This document shows, one piece after another, positions 1 to 64,000 of a DNA stretch of 64,000 nt. Made by a program: the position numbers and the translations under genes. Source of the DNA: Aurantiacibacter aquimixticola (GTDB taxonomy: Bacteria; Pseudomonadota; Alphaproteobacteria; Sphingomonadales; Sphingomonadaceae); assembly GCF_003605475.1 (NCBI RefSeq), contig NZ_RAHX01000001.1, positions 372,001-436,000 of the forward strand, given 5' to 3'. The first letter of the stretch is position 1, and each line of letters starts with the position of its first letter. The notes under the pieces are model-generated. The model made no database searches and had not been told where the DNA came from. It saw nothing but the letters and a program-made list of their open reading frames with translations.

Positions 1-1
1 G

Positions 2-472
2 TTCCCGGCGGCGATGATCGGTCTGTTCGTAGTGTGGTGGAGAGGACGCGGCACGGCGCAGGATTTGATGGTCGACAGGATCGAGCCTTACCGACCCGCC
101 GAACGCTATGCGGAACCCAAGCCCGTGGAAGAGGCCGCGCCCGAGCCCGAACCCGCTCCGGAACCTGTGGCGACACCCGCTCGGACACCGTCCGTCCCCG
201 ATCCGGCATTCGCAAAGACGGAAGCTTCCGGGCCGAAGTCTCCGCAGCCGACGCGCATGATCGACCCGTCTTCGCTGGTGCAGATAAGGCCCAATGCACG
301 CGCGGCCGAAGCCAGCGATCGCGCCGCCGCCGCGGCCGGGCTGGTCAGCACCAATCCCGCCGCCAAGCGCCGCGCGCAGGAGGAAGCTCGCATGCGCGCC
401 GAGCAGGAAAAGGCGGCGCGCGAAAAGCGTCGTCCGCCGGTTGCGAACGGACGCATCTCCTTCGATTTCTAG
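2..472 (+). CDS. Hypothetical Pro/Glu/Ala-rich protein, 5' end outside window
   Basis: I do not recognise a family. The frame is open from the window edge, so the start probably lies upstream; the first internal ATG is at 14. The visible part begins with a short hydrophobic stretch (IGLFVVWW) that could be the end of a membrane helix. A low-complexity E/P/A region and an Arg/Glu/Lys-rich, probably helical tail follow, ending in GRISFDF. This suggests a membrane-anchored protein with a disordered cytoplasmic or periplasmic tail. Its TAG stop interlocks with the stop codon of the convergent mscS-type gene (4-nt tail-to-tail overlap). Confidence 0.6.
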   Translation, partial: FPAAMIGLFVVWWRGRGTAQDLMVDRIEPYRPAERYAEPKPVEEAAPEPEPAPEPVATPARTPSVPDPAFAKTEASGPKSPQPTRMIDPSSLVQIRPNARAAEASDRAAAAAGLVSTNPAAKRRAQEEARMRAEQEKAAREKRRPPVANGRISFDF

Positions 473-1365
473 ACGTTGGAGGCGCTGTCCTCTGTGCTGA
501 AGCGATCGACGCTTTTTTGCTCGACACGCAGAGCTTCGGGGAAGAGCGTCGTCTGGATCGGGAAGGGGATGCCGACGCCTGCCGCATCCAGTTCTTTCTT
601 GATCGCGAAGATCACCTGGCTCTTCGTTTCACGAAGATCGCGCGGGCGGCTTTCGGACCAGAAGCGAACGAGGAAATTAATCGAGCTGCCGCCGAATTCC
701 TCGGCAAAGATATCGACCGGCTTGTCTTTCTTGATGATATCGAGACCGTCCATCGCCTTCTGGATGGCATCCTTCGCCTCCGGTAGGTCGGCATCGTAGG
801 AAACGCCGACGACGACCTCGGTGCGGCGAATGTCCTCGTCCGTGAAGATCTTGACCGGGTTCTTGAACAGCATCGAGTTGGGCAGGACGGTCAGCTCGTT
901 GGAGAGCTGGCGGATATAGGTCTCGCGCAGCGTGATCCGCTCCACCTTGCCGGTGATACCCTCCACCTCGATCACATCGCCGATCTGCATCTTTTCCCGC
1001 AGCATGACGAGCACACCCGCGAGGAAATTCTCGAACGTGTCCTGGAAGGCGAAACCGATGGCGAGCGCGCCGATGCCGAGGCCGGCGATCATGCCCGCCG
1101 GCGTAAATCCGGGAATCGCCACCGCGGCCGCGATCATCAGGCCGAAAATCCAAACCAGCACCTTCACCAGCGTGGCAACCAGCTGGCGCAGGTCTTCGCG
1201 CATATTCGCCTTTTCGGTCGCGCTGTTGGCGATCTTGACGGCGATCTTCACCACCACCGAGGTGACGATGATGATGAGCAGCGCAATGGCGAGGTTCGGG
1301 AGCAGCTTGATGAAGCCTTCCCACATGCCCATTGCCTGTTCGCGGATTGTGCTGAGATAGTCCAT
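469..1365 (-). CDS. MscS-family small-conductance mechanosensitive channel
   Basis: 298 aa. The protein has an N-terminal hydrophobic region (about residues 15-45), then two further helices rich in Ala/Gly/Ile, then the MscS beta domain. The family segment NELTVLPNS followed by a C-terminal alpha/beta domain is clear. Such channels open under membrane tension and release solutes on hypo-osmotic shock. I chose the ATG at 1365 (MDYLSTIREQ) because AGGGG lies just upstream; the open frame runs 21 codons further 5' without a better start. It is short, with no extra N-terminal helices, so it is an MscS/YnaI-like minimal form. Confidence 0.9.
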   Translation of the reverse strand: MDYLSTIREQAMGMWEGFIKLLPNLAIALLIIIVTSVVVKIAVKIANSATEKANMREDLRQLVATLVKVLVWIFGLMIAAAVAIPGFTPAGMIAGLGIGALAIGFAFQDTFENFLAGVLVMLREKMQIGDVIEVEGITGKVERITLRETYIRQLSNELTVLPNSMLFKNPVKIFTDEDIRRTEVVVGVSYDADLPEAKDAIQKAMDGLDIIKKDKPVDIFAEEFGGSSINFLVRFWSESRPRDLRETKSQVIFAIKKELDAAGVGIPFPIQTTLFPEALRVEQKSVDRFSTEDSASNV

Positions 1366-1484
1366 TTCCGACCCCTGAATTCTTTTGGTTACCGCACCAA
1401 CAGAGCAGAAACGCTGCGGTTCCGGCAAAGTCGGCCTTCTCTTCGCTCTTGCAACATGGCGCGCCTTACGCGAATGCGGGCGCC

Positions 1485-3110
1485 ATGTTCAGCGACGATC
1501 TCATTGCAGCCGCCCGCACATCCAAGGCCTGGCCGTTTCAGGAGGCGCAGCGACTGTTCAAGCGTTATCCGGATGGCAAGCCCGGCGGTGAACCCGTGCT
1601 GTTCGAAACCGGATACGGCCCCAGTGGCCTGCCGCATATCGGCACGTTCCAGGAAGTGCTGCGCACGACGCTGGTGCGCAAAGCCTACGAGATCGTGGCG
1701 AGCAGTGATGGCTCTCCCGCACCCACCCGGCTGGTCGCCTTCAGCGACGACATGGATGGCTTGCGCAAGGTGCCCGACAACATGCCGAACAAGGCGCTGC
1801 TGGAGGAGAACCTCCATAAGCCGCTGAGCCGCATTCCAGATCCATTCGAGAAGTATGAAAGCTTCGCCGCGCACAACAATGCGATGCTGCGCGAATTTCT
1901 CGACCGCTTTGGCTTCGAATACGAGTTCGTGGCTGCCAGCGATCGCTACAATTCGGGCGGGTTCGACGATGCGCTGCGGCAGGTGCTGCGCTGCAACCAG
2001 CAGATCCTCGACATCATGCTGCCGACCTTGCGCGAGGAACGCCGCCAGACCTACTCGCCCATCCTGCCGATCAGTCCGACCACCGGGCATGTGCTACAAG
2101 TGCCGGTCGAGGTGATCGATGCCGAAGCAGGCACGATCCGCTTCACGGATAGCGATGGCAGCGTGGTCGAACAGTCCGCTCTGGGCGGCCGGTCCAAGCT
2201 GCAATGGAAGGTCGACTGGGCGATGCGCTGGTACGCGCTCGGCGTCGACTACGAGATGTACGGCAAGGACCTGACCGATAGCGGCGTGCAATCCGGGCGG
2301 ATCGTGAAGGTGCTCGGCGGGCGCAAGCCGGAAGGGCTGATCTACGAAATGTTTCTCGACGAGAACGGCGAGAAGATCTCCAAGTCGAAAGGCAATGGCC
2401 TGACGATCGAGGAATGGCTGACCTATGGCAGCGAGGAGAGCCTCGGCTTTTACATCTTCCCCAATCCGAAGAGCGCCAAGCAGCTGCATGTCGGCGTGAT
2501 CCCGCGCGCGGTCGACGATTACTGGCAGTTTCGCGAGCGCCTCGCCGAGCAGCCGGTCGACAAGCAGCTGGGCAATCCGGTGTGGAACCTGCTGCGCGTG
2601 AAGGACGCCGCGCCTTCGCAGCCGCCTGCCGGTGCGGGCGACGCGCTGCCGGTCACTTACGGCCTGCTGCTCAACCTTGTCGGCGTGCTGGGCGCGGAGG
2701 CGGACCGGGAGCAGGTCTGGTCCTATCTCGGCAATTATGTCGAGGATGCGAGGCCCGAAGCGCATCCCGATCTGGATGTGCTGGTCGGCAAGGCGCTGGC
2801 CTACAATCGCGACTTCATCGCGCCGACCTTGCAGAAACGCGCGCCGAGCGAGCAAGAGGCCGCAGCGCTGCGCGACCTCGATACGCGGCTGGCCGAAGTC
2901 GACCCGGCGACGGCGGCGGAGGATCTGCAGACCATCGTCTACGAGATCGGCAAGGTCGAGTCGCACGGCTTCGATAACCTGCGCGACTGGTTCCGCGCGC
3001 TTTACGAGACGCTGCTCGGCTCCGCCCAGGGGCCGCGCATGGGCAGTTTCATCGCGCTCTACGGCGTGGAAAACACCCGCAAGCTGATCGCCGAGGCGCT
3101 CGCCCGCTGA
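1485..3110 (+). CDS. lysK: Lysyl-tRNA synthetase, class I
   Basis: 541 aa. It charges tRNA-Lys using ATP and lysine. This is the class I (archaeal-type) enzyme: a HIGH-like motif PHIG lies in GYGPSGLPHIGTF near residue 50, and the KMSKS equivalent KISKS is at 297-301. Class I LysRS replaces the usual class II enzyme in most Alphaproteobacteria. The ATG at 1485 (MFSDDLIAAA) fits family N-termini better than the upstream ATG at 1449. Its TGA stop directly abuts the stop of the convergent oxygenase gene at 3111. Confidence 0.95.
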   Translation: MFSDDLIAAARTSKAWPFQEAQRLFKRYPDGKPGGEPVLFETGYGPSGLPHIGTFQEVLRTTLVRKAYEIVASSDGSPAPTRLVAFSDDMDGLRKVPDNMPNKALLEENLHKPLSRIPDPFEKYESFAAHNNAMLREFLDRFGFEYEFVAASDRYNSGGFDDALRQVLRCNQQILDIMLPTLREERRQTYSPILPISPTTGHVLQVPVEVIDAEAGTIRFTDSDGSVVEQSALGGRSKLQWKVDWAMRWYALGVDYEMYGKDLTDSGVQSGRIVKVLGGRKPEGLIYEMFLDENGEKISKSKGNGLTIEEWLTYGSEESLGFYIFPNPKSAKQLHVGVIPRAVDDYWQFRERLAEQPVDKQLGNPVWNLLRVKDAAPSQPPAGAGDALPVTYGLLLNLVGVLGAEADREQVWSYLGNYVEDARPEAHPDLDVLVGKALAYNRDFIAPTLQKRAPSEQEAAALRDLDTRLAEVDPATAAEDLQTIVYEIGKVESHGFDNLRDWFRALYETLLGSAQGPRMGSFIALYGVENTRKLIAEALAR

Positions 3111-3794
3111 TCAGCCCCAGCGTTTGGTGCGATACCACTTCGTGATGATATACTTGCTGCCCGCCTGCACCGGCCGGCCGGCATGCATCGTCTTGGGATT
3201 GCACAGCCCGTCCGGATAGGCGTTGTTCCACGCCAGCATCACGCCCGGCTTGGGCTCGATCGAGAGGCCGATATCGGTGAAATCCGTCGTGCCGCCCGCC
3301 TCCACCTCGTTCAGGAACACCATCGCGGTATAGCTGCGCTGCCCACCTGCGCCCATTTCCAGGTCCCAATAAGTGGTGCCGGGATGAAACCAGTCATTGT
3401 GCGGCTGGAATTCCTGCCCCGGCATGTAGCGCTGGCCCTGTATCGCCTCGCCGAAACTGGGATCGATATCGAGCAAATCGTCGATGCGGCGGCTGATCTT
3501 CTTCACGAAGGGATCGTGCGGATCGACATCGCCCGAATAGGATGTGCGATACCCGCTCGAATAGTCGAGATCGAAGACCCTGCTCGGCTGCGCGGTGGCA
3601 TCGATCAGTTCCATCATCTTCGCGCATTCGGCAGCCGTCATGAAGTCGCCGATGGCGTACAGCTCGACCTCGTCGCTCGGCACCTTGTAAGCGTCGGGAT
3701 TGGCGGCCAGCCTCTCGCGTACGCTGTCGCCCACGCGCTTCAGGCCGGACTGGTCGGCATTGTCGGGATAGTCGCTTTTCGTTTTGGTGGTCAT
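3111..3794 (-). CDS. 2OG-Fe(II) oxygenase, prolyl 4-hydroxylase-like
   Basis: 227 aa. The C-terminal half is a P4H-type double-stranded beta-helix domain. The iron ligands are visible as HxD at H132/D134 and the distal H204, with K214 as the likely 2-oxoglutarate binder. The first 110 residues hold a charged helix and the GYRTS entry to the domain. It probably hydroxylates a protein or small-molecule substrate, but the substrate cannot be read from the sequence. It lies 133 nt downstream of the rcnB-like gene on the same strand, with a hairpin between, so co-transcription is doubtful. Confidence 0.85.
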   Translation of the reverse strand: MTTKTKSDYPDNADQSGLKRVGDSVRERLAANPDAYKVPSDEVELYAIGDFMTAAECAKMMELIDATAQPSRVFDLDYSSGYRTSYSGDVDPHDPFVKKISRRIDDLLDIDPSFGEAIQGQRYMPGQEFQPHNDWFHPGTTYWDLEMGAGGQRSYTAMVFLNEVEAGGTTDFTDIGLSIEPKPGVMLAWNNAYPDGLCNPKTMHAGRPVQAGSKYIITKWYRTKRWG

Positions 3795-3860
3795 CGTATG
3801 GACCGCTTATCGAGGCGCGCCCCGCGTAGGCAAGGGGCTTGTGCGCCAGGATACGACGAA

Positions 3861-3887
3861 ACCCCCCGGCCACTAGGGCCGAGGGGC
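3861..3887 (-). terminator. GC-rich hairpin after the rcnB-like gene
   Basis: Read on the minus strand, CCCCTCGGCC - CTAGT - GGCCGGGGGG forms a strong stem followed by GTTTCG. The T-run is short, so this is a weak intrinsic terminator at best. It sits about 40 nt past the stop of the gene at 3928. Confidence 0.4.
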
Positions 3888-3927
3888 CATCACCGGCCAC
3901 TCGCTCCGGCAATGATCGTTGATCGTC

Positions 3928-4932
3928 TTACCAGAAGAAGTCGTGGATCACGTCGACCACTTCGCCGGTATAGACATCCACCAGCACGACATCGTCGTAA
4001 TAGCGAACCCAGCGATAGGGGCCGTAGACTTCCGGCAGCCTGTAGCGCCAAGGATCGTTGATCCAGTACCGGTTTCCGAAGAACAGATTGTCCAGGTAGA
4101 AACCGATGCTCAGGCGGCGATAGCGGTATCCGCGATACGGCGCGTAATAGCGTCCCAGGCTGTAGAGGCGACGGTTGTTATACCGGTGCCGGTTCCAGTT
4201 GTAGCGACGGTCGTTGCGCCAGTTGTGGCGGTTCCACCGGCGATAGTCCCGGCGCGCGTCGCGGTATCCATCACGATAGCTGCCATTGCGATCGCGATAG
4301 CGACGGTTCCGGTTGTCCCGGCGTGCGTCGCGATAGCCGTCGCGATACGAGCCGTTGCGGTCCCGATAGCGGCGCTGATCGCGATTGCGGCGGTCATAGC
4401 GACTATCGCGATTGCCGACATTGCGCCTTACGCTGCGCGCGGCATCGCGTGCACGCTGCTCACGGCTGGCTTCGCGCTGATCGCGGCGCTGGTCGCGAGC
4501 GCGATCCTGCCTGCGTTCGGCCCGGCGTTCCTGACGAGCGCGTTCCTGACTGCGGTCCGCCCGGCGTTCCTGCTGAGCACGTTCCTGGCGACGCTCGGTG
4601 CGGCGTTCCTGCTGTGCACCTTCCTGACGACGTTCCGTCCGGCGCTCCTGGCGAGCGCGCGGCCGTTCCACATCTTCGCGCGGGGCGCGGCGGCGCTCGG
4701 CGCGGTCTTGATTGCCGCGTCGTTCCTGACGCGCTTCACGATTGCCACGACGGCGTTCCTGGCGGGCCTCGCGATTGCCGCGGCGATCCCGGCGGGCCTG
4801 GCGATCCTGACGGTCCTGCTCCGATGCGCCTTCGACCGTCGCACTGGCTGCGACCGCCGGAGCGGCAGGCGCAAGCAGGGCAGCGGCCAGAGCGGCCACG
4901 GCACTGGACTTGAGTAGATTTGCGAGTTGCAT
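3928..4932 (-). CDS. RcnB-like periplasmic Arg-rich repeat protein
   Basis: 334 aa. A signal peptide (residues 1-29, ending APAVAA) precedes a very basic Arg/Glu/Gln region. The C-terminal about 60 residues (GPYRWVRYYDDVVLVDVYTG, then EVVDVIHDFFW) match the RcnB family, whose E. coli member is periplasmic and affects nickel/cobalt export. Here the domain is preceded by four 13-residue repeats (97-148) and two 23-residue repeats (187-232). The start at 4932 has AGGAGA upstream. Function in metal homeostasis is only inferred from the C-terminal domain; the basic region may bind a polyanion such as nucleic acid or cell-wall polymer. Confidence 0.8.
   Translation of the reverse strand: MQLANLLKSSAVAALAAALLAPAAPAVAASATVEGASEQDRQDRQARRDRRGNREARQERRRGNREARQERRGNQDRAERRRAPREDVERPRARQERRTERRQEGAQQERRTERRQERAQQERRADRSQERARQERRAERRQDRARDQRRDQREASREQRARDAARSVRRNVGNRDSRYDRRNRDQRRYRDRNGSYRDGYRDARRDNRNRRYRDRNGSYRDGYRDARRDYRRWNRHNWRNDRRYNWNRHRYNNRRLYSLGRYYAPYRGYRYRRLSIGFYLDNLFFGNRYWINDPWRYRLPEVYGPYRWVRYYDDVVLVDVYTGEVVDVIHDFFW
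4237..4374 (-). repeat. Two tandem 69-bp units inside the rcnB-like gene
   Basis: The coded unit is 23 residues, beginning RRYRDRNGSYRDGYRDARRD in both copies (residues 187-209 and 210-232). The last few residues of the second copy diverge. Confidence 0.8.
4489..4644 (-). repeat. Four tandem 39-bp units inside the rcnB-like gene
   Basis: The coded 13-residue units at 97-148 read RRTERRQEGAQQE, RRTERRQERAQQE, RRADRSQERARQE and RRAERRQDRARDQ, and are more degenerate towards the C-terminus. This is a likely slipped-strand hot spot and source of length variation between strains. Confidence 0.75.
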
Positions 4933-5123
4933 TGCAACATCTCCTGTATGTTGACCAATGCCGCCCGAGTGCTGCGGCCCTGATGCTTTACGATGTCGCA
5001 ACTTGTATCACCTCGGTCTGACCCGTAACTGAACCGCCTCGTCAGGCTATCGTTCATGTTCGAGTGCTCCAAGCTGAACGAGCTTTTCCTTGTCCTGTGC
5101 GCCGCGATGCGTAGGCAGGCGGT

Positions 5124-5699
5124 GTGACGCAGAGCCTTTCCGACATCCGCGCAGACATCGCCCGCCAGCTCGCGGAAGGTGCGGCCAGCCGCCGTTCCGC
5201 GTGCCATACGCCGGTCGTCGGCACGGCGGATGCGGACATGCGCGTTATGGTCTTGCGGGCCTTCGATCCCGATAGCTGGACGCTGCGTTTCCATACCGAT
5301 GCGCGATCCCCGAAGGCGCAGCTGATCGGGGAGGGCGCGCCGGCCGGGGTGCTGTTCTATGATCGCGAGGCGAAGGTGCAGATGCGCTGCCGGGGCGAGG
5401 GGCGAATCGCCACGCAGGGCGAAACGGTCGATGCGGCATGGGCAGCGAGCACCAACTTCGCCCGCCGCTGCTATCTTGGAGCCGAGCCGGGCGCTATCTC
5501 CGATACGCCTACCTCCGGCCTGCCCGATTGGGCGGAGGGCGTGCAGCCAACGGAGGAGCAGGTCGCCCCGGCGCGCGAGCACTTCGCGCTGCTGCTGGTG
5601 ACCTTGCGCGAGGTCGACTGGCTGTATCTCAGCAATGAGGGCCACCGCCGCGCGGTGCTGCAAGTGCCCGCTGGCGAGGCGCGCTGGGTGACGCCCTGA
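5124..5699 (+). CDS. Pyridoxamine 5'-phosphate oxidase-like FMN-binding protein
   Basis: 191 aa. It has the split-barrel PNPOx-like fold pattern: an N-terminal helix, LRAFDPDSWTLRFHTDARSPKAQ (short stretch typical of FMN phosphate binding), and a C-terminal LxxVDWLYLSNEGHRRAV segment. It belongs to the flavin-binding oxidase/heme-utilisation superfamily. It is probably not true PdxH, because the PdxH C-terminal signature is absent. The start is GTG at 5124; a weak AGGC precedes it. Substrate unknown. Confidence 0.75.
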   Translation: MTQSLSDIRADIARQLAEGAASRRSACHTPVVGTADADMRVMVLRAFDPDSWTLRFHTDARSPKAQLIGEGAPAGVLFYDREAKVQMRCRGEGRIATQGETVDAAWAASTNFARRCYLGAEPGAISDTPTSGLPDWAEGVQPTEEQVAPAREHFALLLVTLREVDWLYLSNEGHRRAVLQVPAGEARWVTP

Positions 5700-5728
5700 C
5701 CCGCCGCTGTGTTGCGTGGCATGCAAGA

Positions 5729-5754
5729 GTGTTACAGGTGTTACAGTGTCCTGG
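5729..5754 (+). repeat. Dispersed element: two 9-mers GTGTTACAG plus TGTCCTGG (copy 1)
   Basis: Two perfect direct 9-mers GTGTTACAG (5729-5737, 5738-5746) are followed at once by TGTCCTGG (5747-5754). A second copy with GTGTGACAG twice plus the same TGTCCTGG is at 23968-23993. This copy lies 29 nt downstream of the PNPOx-like gene and about 190 nt upstream of higB. Function unknown. Confidence 0.7.
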
Positions 5755-5899
5755 AGGAGAAATTCCGGGCACTTGCGTGGCTGCGCAAAGCCGCGCTGGC
5801 GGCGGGTTTTCTGGCTCTCAGGAGGGGAGGTGACGGGCATGAGCCTGCCCTGCGGCAGCGGCCATCCTGTAGGAAAGCGTTATAGCGTTAACTCGTCAC

Positions 5900-5939
5900 G
5901 CCTCACTTGACACATACATTGTCCATGCCTCACATGACA
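5900..5939 (+). promoter_or_regulatory. Direct repeats and possible promoter/operator of higBA
   Basis: GCCTCACTTGACA (5900-5912) and GCCTCACATGACA (5927-5939) are direct repeats 27 bp apart, the second ending 4 nt before the higB start codon. TTGACA at 5907-5912 is a perfect -35 hexamer, but the -10 candidate 17 nt away (TCACAT) is poor. TGACA/TGTC half-sites are also inverted across 5908-5924. HigA autorepression through these sites would be the usual arrangement; that is inference. Confidence 0.45.
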
Positions 5940-5943
5940 GAAG

Positions 5944-6225
5944 ATGCAAATCGAAAGCATCAGGCACAAGGTGCTGCGGCGCTTTGTCGAGAGCGGAAAG
6001 CCGAAAGGTGTGATCGAGCCTCAGCGCATTTCCGATATGCTCGACCTGCTCCGTTTTTCGGGGAGCTTCGATGAACTCGCACTGCCGCCCAATTACGGTT
6101 TCCACGCGCTGACCGGCGATCGGAAAGGCGCTTACGCCATGACGGTCACGCGGAACTGGCGGCTGACATTTACCAAGGTCGACGAGCGGACTGTCGCCGA
6201 CCTCGATCTTGAGGATTATCATTAA
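5944..6225 (+). CDS. higB: HigB-family RelE-like mRNA interferase toxin
   Basis: 93 aa. It matches the HigB/killer-protein family of type II toxins (RelE fold, ribosome-dependent mRNA cleavage). Family signatures are LPPNYGFHALTGDRKGAYA, then TVTRNWRLTF, and the C-terminal LEDYH. The toxin gene precedes the antitoxin, as usual for higBA. Its TAA overlaps the ATG of higA (TAATG), giving translational coupling. No lesion is visible, so the pair looks intact. Confidence 0.9.
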   Translation: MQIESIRHKVLRRFVESGKPKGVIEPQRISDMLDLLRFSGSFDELALPPNYGFHALTGDRKGAYAMTVTRNWRLTFTKVDERTVADLDLEDYH

Positions 6226-6527
6226 TGGGTATCGAACTGCACCCCTCGCTCATTTCGCATCCCGGCCCGTGGATGCTGCGGACCTTTTTGGAGCCGTACA
6301 ATATTTCGGTGACAGAGATGGCGAAGCACATTGGCGTGAGCCGCCAGAACATGAGTGCCTTGCTCAATGGCCGCTCCGCAATGAGCGCGCGCATGGCGCT
6401 GAGTTTCGAGAAGGCATTCGGCGTCAAGGCGGATACGCTGCTGCGAATGCAGGTCGCTTATGACCTGGCGCAGCTGAAACTGAAGGGTGAGGAGCCGGAT
6501 GTGAAGCGGTTGGAGTGTGTAGGGTAG
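6225..6527 (+). CDS. higA: HigA-family XRE antitoxin
   Basis: 100 aa. An XRE helix-turn-helix spans about residues 25-75 (ISVTEMAKHIGVSRQNMSAL as recognition region). HigA neutralises HigB and represses the operon. The start codon overlaps the toxin stop. The C-terminal tail is rich in Leu/Lys/Glu and probably contacts the toxin. Confidence 0.9.
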   Translation: MGIELHPSLISHPGPWMLRTFLEPYNISVTEMAKHIGVSRQNMSALLNGRSAMSARMALSFEKAFGVKADTLLRMQVAYDLAQLKLKGEEPDVKRLECVG

Positions 6528-6549
6528 CTACAGGCGATGTTTTGGACCT

Positions 6550-6816
6550 TTATTCCCGCCAATTGATCTCCGGCTCCGAGCAGAGATCACGCCCATGTTT
6601 TAGTTCCAGTTCGTCGCAAATGAAGTCTGCGCCGGCTTCGAAATCTCTTTCAAGGTATTGCGGATGGCCGGGTCGAAAGGACTCAGGATACATCGCAGCC
6701 ATCGTCTCGTTGCTGATGACGCGTCCGTCACTTTCGGCCTCTCTCGCCTCGTTTTGCAAGTCGCTACAAGCAGGGAGAAGCGCTAGGCTAGCTAGCAACA
6801 GATTCCGCAAGCGCAT
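6550..6816 (-). CDS. Small predicted lipoprotein, unknown function
   Basis: 88 aa. It has a lipoprotein signal peptide, MRLRNLLLASLALLPAC, with lipobox LPAC and Cys17 as the likely acylated residue. The mature part is acidic and contains two more cysteines (FICDELELKHGRDLCSE), which could form a disulfide. I chose ATG 6816 because AAGGA lies 8 nt upstream; that Shine-Dalgarno overlaps the ettA stop codon, implying coupling with ettA. No family recognised. Confidence 0.7.
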   Translation of the reverse strand: MRLRNLLLASLALLPACSDLQNEAREAESDGRVISNETMAAMYPESFRPGHPQYLERDFEAGADFICDELELKHGRDLCSEPEINWRE

Positions 6817-6827
6817 CAGCAATATCC

Positions 6828-8501
6828 TTACCGAGTCAGCTTCTTATACTGCACCCGGCTCGGACGGTCCGCCGCGTCGCCCAGACGCCGCCGCTTGTCC
6901 TCTTCGTAAGCCTCGAAATTCCCCTCGAACCACTCAACATGGCTGTCGCCCTCGAACGCGAGGATGTGCGTGGCCAGACGGTCGAGGAAGAAGCGGTCGT
7001 GCGAGATGACCACGGCGCAGCCGGCGAAGTTCTCTATGGCGTCTTCAAGCGCGGAGAGCGTTTCCACGTCGAGGTCGTTGGTCGGTTCGTCCAGCAGCAG
7101 CACGTTGCCGCCTTCCTTCAGCATCTTGGCCATGTGTACGCGGTTGCGTTCGCCGCCCGAGAGCTTGCCGACATTCTTCTGCTGGTCCGGCCCCTTGAAG
7201 TTGAACGCGCCGACATAGGCGCGCGTGCTGGCGTCGTGGCCGTTGACCTTCATGTAATCGAGCCCGTCGGAGATTTCCTCCCAGACATTGTTCTTGGGGT
7301 CGAGGTGGTCGCGGCTCTGGTCGACATAGCCGAGGCGCACGGTGTCGCCCACTTCGACCTTGCCGCTATCGGGCTCTTCCTTGCCGGTCAGTATCTTGAA
7401 CAGCGTGGACTTGCCCGCGCCGTTGGGTCCAATCACGCCGACGATGCCGCCCGGAGGCAGCATGAAGGACAGGTCTTCGAAGAGCAGCTTGTCGCCGTAA
7501 GCCTTGGTGATGCCCTTTGCCTCGATCACCTTGCCGCCGAGGCGTTCGGGCACCTGGATGACGATCTGCGCCTTGCCCGGCTTGCGATTGCCCATCTCGT
7601 CCTGCAGCTGGTCGAACTTGCGGATACGCGCCTTGCTCTTGGTCTGGCGCGCGGCGGGCGTCTGCCGCATCCATTCGAGCTCGCGCTGAAGGGCTTTCTG
7701 CTTACCGGATTCCTCGCGGCTTTCCTGCTCCAGGCGCTTGGCCTTCTTCTCGAGATAGGTCGAGTAATTGCCTTCATACGGATAATACGAACCGCGATCG
7801 AGTTCGAGGATCCAGCCGACCACATTGTCGAGGAAGTAGCGATCGTGGGTGATCATCAGCACGGCGCCCGCATATTCCTTGAGGTGGTTTTCAAGCCACT
7901 GGACTGACTCCGCATCGAGGTGGTTGGTCGGCTCGTCCAGCAGCAGGATATCGGGCTTCTGGATCAGCAGGCGGGTGAGCGCGACGCGGCGCTTCTCACC
8001 GCCGGAAAGGCTCTGGACGCCCATGTCCGATGGCGGGCAGCGCAGCGCTTCCATTGCGATTTCAAGCTGGTTGTCGAGAGTCCACCCGTCGACCGCGTCG
8101 ATCTCCGCCTGCAATTCGGCCATGCGATCGCCCAGCTTCTCGTAATCGGCGTCCGGCTCCGCCATCTGCGCGGCGACGGCGTTGTATTCGTCCACCTTGT
8201 CCGCGACTTCGCGCGCGCCATCCTTTACGTTTTCGAGCACCGTCTTGCTCTCGTCGAGCTCCGGCTCCTGCTCCAGATAGCCGACGGTGATGTTCTCGCC
8301 CGCCCATGCTTCGCCGCTGATGTCGGTGTCGATGCCCGCCATGATCTTGATGAGTGTCGACTTGCCCGCGCCGTTGGGGCCGACGATGCCGATCTTCGCC
8401 CCGCGATAGAATTGCAGATTGATGTCGGAGAGCACCGGCTTCTGCGCACCGGGGAAGGTCTTCGTCATGTTCTTCATGACATAGGCGTATTGGGCGGCCA
8501 T
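6828..8501 (-). CDS. ettA: Energy-dependent translational throttle protein EttA (ABC-F)
   Basis: 557 aa. It is a soluble twin-ATPase of the ABC-F family: Walker A GPNGAGKST occurs in both halves, with LSGGEKRRVAL and LSGGERNRVHM signatures and LLLDEPTNHLD / LLLDEPTNDLD Walker B motifs. EttA binds the ribosomal E site and gates entry into elongation according to the ADP/ATP ratio. Length and the inter-domain linker (about 240-320) fit EttA rather than Uup, whose relative lies at 31991. The small lipoprotein gene follows 11 nt downstream. Confidence 0.95.
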   Translation of the reverse strand: MAAQYAYVMKNMTKTFPGAQKPVLSDINLQFYRGAKIGIVGPNGAGKSTLIKIMAGIDTDISGEAWAGENITVGYLEQEPELDESKTVLENVKDGAREVADKVDEYNAVAAQMAEPDADYEKLGDRMAELQAEIDAVDGWTLDNQLEIAMEALRCPPSDMGVQSLSGGEKRRVALTRLLIQKPDILLLDEPTNHLDAESVQWLENHLKEYAGAVLMITHDRYFLDNVVGWILELDRGSYYPYEGNYSTYLEKKAKRLEQESREESGKQKALQRELEWMRQTPAARQTKSKARIRKFDQLQDEMGNRKPGKAQIVIQVPERLGGKVIEAKGITKAYGDKLLFEDLSFMLPPGGIVGVIGPNGAGKSTLFKILTGKEEPDSGKVEVGDTVRLGYVDQSRDHLDPKNNVWEEISDGLDYMKVNGHDASTRAYVGAFNFKGPDQQKNVGKLSGGERNRVHMAKMLKEGGNVLLLDEPTNDLDVETLSALEDAIENFAGCAVVISHDRFFLDRLATHILAFEGDSHVEWFEGNFEAYEEDKRRRLGDAADRPSRVQYKKLTR

Positions 8502-8585
8502 CGGGCTTGTCCTTCGGGTAATCGATTATGGATTGGAATTTCGGCTGCGCAGATAGGCGCTGGCGGCGCATCGGGCAAGGCGGTT

Positions 8586-8611
8586 GGAACGTAAGCGCGT
8601 CCGTGCAGGTT
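8586..8611 (+). promoter_or_regulatory. Possible EcfG-type (general stress) promoter
   Basis: GGAAC at 8586-8590 and GTT at 8609-8611 are 18 nt apart, resembling the alphaproteobacterial GGAAC-N17/18-GTT pattern. The base before GTT is G, not the usual C. The ATG of the DUF421 gene at 8620 would then be nearly leaderless. Tentative. Confidence 0.25.
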
Positions 8612-8619
8612 AAGCCAGC

Positions 8620-9141
8620 ATGTTCATCGACAACGAAACGCTCGATCCGCTGGTGCGCGGCTTCCTTCTCGCCATGCTGGGCCTTGTTTGGGTGATTGTG
8701 CAGATCCGCATTGTCGGCCTGCGGTCCTTGTCGAAAATGACCAATTTCGATTTCGTCATGACCGTTGCCCTGGGTTCGCTCCTTGCCAGCGCGGCGCAGG
8801 TAAAGGATTGGGTCGAATTTGGACAGATATCCCTGGCAATGACCGGGCTGTTCGTGTTGCAGGTGATCGCCGGACGGCTGCGCAAGTCGTCCGATACGAT
8901 CGAGAGTTTCATCCAGAATTCGCCTGTCATTCTGATGCGCAATGGGAAGATCAATCACAACGCCTTGCGGCAGACGCGCGTGGCCGAAGGCGATCTGTAT
9001 GCCAAACTGCGCGAAGCCAATGTGCTCGACACCGAGAAGGTGCGCGCCGTCGTGCTGGAATCGACGGGTGACGTTTCCGTGCTGCATGGCGACGAGCTGG
9101 ACGATATCCTTCTCGAAGGCGTCGACGTCGAAAAGCACTAG
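8620..9141 (+). CDS. DUF421/YetF-family membrane protein
   Basis: 173 aa. About three N-terminal membrane helices (residues 12-75) are followed by the conserved YetF-type cytoplasmic domain, with SFIQNSPVILMRNGKI, then ALRQTRVAEGDLYAKLREAN. Families with this domain are common but their function is not established. An FAD oxidoreductase gene follows 14 nt downstream, so the two are probably co-transcribed. Confidence 0.85.
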   Translation: MFIDNETLDPLVRGFLLAMLGLVWVIVQIRIVGLRSLSKMTNFDFVMTVALGSLLASAAQVKDWVEFGQISLAMTGLFVLQVIAGRLRKSSDTIESFIQNSPVILMRNGKINHNALRQTRVAEGDLYAKLREANVLDTEKVRAVVLESTGDVSVLHGDELDDILLEGVDVEKH

Positions 9142-9155
9142 GCCGGGAATAGCTC

Positions 9156-10070
9156 ATGAAGATTGCGATCATCGGTGCCGGTATGGCGGGCCTGAGCTGC
9201 GGCGCTCGATTGAAATCAGCGGGCCATGACGTCAAGCTGTTCGACAAGGGCCGCGGTCCGGGCGGCCGTATGGCGACGCGGCGCGCCGAGGTCGATGGCA
9301 AGATTCTGCACTTCGATCATGGCGCGCAATATCTCACAGTGAGCGACGATCGCTTCGGCGAGCAGGTTGCGCGCTGGGAAGCCGACGGCGTGGTTGCGAA
9401 GTGGCCCGCTGCAAAGGACGGAGCATGGGTCGGCACGCCGGGCATGAACGCCCCTATCAAGGCGATGGCGAGCGAACAGCATGTCCACTTCGCCACGCGG
9501 ATCGAGACGATCACTGCGGACGGCGAAGGCTGGCGAGTGGGCGATGACAATTTCGATGCTGTGGTGGTGGCGACACCTGCCGAGCAGGTGCCCGCTTTGC
9601 TGGCGGATCACGCACCGGACTTCGCGGAGTTGGCCGAGCGGACCGTGTCCGACCCATGCTGGACGGTGATGGCTGCATTCGACGGTCAGCTCGATGCGCC
9701 CGACACTCTGCGACACGCCGGCTCCATCGGTTGGGCTGCGCGCAATTCCGCCAAGCCTCAGCGCGCCGGAAACGAGTGTTGGGTGATTCAGGGCTCGCCC
9801 GAATGGAGCCGCGAATATCTGGAGGAAGAGGCCGATGGCGTCGCGACGCTGTTGCTTGACGCGTTTCGGGAGCAGGTCGGCGGGGCGGTGCCGCTAGCGC
9901 GTCACGTCTCCGCCCATCGCTGGCGCTATTCCATGAGCGGCAATGCAGGCGAGGGTGCCCTGTGGAATTCCGCCAGCGGAATCGGCGTGTGCGGCGACTG
10001 GCTGCTCGGCCCGCGAGTGGAATGCGCTTTCCTGTCAGGCTGGGAACTGGCCGACATTATCGGCGGCTGA
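9156..10070 (+). CDS. FAD-dependent oxidoreductase, renalase/amine-oxidase-like
   Basis: 304 aa. The N-terminal Rossmann dinucleotide motif is AIIGAGMAGLSCGARL, followed by the second FAD motif around GPGGRMATRR. The C-terminal GICGDWLLGPRVECAF-type segment (here GVCGDWLLGPRVE) closes the FAD site. Length and motifs match the small renalase-like NAD(P)/FAD oxidoreductases of bacteria. The substrate is unknown. Confidence 0.85.
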   Translation: MKIAIIGAGMAGLSCGARLKSAGHDVKLFDKGRGPGGRMATRRAEVDGKILHFDHGAQYLTVSDDRFGEQVARWEADGVVAKWPAAKDGAWVGTPGMNAPIKAMASEQHVHFATRIETITADGEGWRVGDDNFDAVVVATPAEQVPALLADHAPDFAELAERTVSDPCWTVMAAFDGQLDAPDTLRHAGSIGWAARNSAKPQRAGNECWVIQGSPEWSREYLEEEADGVATLLLDAFREQVGGAVPLARHVSAHRWRYSMSGNAGEGALWNSASGIGVCGDWLLGPRVECAFLSGWELADIIGG

Positions 10071-10118
10071 AGCGCCCGATCCGCAAGGGCTGCTATCCGG
10101 CGATCTCCACCACCCACG

Positions 10119-10148
10119 AAAAAACGGCCCGCCCCGAAGGGCGAGCCG
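10119..10148 (-). terminator. Intrinsic terminator of the Pro/Ala-rich small protein gene
   Basis: On the minus strand CGGCTCGCCC - TTCG - GGGCGGGCCG is followed by TTTTTT. This is a textbook rho-independent terminator with a stable tetraloop, 28 nt past the stop at 10176. Confidence 0.9.
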
Positions 10149-10175
10149 CTAATCAATCTACAATCGCTTCGTGTC

Positions 10176-10520
10176 TTACGGCGAAGTCGGCAGATCTTCG
10201 TCTTCATTGTCTTCAAGGAAGAAGATCAGGCCACCCAGCGCAGCCGCGCCGAGAAGAACCGGAAGGAAGCCGAGGCCGCCGCCGGACTCAACGACCGGAG
10301 CAGCAACCGGAGCGGCTGCCGGAGCCGGCGCCGGGACAGGAGCCGGAGCAGCCGGCGGAACCGGAAGCACACAATCCTGAGCCTGCGGCGGGCAGGCAAA
10401 CGCACTCATGGCGTTCAGCTGGAAAGAGAAGGCGGAGAGCGAGTTCGCCTGAGCGGCGACGGGCGTCGCTGCCATGGCGAGTGCCGCACCACCGAAAGAC
10501 ATTGTCCTCATAAAGCTCAT
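10176..10520 (-). CDS. Small exported Pro/Ala-rich protein with C-terminal helix
   Basis: 114 aa, family not recognised. A signal peptide (about 1-25, ending PVAAQA) is followed by two cysteines (ACPPQAQDC), a run of alternating Pro/Ala (about 55-80), and a C-terminal hydrophobic segment GGLGFLPVLLGAAALGGLIF with an acidic tail EDNEDED. The layout suggests an envelope protein anchored at its C-terminus. GAGGAAA lies upstream of the ATG at 10520, and a strong terminator follows. Confidence 0.75.
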   Translation of the reverse strand: MSFMRTMSFGGAALAMAATPVAAQANSLSAFSFQLNAMSAFACPPQAQDCVLPVPPAAPAPVPAPAPAAAPVAAPVVESGGGLGFLPVLLGAAALGGLIFFLEDNEDEDLPTSP

Positions 10521-10594
10521 ATATTTTTCCTCGCTTGGTAATTTCTAATTTCCGGGACCGGCTAGCAAATAATCCCAGTGTTGAAAAGATTGGG

Positions 10595-10669
10595 AACCGT
10601 TTTTGCTCCCGAAGCATTGCAAAAGCACCACATTCATCCGGGTATGTCAACCGGTTTCTGAACCGATTT
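10595..10669. promoter_or_regulatory. Divergent intergenic region with AACCGNTTT repeats
   Basis: The 274-bp gap between divergent genes (10520 and 10795) is AT-rich for this genome. It holds AACCGTTTT (10595-10603), AACCGGTTT (10649-10657, palindromic) and AACCGATTT (10661-10669), the last two 12 bp apart. They could be operator half-sites; no regulator is identified. Confidence 0.35.
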
Positions 10670-10794
10670 TCAAAAAGAATCAATAATTTATGGGTGAATG
10701 TCTGGTAAGAAAAAAAGTTGTCTCGGGATCGAATGAGGGTGAGATTTCCGTCGTGATCGAGCGAAACACCAAGGTGACGAGAAGGAGTATTCGC

Positions 10795-11190
10795 ATGAAG
10801 TATGTAACTGGAATGGCTACTGTAGCCGCAATGTTGATGGCCACCCCGGCGGTTGCGCAGGACATGGACGCCGACGGCGACGAGCTGCGCGGTCAGACCG
10901 TTGATGTCGTTTTCGCTGACGGCACGCGCAACAGCATCTTCTTCGGTTCGACCGGTGTTGCCACCATTTCGAACACGACCGGCCAGACGGCGACCGCCAA
11001 CTGGTTTGTGCGCGGTGACGAGCTTTGCCTGCAGAGCAGCCTGGCGACCGAGTGCTACGATTACGACAATCGCTTCGTCGCGGGCCGTGCTTACAGCCTC
11101 GCCAGCGATTGCCAGACTGCGGTTTGGACTGCCCGTGCGGTGAACCCGCCGCGTCAGATGGTCGCCCCCACCACCGGTGAGCGTGGCTAA
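10795..11190 (+). CDS. Small secreted protein with four cysteines, unknown function
   Basis: 131 aa. A signal peptide (MKYVTGMATVAAMLMATPAV, then AQ) precedes a beta-rich domain resembling the small secreted domains of sphingomonads, with cysteines in ELCLQSSLATECYDYD and ASDCQTAVW that may pair. The ATG at 10795 has AAGGAG 7 nt upstream; the frame extends 35 codons further 5' without a good ribosome site. The L,D-transpeptidase gene begins 11 nt downstream, suggesting a shared transcript. Confidence 0.75.
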   Translation: MKYVTGMATVAAMLMATPAVAQDMDADGDELRGQTVDVVFADGTRNSIFFGSTGVATISNTTGQTATANWFVRGDELCLQSSLATECYDYDNRFVAGRAYSLASDCQTAVWTARAVNPPRQMVAPTTGERG

Positions 11191-11201
11191 GGAACTGTGC
11201 A

Positions 11202-12395
11202 GTGTTGTTTTCTAAGAATTTGAAGCGGCACTGCGCTGCATTGTTTGTCGGGGTGGGGCTTATGTGCCTCGCCCCGCGAGCAGCGCTTGCATCAAACCCG
11301 GACGACAGCGATCTGTTCGTTCAGGCGGACGATGTTCATCTGCTCTTTGAAGGGCAGATGCCCGCAAATGCTGACGAAGCTGCGCTGGAGGCCAATTGGG
11401 TAGAGCGCGATCTGGCCGACGCTCTACAGCGGTATCGCTCCGAATGGGGTGACCTGCCAACAACGCAAATCGCATCCGGTGGCGCTCTTGAAGAGGGCGA
11501 CAGCGGCGAACGCGTTTCGGCTCTTCGCGCGCGTCTCGGCCTCAGCGGCGGCACAAAATTCGACGCCGCGCTTGCAGAGCGTGTGCGCCTTTTCCGTGAT
11601 ATGCACGGCCTGTCGCAAGGCGAACATGTCGATGCGGAAATGATCGCCGCGCTCAATCGCGGCGCAGACCATTATATCGCGATTCTCGACCAGAATCTGG
11701 CCCGTGCTCGCGATCTTCCCGATTTTCTCGGCCATCGCTACGTCTTCGTCGATATCGCGACCCAGCATCTTTCCATGATGAAAGACGGCGAAGTGGAAGA
11801 CACGATGCGCGTCGTCGTCGGTCGGTCGCAAACGCAGACGCCGATCATGGCCGGATTGATCCGCCATGCGGTGCTCAACCCATATTGGAATGTCCCAGTT
11901 GACCTGGTGCGCGATCGCTATGCGAGCCGCGTTATCAATGGTGGGCGTGCCTATCTGAACCGCACCGGCTTTCGCATCCTGTCGGGTTTTGGCGACGATG
12001 CCGTCCAGTTGCAGCCCAGCGAAGTCGACTGGGACGCGGTCCGCAGCGGCGAACTCGATTTGCGCCTGCGCCAGGAGCCGGGTGTCGGCAATGGCATGGG
12101 CTCTGTGAAATTTATGTTTCCCAACGATCTCGGTATCTTCCTGCACGATACGCCCAGCACGCATCTCTTCGAGGATGACGAGCGACTGTTCAGTGCGGGC
12201 TGCGTCCGCCTCGAGCGGCCCGAAGCGCTCGGCCGCTGGCTGATGGAAGGTGAGATGCCTGAAGCAGGCGACGATCCCGAGCAGGTCGTTCCGCTCGTCG
12301 CGCCGGTGCCGATCTACATCACCTATTTCACGGCCATGCCGCAGGGCGATCGGATCGAATTTCGTGAAGATATTTACGGTCACGACGCCGTCTAG
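11202..12395 (+). CDS. L,D-transpeptidase (YkuD domain) with peptidoglycan-binding region
   Basis: 397 aa. Signal peptide about 1-30; a PG-binding-like segment at about 95-145 (EGDSGERVSALRARLGLSGG); then the YkuD catalytic domain. The active site H315 (HDTPSTHLF) and C334 (SAGCVRLE) are intact. It cross-links peptidoglycan (3-3 bonds) or attaches proteins to it in the periplasm. The layout resembles E. coli LdtD/YcbB. The start is GTG at 11202 with AAGGA about 9 nt upstream. Confidence 0.88.
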   Translation: MLFSKNLKRHCAALFVGVGLMCLAPRAALASNPDDSDLFVQADDVHLLFEGQMPANADEAALEANWVERDLADALQRYRSEWGDLPTTQIASGGALEEGDSGERVSALRARLGLSGGTKFDAALAERVRLFRDMHGLSQGEHVDAEMIAALNRGADHYIAILDQNLARARDLPDFLGHRYVFVDIATQHLSMMKDGEVEDTMRVVVGRSQTQTPIMAGLIRHAVLNPYWNVPVDLVRDRYASRVINGGRAYLNRTGFRILSGFGDDAVQLQPSEVDWDAVRSGELDLRLRQEPGVGNGMGSVKFMFPNDLGIFLHDTPSTHLFEDDERLFSAGCVRLERPEALGRWLMEGEMPEAGDDPEQVVPLVAPVPIYITYFTAMPQGDRIEFREDIYGHDAV

Positions 12396-12405
12396 AGGAG
12401 GCGAG

Positions 12406-12759
12406 GTGCCTCACGTTACAGTCTGGTACGACGGCGCATGCCCGCTTTGCAGCCGGGAAATCGCCTTTCTGCGGCGGCTGGACCGACGCGGGGCTATCGA
12501 TTTTGTCGATGTCAGCGGCGACTCGCCTGCCAATTGCCCCGTGTCTCAAGATGATCTTCTACAGCGCTTCCACGTTCGTGAAGGCGACCACGTGCTCTCC
12601 GGCGCGGCTGGCTTTGCCGCCATGTGGCGCGCTATCCCACTGCTAAGGCCGCTTGGCGAGCTGGCCCGCTTGCCGCTTTTCGGCGACGCTTTCGAGAGAC
12701 TGTACCGGCTTTTCCTGCGTATCCGGCCACGGCTACAGCGTTTGGCATCGCGCACATGA
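12406..12759 (+). CDS. DUF393 (DCC family) thiol-oxidoreductase-like protein
   Basis: 117 aa. The DCC-family signature WYDGACPLCSREIAFL sits at the N-terminus, with a CxxC pair, followed by a Asp-rich strand and a Phe/Arg-rich amphipathic C-terminus. Members are thought to be thiol-disulfide oxidoreductases; substrate unknown. The start is GTG at 12406 with a full AGGAGG upstream. The next gene starts inside its stop (ATGA). Confidence 0.8.
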   Translation: MPHVTVWYDGACPLCSREIAFLRRLDRRGAIDFVDVSGDSPANCPVSQDDLLQRFHVREGDHVLSGAAGFAAMWRAIPLLRPLGELARLPLFGDAFERLYRLFLRIRPRLQRLASRT

Positions 12760-13253
12760 TGCGCCCCGATCCCGATCCCGTCGGTCCCGGCCAGGAAAGC
12801 GTCTGGGACTATCCGCGACCCGCGATCGCAGAGCCGACCCGCGCCCATATCGTCATCGAGCATGGCGGCGTCGTGGTCGCCGATACGCGTAATGCGGTTC
12901 GCGTGCTCGAAACGAGCCATCCGCCCAATTACTACATTCCGCCCGCCGACATCGCCGACGGCGTTTTGCGGCGCGCTGCGGGTTCATCCATGTGCGAATG
13001 GAAAGGCGCAGCGAAATATTGGGATGTGCTTGCCGGTGACGATGTACTGGAAAAGGTCGGCTGGTCCTATCCCAATCCCACGCCGAGCTTCAGGCTGCTC
13101 GCCGATTTCGTCGCATTCTACGCCGCTCCATTCGATCGCTGCCTTGTCGATGGCGAAGAGGTCATTCCGCAACCGGGTCAGTTCTATGGCGGCTGGATCA
13201 CGAGCAAGGTGGCCGGACCGTTCAAGGGCGTACCGGGCAGCCGCTTCTGGTGA
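12756..13253 (+). CDS. DUF427 family protein
   Basis: 165 aa. It shows the DUF427 pattern: VWDYPRPA, a long beta-rich domain with ETSHPPNYYIPPADI, then SMCEWKGAAKYW and a C-terminal FYGGWITSKVAGPFKG. The fold is a small beta-tent seen in many bacteria without a proven role. ATG 12756 overlaps the DUF393 stop, so translation is coupled. Confidence 0.85.
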   Translation: MMRPDPDPVGPGQESVWDYPRPAIAEPTRAHIVIEHGGVVVADTRNAVRVLETSHPPNYYIPPADIADGVLRRAAGSSMCEWKGAAKYWDVLAGDDVLEKVGWSYPNPTPSFRLLADFVAFYAAPFDRCLVDGEEVIPQPGQFYGGWITSKVAGPFKGVPGSRFW

Positions 13254-13294
13254 GGCCTTGGCAGGCGCGCGGGCTTCGCCTAGCCAATGCGCCC

Positions 13295-14680
13295 ATGAAG
13301 ACATCTCTGCTCGCGCTTGCCGCGCTTTCACTCGCCATTCCAACCACCGCCGCCGCCCAGCGTTATGACAGCCGCTATGGCCTCGAACCGGGCGCGCATG
13401 ACGAGATCGCCTGGGATTTCCTCGAAGGCCTGACCACCGAGATCGGCCCGCGCCTGGCTGGCACACCGGATGAAGCAAGGGCGCGCGCCTGGGCGATCGA
13501 GTGGCTGCGCGCGCACAATTTCCAGAACATCGTCGAAGAGCCGTTCCCCATCGACGGTTGGGTGCGCGGCGAAGAGCGCGCGCGGATCGTCGCTCCATTC
13601 CCGCAGGACATGGTGCTGACCGCGCTCGGCTTCAGCGACGCGACCGGCGCTGAAGGAATAACGGGCCAGATCGTGCATTTTGCCTCCATAGCGGACCTGC
13701 GCGATGCTCCGGAAAGCGAAGTCGCCGGCAAGATCGTCTATATCGGCAATGCGATGCGCGCCACGCAGGATGGATCACATTACGGATATTTCGGATCGCC
13801 GCGGCGGCAAGGGCCCGGCATCGCCGCGCAGAAGGGCGCAGCGGCCATCGTGATTCGCTCGATCGGCACCGATAACGACCGGCAGCCGCATACCGGCGCG
13901 ACAAGCTGGCCCGATGGCGTCGACCCGATCCCGGCCGCCGCGCTCAGCAATCCCGATGCCGACCAGCTCGAACGCATGCTGCGCCGCTCGGACGAGCCCA
14001 TCGCGATGGAGCTGGTGCTGACGCCGCGCTTCCTGGGCGAAGTGATGAGCGCGAACGTAACGGCGGAGATCGTCGGGCGCGATCCTTCCCTGCCGCCCGT
14101 GCTGCTGGCCTGCCATCTCGACAGTTGGGACAATTCACCCGGCGCCGTGGACGATGCCTCCGGCTGCGCCATCGCAGCGACCGCCGCCCTTCGCGTGGCG
14201 GAGCGTGGCCAGCCTCTGCGCACGATCCGCGTGCTGTTCGCCGGGGCAGAGGAAACGGGCCTGTGGGGCAGCAGCGCCTATTCCGCTGCGCATACGAATG
14301 AGGAAATGGGTGTGGGTCTGGAAAGCGATTTCGGCGCCGGACCGATCTGGCGGCTGGAAACGAATTTCTCGCAATCCAATCCAGCTTTGTTCGAACGGCT
14401 GACCGAAGCCACGGCACCCTACGGCGTCGTGCCTGCGCCCAATATCGTCGCGCGCGGCGGTGCGGACCTCAACATCATGCGCGATCAGGGTGGGCCGATC
14501 ATCGATCTTCAGCAGGATGGCAGCCGCTATTTCGACCTGCATCACACCGAGAACGACACGCTCGACAAGGTTTCTCCGCTCGACCTGGCGCAGAATGTCG
14601 CGGTGTGGACCGCCGTGACGCAGGTGCTGGCGAACGAGGCAGGCTCGATAGCGGGCGGAGGGATAGTCGCGGGCGAATGA
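13295..14680 (+). CDS. M28 family metallopeptidase with PA domain, secreted
   Basis: 461 aa. Signal peptide MKTSLLALAALSLAIPTTAA, then a PA-like domain (about 115-225), then the M28 zinc peptidase core. Metal and catalytic residues are visible: H274/D276 (CHLDSWDN), D286 (GAVDDASG), E319-E320 (GAEETGLWGS) and the late HHTENDT. It probably acts as a periplasmic aminopeptidase or carboxypeptidase. It closes a run of envelope-related genes starting at 10795. Confidence 0.88.
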   Translation: MKTSLLALAALSLAIPTTAAAQRYDSRYGLEPGAHDEIAWDFLEGLTTEIGPRLAGTPDEARARAWAIEWLRAHNFQNIVEEPFPIDGWVRGEERARIVAPFPQDMVLTALGFSDATGAEGITGQIVHFASIADLRDAPESEVAGKIVYIGNAMRATQDGSHYGYFGSPRRQGPGIAAQKGAAAIVIRSIGTDNDRQPHTGATSWPDGVDPIPAAALSNPDADQLERMLRRSDEPIAMELVLTPRFLGEVMSANVTAEIVGRDPSLPPVLLACHLDSWDNSPGAVDDASGCAIAATAALRVAERGQPLRTIRVLFAGAEETGLWGSSAYSAAHTNEEMGVGLESDFGAGPIWRLETNFSQSNPALFERLTEATAPYGVVPAPNIVARGGADLNIMRDQGGPIIDLQQDGSRYFDLHHTENDTLDKVSPLDLAQNVAVWTAVTQVLANEAGSIAGGGIVAGE

Positions 14681-14688
14681 GCGCGCTT

Positions 14689-14719
14689 GCAGCCTCGTCC
14701 CTAGCGCTCTAGGGGCTGC
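14689..14719 (+). terminator. Hairpin between the M28 gene and the tRNA genes
   Basis: GCAGC - CTCGT - CCCTAG - CGCT - CTAGGG - GCTGC folds into a long interrupted stem, but no T-run follows. It could terminate the upstream operon or mark tRNA 5' processing. Confidence 0.35.
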
Positions 14720-14740
14720 AACCGCACGAATGGTCGACAC

Positions 14741-14816
14741 GGGCCTGTAGCTCAGCGGTTAGAGCTGGCCGCTCATAACGGCTAGGTCGCGGGTTCGAAT
14801 CCTGCCGGGCCCACCA
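14741..14816 (+). tRNA. ileX: tRNA-Ile(CAU), isoleucine-2
   Basis: Acceptor GGGCCTG pairs with CGGGCCC and CCA is encoded. The anticodon loop CTCATAA gives CAU. The overall sequence resembles E. coli ileX rather than initiator or elongator tRNA-Met (acceptor, TTAGAGC D-arm, TAGGTCGC variable region), so the C is expected to be modified to lysidine and to read AUA. Confidence 0.8.
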
Positions 14817-14854
14817 GCCCTTCGTGCAAGAGACCGCTTCGGCGGTACCCCGGT

Positions 14855-14931
<77 letters not shown>

Positions 14932-14965
14932 ATTCATCTGGAACCACGACGCGTTCATCGGCTCG

Positions 14966-15994
14966 CTAGCGCGTCTTGCGCACGCTTTCCCGCTCGACCA
15001 GCTGCACCGGCACGCGCCGGGTCTTTGCCGCGTCACTTTCGCCCAGAGCAGCTTCTGCGAGCAGTACGCCCGCCTGGCGGAAATCGGGCTCGACGGTGGT
15101 GAGCGGGGGGTTGGAGTACGCGCCGCTGCCAAGTCCGTCGAAACCGATGACGCCGACCTCGTCCGGCACTCCGACGCCGCGTTCGTGCAGCAATTCGAGC
15201 ACCCCTAGCGCCATCGCATCGCAGGAGCAGAATATGCCATCGAAGCGGCGACCGCTGTCAATCAGCGCAGCAGCGGACAGGCGACCCTGCTCCACCCGGG
15301 TTTTGCCTTCGACCCAGACTGGCGGTCCATGCTCAAGCTCGTTGGCGCCCATGACATCGCAATAGCTGTCGTAACGCTCGCGAAACTGGTTCTGGATCTC
15401 GCGCGTATCGCCGATGAATGCGATCTGGCGGTGCCCGCCAGCCAAGAGGCGCTCGACCGCCAGCCGCGCGCCCTGGCGATTGTCCGAGTCGACGCGAGGG
15501 TGATCGACGAAGGGCGAACCCCAGCTTGCGACATCAGCGCGGCCCAGCATGGCGTGGTGGTAATCCCAGGCCGCGTCGTTCGTGCTCGTGCCGAGCAGCA
15601 CCACTCCATCGGCCTGCCGCGTCTCGACATAGTCGCCGTCGAAATGTCCGGCTTCGGACTGGAAGGAGACGAGCGCCTGATATCCCATGTCCGATGCCGC
15701 GGCGCAGGTGCTGCCGAGCAGGTTGTAATGAAACGGATTGATCTCGGTCGCACCCATGCCCGGCCGGGTGATCACGACGATGGCGATCGTGCGCGTCTTG
15801 CCGCTGCGCAGGCGTGCGGCGCGGGCATCGACGCGGTAGCCCAGCGCATCGGCGGCTTCGCGCACCCGCTCCCGCGTCTGCTCCGTGATCGAGGGATCGC
15901 CCGACAAAGCGCGGCTTACGGTGGACTGGTTGACCCCGGCGCGCTCGGCGACTTCGAAACTGGTGACGCGCGGCTTGGCGGCAGACTGGCTCAT
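14966..15994 (-). CDS. LacI-family transcriptional regulator
   Basis: 342 aa. The N-terminal LacI helix-turn-helix is [22 protein letters not shown] with the hinge helix AARLRSG. A periplasmic-binding-protein-like sugar-sensing domain follows, ending [20 protein letters not shown]. It should repress a catabolic operon in response to a sugar or related ligand; no sugar genes lie next to it, so the target is unknown. I chose ATG 15994 ([10 protein letters not shown]), which places the HTH at the usual distance from the start. Confidence 0.88.
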
Positions 15995-16040
15995 GCGCCG
16001 CACTCTAGCGCCACGGCAGCCTTCGTCCATATCGCATGCG

Positions 16041-17039
16041 TCAGCGCTCCACCGTGCGCATCACGTCCTTGATGCTGGAAGGCTTGACGCCGCGCTGCTC
16101 GAGATAGGCAAAGATGCGCCGCCACCATTGGTAAAGCTCGTCCAGATCGTCCTCGGATCGGACATAGGGCGTGTCGCCGGGCCGCAGCGACGGGCTGTGA
16201 AAAGAGAAGACCAGTAGCGGCAATCCATCGTCGAGCGCGATGTCGATACCGCGGATCGCTTCATCCACGCTGGTGCCTTCCGGAGTGAGGGGCACCCGCT
16301 CCAGCAGGCCGAGCCGCGACAGCATCCCGCGCAGTGCGGGTGCCCGCCACAATCGGGGATAGATCGCATCGCCCTGTCGGCGCAGCATGCCCCAATAGGC
16401 GGTCGTCAGCGGCAGTTCGAGCAGGCTGCGCTCGTCGTCGACCCAGTAGGGATGCGCGGGATGGTTGCGATAATCGGGGCCACCTGCGTGGGAGTAGTCG
16501 AATTTGGGCCGCACAGAAGTGTCGAGCGCGAAGCCCGCGTCGGAGAGGATCTGCGCGGTATGCGCGCCTGCGCCGTATCGCCCGGCGCGATAGATAAGCG
16601 GCGCGACGCCGAAGCGACTTTCTATGATGTCGCGCAACGTGTCGATCTTTGCCGTTTCCAGCCGAGGGGGCAGGTTTCCGGCGAAGGAATTGGCCTGCGT
16701 CACCTCCTCTTCATGTGGCGGATTGACCCATGGATGCAGCTGAAGGCCGATTTCCGCCATGCCGTTTTCCAACGGTTCGCGAAGAATGTCGGCGGCGACG
16801 GCGGAATTGGCGATCGGCCAGTCGACCAAGTAGATGGGAACGACTTTTTCGGCCTCGCAAAATTCCTGGAAATTGGCGAGACGACGGACATGCTGTGTGC
16901 CGTGCGTGTCGCGGCTCAGCGGGCTGTCCCAGTCGAATTCCTCCTCGGTATCGACAGTCAGCAGGAAGCGCGGGATGCGATCGCGAAAGCGAGCAAAGGC
17001 ACTTGCCGGAGGCGGGTCGAGAAGACTGCGCATCGCCAC
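16041..17039 (-). CDS. Polysaccharide deacetylase-family protein (WalW-like)
   Basis: 332 aa. The NodB-like pattern starts at LTVDTEEEFDW, with metal-site candidates in LQLHPW and VFSFHSPSLRPG. The arrangement (short TEEEFDW start, PYWVDDERSLLELP, late SFHSPSL) fits WalW-type deacetylases found in capsule or exopolysaccharide clusters. The GTG start at 17039 has GGAGAG upstream; ATG 17033 is an alternative. It follows the histidine kinase gene by 30 nt, so the two may be one transcript. Confidence 0.8.
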   Translation of the reverse strand: MAMRSLLDPPPASAFARFRDRIPRFLLTVDTEEEFDWDSPLSRDTHGTQHVRRLANFQEFCEAEKVVPIYLVDWPIANSAVAADILREPLENGMAEIGLQLHPWVNPPHEEEVTQANSFAGNLPPRLETAKIDTLRDIIESRFGVAPLIYRAGRYGAGAHTAQILSDAGFALDTSVRPKFDYSHAGGPDYRNHPAHPYWVDDERSLLELPLTTAYWGMLRRQGDAIYPRLWRAPALRGMLSRLGLLERVPLTPEGTSVDEAIRGIDIALDDGLPLLVFSFHSPSLRPGDTPYVRSEDDLDELYQWWRRIFAYLEQRGVKPSSIKDVMRTVER

Positions 17040-17069
17040 GATGTCTCTCCAGCTTGCGCGCGGATAATC

Positions 17070-18692
17070 CTATCCGCTCGCTCGTCCCGTTTCTGCGCTA
17101 GGATCGTCTGCCGACCCGGTCAAGGCAGGCAAGACGAGTGTCACACGGTGATCGTCGCATGTCAGCGATCCGCCAGCGGCGCGCGCTTCCGCCTGGGCGA
17201 GGCGGAAAGAGAAACTCGGCCCGAAAATGCCTGCACTCACAGCGCGCCTGCGCGCATTGGATGTGGTGTCCGGGCGGCCATTTTCGGCAAGGGCGCGCGG
17301 CACATCCATCTGCAATTCTACCTTCGCCCCATCGGAGCGCAGGCTCAGCGCGATCTGTTCTCCCGGCGCCAGCGCGCCCGCGGCGGTGGCCAGCAAGCGC
17401 CAGCACAGGGCAAGCGCTTCTCCGCGATCCAGCGCCACGGTGAAATCGCCATCGCTCACATCGAGTGCGAAACCGGCATTGCGGGGTCGCAGAACGCCTT
17501 GGAGGCGTTGCGTTGTTTCGGTGATGGTGGCCCGCAGGTCTGTGCGGCCTTCGTCCAGCGCGACGACAGCGTTTTCCAGTTTCACCAGCCGATCCACCTC
17601 ATCGAACCCGGCCAGAAGCTTGGCGGAATCGACCGATATCGCGGCGGCATGAGCGCGATATTCGTGAGGTGCCGTCCCGAAGAGTTGCTGCTGTATGATC
17701 TCCGCGAAACCCTGAATCGCGTTCACCGGCGTGCGCAATTCGTGCAGGACCTGGCGCATCTGATCGCCTTGCGACTCGCCCGTGTCGGATTTCTCCGGTG
17801 CGCGCGTCAGCCTGCCGCGATAGCCTAGAAAGCCGCCGGTCTGTCGATGGAACAGCGGTGCTGCCTCGATCAACCAGCCGCCGGAAATCTGCGGAGCGGC
17901 GTCGATTGCAACCTCTTCTGCGTTCAGCGGCCCGCGTCGCAGCGCTGCGGCGATGGTTGCAGGCGCGAGCGTTGCAAGCGTGCCGCCGCTCGGGGGCAAC
18001 AGCGCCATGCCGACCATCATGGGTGCTGCCTTGCCGCCGGACCAGATGACGGTTCCGCCGGGGTCGGTGGCGAAGTCGATCGCGGTCAGCGGTGCGCTTT
18101 CCTCCCTGTCGCCGAGCGGCAGTCGCGGCGCGCGCGGCTGACTGCGACGAGTCTCGGTAAACGCCTCGATCCGCTGGCGAAGGGCGCCGATCCCGGCGGC
18201 CGGCGATCCGTCGGCTCGATCACCGCGGGCCCGCTCCGCTGCGGCTTGCACCGGTTCGGGAAGGGCCAGATCGTGCACACCGAGACGTTTCAGAAGCGCC
18301 TTCACATCATCGGAAAGGTCGCGGCGATGACGCAGGAAGCCGCGTGCAGTGACGGGCAGGTCCGGTATCAGCGCCAGCCATTGCTCGTCCGTCAGTCGCG
18401 CTGTTGCCATGGCGGAGGCTGCAGTCTTGGCGTCGCCCGCGGCGAGCAGTCGCACGAGGCGCGGTCGACGCAGCCGAATACCGGGCTCCCGAAGGATCCG
18501 CGCCTGCTCCTCTTGCGGCAGTGTCTCGGCCAGTTCGGACAGCCGCGCATAGGCCGCGTTGCGTAGCTCGCTGTCGGCGCTGTCTTGGGCAGTTCCCAAA
18601 AGGTCGAGAAGCTGCCGGAATTGCGTACGTGCCGCCAGCTCGCCATCTGCGCGGTTGCGCAGGACTGTGGCAAGGCGATCGTCGAATTGCAT
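17070..18692 (-). CDS. Sensor histidine kinase with degenerate ATPase domain
   Basis: 540 aa, soluble. Residues 1-150 are helical and resemble HEAT-like DUF2336 domains; 200-300 look PAS-like; the HisKA H-box is QVLHELRTPVNAIQGF with H317. The ATPase half is poor: at the N-box position there is LCWRLLATAAGAL (no Asn), and no DxGxG motif is seen. A GSLTCDDHRVTLVLP-type end is retained. It may be a phosphotransfer or scaffold protein rather than an active kinase. ATG 18692 has GGAG upstream; the frame extends 51 codons 5' but lacks a better start. Confidence 0.75.
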   Translation of the reverse strand: MQFDDRLATVLRNRADGELAARTQFRQLLDLLGTAQDSADSELRNAAYARLSELAETLPQEEQARILREPGIRLRRPRLVRLLAAGDAKTAASAMATARLTDEQWLALIPDLPVTARGFLRHRRDLSDDVKALLKRLGVHDLALPEPVQAAAERARGDRADGSPAAGIGALRQRIEAFTETRRSQPRAPRLPLGDREESAPLTAIDFATDPGGTVIWSGGKAAPMMVGMALLPPSGGTLATLAPATIAAALRRGPLNAEEVAIDAAPQISGGWLIEAAPLFHRQTGGFLGYRGRLTRAPEKSDTGESQGDQMRQVLHELRTPVNAIQGFAEIIQQQLFGTAPHEYRAHAAAISVDSAKLLAGFDEVDRLVKLENAVVALDEGRTDLRATITETTQRLQGVLRPRNAGFALDVSDGDFTVALDRGEALALCWRLLATAAGALAPGEQIALSLRSDGAKVELQMDVPRALAENGRPDTTSNARRRAVSAGIFGPSFSFRLAQAEARAAGGSLTCDDHRVTLVLPALTGSADDPSAETGRASG

Positions 18693-18895
18693 GAAAGCTC
18701 CGGCAGGCGGGTGGTTAAGAATTTCCCACCGACCGCATAGCTCCGGCGTCTCTCGGGCACATGCGCGGCGGCGCGCGCGTTGCAAAAGGGGACAGTTGCG
18801 GGCATACACAACAATCGTACGGAACTCGGGCATTTGCTTGCCCATTCATTCTCGAACGTAGCGCAGAAATTGCGCTCGCCACGAAGGAGAGAGCG
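18693..18895. promoter_or_regulatory. Divergent promoter region, histidine kinase / lrp
   Basis: 203 bp separate two divergent start codons and must hold both promoters. An AT-richer patch around 18800-18850 is the likely core. I cannot place a -10/-35 pair with confidence. Autoregulation by the Lrp product would be typical. Confidence 0.4.
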
Positions 18896-19366
18896 ATGGC
18901 GACACTCGATACGATCGACCGAAAACTGCTGGCGGAATTGCAGGCGGAAGGACGGGTGACGAATGTGGACCTTGCTCGCCGGGTGGGCCTGACGGCACCA
19001 CCGTGCCTGCGCCGCGTCCGCGCGCTTGAGGAAGACGGCGTCATCAAGGGTTATCACGCCGATCTGGACGCTTCGAAGCTGGGCTTTGCGATCACCGTGT
19101 TCGCGATGGTCTCCCTGCGCAGCCAGGCGGAGGAGGATCTGCGCGCGTTCGAGGATCACATCAATGCACTGCCCGAAGTGCGCGAGTGCCATATGCTGAA
19201 TGGCGAGATCGACTTCATCCTGAAGATTGTCAGCCGCGATCTGCAAAGCTTCCAGGAATTTCTGACCAGCAAGCTGACGCCTGCACCGAATGTGGCGAGC
19301 ATCAAAACGAGCCTGACCATCCGCACCGCCAAGCATGAGCCCGGCGTGCCGATGGATCACCAATGA
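18896..19366 (+). CDS. Lrp/AsnC-family transcriptional regulator
   Basis: 156 aa. HTH at about 5-60 (DRKLLAELQAEGRVTNVDLA) and a C-terminal RAM effector domain with ECHMLNGEIDFILKI. Length and domain order are typical of Lrp. The ATG at 18896 has AAGGAGA upstream. Its stop overlaps the start of the gfa gene (ATGA). Confidence 0.93.
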   Translation: MATLDTIDRKLLAELQAEGRVTNVDLARRVGLTAPPCLRRVRALEEDGVIKGYHADLDASKLGFAITVFAMVSLRSQAEEDLRAFEDHINALPEVRECHMLNGEIDFILKIVSRDLQSFQEFLTSKLTPAPNVASIKTSLTIRTAKHEPGVPMDHQ

Positions 19367-19794
19367 GCGGGCCCACGACCGACGGGCGCTGCCTGTGCGG
19401 TGCGGTTCAGGTCACGCTCGAAAACCCCAAGCAGCATGTCGAGGTGTGTCACTGCGACATGTGCCGCCGGTGGACCGGCGCTTGGTATCCGGCGCTAGAG
19501 GGAGAAAGCTTCAGCCTTGCGGGCGAGGACGCGATCCGCGTCCACAGGTCCAGCGACTGGGCCGAGCGCGCCTTTTGCGGGACGTGCGGCAGTCACCTCT
19601 GGTACAAATTCCTGCCGACCGGCAATCGCAGTTTCCTTGCCGGATTGTTTGCCGATGCGAACGATCTGCCCGTCGAGCGGGAGATTTTCGTCGAGGAGCG
19701 CGCGGCCTGGTCGACCCTTCCCGGGGAGCATCCAAAGCTAACGGGCGAGGAAGTGATTGCCGAGGCGAAAGCGCAGGGGCTCAGCTTCGATTAG
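19363..19794 (+). CDS. GFA/CENP-V domain zinc protein
   Basis: 143 aa. The Mss4-like zinc sites are visible: CLCG at about 10, CHCDMC at about 30, and CGTCGSH at about 70. The family is named after glutathione-dependent formaldehyde-activating enzyme, though most members have no proven activity. Translation is coupled to lrp. Its TAG interlocks with the stop of the convergent small membrane protein gene. Confidence 0.88.
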   Translation: MSGPTTDGRCLCGAVQVTLENPKQHVEVCHCDMCRRWTGAWYPALEGESFSLAGEDAIRVHRSSDWAERAFCGTCGSHLWYKFLPTGNRSFLAGLFADANDLPVEREIFVEERAAWSTLPGEHPKLTGEEVIAEAKAQGLSFD

Positions 19795-19985
19795 CGTCGG
19801 CGGCGAAACACCGCCACCACGAGCACCGCGATGCCGATGCCAATGATCGCCCCGCCGACCTGTCCGGTGCGCGCAAATGTTTCACCCGTCACTCGGACTT
19901 CGGCGACCGAAGGCAGCCAGTAGGGTAAGGTCAGGACTACAGTACCGAGGCCGATCAGCAGAAGGGCAAGAGCGCGCAGAGCCAT
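19791..19985 (-). CDS. Small two-helix membrane protein
   Basis: 64 aa, family unknown. Two hydrophobic segments (LRALALLLIGLGTVVLTLPY and IIGIGIAVLVVAVF) flank a short exposed loop; the C-terminus RRRR suggests a cytoplasmic end. It starts 10 nt after the DUF3616 gene and is probably its operon partner. Confidence 0.65.
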   Translation of the reverse strand: MALRALALLLIGLGTVVLTLPYWLPSVAEVRVTGETFARTGQVGGAIIGIGIAVLVVAVFRRRR

Positions 19986-19995
19986 GTCTTTCTGC

Positions 19996-21108
19996 CTAGT
20001 CGATGGCGAAGAGATCCGCCAGTATGGTGCCCTTGTCCAGATCGAGGCGCGCTTCGGCCGGACTGTCATAGCAGACCAGCAGCCGCTCATTGCCGTCGCC
20101 GTCTTCCCAGAAATCTATGCCCTCAGGGTGGTCGGCATTGAGTTTTACCGGCAGATCGAACAGCCTTTCGGGCCGATGCAGGCGGACGTCCTGTTCGTTT
20201 TCGGGAGGCTCGTTCGCCCAGTCGCGCCAGAAATAAATCGCGCAGCGCCCGTCCAGATCCTGCGTCGGCCCGGCGAGGATCCACAGGTCGTCACCGCGCA
20301 ATGCCAAATCGCGCATGCCCAGACCACCCAGATCGAGCAAGCGTTTCATCGGCTTTCCTGACAGGTGCAGCTTGCCGCTTTTCTTTGGCTCGATCTGCGG
20401 TTCGACCAGAACTGCAAACGTCTGCAGAACCGGCCCACGAAGGCCGAGCGCGATGCGACCGTCGCCAGCGGCGGCGATGCCTTCGATGTCGAGCCCGCCT
20501 TCCTTGGCCGCCATTGCCATCGATGGGCCGAGCAGCTTGTCCTTGGCGAAATAGCGACCGAGCGTGCTGCCTTGGTTCTTTTTCTGCGCAACAAGCCCGG
20601 CGCGCCTGTCGCCCGCCTCTTTAACCAGGATCGGCTGGCCGTCTTCGTCGAACACCACCGGAATGCGAGCCAGCACGCAGCGCGGGCGCGTGTCCTTCAG
20701 GTCAGCGAATTTCGCGATGTCGATTGTGTCGGGCGCCTTGCCGTCATCGCGTGGATCGTGCCGGGTACGCGAATGGCTGCCGGTCACCCATAGCCATTCG
20801 TCGATATAGGCTAGCCCTTCGATATCGACCTCTTCCTCCGGATCGCGCAGATCGAGGAAATCCTTCAGCTTGAACGAGCGATGATCGGTCAGCCAGCCAT
20901 GCTTGCCGATTGTCAGCCGCTCGACGGCATGCGCCTCGTCGCCTGCGACAAACAGCGCGATTCCGACCTTTGCGCACGCAGAGAGGTCGTGGATCGGGTG
21001 GTCCCCGTCATCGGTGTCGCCCGCAAAATGGAGCTTGATATGGCCGACCGGCTCGCGCGGTTCGGGCAGATCGTTGGTCTTGCTGAAGGGCTGGGGCTGG
21101 AGTGTCAT
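19996..21108 (-). CDS. DUF3616 family protein
   Basis: 370 aa. A beta-propeller-like repeated pattern is visible: VDIEGLAYIDEWLWVTGSHS, then DIEGIAAAGDGRIALGLRGP, then LRGDDLWILAGPTQDLDG, and HPEGIDFWEDGDGNERLLVC. This matches DUF3616. No signal peptide is evident. Function unknown; members resemble phytase or esterase-like propellers. The small membrane protein gene follows immediately. Confidence 0.82.
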   Translation of the reverse strand: MTLQPQPFSKTNDLPEPREPVGHIKLHFAGDTDDGDHPIHDLSACAKVGIALFVAGDEAHAVERLTIGKHGWLTDHRSFKLKDFLDLRDPEEEVDIEGLAYIDEWLWVTGSHSRTRHDPRDDGKAPDTIDIAKFADLKDTRPRCVLARIPVVFDEDGQPILVKEAGDRRAGLVAQKKNQGSTLGRYFAKDKLLGPSMAMAAKEGGLDIEGIAAAGDGRIALGLRGPVLQTFAVLVEPQIEPKKSGKLHLSGKPMKRLLDLGGLGMRDLALRGDDLWILAGPTQDLDGRCAIYFWRDWANEPPENEQDVRLHRPERLFDLPVKLNADHPEGIDFWEDGDGNERLLVCYDSPAEARLDLDKGTILADLFAID

Positions 21109-21140
21109 GCCCGGTCAACGCGCAAGATGCGCAAAGGGGG

Positions 21141-21560
21141 TCAGCTCCGCTGCGCGAGCACGCGCTGGCGCAGGCCCTTCCAATCGCCCCGGATCATCCG
21201 CATCGCAAGTTTCCCAGTTGCGCGCTGTGTAAGGCTGAGTCCGCCGCTCTCCAATAGCTCTCTCCGCGTGATGGCGGCAATTTGGTCTTCGCCCCACAGT
21301 TCCCATGCTCCAGCGACGGATAGCAAATTGCCGCCAAACATCGGCGCGACTTCGGATTTCAGTATTTCGTCTATCGCTTCGATATCGTAGGCGCTCGCCG
21401 CGATATCGCGCGCCATGCCATCGCGGATGGCGGGCGCATGCTCGGTGTCGAGGAAGAGCTGCGCCAGCGCCGTCCATACCGGCAGGCGCTTTGTGAATTC
21501 GTGCTCATCCAGCGGCGGAAGCGTTAAGTCTCCCGCTTCGCCAGCCATTCCTCGAGCCAT
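21141..21560 (-). CDS. Conserved hypothetical protein downstream of accC
   Basis: 139 aa, largely helical, with no recognised motif: [20 protein letters not shown], then [14 protein letters not shown]. Its start region overlaps the 3' end of accC by 37 nt (another in-frame ATG at 21548), implying translational coupling with biotin carboxylase. Nothing in the sequence indicates a role in fatty acid synthesis. Confidence 0.6.
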
Positions 21561-22873
21561 TTGATGGTGTAATCTCCGCTGATCACGTCCGGCTCCCGCA
21601 CGAGCTCTTCGTGGAGCGGGATGTTCGTCTTGATCCCTTCGATCACGGTCTCTTCCAGCGCCCGGCGCAACCGCATCAGGCAGCCTTCGCGGGTGCGACC
21701 GTAGACGATCAGCTTGGCAATCATGGAATCGTAGTAGGGAGGGATGCGGTATCCGGCATAAAGGCCGCTATCGACGCGCACATGCATGCCGCCCGCGGCG
21801 TGGTAATAGGTCACTTCGCCGGGCGAGGGCGCAAAAGTGAATGGATCCTCTGCATTGATGCGACATTCGATCGCGTGGCCCTTGAACTCGAGCTCGTCCT
21901 GCGAAACCGAAAGCGCCTTGCCATCGGCGACGCGGATCTGCTCGCGCACCAGATCGACGCCGGTGATCGCTTCGGTCACCGGATGCTCGACCTGCAGGCG
22001 CGTGTTCATTTCGATGAAATAGAACTCGCCATTTTCCCAAAGGAATTCGATCGTGCCCGCGCCGCGATAGCCCATCGCGGCCATCGCATCGGCGACGATC
22101 CCGCCCATGCGTGCGCGTTCTTCGTCCGTGATCACCGGGGAGGGTGCTTCCTCGAACACTTTCTGGTGTCGACGCTGCAGCGAACAATCCCGCTCACCCA
22201 AATGGATGGCATTGCCGTTGCCGTCACCGAAGACCTGGAATTCGATATGCCGCGGATTGCCGAGGTATTTTTCCAGATACATGGTGTCGTCGCCGAAAGC
22301 CGACTTCGCCTCGTTCATCGCCTGGCGAACAAGGCTTTCGAGCTGGTCCTCGCTCGGTACGACCTTCATGCCGCGACCACCGCCGCCCGCTGCGGCCTTG
22401 GCCAGCACGGGATAGCCGATCTCCGCCGCGACAGCCCGCATCTCGTCGAAGTCCGATACCGCGCCGTCACTGCCCGGCACCAGCGGTAGTCCGAGGGCAC
22501 CCGCCGTCTTCTTCGCCGCGACCTTGTCGCCCATCGTGCGGATATGTTCGGGCTTCGGGCCGATCCACGCGATGCCATGCGCTTCGACGATCTCGGCGAA
22601 GCGCGCATTTTCGGACAGGAAGCCGTATCCTGGATGGATGGCGTCCGCATCGGTGATTTCCGCTGCCGAGATGATGGCAGCGGTGTTGAGATAGCTTTCG
22701 CTGGCAGCAGGCGGGCCGATGCACACCGCGTGATCGGCCAGGCGAACATGCATGGCATCGGCATCGGCGGTCGAGTGCACGGCCACCGTCTCGATGCCCA
22801 TCTCGTGCGCGGCGCGGTGAATGCGCAATGCGATTTCGCCGCGATTGGCGATCAGGATGCGGGAGATGCCCAT
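21524..22873 (-). CDS. accC: Acetyl-CoA carboxylase, biotin carboxylase subunit
   Basis: 449 aa, standard length. It carboxylates the biotin on AccB using ATP and bicarbonate, the first step of fatty acid synthesis. The ATP-grasp signatures are present: [20 protein letters not shown] start, [14 protein letters not shown] glycine loop, and [15 protein letters not shown] chose ATG 22873 ([13 protein letters not shown]), which matches the family; 20 further codons are open upstream. It follows accB by 13 nt. Confidence 0.97.
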
Positions 22874-22886
22874 GCTTCGCGCAGCC

Positions 22887-23384
22887 TTACGCGACGATGA
22901 CGAGCGGCTGGTCGAATTCCACCGGCTCGCCATTGCCGATCAGCAATTGCTGGACGGTGCCGTCCTTTTCAGCGGAAATCGGGTTCATCACCTTCATCGC
23001 CTCGACAATCAGCAGCGTGTCGCCCTTCTTCACCGGATCGCCGATTGCGACGAAGTTGTCAGCACCCGGCTCCGGGGCGAGATAGGCCGTGCCGACCATG
23101 GGCGACTTGATCGCGTTGGCGTTGTCGGCGCCGGCGGGCGTCGGGCTTTCTTCGGCTGCCGCGGCAGGCGAGGGCGCGGCGGCCGGTGCCGGGGCCGGAG
23201 CGGCCATGGAGGGGGCGGCGACGGCCACCGCAGCGACATTGCGCGCCACGCGAATGCGCTTGCTGCCTTCCTCCACCTCGATTTCGGTCAACCCGGTTTC
23301 GGACAGCATTTCAGCCAGTTCGCGGACGAGCGCGGGATCGACGCTCATGCCGCCGCGTGGCGCGGAAGGCTTCTTTTCGGCCAT
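22887..23384 (-). CDS. accB: Acetyl-CoA carboxylase biotin carboxyl carrier protein
   Basis: 165 aa. The N-terminal segment [20 protein letters not shown] leads to an Ala/Pro-rich linker (about 50-85) and a biotinyl domain with the EAMKVMN motif; K131 is the biotinylated lysine. It delivers carboxyl groups between AccC and the carboxyltransferase. accB-accC form an operon on the minus strand. Confidence 0.97.
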
Positions 23385-23453
23385 GTATTCCCCGTATCAG
23401 ATGTCAGTCGTTGGCGGCGGGGCTAGACCTGCCCGCGCCCCTTGGCAAGCGCG

Positions 23454-23888
23454 CTAGAGCCGTGCCGCCGCTTCCAGCGCGAGTTCGTAGCCATAGGTTC
23501 CGAAGCCCTGGATCGAGCCGACCGCGCCCATGCCGACGTAGCTCTTGTGGCGATACGCCTCGCGCGCAGCGGGGTTGGAGATGTGCACTTCGATTACCGG
23601 CGTGCGGATCGACTTGATCGCATCGTAAAGCGCCAGGCTGGTATGCGTAAGCGCCCCTGCATTGAGGATCACCGCCTTGGCGCCATCGGCCTGTGCTTCG
23701 TGGAGCCAGTCCGTCAAATGCCCTTCGTGGTTAGACTGGCGCATATCGACTTCGAGGCCGAGCGCCTTGGCCTTGTCCTCCACCCGCGTTGCCAGATCGT
23801 CCAGCGATTCCGAGCCGTAGACTTCGGGCTCGCGTACGCCGAGCAGGTTGAGGTTCGGGCCATTGAGAATGAAGACGGTATCGGTCAT
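23454..23888 (-). CDS. aroQ: 3-dehydroquinate dehydratase, type II
   Basis: 144 aa. It catalyses the third step of the shikimate pathway. Type II signatures are ILNGPNLNLLGVREPEVYG at the N-terminus (with the flexible-loop Arg/Tyr), NHEGHLTDWLH, and EVHISNPAAREAYRHKS. ATG 23888 (MTDTVFILNGPN) is the family start; the upstream extension is spurious. The accB gene follows 69 nt downstream, so aroQ-accB-accC may share transcription, an arrangement known elsewhere. Confidence 0.96.
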   Translation of the reverse strand: MTDTVFILNGPNLNLLGVREPEVYGSESLDDLATRVEDKAKALGLEVDMRQSNHEGHLTDWLHEAQADGAKAVILNAGALTHTSLALYDAIKSIRTPVIEVHISNPAAREAYRHKSYVGMGAVGSIQGFGTYGYELALEAAARL

Positions 23889-23967
23889 GCGCGTGCCCTT
23901 AGCCCCATGCGGGGGGCGGGGCCAAGGGCAAACGCATGCACGTTCACAAGCTGCTTGTCCAACAGGG

Positions 23968-23993
23968 GTGTGACAGGTGTGACAGTGTCCTGG
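23968..23993 (+). repeat. Dispersed element: two 9-mers GTGTGACAG plus TGTCCTGG (copy 2)
   Basis: Direct 9-mers GTGTGACAG at 23968-23976 and 23977-23985, then TGTCCTGG at 23986-23993. It sits about 80 nt upstream of the aroQ start and 2 nt past the stop of the holin gene. Compared with copy 1 (5729), the T/G change occurs in both 9-mers together. Confidence 0.7.
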
Positions 23994-23995
23994 CG

Positions 23996-24409
23996 CTATT
24001 TCTCCACGCCCTTTACCTTGCCCCACTGACGCGCGGCGGTGTAGCCGAGATAGCCTGTGCCGAAGAGGGCGTAGAGCTCATCGGGTAGGCCACGCAGATA
24101 GGCGGTGATGCCATCGCCGATCTGCTGTGCCGCATCGGCGGAGAAGGCGGAAAGCACGCCCATCGGGATGGCGAACAGGATGATCGCATACATCACGTAG
24201 AGAAAACTGGGCCGCGCGCGGCTCGTCCACGGGTCGCTGCTGTTCGCTTCGGCGATGATCGCCGAAAGCCGCGCCTCGATCTTGCGCATGTCCTGCGTGC
24301 CTTCGAGCTTGATCAGCTCGATCTTCGCCCGTTCGCGCGCTTCTTTGTCGGGAATGATCTTGTCGATGATTGAGGCGATGGGCCCGATGAGGGATTCGAT
24401 GATGGCCAT
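23996..24409 (-). CDS. 3TM-type holin, gene-transfer-agent release family
   Basis: 137 aa. An N-terminal amphipathic segment (IIESLIGPIASIIDKIIPDK) and a charged helix (EARERAKIELIKLEG) lead to hydrophobic helices (SFLYVMYAIILFAIPMGVLS and a Gly/Tyr-rich C-terminus). This matches the Holin_3TM family linked to gene-transfer-agent release. No GTA head or tail genes and no endolysin lie within the window. ATG 24409 has AAGGAG upstream. The 5' neighbour is tRNA-Pro(GGG). Confidence 0.75.
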   Translation of the reverse strand: MAIIESLIGPIASIIDKIIPDKEARERAKIELIKLEGTQDMRKIEARLSAIIAEANSSDPWTSRARPSFLYVMYAIILFAIPMGVLSAFSADAAQQIGDGITAYLRGLPDELYALFGTGYLGYTAARQWGKVKGVEK

Positions 24410-24634
24410 TGCAATTGCTCCTTTCGGTTTAAAATCGAAAGGGCATGAACCGATAAGGTTCGTGTAGGACAGCGATATCGATGAATGATCGAAAGACCGG
24501 GTTCGCGCTAGAAACCAGCCGAGGCTGGCAAGGCCGAACGGCCGCCCGCAGGCGCCCCGAAGCGGAGCGGAGGGACCAGCGCCGAGGATGAGCGCGCGGA
24601 CGCGCGCTCCGAACCATAAAAATCCCAAACCCAC

Positions 24635-24711
24635 TGGTCGGGACGACTGGATTCGAACCAGCGACCCCTACACCCCCAGTATAGTGCGCTACCAGACTGC
24701 GCCACGTCCCG
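24635..24711 (-). tRNA. tRNA-Pro(GGG)
   Basis: On the minus strand, acceptor CGGGACG pairs with CGTCCCG. The anticodon stem CTATA/TGTAG encloses CTGGGGG, giving GGG; TTCGAAT and encoded CCA are present. It is the second proline tRNA in the window, after UGG at 14855. Confidence 0.95.
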
Positions 24712-24894
24712 ATACCAGTGGAAACGCGCCTATAGAAAGGGCAGGGCTTGATAGCAAGCACCTCGATTGCCACCTTCCCGCAATGCTGCTAGGCGCTCCG
24801 CCCGACAGCTGGGGAGGGGGTGTGGCGACACGTCATCGCACCGGCCGTTCCCCTGTATTGCGACACCAATTCACGTTCGGGATGGACCGACCAC

Positions 24895-25215
24895 ATGCTT
24901 GATATTCTGACCGCCGCCGCGAGCGGCGATGCGCCTCCCGGATGGGTGCAGTTCCTGCCGATCATCGGCATGGTGCTAATTTTCTGGTTCCTGCTTTTCC
25001 GCCCGCAGATGAAGCGGCACAAGGAACACCAGGCGAAGATTGGCGGGCTGAAGAAGAACGACAAGGTGGTGACCGCCGGCGGCATCGTCGGCAAGGTGAT
25101 CAAGGTCGATGACGATTACGCCGAAGTGGAAATCGCGCAAGGCACCCGTATCAAGGTGGTGAAATCCACCATCGGCGATATCCTCGCGCCCGGCGGCAAG
25201 CCGGCGAACGACTGA
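24895..25215 (+). CDS. yajC: Preprotein translocase subunit YajC
   Basis: 106 aa. One membrane helix (FLPIIGMVLIFWFLLFRPQM) and the YajC domain (KKNDKVVTAGGIVGKVIKVDDD). It associates with SecDF in the inner membrane. ATG 24895 (MLDILTAAAS) is chosen because the upstream in-frame extension has no ribosome site. The gene heads the yajC-secD-secF operon. Confidence 0.95.
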   Translation: MLDILTAAASGDAPPGWVQFLPIIGMVLIFWFLLFRPQMKRHKEHQAKIGGLKKNDKVVTAGGIVGKVIKVDDDYAEVEIAQGTRIKVVKSTIGDILAPGGKPAND

Positions 25216-25237
25216 CAGCTGGGGCGAGGGTAGGGCC

Positions 25238-26836
25238 ATGCTCGATTTTCCGCTCTGGAAGCGCATCTTCCTCTGGGGGATAACGCTGGCGCTGGCGGTC
25301 CTCGCCGTGCCGACCATCACCGCGCTAAGCGGCTCGGGTGCGCTGGACGATCTCGACGCGCCGGAAATCAATCTCGGGCTGGACCTTGCCGGTGGCAGCC
25401 ATCTTTTGCTCGAAGCCAGTCCCGAGCAAGTGGCCGAGCAGCGGCTTGAATCCGCAGAGGAAACGGTTCGCGACGCCATGCGCAACGCGGAACCGCGCAT
25501 CGAGATCGGCGACGTCTCGACGCTCGACGGTCGGCTTTCCTTCATGGTCGAGAATCCGGCCGATCTCGATCGGGCGCGTGAAGAGCTGCGGACCTTCATC
25601 AATGGCACCGGCCTGGTTGCCGAGTGGGAATGGCGGGTCGAGGACGGCACTCGCGTCATCCTCAGCCAGACCGATCAGGGGCTGGACGAGGCCGTGGCCG
25701 ATGCGATGGAAAGCGCCACCGAAGTGGTGCGCCGCCGTATCGACGCGCTCGGCACGCGAGAGCCTACCATCATCCGCCAGGGCGATACCCGCATCGTGGT
25801 GCAGGTGCCCGGCTTCGACAATCCGCAGGCGCTGAAAGACCTGCTGGGCCAGACCGCCAATCTCGAATTCAAGCTGGTGGATGCCAATGCCTTGCCGAGC
25901 GACGTCGTGCAGGGCGTGGCCAATCCGGGCAGCGAAATCGTGCCGTATGCGCCGGAAGGCGATCTTGCAGGCCAGGCGGAAGCCGTCGTGCGGTTGGGCG
26001 GCATCCGGGGAGACAGCCTCACGGGCGCGCAGCAGGGCTTCGATCCACAGACCAACGAGCCTGTGGTCAACATTCAGTTCGATCCGGAAGGCGGGCGGCG
26101 CTTTGCGCAGCTCAGCACGGACAATGTCGGCAATCGCTTCGCCATCATTCTCGACGATGAAGTGATCTCCGCGCCCCGTTTCAACGAGCCGATCCTTGGC
26201 GGCAGCGCGCAGATTTCCGGCAGCTTTACCGTGGACAGTGCCAACAATCTCGCCATCCAGCTGCGCTCGGGCGCGCTTCCGGTGGACTTGACCGTGATCG
26301 AGGAACGCACGGTCGGCCCCGATCTCGGGCGCGATAGCATCGTCAAGGGCGGCCTCGCCATGGCGATCGGCTCGCTCCTCGTCATCGCGCTGATGATCGC
26401 CGCCTACGGTCGCTTCGGAATTTATTCCACCGTAGCGCTGGTGCTGAACGTGCTGATGATCCTCGGCATCATGGCGGTGATGAACACGACGCTTACGCTG
26501 CCCGGCATCGCGGGCTTCGTGCTCACCATCGGTGCGGCGGTGGACGCCAACGTGCTGATCAACGAGCGGATAAGGGAAGAGCGCAGGCGCGGGCGGCGCG
26601 TGGTCGCCGCGGTGGAGACAGGATACAAGGAAGCGAGCCGCGCCATTTATGACGCCAATGTCACCAATTTCATCGCCGGCGTATTGCTGTTCATGTTCGG
26701 CTCCGGCCCGGTTCGAGGCTTTGCCGTCGTTCTCATCATCGGCCTGTTCACCAGCGTGTTCACCGCGGTGGTGCTCACCCGCATGTGGGTCGCGCGCTGG
26801 CTGAAGGCCAAGCGCCCCAGCGAATTGAACGTGTAA
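25238..26836 (+). CDS. secD: Protein translocase subunit SecD
   Basis: 532 aa. An N-terminal membrane helix, a large periplasmic domain (about 35-330) with LGLDLAGGSHLLLE, and a C-terminal RND-type membrane half with AAVDANVLINERIREE in TM4. SecDF uses the proton gradient to pull secreted proteins through SecYEG. The gene begins 22 nt after yajC, and secF follows 13 nt later. Confidence 0.97.
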   Translation: MLDFPLWKRIFLWGITLALAVLAVPTITALSGSGALDDLDAPEINLGLDLAGGSHLLLEASPEQVAEQRLESAEETVRDAMRNAEPRIEIGDVSTLDGRLSFMVENPADLDRAREELRTFINGTGLVAEWEWRVEDGTRVILSQTDQGLDEAVADAMESATEVVRRRIDALGTREPTIIRQGDTRIVVQVPGFDNPQALKDLLGQTANLEFKLVDANALPSDVVQGVANPGSEIVPYAPEGDLAGQAEAVVRLGGIRGDSLTGAQQGFDPQTNEPVVNIQFDPEGGRRFAQLSTDNVGNRFAIILDDEVISAPRFNEPILGGSAQISGSFTVDSANNLAIQLRSGALPVDLTVIEERTVGPDLGRDSIVKGGLAMAIGSLLVIALMIAAYGRFGIYSTVALVLNVLMILGIMAVMNTTLTLPGIAGFVLTIGAAVDANVLINERIREERRRGRRVVAAVETGYKEASRAIYDANVTNFIAGVLLFMFGSGPVRGFAVVLIIGLFTSVFTAVVLTRMWVARWLKAKRPSELNV

Positions 26837-26849
26837 GGGAGGAGATCGC

Positions 26850-27827
26850 ATGAAACTTCTGAAACTCGTCCCCGAAAACACCAACATCGCCTTCCTGAAG
26901 TGGCGGGTGCCGTTCTACGTCGTCAGCCTGCTGCTGATCGCGGCAAGCTGGGCATTGGTGCTGACCAAGGGCCTGAATTACGGCGTCGATTTTGCCGGCG
27001 GCCAGGAAGTGCGCGTGACCTTCGTCGATCGCGAGGAAGCGCCCATTGCGCAGCTCCGCAGCGAACTGGGCGATTTGGGTTACGGCGAACCGACCATCCA
27101 GCGTTTCGGCGATCCCAATTCGATCTCTATCCGCGTGCGCTTGCCCGAAGGCGCGGAGGAACAGGACGGCGCTGCGACGGCCATCGGCGAAGAGGTGATC
27201 GGCACGATCCAGGCCGAATTCGACAACGTCCGGCGCGATGCGAACGAGACGGTATCCGGCAAGGTCGCGGGCGAGTTCCGCGAACGGTCGGTCTATGCGC
27301 TGCTTTTCGCCATGCTGGCCATCGCCGCCTATATCTGGATCCGCTTCGAATGGCAGTTCGGGGTGGGCGCGCTGTTCGCGCTGTTCCACGACGTGTCGCT
27401 GACATTGGGCATGTTCGCGCTGTTCCAGCTCGAATTCAGTCTGCAGATCATCGCGGCGATCCTTGCGATCATCGGCTATTCGCTGAACGATACGATCGTC
27501 GTCTATGACCGTATCCGTGAGAATCTGAAGAAGTTTCGCAAGATGCCCGTGCCCGAATTGCTCGACCTTTCGGTAAACGAGACGCTGGCGCGCACGGTGA
27601 TGACCAGTCTGACGCTGCTTGTCGCGTTGCTGCCGCTGCTGCTGTTCGGTCCGGCGAGCCTGTTCGGGCTGGTCGCGGCGATTACGCTGGGCATCTTCGT
27701 GGGTACTTACAGCTCGGTCTACATGGCCGCGCCCATCCTGATCTGGCTTGGCGTTACGAGCGACAGCTTCGTGCCGCAGGAAACCGTTGCCGACCGGCAG
27801 GAGCGCAAGGCCCGCGGCGAAGTCTAG
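26850..27827 (+). CDS. secF: Protein translocase subunit SecF
   Basis: 325 aa. SecF signatures: NYGVDFAGGQEVRVTF, then LFALFHDVSLTLGMFAL and IGYSLNDTIVVYDRIREN. It pairs with SecD in the inner membrane. Its TAG interlocks with the stop of the convergent glycosyltransferase gene (CTAG shared), leaving no room for an intrinsic terminator. Confidence 0.97.
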   Translation: MKLLKLVPENTNIAFLKWRVPFYVVSLLLIAASWALVLTKGLNYGVDFAGGQEVRVTFVDREEAPIAQLRSELGDLGYGEPTIQRFGDPNSISIRVRLPEGAEEQDGAATAIGEEVIGTIQAEFDNVRRDANETVSGKVAGEFRERSVYALLFAMLAIAAYIWIRFEWQFGVGALFALFHDVSLTLGMFALFQLEFSLQIIAAILAIIGYSLNDTIVVYDRIRENLKKFRKMPVPELLDLSVNETLARTVMTSLTLLVALLPLLLFGPASLFGLVAAITLGIFVGTYSSVYMAAPILIWLGVTSDSFVPQETVADRQERKARGEV

Positions 27828-29005
27828 GCGAGCAGGCGCTGGTAGTAGTCCGCCAGCGCCACCGCGTTCGCTTCCCAGCTGAAGCCGGTCGCATTCTCGG
27901 CGACCCGGTCAGGCGCATAGGCTGCGGCCAGCACGTCATGCAGGCCGAGCGCGACGGCCTCCGCGCTGCGCTCGACAATGCGCCCGGCGCTGTCATGCTT
28001 CACCAGTTCCCGCGCGCCGCCTGCATCGGTGATGACGAGCGGCGTTCCGCAGGCCAGCGCCTCGACCCAGGCATTGGCGAGCCCCTCGCTAGCCGACGGG
28101 AGCACCATCGCCTCGCTCGCTGCCAGCACGCGGGGGAGCGCGCCATGATCGAGGCTTCCGAGGAAATGGGCGCGATGTGCCAGGTCGAGCTCGTAGGCGA
28201 GCTTCTCCAGCATTTCGCGATCCGGGCCGTTCCCTACGAACAGGCAGTGCACTTCCGGTAGGCCAGCTAATGCGCGCAGGACGATTGCCTGACCCTTGCG
28301 CGGTATAAGCGCGCCAACGCAGGCAACGAGACGGTCGCCATCGGCCAGCGTCAGCCCGAACTGCTCCGCCGCCTTGCGCCGCTGTTTCGCGCGGTTGCGC
28401 ACACGGAAGAGCTCCCGGTCGAGACCGGTATAGTGCACGGTGATCTTTTCCTTCTGCAGGCCGATCGCCGCCATGTCGTGCTTCAGCGTTTCGCTCACCG
28501 CGAGCAGGCCTGCCGCCTGCGTGGCGGCATTGCGCATCTTGGCAAGCGCATAACCCTTGCCACCCCAGTGCGAGATATCTGCCCCGCGCGCCTTGATGCT
28601 AAGCGGCAGGCCGAGCGCCATCGCAATGCGCATGGCCGCGGGGCCATCGGGATAGAAGAACTGCGCGTCGACCAGGTCGAAGGGCCGCGCCGCATGCAAT
28701 TCGCGAGCAAGCGGCAGCACGGCGCTTGCGATCATCGCCGGATTGACCGGCCCGCCGATCCCCGGGATCAGGGTGAAACGCGGCCGATGAACGGCCACGC
28801 CCGCCTCACAGCCGTCCACCGCCGCCGCCGCCGCCAGTGCTCGGTATTTGCCGAAGGGGAAGGGCGGCACGCCGATTGGATTGATGACGGTGACGTCCCA
28901 CCCATCGCGCGCTGCAAGCGCCTCCATTTGTCCCGCGACGAAAGTGCCGAACCGCGGCATCGCGGCATTCGGATAGAGCGTGGCGAGAGAAAGAATGCGC
29001 GGCAT
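27824..29005 (-). CDS. Glycosyltransferase family 4 (group 1)
   Basis: 393 aa. GT-B architecture: N-terminal YPNAAMPRFGTFVAGQ acceptor domain, and a C-terminal donor domain with LVACVGALIPRKGQ, then VLPSASEGLANAWVEALACG carrying the catalytic EALACG motif. It probably transfers a sugar from a nucleotide donor in capsule or lipopolysaccharide-type synthesis. No sugar-synthesis genes adjoin it. It follows the XRE regulator by 14 nt on the same strand. Confidence 0.88.
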   Translation of the reverse strand: MPRILSLATLYPNAAMPRFGTFVAGQMEALAARDGWDVTVINPIGVPPFPFGKYRALAAAAAVDGCEAGVAVHRPRFTLIPGIGGPVNPAMIASAVLPLARELHAARPFDLVDAQFFYPDGPAAMRIAMALGLPLSIKARGADISHWGGKGYALAKMRNAATQAAGLLAVSETLKHDMAAIGLQKEKITVHYTGLDRELFRVRNRAKQRRKAAEQFGLTLADGDRLVACVGALIPRKGQAIVLRALAGLPEVHCLFVGNGPDREMLEKLAYELDLAHRAHFLGSLDHGALPRVLAASEAMVLPSASEGLANAWVEALACGTPLVITDAGGARELVKHDSAGRIVERSAEAVALGLHDVLAAAYAPDRVAENATGFSWEANAVALADYYQRLLA

Positions 29006-29019
29006 GGCGTGCGCCCGGG

Positions 29020-29592
29020 TCAGAGCTTGCGCACGAGCATTTCGGCAACGGCAAGCCAGGCAGGATTGTCGATCACGATCTGCCGCTGGCCTATGCCCGG
29101 CGGCAAGAGACCTACGAGTTCGCCCTGCCGGTCGATCAGCCGACCGAAGGCGAATCGCCCGCCCGATCGCGGGGCCAGCACGTCGCGATTAATCAGGCCG
29201 CCCGCCTCATCTGGCGCGACCTGCCGCATCCACAGTTGATCGCCCGGCCGATATTCGCCCTGACCAGCCTCTATCTCGAGGCAGATCAGCGCGCCGCTGT
29301 CGAGCAGCTCGGTCGGAAGGATGGCGTCGCGCGGGGTTGCGAGGCTTTCGGCGCCCGCCGCCGTCAGCTTTGCGATGACCTGCGCCTGCCCCTCGCTTTC
29401 CCCTTTGACGAGAGCCTCAGCATCGACACCTAGCGCATCGCCGATACGGTTCATCCACGCGAGAGAGAGATTGCGCATCCCGGTTTCCAGCCGACCGATC
29501 GTCTGCGCAGTCGTCGCCGGTTCGCATGCCGCGGCGACCTCTGCGAGCGTCATGCCCTTGCTTTTGCGGATATCGCGAATGCGATTGATCAT
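29020..29592 (-). CDS. XRE regulator with S24-like C-terminal domain
   Basis: 190 aa. HTH at 1-60 (KSKGMTLAEVAAACEPATTA, with Gln/Thr recognition residues) and a C-terminal half (YRPGDQLWMRQVAPDEAGGL, then FAFGRLIDRQGELVGLLPP) that resembles the LexA/CI S24 dimerisation fold without an evident Ser-Lys dyad. ATG 29592 (MINRIRDIRKSKG) begins the HTH directly. It is divergent from the DUF6456 gene across a short palindrome-rich gap, a typical repressor layout. Confidence 0.8.
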   Translation of the reverse strand: MINRIRDIRKSKGMTLAEVAAACEPATTAQTIGRLETGMRNLSLAWMNRIGDALGVDAEALVKGESEGQAQVIAKLTAAGAESLATPRDAILPTELLDSGALICLEIEAGQGEYRPGDQLWMRQVAPDEAGGLINRDVLAPRSGGRFAFGRLIDRQGELVGLLPPGIGQRQIVIDNPAWLAVAEMLVRKL

Positions 29593-29607
29593 GCTGCGCC
29601 TCTGATT

Positions 29608-29643
29608 AACCCAATTGGTTGCAAATATCGCTGTCCTACAACC
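29608..29643. promoter_or_regulatory. Candidate operator between the XRE and DUF6456 genes
   Basis: AACCCAATTGGTT (29608-29620) contains the perfect palindrome CCAATTGG, and GGTTG (29617-29621) is inverted as CAACC at 29639-29643 with 17 nt between. The 97-bp gap also carries TTTTGCAA and CTTGCA motifs. Likely binding sites of the divergent XRE protein (inference). Confidence 0.5.
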
Positions 29644-29689
29644 GATTCGCTTTTGCAAGTGCGCTCTTGCAGCAGAAAGAGGAAAAGCG

Positions 29690-30163
29690 ATGCAGCGCCA
29701 GCTAGTCGAACGTGAATTGACCCCGGAAGGCCCGCGTAGGCGCAAGGGCGTCGGGCGGCGACGTCGCAGTGTCACCGTCAATGCGGCGGAAAGCCCCCTC
29801 GCCTGGCTCCACGCGCGCGGCCATCTCGACGACCGTTTGTTCGATGCGGGCGAGCGACTGCGCGCGGATTACGAGCGGGCGCAGCTGAGCGCCAGTGTGA
29901 CCATGCGCTGGGATCCGGTGCGAGTGAAGGGCGGGCCGGACGCGGGTCTCAATCCGACGGAGCGCCAGATTGCCGCGCGCCAGCGCTTCGACCGCGCCCT
30001 GGCGGCAGCGGGCAAAGGTCTGGAAGACGTGCTGTGGCGCGTCATATGCGCGGGCGAGACTCTGCCCGTGGCGGAAAAGACCCTGGCCTGGCCGGCGCGC
30101 AGCGGCAAGCTGGTGTTGAAATTGGCGCTGGACCGGGTGGCCGATTTCTACCGCATCGCCTGA
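29690..30163 (+). CDS. DUF6456 domain protein
   Basis: 157 aa. The DUF6456 pattern is visible: SPLAWLHARGHLDDRLFDAGERLR, then ERQIAARQRFDRALAAAGKG, then LEDVLWRVICAGETLPVAEK. It is basic at the N-terminus (RRRKGVGRRRR) and looks like a DNA-binding or DNA-associated protein. ATG 29690 has AAAGAGGAAAA upstream. Function not established; in alphaproteobacteria such genes often sit near HTH regulators. Confidence 0.78.
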   Translation: MQRQLVERELTPEGPRRRKGVGRRRRSVTVNAAESPLAWLHARGHLDDRLFDAGERLRADYERAQLSASVTMRWDPVRVKGGPDAGLNPTERQIAARQRFDRALAAAGKGLEDVLWRVICAGETLPVAEKTLAWPARSGKLVLKLALDRVADFYRIA

Positions 30164-30172
30164 CGTGGCAAA

Positions 30173-30523
30173 TCAACTCGGATAGAAGAACCGCTCTTCC
30201 GCGATCTTGCCGTCCCGCACGGTGTATACGCCGGTTTCGGCCATCTGGCTGCGCTCCCCATCCATCGTGACATCCATTTCGTAGCGCACGGCAAACTGGT
30301 CGCCGATCACATATGGACCTTCCATATTCGTGCTGTGCACTTCGGTGTTGTCTTCCCACCATGCGTGCTTCTCAAGCAATTGCTCGCGTCCTTCGACACG
30401 CGACATGGGGCCGCCGCCCGATTCCAGGCTGACGATATTGTCGGCCCACATCGCCTGATAGTCGTCACGCCGGTCTTCCTTGACCGCGTTGAAGAAATCC
30501 TTCGCCATTGATTCGATCGACAT
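30173..30523 (-). CDS. SnoaL-like / NTF2-fold protein
   Basis: 116 aa. It has a cone-shaped NTF2-like pattern: MAKDFFNAVKEDRRDDYQAMW at the N-terminus, with EGREQLLEKHAWWED and VRDGKIAEERFFYP at the end. Members bind small hydrophobic ligands or act as isomerases; no catalytic residues can be assigned. ATG 30523 has GGAGG upstream. It is convergent with the DUF6456 gene, 9 nt apart. Confidence 0.75.
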   Translation of the reverse strand: MSIESMAKDFFNAVKEDRRDDYQAMWADNIVSLESGGGPMSRVEGREQLLEKHAWWEDNTEVHSTNMEGPYVIGDQFAVRYEMDVTMDGERSQMAETGVYTVRDGKIAEERFFYPS

Positions 30524-30600
30524 CGCATCCTCCATCTTCCGCAAGACGAAAGGCAATAGCCTGAAATTGTGTCGATACGAAGAAGTGGTTTACGCCCCGG

Positions 30601-31941
30601 TCAGTCGCGATCGCGAGACAGCAGGCCGCGCAGCCAGTTCCACAGCTTGAGAAGGATCGAACCCGATGCCTCGGCGGCGCGTGCCGCTTCCTCGGCCTCT
30701 TCCTTTTCGCGCAGGAGCTTGGCGCGAAGGGCGCTTTGCTGGCCGGGCGTGGCGGAGGCGACGGCGGCGCGGCGCGAGCGCGGATCGCGCATGAAGGCAT
30801 ATCCGTCCACCGCATCGTCCTCCGCGACGGTGAAGCGCGCGTCGTCGGAGTCGCTTTCGTCTTGCTCGCCCGGCGATGCGATGTCGTCGACACGGTTGTC
30901 GGCCGTTTCGATGGGCGGGCTCGTCTCCGGCTCGGCTTGGTGGTCGGCAAGGTCCGAAGCGTCGATACGGGCCGGCCGCTCGCCTTGCTTGGGCGTCTGC
31001 GGATCGGCGTCTTCGGGGTCGGCAAGCCACGTTTCGAGGTCGAACACCTCGTCGGGAAGCTCGTAATTCTTCGCGGGGTTCAGTTCGTCGAAGCGTGCGG
31101 GCGGCGGGCCTTGCGGTTCGTCACTAAGGGCATCCTCCAGCGCCGCATCGAGCGGATCGACCCAAGCCGTATCGCTTGTATGGGCGTGAGTGCCGCGACC
31201 TTCGACGGGAGCCTCCTGATCTTCATCGACCTTTGGCTCCTCCGGAGTGAGGTCGGCGTAGTCGGACAACAGCGCATCGGGCTCTGGAAGAGTTGTGTCG
31301 TCGAAGGCCGACATGTCCGCTTCGGGCTCTTCGGCCACGTGCTCAAGTGAAGCGTCGCGCTGCGCGGCGTCGCCGGTTTCCGGAGGAGCAACGTCTTCGG
31401 CCTCGGCAGGCAGCTCGCTTTCATCGGACGCGTCCGGCTGCAGCGGTAGGGACGGGAAGATGCGCGTGCTAAGGTCCAGTCCGTCCTCGATCTCCGCCTG
31501 CTCCGGCAGGTCGGGCGCGAATATGCTCTCATCCTCGGCGGCGAATGTGTCGTCCACCGGCGGAGCGTTCTTGCGGTGAGTGAGTGAAAGCACCGCTTCG
31601 GGCGAAGGCAGATCGTCCTCGGCGTCGCTTTCGACTTCGTCGGACGCGCCCATGTCTTCCGGATCGTCGTCCAGCATCGGGGCAAGGCCGAGCACGGTGG
31701 CGGGGCGCGGCGCGCGTTCGACGTCTTCGCCCAGCATCTCCGCAGAGGCATCGTGGAACATCGCGTGGGCCTGTGCCAGTTCCTCGGGATCTAGCACCAG
31801 CACCGGTTTCTTCTTGAGTTTGCGCGGTGCGCCAAGGCCCGTCAGGCTGCCATAGGCAAGCCCTGCGGATGCGGTGTCGTCCCTAAGGGCGGAGGAAGCG
31901 GCGGTTCCCATGGCCACGCCTTTTGCCGCGTTTTGGTGCAT
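30601..31941 (-). CDS. Acidic, largely disordered protein with amphipathic C-terminus
   Basis: 446 aa, family unknown. Asp/Glu-rich throughout with few aromatic residues, so mostly disordered. Only the ends look structured: KKKPVLVLDPEELAQAHAMF near the start and ARAAEASGSILLKLWNWLRG, then LLSRDRD, at the end. The latter is an amphipathic helix that could bind membrane or a partner. The ATG at 31941 and another at 31911 (better ribosome spacing) are both possible. It starts 50 nt after uup on the same strand. Confidence 0.65.
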   Translation of the reverse strand: MHQNAAKGVAMGTAASSALRDDTASAGLAYGSLTGLGAPRKLKKKPVLVLDPEELAQAHAMFHDASAEMLGEDVERAPRPATVLGLAPMLDDDPEDMGASDEVESDAEDDLPSPEAVLSLTHRKNAPPVDDTFAAEDESIFAPDLPEQAEIEDGLDLSTRIFPSLPLQPDASDESELPAEAEDVAPPETGDAAQRDASLEHVAEEPEADMSAFDDTTLPEPDALLSDYADLTPEEPKVDEDQEAPVEGRGTHAHTSDTAWVDPLDAALEDALSDEPQGPPPARFDELNPAKNYELPDEVFDLETWLADPEDADPQTPKQGERPARIDASDLADHQAEPETSPPIETADNRVDDIASPGEQDESDSDDARFTVAEDDAVDGYAFMRDPRSRRAAVASATPGQQSALRAKLLREKEEAEEAARAAEASGSILLKLWNWLRGLLSRDRD

Positions 31942-31990
31942 GCGGTCTGAGGAGACGTGGTTAACGCGTTCGTTACGTTTGGCCCGGGCT

Positions 31991-33799
31991 TCAGGCCTCG
32001 ACGCGCTCGGCCAGCATCAGCCAGCGTTCTTCGGCCTGCTCGATCTCTTCCCGCGCCAGCTCCAGCGATTTGGAAATGCGGGCGAACTTGTCGGGGTCGG
32101 CGGCGTAAAGATTTGGGTCGGCCAATGCAGCTTCACCCTTGGCTATCAGGGCTTCGAGCTCGGCGATCCTGTTCGGCAGCATCTCGTAATCGCGCTTGTC
32201 CTTGTAGGAGAGCTTGTCCGATTTCGGCGGCGGAGGAGGGGGTGGTGACGGCTTCTCGGCGCCATTCCCGCTCGTGGCTTTCTTCGCGGGCCGCTTCTTA
32301 CGTTTCGCTTCCCAATCGGCATAGCCGCCCGCAACGATGTCCACCGTGCCGCTGCCGTCGAGGCCCAGCGTTACCGACACCGTCCGGTCGAGAAAGTCGC
32401 GATCGTGGCTGACGATCAGCACCGTGCCTTCGTAATCCGCGATCACTTCCTGCAAGAGGTCGAGCGTCTCGAGGTCGAGATCGTTGGTCGGCTCGTCCAG
32501 TACGAGCAGGTTGGACGTGCGCGCGAACTCGCGGGCGAGCAGCAGGCGGCTGCGTTCGCCGCCGGAGAACGTGCCGATCTTCGCATCGACATGCGACGGG
32601 TCGAACAGGAAGTCCTTCAGATAGGCCTGCACGTGCTTGCGATTTCCGCGCACATCGATCCAGTCGCCACCTTCCGCAAGAATGTCGCGCACGCTCTTTT
32701 GCGGATCGAGCAGGGCGCGCTGCTGGTCGATCATCACGCCGGACAGCGTGCGCGCATGGGTGACGGTGCCGCTGTCCGGCTCGATTTCCTTCGTCAGCAT
32801 TTTGAGCAGCGTCGTCTTGCCCGCGCCGTTGGACCCTACAATGCCGATCCGGTCGCCGCGCTGGATGCGCAGGGAGAAGGGCTTGATGACCTGGCGATCG
32901 TCGTAGGTCTTGCTGATGTCTTCGGCGACGATGACGGACTTGCTCTTGAAATCGTCGTCGCTCTTCAGGCTGAGCTTTGCCGTGCCGCCGGGCGAAATCA
33001 TCGCTGCGCGCTGGGCGCGCATGTCGTACAGCTTTTCCAGTCGTCCCTGATTGCGCTTGCGGCGTGCGGTGACACCGCGTTCCAGCCAGTGCGCCTCGAT
33101 CTTCAGCTTCGCATCGAGCTTTTCCGCCGCGCGCGCTTCCTCGGCATAGACCTGCTCTTCCCATGCTTCGTAACCGCCGAAACCGACTTCCTTGCGGCGC
33201 AGGTCTCCCCGGTCGAGCCACAGCGTTGCGCGAGTGAGGCGTTTCAGGAAGGTCCGGTCGTGGCTGATGGTGATGAATGCGCCCTTGTAGCGGGTCAGCC
33301 AGCTTTCCAGCCAGTCGATCGCGGACAGGTCGAGATGGTTCGTCGGCTCGTCCAGCAGCAGCAGGTCCGGCTCCTGCGCCAGCGCGCGGGCAATGGCGGC
33401 GCGGCGCCTCTCGCCGCCGCTCGCGGTCGCCGCATCGGTCGTCATGTCGATACCGAGCTGGCCGGCAATGGCCTCCACGCCGTGTTCGGGCGGGGCACGA
33501 TCTCCGGCGAGCGCGAAGTCCATCAAGGTGGCGTGAGCGGCGAAGTCCGGCTCCTGCTCGAGCCAGACGATATTCATGTGCGGCTTCGTCTTGCGCACCC
33601 CGCGATCGGGTTCGATCTCTCCGGTGATGAGGCGCAGCAGCGTCGTCTTGCCGACACCGTTGCGACCGATCAGCGCCAGCCTGTCTCGCAGGCCGATATG
33701 CAGGTCGAGGCCATCACCCTTGTCGGGATCGCCCAGCAGCCAGCGCCCGCCTTGTTGCAGGGACAGACCTTCGAGCGAGAGGATGGGCGGTTCGGCCAT
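31991..33799 (-). CDS. uup: ABC-F ATPase, Uup-like
   Basis: 602 aa. Two ABC domains: GRNGVGKTT and GSNGAGKTT Walker A loops, SGGERRRAAI and SGGERSRLLL signatures, and LLLDEPTNHLD / LVLDEPTNDLD. The C-terminal extension is a Lys/Pro linker followed by a coiled coil (about 530-602) typical of Uup, which binds branched DNA or ribosomes. It is distinct from EttA at 6828. Confidence 0.9.
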   Translation of the reverse strand: MAEPPILSLEGLSLQQGGRWLLGDPDKGDGLDLHIGLRDRLALIGRNGVGKTTLLRLITGEIEPDRGVRKTKPHMNIVWLEQEPDFAAHATLMDFALAGDRAPPEHGVEAIAGQLGIDMTTDAATASGGERRRAAIARALAQEPDLLLLDEPTNHLDLSAIDWLESWLTRYKGAFITISHDRTFLKRLTRATLWLDRGDLRRKEVGFGGYEAWEEQVYAEEARAAEKLDAKLKIEAHWLERGVTARRKRNQGRLEKLYDMRAQRAAMISPGGTAKLSLKSDDDFKSKSVIVAEDISKTYDDRQVIKPFSLRIQRGDRIGIVGSNGAGKTTLLKMLTKEIEPDSGTVTHARTLSGVMIDQQRALLDPQKSVRDILAEGGDWIDVRGNRKHVQAYLKDFLFDPSHVDAKIGTFSGGERSRLLLAREFARTSNLLVLDEPTNDLDLETLDLLQEVIADYEGTVLIVSHDRDFLDRTVSVTLGLDGSGTVDIVAGGYADWEAKRKKRPAKKATSGNGAEKPSPPPPPPPKSDKLSYKDKRDYEMLPNRIAELEALIAKGEAALADPNLYAADPDKFARISKSLELAREEIEQAEERWLMLAERVEA

Positions 33800-33909
33800 G
33801 ACGCGCGGCAGGTAGGGCCGGGCGGCGCGGCTGGCAAGGAACGGCAGCGTTCAGGCGCGCGTTATCCGGAAAAGCGCAGACCGCGCCCGCATCCAATCGG
33901 AGGACCGCC

Positions 33910-34635
33910 ATGATCCGTTACGCCATCCCCCTCGCTCTCGCCGCGACCGTCGCCATGCCCGCCCATGCACAGGTGGAAGTGGAAATCGCCTCGCAGGGGC
34001 CCGTGGTGGCGCTTTCCGTGAGCGAGACCGTCACCATGGATCCCGACATCGCCAATCTCAGTGCCGGGGTGACGACGCGCGCGCTGACAGCTGTGGACGC
34101 GATGCAGGAGAATGCCCGCGCCATGAGCCGGGTGATCGCCGCGATCGAGGAACTCGGCGTGGACGAGGACGATATCCAGACGAGCGGAGTGCAGCTCAAT
34201 CCCGATTACGAATACAACCAGTCCACGCGCGAGCAGGAATTTCGCGGCTATCGCGTCGCCAATCGCGTCAGCATCACGGTGCGCGATATCGACGAGGTGG
34301 GGCCGGTCCTGGACCGGTTGGTGTCGGTGGGTGCAACCGACATTGGCGGCATCGGCTGGGATGTGGACGACCCCGCGCCTGCCATCGATCAGGCGCGCAC
34401 CACGGCCTTTGCCACAGCGCGGGAGCGGGCGGGGAATTACGCGCGTATGGCGGGTTATTCCGATATCCGATTGCTGCAGGTGGCGGAGAACGTCGCGAGC
34501 CGACCGCGCCCGATGGAAGGCATCGTTCTCACCGGATCGCGAATTCAGGCCGATTCTGCGCCAAGCACTCCGGTCCGTCCGGGCCAGGTGCAGGCCGGTG
34601 TCACGGTGAACTTCACCTATGAGATGGTTCGCTGA
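33910..34635 (+). CDS. SIMPL (DUF541) domain periplasmic protein
   Basis: 241 aa. Signal peptide (ending MPAHAQ) then the SIMPL domain: SVSETVTMDPDIANLSAGVT, a long helix with VDAMQENARAMSRVIAAIEE, and GYRVANRVSITVRDID. Members form oligomeric periplasmic rings (BP26/YggE) and are linked to oxidative stress protection. AGGACC-type ribosome site upstream of ATG 33910. Followed by the PepSY-like gene at 62 nt. Confidence 0.88.
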   Translation: MIRYAIPLALAATVAMPAHAQVEVEIASQGPVVALSVSETVTMDPDIANLSAGVTTRALTAVDAMQENARAMSRVIAAIEELGVDEDDIQTSGVQLNPDYEYNQSTREQEFRGYRVANRVSITVRDIDEVGPVLDRLVSVGATDIGGIGWDVDDPAPAIDQARTTAFATARERAGNYARMAGYSDIRLLQVAENVASRPRPMEGIVLTGSRIQADSAPSTPVRPGQVQAGVTVNFTYEMVR

Positions 34636-34697
34636 ACCGCGCAGAGCGACAACATTCACTCCTTGTTCAATGCCTTCGGCTTAGACAGGCGATCATT

Positions 34698-35039
34698 ATG
34701 AAAGCGCGCTTCGCCTTTTTGTCGGCCCTCGCATTACTGGGTGCGACTGCTGCTCCCGCCGTGCTGTGCACGTCTGCCGCAGCGCAGGAACGCAGCTTCG
34801 ACCGCAGCGATCGCGGCGACCAGCGCAGCGCGCGCGAGGAAATGCGTGCCGGGCGCAATATGCCGATCCGCCAGATCGAACGCCGCATCATTCCGCAAAT
34901 GCGCGATGATGACGAGTATATCGGCTTTGAATACGATCGCCGCGCGCAGGCCTATCGCCTGAAATTCATTCGCAACGGCCGCATGATCTGGGTCGATGTC
35001 GATGCGCAGACCGCGCGCGTCCTGCGCATTTCGCGCTGA
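34698..35039 (+). CDS. PepSY-like small periplasmic protein
   Basis: 113 aa. Signal peptide, then an Arg/Ser-rich linker and a PepSY-like beta sheet (DDEYIGFEYDRRAQAYRLKF, then GRMIWVDVDAQTARVLRI). PepSY proteins often inhibit peptidases or act as sensors and are frequently encoded beside two-component systems; here the OmpR-type pair follows 89 nt downstream. Confidence 0.8.
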   Translation: MKARFAFLSALALLGATAAPAVLCTSAAAQERSFDRSDRGDQRSAREEMRAGRNMPIRQIERRIIPQMRDDDEYIGFEYDRRAQAYRLKFIRNGRMIWVDVDAQTARVLRISR

Positions 35040-35082
35040 TCCTCTCCACCTTGGAAACCGCCCGCTCGCTTGACGCGTTCAT

Positions 35083-35096
35083 GTTGCAAGCGCAAC
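35083..35096. promoter_or_regulatory. Inverted repeat before the response regulator gene
   Basis: GTTGC-AAGC-GCAAC at 35083-35096 lies 32 nt upstream of the ATG at 35129, just after TTGACG (35070-35075 area). It could be an autoregulatory site. Short, so chance cannot be excluded. Confidence 0.3.
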
Positions 35097-35128
35097 ACGA
35101 GGGCGCACGATAGAAGCAGGGAAAGACT

Positions 35129-35806
35129 ATGCGGATTCTGATTGTCGAGGACGAGCCCACTCTGGGCCAGCAGCTGAAATCCACGCTGGAACAGAACGGT
35201 TACGCGGTGGACCTTTCCACCGATGGCGAGGACGGGCACTTTCTCGGCAGCACCGAAGATTACGATGCCGTGATCCTCGATCTCGGCCTGCCGGAGATCG
35301 ACGGACTGACCGTACTTGGCATGTGGCGCAAGGAGGGGCGCAAATTCCCCGTCCTGGTGCTGACCGCGCGCGACAGCTGGAGCGACAAGGTCGCCGGGCT
35401 CGATGCAGGCGCGGACGATTATCTCGCCAAGCCTTTCCAGACCGAAGAGCTTATCGCTCGCTTGCGCGCCCTCATTCGCCGGGCTTCGGGCAATGCCTCC
35501 AGCGAACTGACCGCAGGCGATGTCCGCCTCGACACCCGTTCGGGCCGCGTCACGCTGGCGGGAGAGCCGGTGAAGCTGACGGCGCAGGAATACAAGCTGC
35601 TGAGCTACCTCATGCATCACAAGGGCAAGGTGGTCAGCCGCACGGAGCTCATCGAACATATTTATGACCAGGATTTCGATCGCGATTCCAACACGATCGA
35701 AGTCTTCGTCACCCGCATCCGCAAGAAACTCGGCGCAGAAGTGATCACGACGATCCGTGGCCTCGGTTACAGCCTCGACGACCCCGACGACCAGCCGCGC
35801 GAATAG
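35129..35806 (+). CDS. OmpR-family response regulator
   Basis: 225 aa. Receiver domain with acidic pair in IVEDEP and phosphoacceptor D51 (VILDLGLPEIDG), and a C-terminal winged helix ending NTIEVFVTRIRKKLGAEVI. It resembles PhoP/QseB-type regulators. The histidine kinase gene overlaps its 3' end, so the two are translated together. Confidence 0.95.
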   Translation: MRILIVEDEPTLGQQLKSTLEQNGYAVDLSTDGEDGHFLGSTEDYDAVILDLGLPEIDGLTVLGMWRKEGRKFPVLVLTARDSWSDKVAGLDAGADDYLAKPFQTEELIARLRALIRRASGNASSELTAGDVRLDTRSGRVTLAGEPVKLTAQEYKLLSYLMHHKGKVVSRTELIEHIYDQDFDRDSNTIEVFVTRIRKKLGAEVITTIRGLGYSLDDPDDQPRE

Positions 35807-37247
35807 CGGCAGCGAAAGCGGCGATGTCACCCGGCAGGAGGGCGGCGCGCCTTCCGCAGGGGAGGCCGCGCCCGAAGCCGAACGCGCCGCAGATCCGGCG
35901 ATAGAGCCAAGGCACACCGGAAGCCTTTCCCGCCGCATGATCATGATCGCGGCCGGCTGGATCCTCATCCTGCTGACAGTGGGCGGCGTCGCGCTCGATC
36001 GTGTGCTCACCAATCAGCTGGAACGCGAATTCGACAATCGCCTGCTCATCCCGCTCAACGCCATGCTCCGTTCGGCGGAGTATGTTCCGGGTTGGGGTGT
36101 CGAATTCAATTCGATCCTCGGCGATCAGAATTATCTCGACCCTGGCAGTGGCTCTTACTGGCAGATCAGCGGAGAGGGTTACGAGCCCTTTCCGTCCAAT
36201 TCGCTGTGGGACGACCGGCTGGTGGTGCGGGACGTCGACGCGGTCGAACCGATCTTCTACGATTCCGAGCAATTCCCCGACGAAACACTGCGGATGGTTC
36301 AGCGCACGATCCAGCTGCCGGGCAGCGACGTGCAATGGCAGTTCGTCGTCGCCCAGAACAGAGAGGATATCGACAGCCAGATCGGCACCGTGCGCGCTAC
36401 GCTGGCATGGTCATTCGCGGTGCTGGGGATCGGTCTGTTCCTGATGGCGATGGCACAGACCTGGTATGGCCTAGGTCCGCTACGCCGTGTGCGGGAGGCG
36501 ATCGCGCGCATTCGCACCAGTGGTTACAATCGCGTGACCGAGCCGCTTCCGCTCGAAGTCCAGCCGATGGTGCAGGAATTGAATGCGCTGCTGGCCCATT
36601 CCGAAAAGCAGGCCGAAGAAGCGCGCACCCATGCGGGCAATCTTGCCCATGCGCTCAAGACCCCGCTCACCGTGCTCAACAATGCCGCGCATGCGAAAGC
36701 GCCCGACCTCGACGAGGCTGTGCTGCGCGAGGCGGATGTGATGCAGCGCCATGTCGATCACCACCTTGCCAGAGCGCGCGCCGTGGGCCGCCGCGCCACG
36801 GGCCTTGCCCGCGCCGACGCGCTGGCCAGCGTGGAGGGCGTGGAGCGCGCCGTGTCACGGCTCTATGCGCATGTTCGTTTCGATATCGATAGCGGGCGGG
36901 GCACCCAAGTCGCGATGGAGCGTCAGGACTTGGACGAAGTGCTGGGCAATCTTATCGAGAATGCAGCGAAATATGGCGGTGGCAGCGTGTTCGTCACTGT
37001 CGATGCGCTGCCCGATAGCGACATCTGCGAGATCTGGATCGAGGATGACGGTATGGGCATTCCCGAAAAGGAGTGGGACGATATCTTCGGTCGCGGCGCG
37101 CGGCTGGACACCGGCAAGCCCGGCACCGGCCTCGGCCTCGCCATCGTGCGTGACGTGGTGCAGATTTATGGCGGCGAAGTTTCGCTCGCCGAAAGCGAGG
37201 ACCTTGGTGGACTGCTCGTGAAGCTCAGCCTGCCGCGCGCGCCTTAG
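35757..37247 (+). CDS. Sensor histidine kinase, PhoQ/QseC-like
   Basis: 496 aa if the GTG at 35757 is used; ATG 35937 (MIMIAAG) is the only other in-frame start and neither has a good ribosome site, so the start is uncertain. Two membrane helices (62-82, 216-236) enclose a periplasmic sensor domain. The H-box is LAHALKTPLTVL with H298; N-box NLIENAAKYGGG and G-boxes DDGMGIP and GTGLGLA are intact. It forms a two-component system with the preceding regulator. The TAG interlocks with the convergent lovR-like stop. Confidence 0.9.
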   Translation: MASVTASTTPTTSRANSGSESGDVTRQEGGAPSAGEAAPEAERAADPAIEPRHTGSLSRRMIMIAAGWILILLTVGGVALDRVLTNQLEREFDNRLLIPLNAMLRSAEYVPGWGVEFNSILGDQNYLDPGSGSYWQISGEGYEPFPSNSLWDDRLVVRDVDAVEPIFYDSEQFPDETLRMVQRTIQLPGSDVQWQFVVAQNREDIDSQIGTVRATLAWSFAVLGIGLFLMAMAQTWYGLGPLRRVREAIARIRTSGYNRVTEPLPLEVQPMVQELNALLAHSEKQAEEARTHAGNLAHALKTPLTVLNNAAHAKAPDLDEAVLREADVMQRHVDHHLARARAVGRRATGLARADALASVEGVERAVSRLYAHVRFDIDSGRGTQVAMERQDLDEVLGNLIENAAKYGGGSVFVTVDALPDSDICEIWIEDDGMGIPEKEWDDIFGRGARLDTGKPGTGLGLAIVRDVVQIYGGEVSLAESEDLGGLLVKLSLPRAP

Positions 37248-37624
37248 TCGGCGTCTGCCGGTTGGCGCTCGAGACTGGAGAGCGCGGCGGCGATGACCTT
37301 GCGGGAATCCGATGGTTTCTGGATGTGCTGGCGCCCCAATCGCTGCACAGTCTCGTCCGTACGATTGAGATCGCCCGAATGCAGGATGTAGGGAATTCCG
37401 CGCCGGTCCAGCTCCTCGGCCACGGGCAGGCAGGTTTCCTCGTTCTTCAGGGTCACGTCCAGCACGGCGACATCCACCGGCGTGTCGCCGTCAAGATGTC
37501 TCAACGCGGTCGCGACGTCGATCGCGCACAGCACACCGCAGCCACGATCCTGCGCGGCGAACTCCAGATCCATCATGATGAGCGGCTCGTCCTCGACCAG
37601 AAGGATCGTTTTATCGCAGCTCAT
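37244..37624 (-). CDS. Single-domain response regulator, LovR-like
   Basis: 126 aa, receiver domain only. Acidic E11/D12 (LLVEDEP), phosphoacceptor D56 (VAVLDVTL), S83 and K103 (QKP) are present; there is no output domain. The start overlaps the kinase stop (ATGA), so the two are co-translated. The layout matches the E. litoralis LOV-kinase/LovR pair, where the regulator acts mainly as a phosphate sink or intermediate in general stress signalling. The role here is inferred. Confidence 0.85.
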   Translation of the reverse strand: MSCDKTILLVEDEPLIMMDLEFAAQDRGCGVLCAIDVATALRHLDGDTPVDVAVLDVTLKNEETCLPVAEELDRRGIPYILHSGDLNRTDETVQRLGRQHIQKPSDSRKVIAAALSSLERQPADAD

Positions 37625-38739
37625 CGCGATCCTGCCTTGCCGATGGGAAGGGTCAGCGTGGCGATCAGGCCATCCTCGGCCCATTCGCGCTGCGTATCAC
37701 CGCCGCCATAGCGTACCATGCGCTCGATGATCTGATTGCCCGATCCGCTCTTGCCTTCCGGCTCTGCAACATCGGGTCCGCCCGTTTCTTTCCACTTTAC
37801 GACGAGCATCTGCTTTCCGTCCTGTTCCTCGACGTGCCAGTCGACATCGACTCGCCCGTCATCGCGCGTCCATGCGCCGTGTTTCGTGGCATTTGCCGCC
37901 AATTCATGCAGCGCGAGACCGACGCTCGAGACCACGCCGAATGGCACGGAATATTCGTTGCCATGCATCACGAGATGCGTGCCTTCGACATCGTAGGCTT
38001 CCAGAATACCGCGTATCGCCTGGCCGATCTCGATATTGCCGCTGCTCGCTTCATCGAGCGTGGTTTCATAAGCACGGCCGAGTGCCTGAACCCGCTCGTT
38101 TATTTCGCGCGCCTCATCCTCGATCCCGCGCATGCGACCGGTAATGTTCACGATCCCGGAAATCACGGAGAACATGTTCTTCATGCGATGCGAAAGCTCG
38201 CGCGCCATGTCTCGGGCATACTGCTCCTCGGCACGCGCTGCGCGCACATCCGACACGTCCCACTGGCTGCCGAAGAAATAGACCAGCTCGCCATCCTCGT
38301 CGTAGATCGGGCCAATGTGCAGGGCGTTCCAGAACGTGGAGCCGTCCTTGCGGTAATTCAGCAGCTCTACGACGGTCACGTCCTCGTTCGCGATCGCGTC
38401 GCGGATTTTCTCGACCGGCCTCGGATCGGTTTCGGGGCCTTGCAGGAATCGGCAATTGCGCCCGATGATCTCGTCCTGTTCGTACCCCGTCAGCTCGCGA
38501 AATGCGCGGTTGGCGAAGACGATCGGCACGTCGGGTTGTTTCGGGTCGGCCAGACAAATGGCCATGCGCGTCTGACCCATCGCCTGCTCGAAGAGGACGC
38601 CCGATGCCTTGGAAAAATGATCGCTCTGATTGGCTGCGCGAAACGCTTGTGGCGCAGGGTCGTGCCGCGGCGCTTCGCTGTTTGTCCGCTCGTCCGTTTC
38701 CGACAGATCGTGCTCGTCCGACCGCGCGTCGTCCGACAT
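37621..38739 (-). CDS. LOV-domain HWE/HisKA_2 histidine kinase (blue-light receptor)
   Basis: 372 aa, soluble. Residues 45-170 are a LOV/PAS domain with the photochemical motif GRNCRFLQ; C96 is the adduct-forming cysteine, and N128, N138 and Q159 fit the FMN contacts. The kinase core has an HWE-type H-box ELSHRMKNMFSVISGI with H184, then HELAANATKHGAW and a late GxGNQIIE region. A disordered acidic N-terminus of about 40 residues precedes the LOV domain. The family includes the E. litoralis LOV kinases, which feed the PhyR/EcfG stress response. Confidence 0.92.
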   Translation of the reverse strand: MSDDARSDEHDLSETDERTNSEAPRHDPAPQAFRAANQSDHFSKASGVLFEQAMGQTRMAICLADPKQPDVPIVFANRAFRELTGYEQDEIIGRNCRFLQGPETDPRPVEKIRDAIANEDVTVVELLNYRKDGSTFWNALHIGPIYDEDGELVYFFGSQWDVSDVRAARAEEQYARDMARELSHRMKNMFSVISGIVNITGRMRGIEDEAREINERVQALGRAYETTLDEASSGNIEIGQAIRGILEAYDVEGTHLVMHGNEYSVPFGVVSSVGLALHELAANATKHGAWTRDDGRVDVDWHVEEQDGKQMLVVKWKETGGPDVAEPEGKSGSGNQIIERMVRYGGGDTQREWAEDGLIATLTLPIGKAGSR

Positions 38740-38822
38740 GTCCTTATGGTTCCCTTACCCGTTCTTCCCCTGCAAAATACGCGCGTAGACGAGGCGGTTC
38801 CATACCTAACATGGGTCAGGTT

Positions 38823-39125
38823 TCAGTCACCCTGAACCTGTCGGTGATGACGGATCACTTCGTCGATGATGAAGCGCAGGAATTTCTCGCTGAATTCCGG
38901 GTCCAGGTCCGCATCTTCGGCGAGTTGTCGCAGGCGCGCGATCTGCCGCGTCTCCCTTTCAGGATCGGCGGGAGGCATGTGCGTTTGCGCCTTGTACCGA
39001 CCCACAGCCTGCGTGATGCGAAAACGCTCCGCCAGAATATGGATCAGTGCCGCATCGATATTGTCGATGCTGCGGCGAAAGGCGGCAAGCTGGGGATCGG
39101 TTGCGGGTTCGTCTGGGTCGTTCAC
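38823..39125 (-). CDS. Chorismate mutase, AroQ fold
   Basis: 100 aa. The helical mutase signature is clear: LAAFRRSIDNIDAALIHILA, then ERFRITQAVGRYKA, with Arg/Lys active-site residues, and IIDEVIRHHRQVQ at the end. It converts chorismate to prephenate. The frame is open 55 codons further upstream, but the GTG at 39125 gives the usual family length of about 95-100 aa; the start is therefore tentative. Confidence 0.85.
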   Translation of the reverse strand: MNDPDEPATDPQLAAFRRSIDNIDAALIHILAERFRITQAVGRYKAQTHMPPADPERETRQIARLRQLAEDADLDPEFSEKFLRFIIDEVIRHHRQVQGD

Positions 39126-39189
39126 TGCGCCGGGATGCCGCAGAAATGCCGCCTTGCCAATAGCCGCGCGCCGCCCCATTGAGACTGGC

Positions 39190-40212
39190 ATGAGCGACAA
39201 CGTCGTCCCCCTGAAGCGCACGGATGGAGAGGAGCGGCCGACGCTCCAGCCTATCCTGTCGCTCACCGCCACCGCGATGAACTCGGTCAATCAGGTTATC
39301 CTGAAGCGGATGCAGAGCGAAATTCCTCTCATCCCCGCGCTGGCCGGGCACCTGATCAGCGGAGGCGGCAAGCGAATGCGACCGATGCTGACGCTCGCCG
39401 GGGCGGAGGTCGTCGGGTATCAGGGCACGCGCCATCACAAGCTCGCCGCGGCGGTCGAATTCATCCACACAGCCACGCTGCTTCACGATGATGTGGTGGA
39501 CGGCAGCGAGACCAGGCGCGGCAAGTCCGCCGCCAACATCGTCTACGGCAATCCGGCAACGGTGCTGGTGGGCGATTTCCTGTTCAGCCGCGCGTTCGAG
39601 CTGATGGTGGAGGATGGCAGCCTGAAAGTGCTCAAGATCCTTTCCAGCGCGAGCGCCATCATCGCGCAGGGCGAAGTCGATCAGCTGACCGCGCAGCGCA
39701 AGATCGAGACGTCGGAAGAGCGCTACCTCCACATCATCGGCGCGAAGACCGCCGCTCTGTTTGCCGCCGCCAGCCGGATCGCCGCCGTGGTCGCCGAGAA
39801 GGGCGAGGCGGAGGAGCAGGCGCTCGACGATTATGGCCGCAATCTCGGTGTAGCTTTCCAGCTCGTGGACGACGCGCTCGATTACGATGCCGACGCCGCC
39901 GAGATGGGCAAGGATCGGGGCGACGATTTTCGCGAGGGCAAGATGACGCTGCCCGTCATCCTCGCCTATGCGCGCGGAGACGAGGAGGAGCGCCGCTTCT
40001 GGCAGGACGCCATCGCCGGGTTCCGGACGGAGGACGAGGATCTCGCCCACGCCGTCGCGCTCATCCGCAAGCATGACTGCGTATCCGCCACACGCGAACG
40101 CGCCCGCCACTTCGCGCAGCGCGCCTGCGGCGCCTTGTCGATCTTCCCGGACTCCGCCGCGCGCAGAGCAATGGTGGAGGCGGCGCAATTCGCCGTGAGC
40201 CGGGGTTACTGA
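39190..40212 (+). CDS. ispB: Polyprenyl diphosphate synthase (octa/decaprenyl type)
   Basis: 340 aa. Both aspartate-rich motifs of trans-prenyltransferases are visible: LLHDDVVDGSETRRG and QLVDDALDYD. It makes the long side chain of ubiquinone; chain length cannot be read directly. ATG 39190 (MSDNVVPLKRTDG) fits the family start; the frame extends upstream by 108 codons into the divergent mutase gene and is ignored there. Confidence 0.93.
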   Translation: MSDNVVPLKRTDGEERPTLQPILSLTATAMNSVNQVILKRMQSEIPLIPALAGHLISGGGKRMRPMLTLAGAEVVGYQGTRHHKLAAAVEFIHTATLLHDDVVDGSETRRGKSAANIVYGNPATVLVGDFLFSRAFELMVEDGSLKVLKILSSASAIIAQGEVDQLTAQRKIETSEERYLHIIGAKTAALFAAASRIAAVVAEKGEAEEQALDDYGRNLGVAFQLVDDALDYDADAAEMGKDRGDDFREGKMTLPVILAYARGDEEERRFWQDAIAGFRTEDEDLAHAVALIRKHDCVSATRERARHFAQRACGALSIFPDSAARRAMVEAAQFAVSRGY

Positions 40213-40255
40213 CGCGCTTTCGCAGGACTGACGAAACAGGCTAGGCGGCGTTCTT

Positions 40256-42682
40256 GTGACCTCCGACCTCCCCATTCACGCCGTTCTGCCGGACTTGCTC
40301 GCCGCCTTGCGCTCCGGCAATTCGGCCGTACTCGTCGCGCCGCCGGGCGCAGGTAAGACGACGGCGGTCGCGCCCGCGCTGCTCGGCGAGGAGTGGTGCA
40401 CCGGCCAGATCATCCTAACAAGCCCGCGCCGGGTCGCCGCTCGCGCGGCGGCGGAGCGGATCGCGCATCTGCTGGGTGAAAAGGTAGGGCAGCGTGTCGG
40501 CTATCTCACCCGGTTGGACGGCAAGCCGGGCAGCCGCATTATTGTCGTGACCGAAGCGATTCTGGTAAATCGGCTGATGGAGGATCAGGAGCTGTCCGGC
40601 GTTTCCGCGCTGCTGTTCGACGAAGCGCATGAGCGGAACCTCGACAGCGATCTCGGCCTGGCGCTGGCGCTGGAAACACAGGGCGTACTGCGTGAAGATC
40701 TGCGAATCTGCGTCATGTCCGCAACCATCGACGGCGCGCGGTTTGCGCGGCTGATTGGCGAGGTGACGCCTGTGGTCGAGAGCGAGGGGAAGGCCTTTCC
40801 CTTGGCGATCGAATGGCTCGGCGCGTCGCCCGAAATGCGGGTCGAGGACGCGATGACATCCGCTATCATGCGCGCGTGGCGAGAGGAGGAGGGCGACATC
40901 CTGGCCTTCCTGCCAGGGGTCGGCGAGATCGAGCGGGTGCGAGAGCGGCTGGAGGCCAAACTGCCGGGCGTTCCATTTCTACCGCTGCATGGGCAGGTCC
41001 AGCCAGCGCAACAGCGCGCCGCCATTCGCCGCGATCCCGGTGGACGCCGCCGCGTGGTGCTCGCCACCAGCATTGCCGAAACCTCGCTGACGCTGGAAGG
41101 TGTCTCGGTCGTGGTCGATAGTGGTCTTGCGCGCCGGGCCGAGTTCGACCGGGCGTCGGGCACCACACATTTAGTCACCGGGCGCGCAAGCCAGGCGGCG
41201 GCCGCGCAGCGGGCGGGGCGCGCCGCGCGGCAGGGTCCGGGCGTCGCCTATCGCCTGTGGGAAGAGGCTGGCCATGCAGGCAGGCCCAAATTCGATACGC
41301 CCGAAATGCTGAGTGCAGACCTCGCGACGCTTGTCCTGAACCTCGCCAGATGGGGCGTGAACGATCCCGCCGATCTGCAATGGCTCGACCCGCCGCCCGC
41401 CGCCTCCGTCGCCAGCGCGCGAGAGCGTCTTAATGCGCTCGCAGCGGTGGGCGGCGATGGTGCGATTACGGCGATGGGAAATCGCATCGCTGCACTGCCG
41501 ATGGCGCCGTGGCAGGCGGCCATGTTGCTTGCCGGGGCCGATCGCGGCGAGGCGTTGCTGGCGGCGAAGCTGGCGGTGCTTCTACAAGAGCGCGGTCTGG
41601 GCGGTCGCTCGGAAGATCTGGAAGCGCGGCTGGCTCGGTGGGAGATGGATCGCTCTACGCGCGCAAGGGGAGCAATGCGGCTCGCGGAGGGCTGGGCGCG
41701 CAAGGCCGGTTCCAAGCCTACCGAGCAATCCCGGCAAGGCGGTCCGCCCGCCATCTTCCTCGCCGCCGGTCGGCCCGACATGATCGCGCGTCGCCGCGAT
41801 CCTTCGGGTAAGAGCTGGCAATCTGCCGGTGGCCGGGGCTTCATGCTCGATGCTGCCTCACCACTCGCACGATCGGAATGGCTGGTCATCGGCGATGCAC
41901 AGGGATCGGCGAAGGGAGCGCGCATCACCGCAGCCGCTGCTCTTTCGCAGCAGCAGGTCGAACAACATCTGGGTCATCTGATCGAGGCGCGGACAGTCGC
42001 GCGCTGGAACGATGACGAAGGCCGTGTGGAAGCGCGCCGCGAAAGACGCCTTGGCGCTATCACCCTGGCGAGCGGTCCGGACCCCGATCCGGACAAGCGA
42101 GCGATATTGGACCTCCTCATGCGTAAGGCATGCGAACGGCTCCCTGATCTCCTGCCGCCTGCGCTTCTGGCGCGAGCGGTTTTCGCACAGGTCGAGGCGC
42201 TTTCGGGAAGCGCGCTCGCGGATCGCGCGGACGACTGGCTCCGGCCACTGTTGACCGACCGCCGCGACCTCGATCTGCCACCGGCACGCTATGCGGAGGC
42301 GGCCTTGAACCTGCTCGATTGGAGCGAGCGGCAACGGTTGGACAGCCTCGCCCCGCGCCATTTCACCAGCCCGGCGGGCACCACCCACGCCATCGACTAT
42401 GCGAGCGAACATGCGCCCAGTGTCGAAGTCCGCGTGCAGGCTCTCTTCGGGCTCGACCGGCACCCGATGATCGGCGAAACGCCGCTTCTGATCCAGCTTA
42501 CCAGCCCCGCCGGCCGGCCGATCCAGGCGACGCGCGACCTACCGGGCTTCTGGCGCGGCAGCTGGGCAGACGTGCGCAAGGAAATGAAGGGCCGTTATCC
42601 GAAGCATCGGTGGCCCGATGAGCCATGGAGGGAAGCGCCGAGCCTCAAGACCAAAAACGCCTTCAAAAACGCGAAAGGCTGA
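40256..42682 (+). CDS. hrpB: ATP-dependent helicase HrpB
   Basis: 808 aa, full length. DEAH-box helicase with Walker A PGAGKTT, DEAH (LLFDEAHERNLDSDL), SAT (MSATIDG) and QRAGRAARQGPG motif VI. The C-terminal HrpB extension is complete (HPMIGETPLLIQLTSPAGRP). It is an RNA helicase of unclear biological role in bacteria. The start is GTG at 40256. Confidence 0.92.
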   Translation: MTSDLPIHAVLPDLLAALRSGNSAVLVAPPGAGKTTAVAPALLGEEWCTGQIILTSPRRVAARAAAERIAHLLGEKVGQRVGYLTRLDGKPGSRIIVVTEAILVNRLMEDQELSGVSALLFDEAHERNLDSDLGLALALETQGVLREDLRICVMSATIDGARFARLIGEVTPVVESEGKAFPLAIEWLGASPEMRVEDAMTSAIMRAWREEEGDILAFLPGVGEIERVRERLEAKLPGVPFLPLHGQVQPAQQRAAIRRDPGGRRRVVLATSIAETSLTLEGVSVVVDSGLARRAEFDRASGTTHLVTGRASQAAAAQRAGRAARQGPGVAYRLWEEAGHAGRPKFDTPEMLSADLATLVLNLARWGVNDPADLQWLDPPPAASVASARERLNALAAVGGDGAITAMGNRIAALPMAPWQAAMLLAGADRGEALLAAKLAVLLQERGLGGRSEDLEARLARWEMDRSTRARGAMRLAEGWARKAGSKPTEQSRQGGPPAIFLAAGRPDMIARRRDPSGKSWQSAGGRGFMLDAASPLARSEWLVIGDAQGSAKGARITAAAALSQQQVEQHLGHLIEARTVARWNDDEGRVEARRERRLGAITLASGPDPDPDKRAILDLLMRKACERLPDLLPPALLARAVFAQVEALSGSALADRADDWLRPLLTDRRDLDLPPARYAEAALNLLDWSERQRLDSLAPRHFTSPAGTTHAIDYASEHAPSVEVRVQALFGLDRHPMIGETPLLIQLTSPAGRPIQATRDLPGFWRGSWADVRKEMKGRYPKHRWPDEPWREAPSLKTKNAFKNAKG

Positions 42683-42696
42683 ATTAGGAGGCCTGC

Positions 42697-42978
42697 ATGG
42701 CAGAAGCTCGTATCTACAAGCGTCCGAAAAGCGCGATGCAATCCGGCAAGGCGCGGATCGACGAATGGGTTCTCGATTTCGCGCCGGCGGAGGCGAAGAA
42801 GCCCGATCCGCTGATGGGCTGGAGCGGCAGCGGCGATACGCGCCAGCAATTGCAGCTGACCTTTCCCAGCAGCGAAGCCGCGCAGGCCTATGCGGAAAAG
42901 CACGGCATTGCCGCACGCGTGCACAAAGTGCCGCCGAAAAAGCTGAAGCTGCAGGCTTACGCCGACAACTTTCGGTAG
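42697..42978 (+). CDS. Complex I NDUFS4-like accessory subunit
   Basis: 93 aa. The ETC_C1 pattern is seen: ARIYKRPKSAMQSGKARIDE start, DPLMGWSGSGDT, and the C-terminal VPPKKLKLQAYADNFR. In alphaproteobacteria this small protein corresponds to mitochondrial NDUFS4 of NADH dehydrogenase. It sits alone here, away from the nuo operon. AGGAGG lies upstream of ATG 42697. Confidence 0.9.
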   Translation: MAEARIYKRPKSAMQSGKARIDEWVLDFAPAEAKKPDPLMGWSGSGDTRQQLQLTFPSSEAAQAYAEKHGIAARVHKVPPKKLKLQAYADNFR

Positions 42979-43014
42979 TTGAAATCCGCACGAACCGCCG
43001 CCATATGCGCCGCG

Positions 43015-43100
43015 GGAGTCGGGTGGACGTTCGCGTTTGCTCACCGGGTCAGGTCCGGAAGGAAGCAGCCCAGGTAAATGGCAGCGGGTCGCTCGGCTCC
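43015..43100 (+). ncRNA. ffs: Small signal recognition particle RNA (4.5S)
   Basis: The universal apical loop GTCAGGTCCGGAAGGAAGCA is present, flanked by paired arms GGAGTCGGG...GCTCGGCTCC, and four Ts follow (43101-43104). The RNA pairs with Ffh to target membrane proteins. It lies 55 nt upstream of dnaX, a common arrangement. End points are read from the pairing and may be a few nt off. Confidence 0.93.
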
Positions 43101-43155
43101 TTTTCCACACTATTGATGCGATGACATTCGCGCGGCGAGCGCCTAGCTTTGCCGC

Positions 43156-44970
43156 ATGAGTGATTCCCCCGACGATCTGCCTTGGGCGCCCGACGATGCG
43201 GAGCAGCCGGAGGACACTGGCCCGTCCACGGCGGAGCTTGAGGCGGCAGGGCAGAACTCGATGTTTGGCGATGCGCCGCCGGAAGCGGCAAGCGCGCCTC
43301 CGCCAGAGGCCGGGCCGCAAAGTACGCCGACGCCAGCGCCAGCCCCCGCCGCCGATACATCGCAGCCCTACCGCGTGCTCGCTCGCAAATATCGCCCGCA
43401 GACCTTCAGCCAGCTGATCGGTCAGGACCCGATGGTGCGCACGCTCGCCAATGCGATTGAGCGGGATCGGCTTGCCCATGCCTTCCTGATGACGGGTGTT
43501 CGTGGCGTCGGAAAGACGTCCACCGCGCGGCTGATCGCCAAGGCGCTCAATTGCATCGGGCCGGACGGTCAGGGCGGGCCGACGATCGATCCATGCGGGC
43601 AATGCGAGCCGTGCACCGCCATTGCCGAGGGACGCCATATCGATGTCATCGAGATGGATGCCGCCAGCCATACGGGCATCGACGACATCCGAGAGATCAT
43701 CGAGGCGGTGCGTTACGCCACGGTGTCCGCGCGCTTCAAGATCTACATCATCGACGAGGTGCACATGCTGTCCAAGGCGGCCTTCAACGGCTTGCTGAAG
43801 ACGCTGGAAGAGCCGCCCGAGCACGTGAAATTCCTTTTCGCCACCACCGAGGTGGAAAAGCTTCCGGTGACGGTGCTCAGCCGCACCCAACGGTTCGACT
43901 TGCGGCGCATTCCCTCCGAATTGCTGGAGAAGCATTTCGGCTGGGTGGTCGAGCAGGAAGGCGTTCAGGCCGAGGACGAGGCGCTGGCGATGATCGCCGC
44001 GGCGGCCGAGGGTTCGGTGCGGGATGGCCTCTCGATCCTCGACCAGGCGATCGCCCATGCGGACATGGAAAGCGGCGACGCGGCGGCCACCGTGCGCGCG
44101 GCCAAGGTGCGCGACATGCTCGGCCTGGCCGACAGGGGGGCGCAGCGGCGGCTGTTCCAGCATCTGCTGGAGGGCGAGCCGCAAAAGCTGCTGGACGCGG
44201 TCGCGGATCAATACGCGCTCGGTGTCGAGCCGCTGGCGCTCCTGCGATCGCTGATGGAATTCACCCACCGCATCGCCGTCGGCCAGATCGGCGAGCCGGA
44301 TGCGCCATCCGAAGAGGAGCGCGCTGCCATCGGCGAATGGGCGCAGCGGCTATCGGTCGGGCAGGTCCACCGGCTGTGGCAACTGCTCCTCAAGGGTCAC
44401 GACGAAGTGAAGTCCGCGCCCGATCCGCTGGTTTCGGCGCAGATGGCACTGCTGCGCGTGTTGCACGCCGCCGACATGCCGGATCCCGGAAAGCTTGCGC
44501 GCGAGATCAAGGATGCAGCGCTGAGCGGCGCAGCGGGCCAGTTAGGCGCATCACCTGGCGGAGGCGCGACGGCGAAGCTGCACTGGCCCGACGTGGTCGA
44601 GCGGATCGAGAATTCCGGGATCAAGGGCGCATGGTCGCTGGGCAGCCTGTTGAAGGGGCAGGTCCGAGTGGTGACGCTGGAGCCGGGTAAGCTCGAATAC
44701 AACCAGCCGCGCGGCTATGACGAGAACATCGCGCCGCAGCTTCGCACCGCTTTCCAGCAGGTGTTCGGCGCGCGGTGGGAAGTGGCAAAGGTCGATGTCG
44801 AAGGTGCGCCCACGCTGATCGAAATCGAGGAGGCGAAGCGGCAGGCGGAGGCCGAGCGCATCCGCAATCACCCGATGGTGCAGGCGGCCTATTCGGCCTT
44901 TCCCGATGCAAGATTGATAGATCAGCCGGACGTGCCGAAGCGGCGTGAGGACTGGTCGAAAAGTGCTTGA
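43156..44970 (+). CDS. dnaX: DNA polymerase III subunits tau/gamma
   Basis: 604 aa. A disordered acidic N-terminus (about 60 residues) precedes the clamp-loader ATPase: Walker A GVRGVGKTS, zinc site CIGPDGQGGPTIDPCGQCEP, DEVHMLS and the sensor SRTQRFDLRRI. The C-terminal tau region (about 420-604) is shorter than in E. coli. It loads the sliding clamp. ybaB follows 53 nt later. Confidence 0.95.
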   Translation: MSDSPDDLPWAPDDAEQPEDTGPSTAELEAAGQNSMFGDAPPEAASAPPPEAGPQSTPTPAPAPAADTSQPYRVLARKYRPQTFSQLIGQDPMVRTLANAIERDRLAHAFLMTGVRGVGKTSTARLIAKALNCIGPDGQGGPTIDPCGQCEPCTAIAEGRHIDVIEMDAASHTGIDDIREIIEAVRYATVSARFKIYIIDEVHMLSKAAFNGLLKTLEEPPEHVKFLFATTEVEKLPVTVLSRTQRFDLRRIPSELLEKHFGWVVEQEGVQAEDEALAMIAAAAEGSVRDGLSILDQAIAHADMESGDAAATVRAAKVRDMLGLADRGAQRRLFQHLLEGEPQKLLDAVADQYALGVEPLALLRSLMEFTHRIAVGQIGEPDAPSEEERAAIGEWAQRLSVGQVHRLWQLLLKGHDEVKSAPDPLVSAQMALLRVLHAADMPDPGKLAREIKDAALSGAAGQLGASPGGGATAKLHWPDVVERIENSGIKGAWSLGSLLKGQVRVVTLEPGKLEYNQPRGYDENIAPQLRTAFQQVFGARWEVAKVDVEGAPTLIEIEEAKRQAEAERIRNHPMVQAAYSAFPDARLIDQPDVPKRREDWSKSA

Positions 44971-45023
44971 AATCCGTTGCCCGGCCATGAGCTAGGCAAG
45001 CGGGACGACGTAAGGAATTACCG

Positions 45024-45365
45024 ATGCAGAACATGGAAGAAATGATGAAGGCCGCGCAGGAAGCGGCGGCGAAGATCCAGCAGCAGATGCAGGACGCACA
45101 GGTCCAGCTCGACAATATCGAGGTGGAAGGAAGCTCCGGTGGCGGGCTGGTGAAGGTCCGTGCGAGTGCACGTGGGCGCATCATCGGCGTCGCCATCGAC
45201 GACAGCCTTATGAAGCCGGAAGAAAAGTCGATCCTCGAGGATCTCGTCACCGCCGCCTTCAACGATGCGCGCGACAAGGCGGATCGCAAGGCGGGCGAGC
45301 ACATGGCGGAAATGCAGCAGGGCATGGGGCTGCCGCCGGGCTTCAATCTGCCGGGGATGGGCTGA
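45024..45365 (+). CDS. YbaB/EbfC nucleoid-associated protein
   Basis: 113 aa. The YbaB pattern is clear: MEEMMKAAQEAAAKIQQQMQ, then VEGSSGGGLVKVRASARGRI and LEDLVTAAFNDARDKAD. It binds DNA and coats the nucleoid. The dnaX-ybaB order is conserved, but recR, the usual third gene, is not present; two TonB-C-like genes follow instead. Confidence 0.93.
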   Translation: MQNMEEMMKAAQEAAAKIQQQMQDAQVQLDNIEVEGSSGGGLVKVRASARGRIIGVAIDDSLMKPEEKSILEDLVTAAFNDARDKADRKAGEHMAEMQQGMGLPPGFNLPGMG

Positions 45366-45387
45366 CGCAGAGAAGGGGGCATTCAGT

Positions 45388-46299
45388 ATGCAAGGGGCGA
45401 CTTGGGCCGCGGTAGGATTGGCGGCACTCGGACTGACGTTTTCATCGGACTCGCAGGCGCAGGACGAGCCGATCCGGCTGGGGCCCGTCACGAACTGGAA
45501 CCTTGTCTATGACGACGATAGCTGCGCGCTCAATCGGTTGTTCGGCGAAGAGGGGCAGAGAGTGCTGCTCTCCTTACGTCAATTCGCTCCGGACGAGGCC
45601 CTGACGACAACCATTGCCAGCGACGATTTTCGCCGGCGCGGTCAGCGGCGGCCCGCCACGATCGGCTTCCTTCCGGATGCAGAGCCGGAGCGATTCCAGC
45701 GACCGATGCCTGTGGAGACCGACAATTTCGGCGAGGGCGTGATGGTGCAGCTATCGATGCTGAACGATCGACAGCGGGGCTTGTCGAGCGAACTGATGAA
45801 CAATCAGGATTTGCCGCTGATCGTGTCGGATGACAGCCGCGATGCGCGCGAGGCGGAAATTTACGGCCTTCAGGTATCCGATGTTTTCCGCCAGGACGTC
45901 TTCCTCGAGACCGGTTCCATGCACCCTGCGATGAATGCCATGCGTCAATGCACGGACGATATGCTGGTGCAGTGGGGTGTGGATGTAGCGGCTCATCGGT
46001 CGCTTCTGCGCAAAGTGCAGCCGCTCGAGATGGATCGCTGGGTGCGAAACATTCAGGCGAGGTATCCGCGGAACCTCGCGGCCAACGGCGAACAGGGAGT
46101 GGTCCGCATTCGGCTCAGCGTGTCGAACGAAGGGAGCCCGACCGATTGCGCGGTCCAGAGCAATTTCAACAACCCCACTTTCGATGAGACGGCGTGCAGG
46201 GAATTGATGGACCATGCCCGGTTCGAACCGGCGCTGGATCGGAACGGCGATCCCATCGACAGCTTCTGGCAGACGTCCGTTATCTACCAGATGCAGTGA
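45388..46299 (+). CDS. Exported protein with TonB-C-like domain (paralogue A)
   Basis: 303 aa. Signal peptide (MQGATWAAVGLAALGLTFSS) then a novel N-terminal domain (TNWNLVYDDDSCALNRLFGE) and a C-terminal TonB_C-like fold (NGEQGVVRIRLSVSNEGSPT, ending in the FDETACREL Cys). Two Cys in the C-terminal half (PTDC and TAC) may be disulfide bonded. It is exported but has no TonB transmembrane anchor, so it is not a classical energy transducer. ATG 45388 has AAGGGGGC upstream. A paralogue follows directly. Confidence 0.75.
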   Translation: MQGATWAAVGLAALGLTFSSDSQAQDEPIRLGPVTNWNLVYDDDSCALNRLFGEEGQRVLLSLRQFAPDEALTTTIASDDFRRRGQRRPATIGFLPDAEPERFQRPMPVETDNFGEGVMVQLSMLNDRQRGLSSELMNNQDLPLIVSDDSRDAREAEIYGLQVSDVFRQDVFLETGSMHPAMNAMRQCTDDMLVQWGVDVAAHRSLLRKVQPLEMDRWVRNIQARYPRNLAANGEQGVVRIRLSVSNEGSPTDCAVQSNFNNPTFDETACRELMDHARFEPALDRNGDPIDSFWQTSVIYQMQ

Positions 46300-46340
46300 G
46301 CAATTTGACAGTGCGCGCAGTCGCTTGCATTTTCGCGCGC

Positions 46341-47207
46341 ATGGACTGGAAACCTCTCGCGCTCGCTGCCGTCACGCTATCCATCGCAACGTCACCTGCT
46401 GCTGCGCAGGAGGACGAAGTGGTGACGTTGGAGCCTTTGACGAACTGGAATTTGGATTACGCCGAGGATAGCTGCGCGCTTTCGCGAAACTTCGGTGACG
46501 CCGCTGCGCCGACCCTGCTAGAAACCCGGCAATATGCGCCGCGCGCTCCATATATTGCTACCGTCCTGCGCAAAGAGCCGCTGGCAAGCGACATGCGGCC
46601 CAGTCTGTTCTTCGGGCCGATCGATGACGTTCTTTCAAATGGTGGCAGCTCATTGATCGAACTGGACGAATATCGAGGCGTGCGGGCGGAGCTTCCGACG
46701 ACCCTCGGCCTCAGCGAAAGGAGCAGCTTTGACATCGAAGATGACCCGCGGGACGCTGGCGAAGCGGCGCTTGAATGGCTTGCGATCGAAGGTGTGTTTG
46801 CCGACAAGGTGCAGCTTGCTACGGGCAGCATGCATCCGGCGCTAAGTGCAATGCGGGAATGTCAAAGCCAACTTGTTGCATCATGGGGGTTCGATCCGGT
46901 CGAGCAGACGACCCTCAGCGCAGCGGCCGAGATGGACTACGATGATCGTTGGATTTCCCGGGCAATGCGGCGTGCGTCGCGTCGTGATGGGCCGATCGGC
47001 TCGGCTTATCTGCTGTTTTTCGCGGATGCCGAAGGAGACATCACAGCCTGCCGCGCTTTGTCTCCGCAGTATCGGAGTTCCGGCGTCGACACATTCTGCG
47101 AGGTCGCCGTCGAGGATGGTAGCGTGACCCAGGCATCGAACGCCTCAGGCGAACCGGTGGGCAGCTTCGTAGTTTTCGGTTTCTTCACCGGGACGGTCCA
47201 GAGATAG
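46341..47207 (+). CDS. Exported protein, diverged TonB-C-like paralogue B
   Basis: 288 aa. Signal peptide (WKPLALAAVTLSIATSPAAA) then the same N-domain as paralogue A: LEPLTNWNLDYAEDSCALSR and TGSMHPALSAMRECQSQL. The C-terminus keeps the two Cys (ITACRALSPQ, DTFCEVAV) but has lost the recognisable TonB_C glycines. The pair looks like a tandem duplication. Function unknown. ATG 46341. Confidence 0.7.
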   Translation: MDWKPLALAAVTLSIATSPAAAQEDEVVTLEPLTNWNLDYAEDSCALSRNFGDAAAPTLLETRQYAPRAPYIATVLRKEPLASDMRPSLFFGPIDDVLSNGGSSLIELDEYRGVRAELPTTLGLSERSSFDIEDDPRDAGEAALEWLAIEGVFADKVQLATGSMHPALSAMRECQSQLVASWGFDPVEQTTLSAAAEMDYDDRWISRAMRRASRRDGPIGSAYLLFFADAEGDITACRALSPQYRSSGVDTFCEVAVEDGSVTQASNASGEPVGSFVVFGFFTGTVQR

Positions 47208-47255
47208 TAACGGTTCGCGCTGATACCCACCAATCCACACCTTCCCCTTCGCCCC

Positions 47256-47285
47256 CGTTGAAGCCCGCGCGGCTTCGCCCCATAT
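47256..47285 (+). promoter_or_regulatory. Sigma-32 (RpoH) promoter of lon
   Basis: CGTTGAAG (47256-47263), a 14-nt spacer, and CCCCATAT (47278-47285) agree with the heat-shock pattern CTTGAA-N13/17-CCCCATNT in all but the first -35 base. The start would be near 47293, about 50 nt upstream of the lon ATG. Lon is a classical RpoH target. Confidence 0.75.
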
Positions 47286-47345
47286 CGTAATCCAACATGC
47301 GGCTCGCGCCTTTCCGGTCGCCGCCGCCATCATGGAATTGACGAT

Positions 47346-49736
47346 ATGAACGCCTATCCCCTTCTGCCTCTTCGCGACATCGTGGTCTTTCCCGGCATGG
47401 TCGTCCCGCTCTTTGTCGGGCGCGACAAGTCCGTCGCCGCGCTCGAGGCGGCGATGGAAAATGATCGCGATATCCTGCTCGTTGCCCAGCTCGATCCGAC
47501 CACGGACGATCCGGTGCGCGAGGATCTCTACGATATCGGCACCATCGCGCAGGTGCAGCAGATGCTCAAATTGCCCGACGGCACGGTTCGCGTGCTGGTG
47601 GAAGGGCAGGCGCGCGCGAAGATGAGCGAGATGCGTCTCGACGGCGATTTCTATCTCGCACAGACCGCCGCGCTCGATGAAACGACCGCCAGCGGCACCG
47701 AAGTCGCAGCGATGATGCGCAGCGCGCTCGAACAGTTTTCCGAATATGCGCGGATCAACAAGAAGTTGCCCGAGGATATCGAAAGCGAGCTTGCCGAGAT
47801 CGAGGATGCGGGCCAGCTCGCCGATGCGATCGCCGCTGCGCTATCGGCCAAGGTCGACACCAAGCAGCAACTGCTCGCCGAAACCGATGCGCTGAAGCGG
47901 CTGGAAGTCGTGTTCTCGCTGATGGAGAGCGAGCTGTCCGTGCAGCAGGTGGAGCGCAAGATCCGCGGCCGCGTGAAGCGGCAGATGGAGAAGACCCAGC
48001 GCGAATATTACCTCAACGAACAGATGAAGGCGATCCAGAGCGAGCTCGGCGGCGACGGCGAGGATGGCGACGAGCTGGCTGAACTCGCCAAGAAGATCGA
48101 GGAAACCAAGCTTTCCAAGGAAGCGCGCGAGAAGGCCGAAAGCGAACTGAAAAAGCTCAAGGGCATGCAGCCCATGAGCGCCGAGGCGACCGTCGTTCGC
48201 AATTATCTAGACGTTCTGCTCGGCCTGCCATGGGGCAAGAAGAGCAAGCTGAAGAAGGATATCGCCAAGGCGCAGGAAGTGCTCGATGCCGATCACTACG
48301 CGCTCGACAAGGTGAAGGACCGGATCGTCGAATATCTCGCCGTGCAGGCGCGCACGAACAAGCTGAAGGGGCCGATCCTGTGCCTCGTCGGCCCGCCCGG
48401 CGTCGGCAAGACCTCGCTCGGCAAGAGCATCGCGCGCGCCACGGGCCGCGAGTTTATCCGCCAGTCGCTCGGCGGCGTGCGGGACGAAGCCGAAATCCGC
48501 GGCCACCGCCGCACCTATATCGGTTCGCTGCCCGGCAAGATCGTGTCGAACCTGAAGAAGGCGGGGGCGAGCAATCCGCTGTTCCTGCTCGACGAGATCG
48601 ACAAGCTTGGCCAGGATTTTCGCGGCGATCCGGCATCGGCGCTGCTCGAAGTGCTAGACCCGGAGCAGAACAACAAGTTCCAGGATCACTATCTGGAGCT
48701 CGATATCGACCTTTCCGACATCATGTTCGTGACCACCGCGAACAGCTTGAACCTGCCGCAGCCCTTGCTGGACCGGATGGAGATCATCCGTCTGGAGGGC
48801 TATACGGAAGACGAGAAGGTCGAGATCGCCCAGCGCCACCTCATCGCCAAGCAGGTGCAGGATCATGGCCTCAAAGACGGCGAATTTACGCTGACCGAAG
48901 ACGGCCTGCGCGACCTCATTCGTTATTACACGCGAGAGGCTGGCGTGCGTACGCTGGAGCGCGAGATCGCCAATCTGGCGCGAAAATCTCTTCGCAAGAT
49001 CCTCGAAAAAGAGACCGAGAGCGTTACCATCACGGCGGAAAATCTCGGCGATTTTGCAGGTGTGCGCAAGTTCAAGCACGGCGTGGGCGAGGAAGAGCCG
49101 CAGGTCGGTGCCGTTACCGGTCTCGCCTGGACGTCGGTCGGCGGTGAGTTGCTGACGATCGAAAGCGTCACCACGCCGGGCAAGGGCGAAGTCAAGACGA
49201 CCGGCAAGCTCGGCGAGGTGATGAACGAGTCCATCGCCGCAGCCTTCAGTTTCGTGAAGGCGCGCGCGCCGGCCTATGGCATCAAGCCCAGCATCTTCCA
49301 GCGCAAGAATGTCCATATCCACCTGCCCGAAGGCGCGGTGCCGAAGGATGGGCCGAGCGCGGGCATCGGGATGGTGACGTCGATCGTTTCAACCCTGACC
49401 GGAATTTCGGTACGGCCCGACGTCGCGATGACGGGGGAGGTCACTTTGCGCGGGCGTGTGCTGGCCATCGGCGGACTCAAGGAAAAGCTGCTGGCAGCCC
49501 TTCGTGGCGGCATTAAGACGGTGCTGATCCCGGAAGAGAACGAGAAGGACCTCGCCGAGATTCCCGATAATGTGAAGGAAGGTCTCGAGATTATCCCGGT
49601 CGCCCATGTCGATCAGGTGCTGGAATGTGCATTGACCGCGCTGCCAGCGCCCATCGAATGGACGGAGGCGGACGACATTGCCAGCCAGCCTCAGGGTCAG
49701 GCCGGCTCGGTGCCTCCTGCAACGACCGCACACTGA
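47346..49736 (+). CDS. lon: ATP-dependent protease Lon
   Basis: 796 aa. N-terminal LON substrate domain ([20 protein letters not shown]), a coiled coil (about 190-280), the AAA+ ATPase with GPPGVGKTS and [14 protein letters not shown], and the S16 protease with S671 (PKDGPSAG) and K714 (LKEKLLAA), spaced 43 residues as in E. coli Lon. It degrades misfolded and specific regulatory proteins. A hairpin follows at 49745. Confidence 0.97.
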
Positions 49737-49744
49737 TTCTGTTT

Positions 49745-49771
49745 GCCGGGCGGAGAGCGTCTCCGCTCGGC
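49745..49771 (+). terminator. Hairpin after lon
   Basis: GCCGGGCGGAG - AGCGT - CTCCGCTCGGC is a long stem with one G-T pair, beginning 8 nt past the lon stop. No T-run follows, so termination would be weak or rho-assisted. Confidence 0.45.
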
Positions 49772-49971
49772 GATCAATATTTGTGCAGAAACGGCCCATT
49801 GCGAGGCCAGTTTGCTTCCATTTCGCGTCCGATTGCTTCGGTTCGGCGAAAAAAGCCCGCTTTCGGATGGGATAGGCTTTGACAGCGCGACCGAAACCCG
49901 CTTGTTTCGGGGAATCGCGTCGCGATGCATATTGCTGACAAAAAATTCAAATTGAGGGGGTTCTCCAGACA

Positions 49972-50244
49972 ATGAACAAGAACGAACTGATCGGTGCCGT
50001 CGCAGATTCCAGCGGCCTTTCGCGCAACGATGCGACCAAGGCGGTGGAAGCGGTTTTCGATACCATCACCCACACGCTGTCCAAGGGTGACGAGGTTCGC
50101 CTGGTCGGGTTCGGCACGTTCTCGACTGCCAAGCGCAAGGCGTCGCAGGGCCGTAACCCCCGCACGGGCGAACCGATGACGATCAAGGCATCGACCCAGC
50201 CGAAGTTCAAGGCCGGCAAGGGTCTGAAGGACGCCGTGAACTGA
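49972..50244 (+). CDS. hupB: DNA-binding protein HU
   Basis: 90 aa. Typical HU: NKNELIGAVADSSGLSRNDA start, GFGTFSTAKRKASQGRNPRT with the DNA-wrapping arm, and a C-terminal KAGKGLKDAVN. HU bends DNA and compacts the nucleoid. The lon-hupB order is conserved in many proteobacteria. A strong terminator follows. Confidence 0.96.
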   Translation: MNKNELIGAVADSSGLSRNDATKAVEAVFDTITHTLSKGDEVRLVGFGTFSTAKRKASQGRNPRTGEPMTIKASTQPKFKAGKGLKDAVN

Positions 50245-50270
50245 TCGCGGTCTCCGCTGAAAGAATAAAG

Positions 50271-50299
50271 AAGGGCCGTCCGAACGGGCGGCCCTTTTT
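50271..50299 (+). terminator. Intrinsic terminator of hupB (possibly bidirectional)
   Basis: GGGCCGTCC - GAAC - GGGCGGCCC followed by TTTTT. On the minus strand the same stem is followed by TTCTTTATTC, so it may also end the rlmB transcript, whose stop is at 50307. Confidence 0.88.
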
Positions 50300-50306
50300 C
50301 ATGGCG

Positions 50307-51095
50307 CTACTGGCGTGTGGCGATGGCGTAAAGCGCGATCGCTCCCGCGTTGGAGACGTTCAGGCTTTCCATCGCATCGCTGATCGGCAGGCGGGCGAGG
50401 GCGTCGCAATGTTGGCCGACATTGTGGCGCATTCCTTCGCCTTCCGCCCCCAGTACGACCGCCACGGGCCCTGTCGGCAGTGCTTCGGCGAAGGTGGCTT
50501 CGGCTTCTCCGGCCAGGCCGATGCGCCAATAGCCGGCCTCCGCCATTTCCTCCAGCGCCCGGGCGAGATTGACGACGCGGATCCACGGCACCGTTTCCAG
50601 AGCGCCGGAAGCCGACTTCGCGACGACGCCGCTTTCCGGCGGAGCGTGGCGATCCTGCGTGACGATCGCGGCGGCGTCGAATGCCGCGGCGGAGCGTAAA
50701 ATGGCGCCGACATTGTGCGGATCGGTAACCTGGTCGAGCACCACCAGCGGCCTTCCATCTTTGCTCGACAGGACATCGGCCAGCAGGAGATCGTCCAGCG
50801 GTGCGCATTCGAGCACGAGGCCCTGATGCGGTGCATCCTTCGCCACCAAGCGGGCAAGGTCCGTCACCTCGGCCCGTTCGAGCGGAAAATCGGGTGGCAA
50901 TTCGCCGTCGAGCGAATCCAGCCCCTCCAGCGTCGCCCACAATTTGCGGTGCTGGCGGCGCGGGTTCCTCAGCGCCGCTTCGACGGCGTGACGGCCCCAC
51001 AGGCGCACCTGCCCCTTCGCTGCACGGCCCGACCCGCGACCGCCCTGCATCCGCCCGGCGCGTCCGCGCATACCCTTCTTCTTGCCCTTGGCCAT
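50307..51095 (-). CDS. rlmB: 23S rRNA 2'-O-methyltransferase, RlmB/TrmH family
   Basis: 262 aa. A basic N-terminal tail (MAKGKKKGMRGRAGRMQGGR) precedes the substrate-binding domain and the SPOUT methyltransferase with VLDQVTDPHNVGAILRSAAA, GAEGEGM and the C-terminal MESLNVSNAGAIALYAI knot motif. It probably methylates G2251 of 23S rRNA. The long basic tail is common in alphaproteobacterial members. Confidence 0.92.
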   Translation of the reverse strand: MAKGKKKGMRGRAGRMQGGRGSGRAAKGQVRLWGRHAVEAALRNPRRQHRKLWATLEGLDSLDGELPPDFPLERAEVTDLARLVAKDAPHQGLVLECAPLDDLLLADVLSSKDGRPLVVLDQVTDPHNVGAILRSAAAFDAAAIVTQDRHAPPESGVVAKSASGALETVPWIRVVNLARALEEMAEAGYWRIGLAGEAEATFAEALPTGPVAVVLGAEGEGMRHNVGQHCDALARLPISDAMESLNVSNAGAIALYAIATRQ

Positions 51096-51219
51096 AAATC
51101 CTCGCTGCTATGCGCGCGCTCCTGCCAGCGCGGCCATTGACAGGCAAGCGGCGCTTCGCCATTGGGGCGCCTCTCGGCTGGAAGCCGCCCCTTTCCAGAG
51201 GCGCTCCCGGCACCGGAAT

Positions 51220-51305
51220 GGACAGGTGGCCGAGTGGTTAAAGGCAGCAGACTGTAAATCTGCCCGCGCAAGCGTACGCTGGTTCGAATCCAGCCCTGTC
51301 CACCA
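51220..51305 (+). tRNA. tRNA-Tyr(GUA)
   Basis: A class II tRNA with a long variable arm. Acceptor GGACAGG pairs with CCTGTCC; the anticodon loop CTGTAAA gives GUA; T-arm GGTTCGAATCC and encoded CCA are present. The convergent sulfotransferase gene ends 8 nt beyond it. Confidence 0.95.
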
Positions 51306-51312
51306 CCGAAAA

Positions 51313-53295
51313 TTACAGCCGATAGTTTTCCAGGGCGCTCCCGAGCGCATCCTTCAGCGGGTCGAGCCACGGTTCGAATGGCTTCCACGCGGCAAGGCCT
51401 TTCGTATTGATCGGCTGGCGCACCTGTTCGCTGCTCGCTGTGCGCACCGCGCGCTCGGTCTTGTGGAAGGCCACGCAGGCGTCTTCGAACGGGAGGCCCA
51501 GATAGTCCAAGATGCGCCGAACCTGCGCATCGGTATCGGCGACGACATCTTCATATTGCACATGGCAGATCGCGCCGGGTAGCACGCCGTGCCAGTGGCG
51601 CATCAGTTCGACATAATCGTGATAGTAGCGGCCGATTTCCGTGAGGCCGTAGGTGAATTCCTGTCCCTCGGCGAAGAGCTGTTTGAAGCCGGAGAAACAG
51701 CACGCCATCGGCTCACGCCGCGCGTCGATGATCTTCGCATTCGGCAGGATCAGCTTGATCAGGCCGATATGCCGGAAATTGTTCGGCATCTTGTCGATGA
51801 AGAACGGCGCGCCCTGACGGTGGATGCGCGTATCTTCGATATATTTCTCGCCGAAGGTCTGCAGTTGATTGGGTGAGAGATCGTGCAGGATCTGCGGATA
51901 TTGCGACACCTCCGTCACCCTTTTGCGCCGCCGCAGCCGGTGCGCGAGCGACAGGATGTTCGGCAATTCGAGCGTCCCGTCCACCTGGCTGTGGCTGGCG
52001 AGAATTTGTTCAAGAAGCGTCGAGCCCGAGCGCGGCAGACCGACAATGAAGATCGGGTCGGGGGCAGGGTGGCCACTTTCTTCGTGCCGAGCGAACAGGT
52101 CTGGCGTGCAGACATCACGCTGCGCCTGGAATTCGGCGCTCATCTGATCCGCATCATAGCGGGACGCCGCGCGTTTCAGGGCATTCCCGCGCTCGTAATG
52201 CGCGAAGCTCCGGTCGTAATCCTGGCGGTCGTCCAGTGCTTTTCCGAGAGCGAAGTTCAGCTGCACGCGCGCCTGATGCGGCAGGCCCTCCGCCTTTTCC
52301 TGCGCGTCCATCGTCGCGACTTCGTCATCGGTGAAGCGGTAGGTCTTGAGGTTGGCGAGACCGAACCACGCATCCCCATATTGCGACATGGTACGGATCG
52401 CGGCGCGGTAGCTTTCAACGGCTTCGTCCTGCTGGCCGAACGTCTTCAAGGCATGACCGCGCGACGTCAGCGTAGCGGGATCGCCGGGCCGCTTTTCCAG
52501 CACCTCGTCGAACAGCGCGAATGCTTCCTCGAAGCGATTGTTGTGCATCGCTTCGATCGCGAGGTTGGACTGGAACACCGGATTGGTGGGATCGCTTTCG
52601 TGAAGAATGCGCGCCTGCGTCATCGCCTCTTCGTAACGCTGTTGCTTGCGCAGGATCTGGATGTAATCGAGCCGCGCGGCGGCGTTGCCAGGTTCGAAAG
52701 CTAAAGCGCTTTCCAGCAGGAAGGCCGCGTCCTCGATAATGTTGAGCCGCGCGCCCACCTCGGCAAGCACGCGCATCGCTTCGACGTGCCTGGGATGACG
52801 TTTGAGAAAGGCGCGGGCGAGCTCCTCCGCCTTCAACAAGCGGCCTTCATGCAGATGATTGCTGGCGGCGAGCACGGCCGGTGGCAGCGACTTCACATGG
52901 GCAAGCTGCCGGGCGGCGGCCTGCGCTCCGCTGACATCGCCCGATTGGCGCAGCAGTTCGATCTGCCGCTCCCAGCTGGCGATCAGCGTCGGGTTGCAAT
53001 GCGTCGCGTAGCGATAGGCTTCGAGCGCGGTGTCCGTGCGCCCTGTGGCGAGATACACATGCCCTTCCTCCTGCCAAGCTCTGCCGTAATCGGGAGACGC
53101 CGCTTTCAGCGCCTGCAAGGCCGTCAGCGCTTCTCTGGGACGCGCGGCATAGCGCAGCGCAACCGCCTGCATGTAAAGCGCATCGCGTCGTGGCGGCTCC
53201 TCCGCTAGCAACGGGGCGAGCGTTTCAAGCGCCGCTGCAAAAGCGCCGTCCTTTATCTGCGACTGGGCGGCGGCAAGGCGCGCTTCTGCGTCCAC
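51313..53295 (-). CDS. TPR-repeat sulfotransferase
   Basis: 660 aa. Residues 1-360 are tetratricopeptide repeats (for example NPVFQSNLAIEAMHNNRFEE); the C-terminal 250 residues are a sulfotransferase fold with the PAPS 5'-phosphosulfate loop FIVGLPRSGSTLLEQILASH. Such TPR-sulfotransferases are common in Sphingomonadales, with unknown acceptors (protein tyrosine or glycan). I chose GTG 53295 (VDAEARLAAAQ) with AGGA upstream; the longer upstream frame lacks a better start. Confidence 0.8.
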   Translation of the reverse strand: MDAEARLAAAQSQIKDGAFAAALETLAPLLAEEPPRRDALYMQAVALRYAARPREALTALQALKAASPDYGRAWQEEGHVYLATGRTDTALEAYRYATHCNPTLIASWERQIELLRQSGDVSGAQAAARQLAHVKSLPPAVLAASNHLHEGRLLKAEELARAFLKRHPRHVEAMRVLAEVGARLNIIEDAAFLLESALAFEPGNAAARLDYIQILRKQQRYEEAMTQARILHESDPTNPVFQSNLAIEAMHNNRFEEAFALFDEVLEKRPGDPATLTSRGHALKTFGQQDEAVESYRAAIRTMSQYGDAWFGLANLKTYRFTDDEVATMDAQEKAEGLPHQARVQLNFALGKALDDRQDYDRSFAHYERGNALKRAASRYDADQMSAEFQAQRDVCTPDLFARHEESGHPAPDPIFIVGLPRSGSTLLEQILASHSQVDGTLELPNILSLAHRLRRRKRVTEVSQYPQILHDLSPNQLQTFGEKYIEDTRIHRQGAPFFIDKMPNNFRHIGLIKLILPNAKIIDARREPMACCFSGFKQLFAEGQEFTYGLTEIGRYYHDYVELMRHWHGVLPGAICHVQYEDVVADTDAQVRRILDYLGLPFEDACVAFHKTERAVRTASSEQVRQPINTKGLAAWKPFEPWLDPLKDALGSALENYRL

Positions 53296-53365
53296 GAAGG
53301 GTGTCCTGCTTTCGGGTAGGAGAAGCTCGCTACCTAGCAGCAATGTCGCCTCGTGCCAGCCTCCC

Positions 53366-55495
53366 CTACAGCATCGCTTTCGCTCGCATGCGCGCCCGAT
53401 GAAGCACCGGCTCGGTATATCCCGACGGTTGCTCGGTCCCTCCAACGATCAGTTCGCGCGCGGCGGCAAGCGCGATCGAACCGCGCGGGTCGGCCATCAT
53501 CGGGTGATAGGTTGGGTCACCGGCGTTCTGTGCATCCACCTTCGCCGCCATTTCGTGCAGCGCCGCATCGATGGAGAGGCGATCCACCACCCCATGGAGC
53601 AGCCAGTTCGCGATATGCTGGCTGGAAATGCGCAGCGTAGCGCGATCCTCCATCAGGCCGATATCGTGGATGTCGGGCACCTTGGAACAACCGATGCCCT
53701 GGTCGATCCACCGGACCATGTAGCCGAGTATACCCTGGACATTGTTGCGCAGTTCCTCTGCGATGTCGTCGGCAGACCAGTCTGCGGCCTCCGAAAGCGG
53801 GACGCTTAGCAATTTGCCCAGCGGGACCAGTGTTTCGGCGCTCCGCTCACGCTGTCGCTCGGCCACGTCGATCTGGTGATAATGCATGGCATGAAGGACC
53901 GCCGCAGTTGGGGAGGGGACCCACGCCGTGCTGGCCCCGCTGGCTGGGTGGCCCGCTTTCTCGGCCAGCATGGCGCGCATCCGGTCCGGCGCTGCCCACA
54001 TGCCCTTGCCGATCTGCGCGCGGCCTTGAAAGCCGCAGGCGAGGCCGATCTGGACGTTCCTATCTTCGTAGGCCGCGATCCATTCAGCTTGCTTGATGCC
54101 GCCTTTGCGCATCATCGGCCCGGCCAGCATCGAGGTGTGAATTTCATCTCCGGTGCGGTCCAGGAAGCCGGTATTGATGAAGAAAACACGATCTTTCACC
54201 GCGTGGATGCAGGCGGTGAGGTTTGCGCTGGTGCGCCGTTCTTCGTCCATCACGCCGATCTTGATCGTGTGTCGCGCCAGGCCGAGCATGTCCTCGACAG
54301 CATCGAACAATTCGTTGGCGAAGGCGCATTCGTCCGGCCCGTGCATCTTCGGCTTCACGATATAGATGCTGCCGTGGCGGCTGTTTCGGCCGCGGTCCTG
54401 CATCGCAACGGCGACAGTGATCGCGGCGTCGAGCAAGCCCTCATGCAACTCATCACCGTTTTCAGTCAGCACTGCGGGCGTAGTCATCAAGTGGCCGACA
54501 TTGCGGACCAGCAGAAGGCTCCGCGCCCGCAACTCATCGGTGTCACCCTGCATGTCGGTATAGCTGCGATCTTCATTGGACTGGCGGACGATCACGTCGC
54601 CATTTTTCTCGAACCGCGCTTCCAGGTCGCCACGAATGGCGCCGAGCCAGTTCCGATAGGCGGCGACCTTATCCTCTGCATCGATGGCGGCGACAGAGTC
54701 TTCGAGATCGACGATCGTGGACAGTGCCGCTTCCAATCGGATGTCGGCTATGCCTGCCGGGTCCGTCATGCCGATGGGGTGCTGGGGATCGATGACGATT
54801 TCGATATGCAGGCCGTTATTGGCGAGCAGGAGATTGTCGCCGATTGTCCCTGTCAGTTGTGCGGGATTGGCGAGGGTCGGCAATCCACCCGTCCAATCCG
54901 CCCAAGGGCCACCGGCCAGCGGCGCGGCTTCGTCGAGAAACGCCTTCGCGCGCGCAATGACGGAAGCGCCGCGCTGCGCATCGTACTCACCCGCTGGCGG
55001 CTTTGTGCCATCGAGCGCATCGGTGCCGTAGAGCGCGTCGTACAGGCTGCCCCAGCGCGCATTGATCGCGTTCAGCAGAAAGCGGGCATTGAGCACCGGC
55101 ACGACCAATTGTGGTCCTGCAATGCTGGCGATTTCCGGATCGACATTCTGCGTGCCGATCGTGAGCGGGGCCGGCTCCGGCACAAGATAGCCAATCTCGC
55201 GCAGAAAGCCTTCAGGCGCGCCGCGGCGCGCGCCTGGATTAGCCCGATGCCAGCCATCGATGCTGTCCTGAAGCTCGGCCCGCTTTTGCAGCAGGGCGCG
55301 GTTGCGCGGACCGAAGCGACGCGAAATCTCCGCAAAGCCCTGCCAGAACGCATCCGCCTCCAGACCGGCGTTGGCAAGCACTTCGTTCTCGACGAATGCG
55401 GCCAGCTCCGGCGCGACCTGCAGACCGGCGCGTGGCAGATAATCCGCGCGCCGGTCCACATGGCTTTCGCGTTCGGCAAGGGCTGAGCGGTTCAT
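53366..55495 (-). CDS. glcB: Malate synthase G
   Basis: 709 aa (E. coli GlcB has 723). It condenses glyoxylate and acetyl-CoA to malate. Signatures include [14 protein letters not shown] N-domain text (here [20 protein letters not shown]), [17 protein letters not shown] with the catalytic-loop acidic residues, and [19 protein letters not shown]. Its ATG overlaps the stop of the small ORF upstream (ATGA), so it is translated as part of the aceA operon. Confidence 0.96.
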
Positions 55496-55647
55496 CGGGC
55501 GAAGCGCCCCAGCCGGTGATGCAGATTTACCAGCTTGCGCGTCTCCGCGCCGTCGTCACCTGCCTTGATCGCGGTGGCGAGCGCAGCGCGGATCAGGCTG
55601 AAATCCTCGGTGCTGAAAACCGGGCGAGCGAGTGTGGGTTGTGTCAT
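55492..55647 (-). CDS. 51-aa conserved-looking ORF between aceA and glcB
   Basis: 51 aa, too short for most gene finders. Sequence starts [20 protein letters not shown] and ends [15 protein letters not shown]. The ATG at 55647 has a strong AGGAAAGGA ribosome site, and the TGA overlaps the glcB ATG (ATGA), so it is well placed to be translated. It is mostly helical and slightly amphipathic, with no membrane segment. It may assist or tune the glyoxylate enzymes; that is speculation. Confidence 0.7.
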
Positions 55648-55689
55648 CTGTCTGTCCTTTCCTGTCCGTTCCCGGACCCTCGCTGCGTG

Positions 55690-57285
55690 TCAGGCTGCGA
55701 ACTGATTCATGGTGTTGTCCTTGCCGCCGGCCTTCAACGCGGCCTCACCGGCGAAAGCCTCCTTGTGATCGTCTCCGATGTCCGACCCGGCCATACTCTG
55801 GTGCTTCACACAGGCGATGCCCTGGCGGATTTCCTCGCGTTGGACCTGTTTGACGTAGCCGAGCATCGCTTCCTCGCCGAAGTAGCGCTTGGCGAGATTG
55901 TCGGTACTGAGCGCCGCCGTGTGGTAGGTCGGCAGGGTAATCAGGTGATGGAAAACGCCCGCACGCCTGGCGGCATCGGCCTGGAAGGTCCGGATTTTCT
56001 CGTCCGCCTCTTTCGCCAGCTCGCTGTCGTCATAGTGCTGGCTCATCAGGCGATCGCGATCGTAATCCGTTAGATCACGTCCATCTTCCGCCCATGTGTC
56101 ATAGACTTGCTGGCGGAAGTTGAGCGTCCAGTTGAAGCTCGGCGAGTTATTGTAGACCAGCTTAGCGTGCGGCACGACAGCGCGAATGCGATCGACCATG
56201 CCTGCGATCTGCTCGACATGCGGTTTTTCCGTTTCGATCCACAACAGGTCGGCCCCGTTCTGCAAGCTGGTGATGCAGTCCAGCACCACGCGGTCCTCAC
56301 CCGTTCCGGGGCGGAACTGGAAGAGGTTGGAGGGCAAGCGCCGGGGGCGCAGCAGCCTGCCCTCCCGGCCGATCAGCACCTCTCCATTGCCGATCTGGCC
56401 TGCGTCCACTTCCTCGCAATCGAGGAAGCCGTTGTACTGGTCGCCAAGGTCGCCCGGTTCGCGGCTGTAGGCGATCTGCTTGGTCAATCCGGCGCCGAGC
56501 GAGTCGGTGCGCGCAACGATGATGCCGTCTGGCACGCCAAGCTCGAGAAAGGCATAGCGGATTGCCCGGATCTTCTGCAGGAAATCCTCGTGCGGCACGG
56601 TGACCTTGCCGTCCTGATGCCCGCACTGTTTTTCATCCGAGACCTGGTTCTCGATCTGCAGCGCACAGGCACCCGCTTCGATCATCTTCTTGGCAAGAAG
56701 GTACGTCGCCTCGGCGTTGCCGAAGCCGGCATCGATGTCGGCGATGATCGGCACAAGATGCGTTTCGTGATTGTCGATGGCCTTCTGCGCTGTCGCCGCA
56801 GCTTCTTCGTCGCCCGCGTCGCGTGCGGTGTCGAAATCGCGGAACAGCCCGCCCAGTTCTCGGGCGTCGGCCTGGCGCAGGAAGGTGTAGAGCTCCTCGA
56901 TAAGAGCTGGCACGCTGGTCTTTTCGTGCATGGACTGATCGGGCAGCGGGCCGAATTCGCTGCGCAGCGCGGCGATCATCCAGCCCGAGAGGTACAGGTA
57001 GCGCCCTTTCGTTGTGCCGTAATGCTTCTTGATGCTGATCATCTTCTGCTGCCCGATAAATCCGTGCCAGCAGCCGAGAGACTGGGTGTAGGCGGCCGGA
57101 TCGCGGTCGTAGGCGGCCATGTCCTCCCGCATGATCTTCGCTGTGTATCGGGCAATGTCGAGGCCGGTCTGGAAACGGTTCTGCAGGCGCAGGCGAGCGG
57201 CGAATTCGGGATCGACGCCCTGCCAGCTTTGTCCGTGCTGGTGCTTGATGCCGGTCTGGCGGTGGATTTCGGCGAAATAGGTCAT
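55690..57285 (-). CDS. aceA: Isocitrate lyase (long subfamily)
   Basis: 531 aa, the length of the long ICL subfamily. It splits isocitrate to succinate and glyoxylate. The catalytic Cys motif appears as EKQCGHQDGKVTVPHEDF, and substrate-binding IVARTDSLGA is intact. ATG 57285 (MTYFAEIHRQ) has CGGAGCA upstream. The small ORF and glcB follow on the same strand; scfR is divergent. Confidence 0.96.
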   Translation of the reverse strand: MTYFAEIHRQTGIKHQHGQSWQGVDPEFAARLRLQNRFQTGLDIARYTAKIMREDMAAYDRDPAAYTQSLGCWHGFIGQQKMISIKKHYGTTKGRYLYLSGWMIAALRSEFGPLPDQSMHEKTSVPALIEELYTFLRQADARELGGLFRDFDTARDAGDEEAAATAQKAIDNHETHLVPIIADIDAGFGNAEATYLLAKKMIEAGACALQIENQVSDEKQCGHQDGKVTVPHEDFLQKIRAIRYAFLELGVPDGIIVARTDSLGAGLTKQIAYSREPGDLGDQYNGFLDCEEVDAGQIGNGEVLIGREGRLLRPRRLPSNLFQFRPGTGEDRVVLDCITSLQNGADLLWIETEKPHVEQIAGMVDRIRAVVPHAKLVYNNSPSFNWTLNFRQQVYDTWAEDGRDLTDYDRDRLMSQHYDDSELAKEADEKIRTFQADAARRAGVFHHLITLPTYHTAALSTDNLAKRYFGEEAMLGYVKQVQREEIRQGIACVKHQSMAGSDIGDDHKEAFAGEAALKAGGKDNTMNQFAA

Positions 57286-57366
57286 GGATGCTCCGTACTG
57301 AGTTCTGGAGCGGGTTTGGTTGATGAAACACATTCACGCCACGCCTCGCGGTGTCAGCTTGTCAAA

Positions 57367-57389
57367 CTTTACAGACTGTGCTTGTAAAG
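57367..57389. promoter_or_regulatory. Candidate ScfR operator between aceA and scfR
   Basis: CTTTACA-N9-TGTAAAG is a perfect inverted repeat of 7 bp arms, 19 nt upstream of the scfR ATG and about 80 nt upstream of aceA. A further CTGTAAGG copy follows at 57390. RamB/PccR-type regulators bind related A/T-rich inverted sites near acetate and propionate genes (established for other members). Confidence 0.6.
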
Positions 57390-57407
57390 CTGTAAGGAGA
57401 CTGACCG

Positions 57408-58802
57408 ATGGCCGCAAAGGCGCTTTATCTCGGGCCGCGATTGAAAAAGCTCCGGCGCGATCTGAGCCTCACGCAAGCCAATATGGCGAGCGATCTGGAA
57501 ATCTCGCCAAGCTATATCGCGCTGATGGAACGCAATCAGCGTCCGGTCACGGCCGATACGCTGATCAAGCTTGCCACGACATATCGGATCGATGTCGCCG
57601 ACCTGGCGGATGAGGATGCCGACGAGACCGCCGCTCGCCTTCAGGGGGCGCTCAAGGATCCGATCTTCGCCGACATCGATATCGAGCCGCTCGACATTTC
57701 GGACATCGCCACCAGCTATCCCGGTTTCGCCGAAGCGCTCCTTCGCCTGCATACCGCGTTCGGCGAAGAGCAGCTGGCGCTGACCGAACGCCGCGACGGT
57801 GCGCAGCAGGGGGAGGCCACGAGCGATCCGATCGGCGAGGCGCGCGCCTTTCTTGCCGCCCGCCGGAACAGCTTTCCCGATCTCGACGACAGCGCGAGCG
57901 CCGCGGCGCGCGAACTCGGCAGCCTCGATGCCATGCGGGACCATCTCGCTGACGCGCACGGATTGGACCTGCGCCTCACCGATGACGGGCTGCTGAACGG
58001 CGCGCTGCGCTGGCACGATTACCACCGCCGCCGCGTCTATATCGCCGAGCGGCTCGATCCGGCAGGGCGGCGTTTCCAGGCCGCCCTGCAGATCGCCATT
58101 CTCGAGCAGAACGAAGCCATTTCGACGATCATCGCCGATGGGCGCATCTCAACTGAGGATGGCGAGCGGCTGGTTCGCCGCGCGCTGCAGTCCTACTGGG
58201 CCGCCGCTCTGCTCATGCCCTATCGCGCTTTCACAAAAGCCGCGGCCGAGCTGCGCTACGACGTCGAGGCGATTGCGACACGCTTTGCCGTGAGTTTCGA
58301 GCAAGCCGCACACAGGCTCACGACGTTGCACCGCGCGGGAGAGGAAGGCGTGCCTTTCTTCTTCCTGCGGGTGGACCGGGCGGGCAATGTCTCAAAGCGG
58401 CTGGATGGCGCTGGCTTTCCGTTCGCCCGCCACGGCGGCGCATGCCCGCTCTGGAATGTGCACCGCACGTTCGACCGGCCCGGCGAAGTCGACGCCCAGC
58501 TCATCGAGCTGTCCGAAGGCGAGCGTTACGTCTCGATCGCGCGCACGGTAACGGGTGGGGGCGGGCGCTTCGGTGCGCCAAGCGTCACCCGCTCGGTCGC
58601 GATTGCCTGCTCCGCCGCACATCTGGAAAAGCTCGCCTATGCCGATGCGCTGGCGAAGACCGCGCCGACGCCGATCGGTGTCGCCTGTCGGCTCTGCCAT
58701 CGGCCGAATTGCATCGCGCGCTCCGCCCCGCCGATGGGCCGTGAAATCGCGCCAGCACGTTTCCGAGAAAGCGGTGTGCCCTTCGACTTTTCGACCGGCT
58801 AG
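57408..58802 (+). CDS. ScfR/RamB-family XRE regulator (short-chain acyl-CoA)
   Basis: 464 aa. N-terminal XRE HTH (LRRDLSLTQANMASDLEISP), a central IrrE-like domain without a clear metalloprotease motif, and a C-terminal DUF2083 region with GGACPLWNVHRTFDRPGE and the CRLCHRPNC cysteine motif. Members such as RamB and PccR control the glyoxylate or propionyl-CoA genes by sensing short-chain acyl-CoA. Here it is divergent from aceA, the expected target. Confidence 0.88.
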   Translation: MAAKALYLGPRLKKLRRDLSLTQANMASDLEISPSYIALMERNQRPVTADTLIKLATTYRIDVADLADEDADETAARLQGALKDPIFADIDIEPLDISDIATSYPGFAEALLRLHTAFGEEQLALTERRDGAQQGEATSDPIGEARAFLAARRNSFPDLDDSASAAARELGSLDAMRDHLADAHGLDLRLTDDGLLNGALRWHDYHRRRVYIAERLDPAGRRFQAALQIAILEQNEAISTIIADGRISTEDGERLVRRALQSYWAAALLMPYRAFTKAAAELRYDVEAIATRFAVSFEQAAHRLTTLHRAGEEGVPFFFLRVDRAGNVSKRLDGAGFPFARHGGACPLWNVHRTFDRPGEVDAQLIELSEGERYVSIARTVTGGGGRFGAPSVTRSVAIACSAAHLEKLAYADALAKTAPTPIGVACRLCHRPNCIARSAPPMGREIAPARFRESGVPFDFSTG

Positions 58803-59427
58803 CCGCGCTTCAGCGCCTGCCGATCGACGAAGAAAAAGGTGATGACAGTGGAGGCGACGCAGGCATAGCCCTGTGTTTCGAGCGATTCGTGCACGGCGCT
58901 CCGCGTAGCGCCGCGCAAATTGTCGGCGTAGATTTCGGCCGAGATGACCATCGGGCGATGCCTGTCGAAATCGAGCCCGCGCAGCACGCGCATTTCCGAT
59001 CCCTCGACATCGATATTGCAATAATGGATCGGGCCGGACACGTCTTCCCCGTCGGAAATGGCGACGCCGCGCATCCTGTAGCGCGGCCTGTGCTGAGCGA
59101 AAAGCGCCTGCGTCTGCGGCGACATGCCCACGCAGATTCCGTTCCAGCCATGCTCTTAGAGAAGCGCCGTCGTCGAATGCGCCTTGGGGTGATACGCCCC
59201 GATATCGAGATACGGCCCGCGCGTTTCGGCGGGGTCCATGCCCAGCATCACGCGCGAGATCCGGTCCAGAACCAGGTCTTCGCCTTGCTGGCCGTAACTG
59301 ACCTTGGCGTAGGGATCGCCCAGGCTGCGCGCCAGATCGCTGGGTCCGATGCTGAACACATGGCCGACGCGCGCATAGCCCTGGCGCGGGCGCCCTTGGC
59401 GATGAAGCGAAGAAGGAGGGAACGCAT
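58799..59427 (-). pseudogene. FkbM-family methyltransferase, multiply damaged
   Basis: The gene reads as a methyltransferase from ATG 59427 ([22 protein letters not shown] upstream) but needs a frameshift near 59375-59395 to enter the frame [20 protein letters not shown], then meets an in-frame TAA at 59156-59158 inside TALL-[stop]-EHGWNGIC, where family members have Tyr. The C-terminal half (GPIHYCNIDVEGSEMRVLRG) continues in frame to 58799. The usual central about 60 residues also seem missing. At least two lesions indicate a pseudogene rather than a sequencing artefact, though one error cannot be excluded. Confidence 0.8.
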
Positions 59428-59538
59428 GGCGCCTTCCTTACAGCAGGCGCGCGCGGAAAGGGCCTTTGCGCGATGCCGCGGCGGGTAAACGGCATCAACC
59501 GCTTGTGCGCTATGCCCGCAATCCGTAGGCGGAGACAC

Positions 59539-60291
59539 ATGGCCGGTGAATTGAGAGACAATCGCGGACGCGGGGATACCGAGTGGGGCCTTCCCGCCGT
59601 TCATCCCGAAGGACGCAAATATGGCGTCATTGCGGTTGGAATATCGCTGTTTTTCCTTCTCATACTCGATTGGGAAATCATCGGCTGGCCACTGCTGGCG
59701 CTGTCGGTGGGCGTGTTTGCATTCTTCCGGGATCCCGAACGCGTGGTGCCGCAGGGCGAGCGCATGATCGTTTCCCCGGCAGACGGGCTGGTGACGCTCA
59801 TTTCGCAGGTTGATCCGCCATCGGAATTGCAGGGCAATGATGGCGATGGCGCACAGGGGCTGGGCACTGCTCCGGTCACCCGGATCTCCATCTTCATGTC
59901 GGTGTTTGATGTGCATATCAATCGCTCGCCGGTGGCGGGGACGGTCAAGCGTATCGTCTATATTCCCGGGGCGTTCATGAATGCCGATCTGGACAAGGCG
60001 AGCGAGGAGAATGAGCGCCAGCATGTGCTGATCGAGCGCAATGACGGTGTGCGTATCGGCTTCACGCAAATCGCCGGACTGATCGCGCGCCGCATCGTTC
60101 CCTTCATCAAGCCGGGCGACACCGTGGCCGCCGGACAACGCGTAGGCCTGATCCGCTTTGGCAGCCGGGTCGATGTCTACCTGCCAGCAGGCACGGACCC
60201 GACGGTGCTGTTGGGACAGCGGGTTGTCGCAGGCGAAACCGTGCTGGCCGAGATCGGCACGCAGGGCCTGCTCGAAGGAGTAAATCAGTGA
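59539..60291 (+). CDS. psd: Phosphatidylserine decarboxylase, short form
   Basis: 250 aa. It makes phosphatidylethanolamine. The short (archaeal-type) Psd pattern is seen: [37 protein letters not shown], and the self-processing site FGS (S209), which forms the pyruvoyl group. A membrane segment lies at about 30-65. ATG 59539 with GGCGGAG upstream. The next gene overlaps it (GTGA). Confidence 0.95.
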
Positions 60292-61232
60292 GCGGACGGG
60301 ACGATCGGTTCGATGACGACCTGGATGACGATGCGACCGCTACGCCCGGTCCGGCCTGGCTCGGCCCGAAGGCGAGCGAAGACGAGCATGTGACGCGATC
60401 GCGGGCGGGCAAAGGCCTTTCCGTGCGCGCCGTGCTTCCCAATGCCATCACCGCCGCGGCGCTTTGTTCGGGCCTGACGAGCATATTGTTCGCAGTGGCC
60501 GAGCAGTGGGATCGTGCCGTCTTCGCCATGATCATCGCCGGCATTCTCGACATGATGGATGGGCGCGTGGCGCGGCTGCTGAAGGCGCAATCGCGTTTCG
60601 GCGCGGAGCTGGACAGCCTCTCCGATTCGGCGAGCTTCGGCATTGCGCCTGCCATTGTCCTTTATCTCTGGTCGCTGGCGGAAATGCCCCGGCTCGGCTG
60701 GCTGGCGGCGCTCGCCTATGCGATCTGCTGCGCGCTGCGGCTGGCACGCTTCAACGCCCAGATCGATGTCGACGATCAGCCGCACAAGTCCGCGGGCTTC
60801 CTTACGGGTGTTCCCGCACCGATGGGGGCGGGCTTTGCCTTTATGCCTGTCTATTTGTGGATTGCGACAGACGAACCGATCTTCCGCGATCCGCTGCTGG
60901 TCGGCCCGTGGCTAATCCTGGTGGCCTTGATGATGGTGTCCAACGTCGCGACGCCGAGCTGGAAATCGCTGCGTCCCTCGGGTGAACTCAAACTCGCTGT
61001 GATCGCGATGGCGGGCCTGCTGGTGGGTGGATTGCTTATCGAGACCTGGTGGACGCTGACGCTGATCGGCGCGATCTACCTTGTCCTCATTGCCTGGTCC
61101 GTCACCGCCTTTGGCAAGATCAGACGCGCCCGCCGCGCTGCCGCTAAGCCGCCAGAGCCGCCCGCGCAAAAGCCTCTGACGGCCGACGAACTGGACCGCT
61201 CGCTACCGGGCGGGGAGCATCGAGACGCGTGA
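60288..61232 (+). CDS. pssA: CDP-diacylglycerol-serine O-phosphatidyltransferase
   Basis: 314 aa. The CDP-alcohol phosphotransferase motif D-G-x2-A-R-x8-G-x3-D-x3-D appears in [20 protein letters not shown], then DSLSDSAS. About six to seven membrane helices follow. It makes phosphatidylserine for Psd. The start is GTG at 60288, overlapping the psd stop, so the pair is translationally coupled. The 3' end overlaps the antisense small ORF by 89 nt. Confidence 0.95.
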
Positions 61233-61350
61233 GTTCCGCGCGTAGCGAAACATACTGGCGCCGCGCCTTGGCGAGCGAAGCAAAGCAGGACATGACAGCC
61301 ATCGCAGCCATCAGGCCGAAGAAGATCGAAATCGCGATAGTGAGCGTCAT
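61144..61350 (-). CDS. 68-aa single-helix membrane ORF under two LexA-type boxes
   Basis: 68 aa, family unknown. One membrane helix (TLTIAISIFFGLMAAMAVMS, then CFASL) is followed by a basic amphipathic helix ([18 protein letters not shown]) and a tail ending [17 protein letters not shown] 61350 has a good GAGGAAAC ribosome site. Two GTTC-N7-GTTC boxes lie 80-127 nt upstream. Small LexA-controlled membrane proteins in Caulobacter (SidA, DidA) inhibit cell division, so a similar role is an attractive but untested idea. The last 29 codons are antisense to the pssA end. Confidence 0.65.
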   Translation of the reverse strand: MTLTIAISIFFGLMAAMAVMSCFASLAKARRQYVSLRAELTRLDAPRPVASGPVRRPSEAFARAALAA

Positions 61351-61429
61351 CTGCCTGTTTCCTCGAATTCGGAGGGACAACCCCCGTTAGAGCTGGAATG
61401 TTCCGTCTCCCGGACCATCGACCGTGTTT

Positions 61430-61444
61430 GTTCCACTCATGTTC
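61430..61444. promoter_or_regulatory. LexA-type box A
   Basis: GTTC-CACTCAT-GTTC, the exact alphaproteobacterial LexA pattern GTTC-N7-GTTC. It overlaps the spacer and -10 region of the putative minus-strand promoter whose -35 (TTGACG) is at 61450-61455. Confidence 0.65.
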
Positions 61445-61462
61445 CGCGCCGTCAAGCGCTTT

Positions 61463-61477
61463 GTTCCGCTTTCGTTC
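61463..61477. promoter_or_regulatory. LexA-type box B
   Basis: GTTC-CGCTTTC-GTTC, a second exact match, 33 bp (about three helical turns) from box A and just upstream of the -35 on the minus strand. Same-face placement suits cooperative repression. Confidence 0.65.
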
Positions 61478-61671
61478 CAAACTTTGCGCTGGATTTGCAG
61501 ATCGGCATTCGCTAAAGGCGCGCCCGCTGGACAAAGAGCGACGCGAAATCTCGCCCGCTCGAACGTTCGGCAAATTCACATGGAAGGCACACATACCGGT
61601 GCCGTCCGCGGTGGTTCTCACTGCGGCCGGTTCCCCGCTTTCCAGAGGCATAACCGGAAAGGAATTTACCT

Positions 61672-62442
61672 ATGGCGGCTCCTACCGTCACGATGCAGCA
61701 ATTGATCGAGGCCGGCGCACATTTCGGCCACCAGACCCACCGCTGGAACCCGCGGATGAAGCCGTATATCTTCGGCAGCCGCAACGGTGTTCACATCATC
61801 GACCTGTCGCAGACCGTGCCGCTGTTCGCGCGCGCTCTCGACTTCGTGCAGCAGACCGTCCGCGCGGGCGGCAAGGTGCTGTTCGTCGGCACCAAGCGGC
61901 AGGCGGCCGAACCGATCGCCGAAGCGGCACGTTCGTGCGGTCAGCACTTCGTCAACCACCGCTGGCTGGGCGGCATGCTCACCAACTGGAAGACGATCTC
62001 CGGCTCGATCCGTGAGCTGAAGAACCTCGAAGAGCAGTTGTCAGGCGACACCAGCGGCCTGACCAAGAAAGAGGTGCTGAACCTCACGCGCAAGAAGGAC
62101 AAGCTTGAGCTTTCGCTCGGCGGAATTCGCGACATGGGCGGCGTGCCGGACGTGATGTTCGTGATCGACGCGAACAAGGAAGACCTGGCGATCAAGGAAG
62201 CCGGCGTGCTCGGCATTCCCGTAATCGCCGTGCTCGACACCAATGTGGATCCCGAGGGCATCGCTTTCCCGATCCCCGGCAATGACGATGCCAGCCGCGC
62301 GGTTCGCCTTTATTGCGACGCCGTCGCCCAGGCGGCGACTGCCGGCACGGGCGAAAACGTGGTCGATTCGGGAGCCGATATCGGCGCGATGGACGCTCCG
62401 CCCGCCGAAGCCGCCGCCGAAGAGGCCAAGGCCGACGCCTGA
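61672..62442 (+). CDS. rpsB: 30S ribosomal protein S2
   Basis: 256 aa. Standard S2: [20 protein letters not shown], then [19 protein letters not shown] and [21 protein letters not shown] low-complexity Ala/Glu C-terminal extension (about 240-256) is common in alphaproteobacteria. tsf follows 113 nt later with a strong hairpin between, as in other bacteria where rpsB-tsf readthrough is regulated. Confidence 0.97.
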
Positions 62443-62450
62443 CCGCATCT

Positions 62451-62486
62451 GTGATCCGCGCGGCTGCATTGTCGGCCGCGCATCAC
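62451..62486 (+). terminator. Hairpin between rpsB and tsf, possible attenuator
   Basis: GTGAT - CC - GCGCGGC - loop - GCCGCGC - ATCAC forms a 12-bp stem with a two-base bulge, starting 8 nt past the rpsB stop. No T-run follows. It may attenuate tsf transcription or stabilise the rpsB message. Confidence 0.5.
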
Positions 62487-62555
62487 AATCTCTCCCCATC
62501 GCGCCGGCTCCCTCGGGCACGGCGCCCTGACGATATTTGATGAAGGACCAAGACA

Positions 62556-63482
62556 ATGGCTGCATTTTCCGCATCCGACGTGAAGGCCCTGCGCGAGAAG
62601 ACCGGCGCGGGCATGATGGACGCCAAGAAGGCGCTCGAAGAGGCCGGTGGCGATATCGAAGCCGCGGTCGACGCGCTGCGCGCCAAGGGCCTCGCCACCG
62701 CCCAGAAGAAGTCCAGCCGCACCGCCGCCGAAGGCTTGGTGGGCGTTTCCGTGGCCGACACCAAGGGCGTTGCCGTGGAAGTGAACTCCGAAACCGACTT
62801 CGTCGCCAAGAATGACAAGTTCCAGGATTTCGTGCGCGAGACGACCAATGTCGCCCTCACGCTCGATAACGACGATGTCGAGGCGCTGAAATCCGCGTCC
62901 TATCCGGGCGGCGGCACGGTGGCCGACAAGCTGACCGACAATGTCGCGACCATCGGCGAGAACCAGCAGGTCCGCCGGATGAAGAGTGTCAGCGTCTCCA
63001 ACGGCGTGGTCGTGCCCTACATCCACAACGCCCAGGCGCCGAATCTCGGCAAGATCGGCGTGCTCGTCGCGCTCGAAAGCGATGCCGACAAGGCGACGCT
63101 CGAAGGCCTCGGCAAGCAGCTGGCCATGCACATCGCCGCCGCCTTCCCGCAGGCGCTGACCGCCGACGGCCTCGACGCCGACGTGATCGAGCGTGAGCGC
63201 AAGATCGCCGCCGAAAAGGCTGCCGAAAGCGGCAAGCCCGAAAACGTCCAGGAAAAGATGGTCGAAGGCGCCGTGAAGAAATACGCCAAGGAAAACGCGC
63301 TGATGAGCCAGGTCTTCGTGATGGACAACAAGACGCCCATCGCGGACGTCGTTGCCAAGGCCGGCAAGGATGCCGGCAGCGAGATCGTGCTAAAGGACTA
63401 TGTCCGCTTCCAGCTCGGCGAAGGCATCGAGAAGAAGGAAGAGGATTTCGCCGCGGAGGTCGCCGCCGCTGCGGGCAACTGA
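62556..63482 (+). CDS. tsf: Translation elongation factor Ts
   Basis: 308 aa. It recycles EF-Tu. The family text [20 protein letters not shown] and TDFVAKN is intact, with two central core domains (about 55-290). ATG 62556 after a well-spaced GGACCAAGACA leader. Highly expressed with rpsB. Confidence 0.97.
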
Positions 63483-63514
63483 TCCGCACGAAAATCCTCA
63501 CAACGCAAAACGGA

Positions 63515-63554
63515 ACGGCGAAGCTGGCACTACCAGCTTCGCCGTTTTCGTTTT
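63515..63554 (+). terminator. Intrinsic terminator of tsf
   Basis: ACGGCGAAGCTGG - CACTA - CCAGCTTCGCCGT is a perfect 13-bp stem followed by TTTCGTTTT. On the minus strand the stem is followed by TCCGTTTT, so it may also serve the convergent metallophosphoesterase gene. Confidence 0.92.
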
Positions 63555-63576
63555 CAGGTCATCAACACCGCATGGG

Positions 63577-64000
63577 TCACGTTTTGCCGCTTATGTCCGG
63601 CACCAACTCCACCACCCAGATCTCCGCCCGCGTGCCGAAGCGGATAGGCAGCAGGCTCGTGCCGAGACCCGCTCCGGTCACCACGGTCTTGCCGCCCTCC
63701 TCGACAACACCGCAGGCGAAGCGATCGCCATAGCGCGACATGGTGGCGGGGGCACCGAGCAGCGGGAAGCGGATCTGCCCGCAATGCGTATGCCCGGCCA
63801 GCACCAGCGATATGTCCGCCGGAACCTGCGGAGTGACATCTGGGCTGTGCGTCAGGATCAGCCGCCCACCTTCCAGTCCGCGCATCTGACGCAGTGTTTC
63901 GGAGAGGTCGTCCCGCCGCGTGTAAGCGTCGTCCACGCCGCCCACCACCAGCGGGCCGATCACCGCGGCTTCGTTCTGTAGGATGCGAATGCCCGCCGCT
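63577..64000 (-). CDS. Metallophosphoesterase, YaeI-like, truncated by window edge
   Basis: At least 141 aa; the N-terminus lies beyond the right edge. The visible part has GGVDDAYTRRDD, LTHSPD and the signature LAGHTHCGQIRFPL, which carries metal-binding histidines, and ends in a beta strand IWVVELVPDI. Such enzymes hydrolyse phosphodiesters, often of lipid intermediates. Metal-site residues of the N-terminal half cannot be checked. Confidence 0.85.
   Translation of the reverse strand, partial: AAGIRILQNEAAVIGPLVVGGVDDAYTRRDDLSETLRQMRGLEGGRLILTHSPDVTPQVPADISLVLAGHTHCGQIRFPLLGAPATMSRYGDRFACGVVEEGGKTVVTGAGLGTSLLPIRFGTRAEIWVVELVPDISGKT

Follow-up and report, generated by a model that had tools for sequence, protein, structure and literature searches.

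A LexA-type double operator ahead of a small membrane protein gene between rpsB and pssA in Aurantiacibacter aquimixticola: a candidate SOS gene and its family

We analysed a stretch of 64,000 nucleotides from Aurantiacibacter aquimixticola (the window), in which a small reading frame on the minus strand lies between rpsB and a pssA-type gene. This ORF of 68 aa (61350 to 61144, stop codon included) follows a ribosome-binding site, GAGGAA, at 61359..61364 of the same strand, i.e., both the frame and the good ribosome site described in the earlier note are present. Hydropathy places a hydrophobic helix at about residues 3-21 (approximately 61288..61344, minus strand). Upstream of the ORF are two exact matches of GTTC-N7-GTTC that belong to its strand, namely LexA-type box 1 at 61430..61444 (GTTCCACTCATGTTC, on the minus strand GAACATGAGTGGAAC) and box 2 at 61463..61477 (GTTCCGCTTTCGTTC), with a start-to-start distance of 33 bp. 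Between them lies the -35 element TTGACG (61450..61455, minus strand), and all three elements are found exactly where they had been reported before. Assuming a spacing of 17 nt to this -35, the presumed -10 is AACAAA (61427..61432, minus strand). Box 1 thus sits in the -35/-10 spacer and overlaps the presumed -10; box 2 is located upstream of the -35. The neighbours are on the plus strand: a convergent pssA-type CDP-alcohol phosphatidyltransferase gene (60288..61232; Pfam PF01066, E 9.7e-23), whose 3' end shares 89 nt with the ORF, and the divergent rpsB (61672..62442). Elsewhere in the window, 57408-58802 encodes a regulator combining an ScfRs C-terminal domain, an IrrE-like domain and a helix-turn-helix.

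A single box of this form is not rare. For the window, 1.46 matches are expected and 2 are found, and 42 of 100 shuffled sequences also reach 2; the earlier note had estimated about two chance occurrences of a lone box per 64 kb. Over the 2.55-Mb genome we count 51 matches of the exact box vs 37 of the control pattern. The claim that paired boxes are not expected by chance holds up as well, i.e., the window pair provides the only two of these 51 matches that are less than 100 bp apart. The conservation of the boxes is stronger evidence than the rarity of the pair.

Within the genus, this conservation is complete among the homologues. The 68-aa protein was found in 26 of the 61 genomes searched, i.e., in 26 of 37 genus genomes (own genome included) and in none of the 24 outside; of the 11 genus genomes that initially gave none, two later matched a profile. 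Named relatives belong to Aurantiacibacter and Erythrobacter. All 26 homologues show two to four GAAC-N7-GAAC boxes together with TTGAC within 200 nt upstream, where the most common box-to-box spacing is again 33. Both ORF and boxes, which the earlier note proposed to look for in close relatives, are kept among these homologues. The frame also has coding potential: for codons 1-39, which in the window lie outside the pssA overlap, the median dN/dS is 0.42 (113 of 325 pairs with dS <1.2) and the variability at the three codon positions is 0.26/0.17/0.43. By these measures, the first 39 codons are under purifying selection and evolve as protein-coding sequence. Past codon 39, the median dN/dS is about 1 (207 pairs), an estimate that is distorted by the opposite strand.

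A profile search of 396 genomes of the order yielded matches in 31, 14 of them in the genus. Those outside the genus were mostly weak; several were false, and several lay inside long unrelated ORFs, but in five cases from other genera a comparable small ORF was preceded by a box. Given these weak matches, we surveyed the region upstream of rpsB by position instead of by sequence. From 108 genomes with rpsB, 94 were examined, comprising 60 of the family of the window genome (one truncated contig included) and 34 of other families of the order; the 14 left out all belong to other families. In addition, we used 30 rpsB loci that represent other families in the class (out of 56 class genomes with rpsB, those with an automatic locus) and 80 named loci, i.e., the best 80 of 562, which overlap with the 60-genome family set.

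Within 480 nt upstream of rpsB, 45 of the 60 family genomes carry an exact divergent-strand box and 48 a small ORF beginning with a hydrophobic helix; the two occur together in 43. For the 80 named loci, the box is found in 66, the ORF in 74, both in 66 and neither in 6; carriers are named Qipengyuania, Erythrobacter and Aurantiacibacter. In the 34 order genomes outside the family, a divergent-strand box was seen once and an acceptable ORF never; for the 30 class loci, the counts are three with a box, either strand being allowed, and again none with the ORF. Box plus ORF, for which the earlier note proposed a search across Sphingomonadales, is thus seen within the family and in 0 of 34 and 0 of 30 outside it. 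The ORF is not peculiar to this genome but part of a family that diverges rapidly and occupies the junction of rpsB and pssA.

Altered patterns are far less frequent in the same regions. When the spacing of the two GAAC words is changed to N6, the pattern remains in 6/60 family genomes and 4/80 named loci; for N8 the counts are 2/60 and 5/80, and for the letter control CAAG-N7-CAAG 1/60 and 0/80. A first-order Markov null model expects the box in 0.8% of the regions upstream of rpsB. Conservation together with the N6, N8 and CAAG controls rules out a chance origin of the boxes.

The exceptions count against the SOS reading. The 15 family genomes lacking an exact box within these 480 nt comprise one truncated contig and nine with nothing; in two, TTGAC is followed by a box with one mismatch, and in three an exact box lies at a greater distance upstream. 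At eight of the 80 named loci (8/74 with ORF), the ORF is retained but an exact box is missing, namely seven of Novosphingobium and one of a Porphyrobacter MAG (L209, L223, L225, L242, L246, L249, L250 and L258). A one-mismatch box was found in only one of these (L242), and either SOS control was lost at these eight loci or the operator has changed.

The position of the box relative to the promoter is fixed as well. When all gaps of 3-10 nt are counted, TTGMM and GAAC are separated by 6 nt in 82 of the 106 matches, which places the operator inside the presumed promoter. Selection by TTGAC-N6-GAAC-N7-GAAC leaves 78 distinct promoters with the surrounding consensus CGCTTGAC and with an A following the first half-site in 70/78 and the second in 78/78. 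This geometry points away from rpsB; an arrangement in the direction of rpsB, even if loosely defined, occurs in 5 of 140 regions. The window promoter carries, beside the spacer box, the additional one upstream of the -35. Since about 97% of the SOS promoters of Caulobacter are reported to be single-boxed (PMC12700426), the double operator suggests, by analogy, tight repression.

The genome also offers the respective regulator. It contains one LexA gene; an exact box begins 48 nt ahead of lexA, and further exact boxes are located 78 nt before recA, 17 nt before radA, 16 nt before a PA0069-type radical SAM gene and 66 nt before the ribonucleotide reductase alpha gene. In an mmcB-like ORF, the box lies just inside the longest reading, ahead of the domain, and is identical to the window box at 61463; a RmuC-like ORF, whose NCBIfam score is below the cut-off, has a similarly placed box. 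Many of the remaining matches in the genome are inside long ORFs and may be due to chance. At C1:358569-358583 (locus L006), an AT-rich exact box (GTTCATGAAATGTTC) lies 20 nt before an ORF of 118 aa that has no Pfam or NCBIfam match; going by its sequence, it is a possible further SOS gene without known family. On a small contig (C2:39922-39936, L106), another exact box precedes a DNA cytosine methyltransferase gene by 43 nt and may be a chance match, since it is also inside other reading frames. In Sphingopyxis granuli, lexA, recA and radA are grouped among the induced SOS genes (PMC6472365), and GTTC-N7-GTTC is the LexA motif reported for Caulobacter (PMC12700426).

Taken by what defines a LexA regulon member, we thus find an operator at the promoter, its conservation in relatives and LexA in the genome. 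Because of the conserved boxes, the promoter geometry and the position, LexA control of the small ORF is strongly supported, and LexA very probably represses it. The central proposal of the earlier note, a LexA-controlled small membrane protein, gains from the same observations and from the boxes at lexA and recA.

To characterize the protein itself, we considered 56 diverse members (below about 60% identity), which are 66-102 aa long with a net charge of +1 to +13. They have a single N-terminal hydrophobic segment, i.e., a second segment above 1.4 in hydropathy appears in only 1 of the 56, and in 17 members the best 19-residue window begins directly at residue 1. Summed over all members, no Lys/Arg precedes this window, and 201 occur in the 20 residues after it. 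The earlier note had described one membrane helix and a basic amphipathic helix. The positive-inside rule predicts an N-out/C-in topology from this distribution. The design of helix and basic tail persists at less than 20% identity to the window protein.

Family databases give the protein no name. Neither Pfam nor NCBIfam has a family above its curated cut-off among the matches listed for the window protein and its relatives. The only Pfam match of the window protein, LapA_dom (PF06305), reaches 16.1 bits vs a cut-off of 28 (E 0.011), so membership was rejected; this domain gives at most weak matches in 4 of the 26 genus members and 2 of the 56 diverse members. Relatives detected by profile (57 in one search; 217 in another, with 120 listed) are unnamed, hypothetical or uncharacterized among the matches listed. 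A search of open-licence PMC articles by title and start of abstract found no literature on this gene among the matches listed. For the cell-division inhibitor SulA (PF03846), the window protein has no Pfam match, and none was found anywhere in 21 genomes (0/21), with Escherichia coli as positive control. Nor did these searches reveal a resemblance to any other named division inhibitor.

The C-terminus is remarkable in that it ends in Ala-Ala for 50 of the 56 diverse members (15 of the 26 genus members) vs 2 of 45 window ORFs of at least 150 aa. It also lies opposite pssA: all 109 loci with box and ORF (family and named sets pooled, duplicates included) have the ORF between rpsB and a convergent pssA, and in 107 of them 16-104 nt are shared with the 3' end of pssA. 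An Ala-Ala end occurs in 100 of these 107 and in neither of the two non-overlapping loci. With almost all ORF ends lying opposite pssA, reading Ala-Ala as a degron is confounded, i.e., the end could be a by-product of the basic tail of PssA. We therefore looked at synonymous sites. From the relative frame it can be derived that an Ala codon requires a G at the third base of the opposite pssA codon. Opposite the last three ORF codons, the CGG:CGC ratio of pssA Arg codons is 89:22 (103 distinct ORFs). For comparison, it is 316:401 in the part of pssA that precedes the overlap and 27:77 in what remains of the overlap. Correspondingly, the third base is G in 254/311 codons opposite the last three vs 7138/16498 codons; these counts come from related genomes and are hence not independent. 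The synonymous bias in the pssA tail (61144-61232 and relatives) fits selection on an Ala-Ala tail. CtrA is one example of a protein with an Ala-Ala ClpXP degron. A C-terminal Ala-Ala has likewise been reported as ClpXP degron for CdnL of Caulobacter (PMC11034885).

What such a protein does is guessed from its kind. By hydropathy it is a small single-pass membrane protein like SidA, YneA and SosA, and as the 21 genomes also lack SulA, a role in division suggests itself. The explanation we consider best, by analogy and at about an even chance, is an SOS gene with a SidA-like division pause. LexA bound to the two boxes, in the promoter spacer and upstream of the -35, would keep the gene for a small bitopic inner-membrane protein off. 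Upon DNA damage, activated RecA would trigger the self-cleavage of LexA and the small protein would be made. It would then act in the membrane as SidA does, keeping the late divisome (FtsW/FtsI/FtsN) on hold for the duration of repair. Its cytoplasmic tail, usually ending in Ala-Ala, would probably mark it for ClpXP-type proteolysis, such that division resumes.

Published accounts describe SidA, YneA, ChiZ and SosA as small single-pass inhibitors that act on late division after DNA damage; SidA acts on FtsW, YneA binds FtsW, and SosA blocks late division. SidA of Caulobacter crescentus is reported as a LexA-repressed small inner-membrane protein from an alphaproteobacterium with GTTC-N7-GTTC operators in its regulon; by description, it differs in being 29 aa long, whereas the window protein has 68 aa and a basic tail. 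DidA of the same species, which stops division, is closer in size (71 aa, one predicted transmembrane helix). However, the earlier note was mistaken in listing DidA as LexA-repressed, since it is reported to be induced by DriD independently of SOS (PMC4211646). SosA (Staphylococcus) and YneA (Bacillus) are described as SOS-induced small bitopic blockers of late division that are removed by proteolysis, with CtpA acting on YneA and probably on SosA. In contrast to the predicted C-in orientation and Ala-Ala end of the window protein, their C-termini are reported as extracellular, that of YneA with a LysM domain; i.e., the topology predicted here is opposite to the one reported for SosA.

The protein might instead act on the membrane in the manner of the SOS-induced peptides TisB and DinQ from Escherichia coli, lowering the membrane potential or slowing growth with no inhibition of the divisome. 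TisB is an SOS-controlled single-transmembrane peptide, and both peptides are toxic, shorter than the window protein and accompanied by antisense RNAs. A small, hydrophobic and probably LexA-controlled protein would suit this picture, and DinQ is reported as an SOS-regulated toxic single-transmembrane peptide (PMC3567139). The family, however, is longer (66-102 aa in the 56 members) and has a conserved basic tail. Furthermore, Rfam showed no antisense RNA over 60900-61900, its one match there being below threshold (osmY, E 0.92), which leaves room for a new antisense RNA. We regard this reading as rather unlikely.

The adjacency to pssA in 109/109 loci invites the idea that a LexA-controlled membrane protein serves the envelope in another way, e.g., by tuning PssA, phospholipid supply or transport, with neither division nor potential directly affected. 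The SOS-linked HigX of Caulobacter has been reported to act on envelope genes (PMC13384398). This argument is one from neighbourhood, and we take such a role to be unlikely. The overlap of ORF and pssA in 107 of the loci would also permit an SOS transcript that works as antisense or by transcriptional interference on pssA, the ORF being secondary. This is improbable given that codons 1-39 evolve as protein-coding outside the overlap and that helix and basic tail are kept at such low identity.

The consensus of EcfG general-stress promoters is GGAAC-N16-17-CGTT. Several GGAAC words upstream of the ORF, and some GGAAC-N15-18-GTT matches in relatives, could thus be seen as -35 elements of this kind instead of LexA sites. 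Such matches occur in few loci and at differing places, GGAAC keeps its first G in no more than 47 and 42 of the 78 promoters, and the conserved unit is GAAC-N7-GAAC behind TTGAC with no conserved CGTT after it; lacking a conserved arrangement, this highly improbable reading was rejected. That the boxes serve rpsB, with which the ORF shares the intergenic region, can be practically dismissed given the direction of the -35/box geometry and the scarcity of boxes at rpsB loci outside the family (1/34 on the divergent strand, 3/30 on either).

Returning to the division pause under LexA control, a more specific version covers much of the family: division would pause in the SOS response through a fast-evolving N-out/C-in protein with an Ala-Ala degron for cytoplasmic ClpXP, and selection on the degron would shape synonymous codons of pssA. 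Resting on sequence patterns, this version is tentative and on balance doubtful. For sphingomonad-type Alphaproteobacteria, a search of open-licence PMC articles by title and start of abstract listed no match on how division is held under DNA damage. Here, an uninformatively named gene, found by position and not by sequence, lies behind a LexA-type operator in most surveyed family genomes. This suggests that an SOS effector can keep its place and its regulation even as its sequence drifts beyond easy recognition. The tiny membrane protein gene is therewith a candidate for pausing division during DNA repair in many sphingomonad-type bacteria, and if the more specific version with the degron is true, cytoplasmic ClpXP and not an outside protease would end the SOS arrest.
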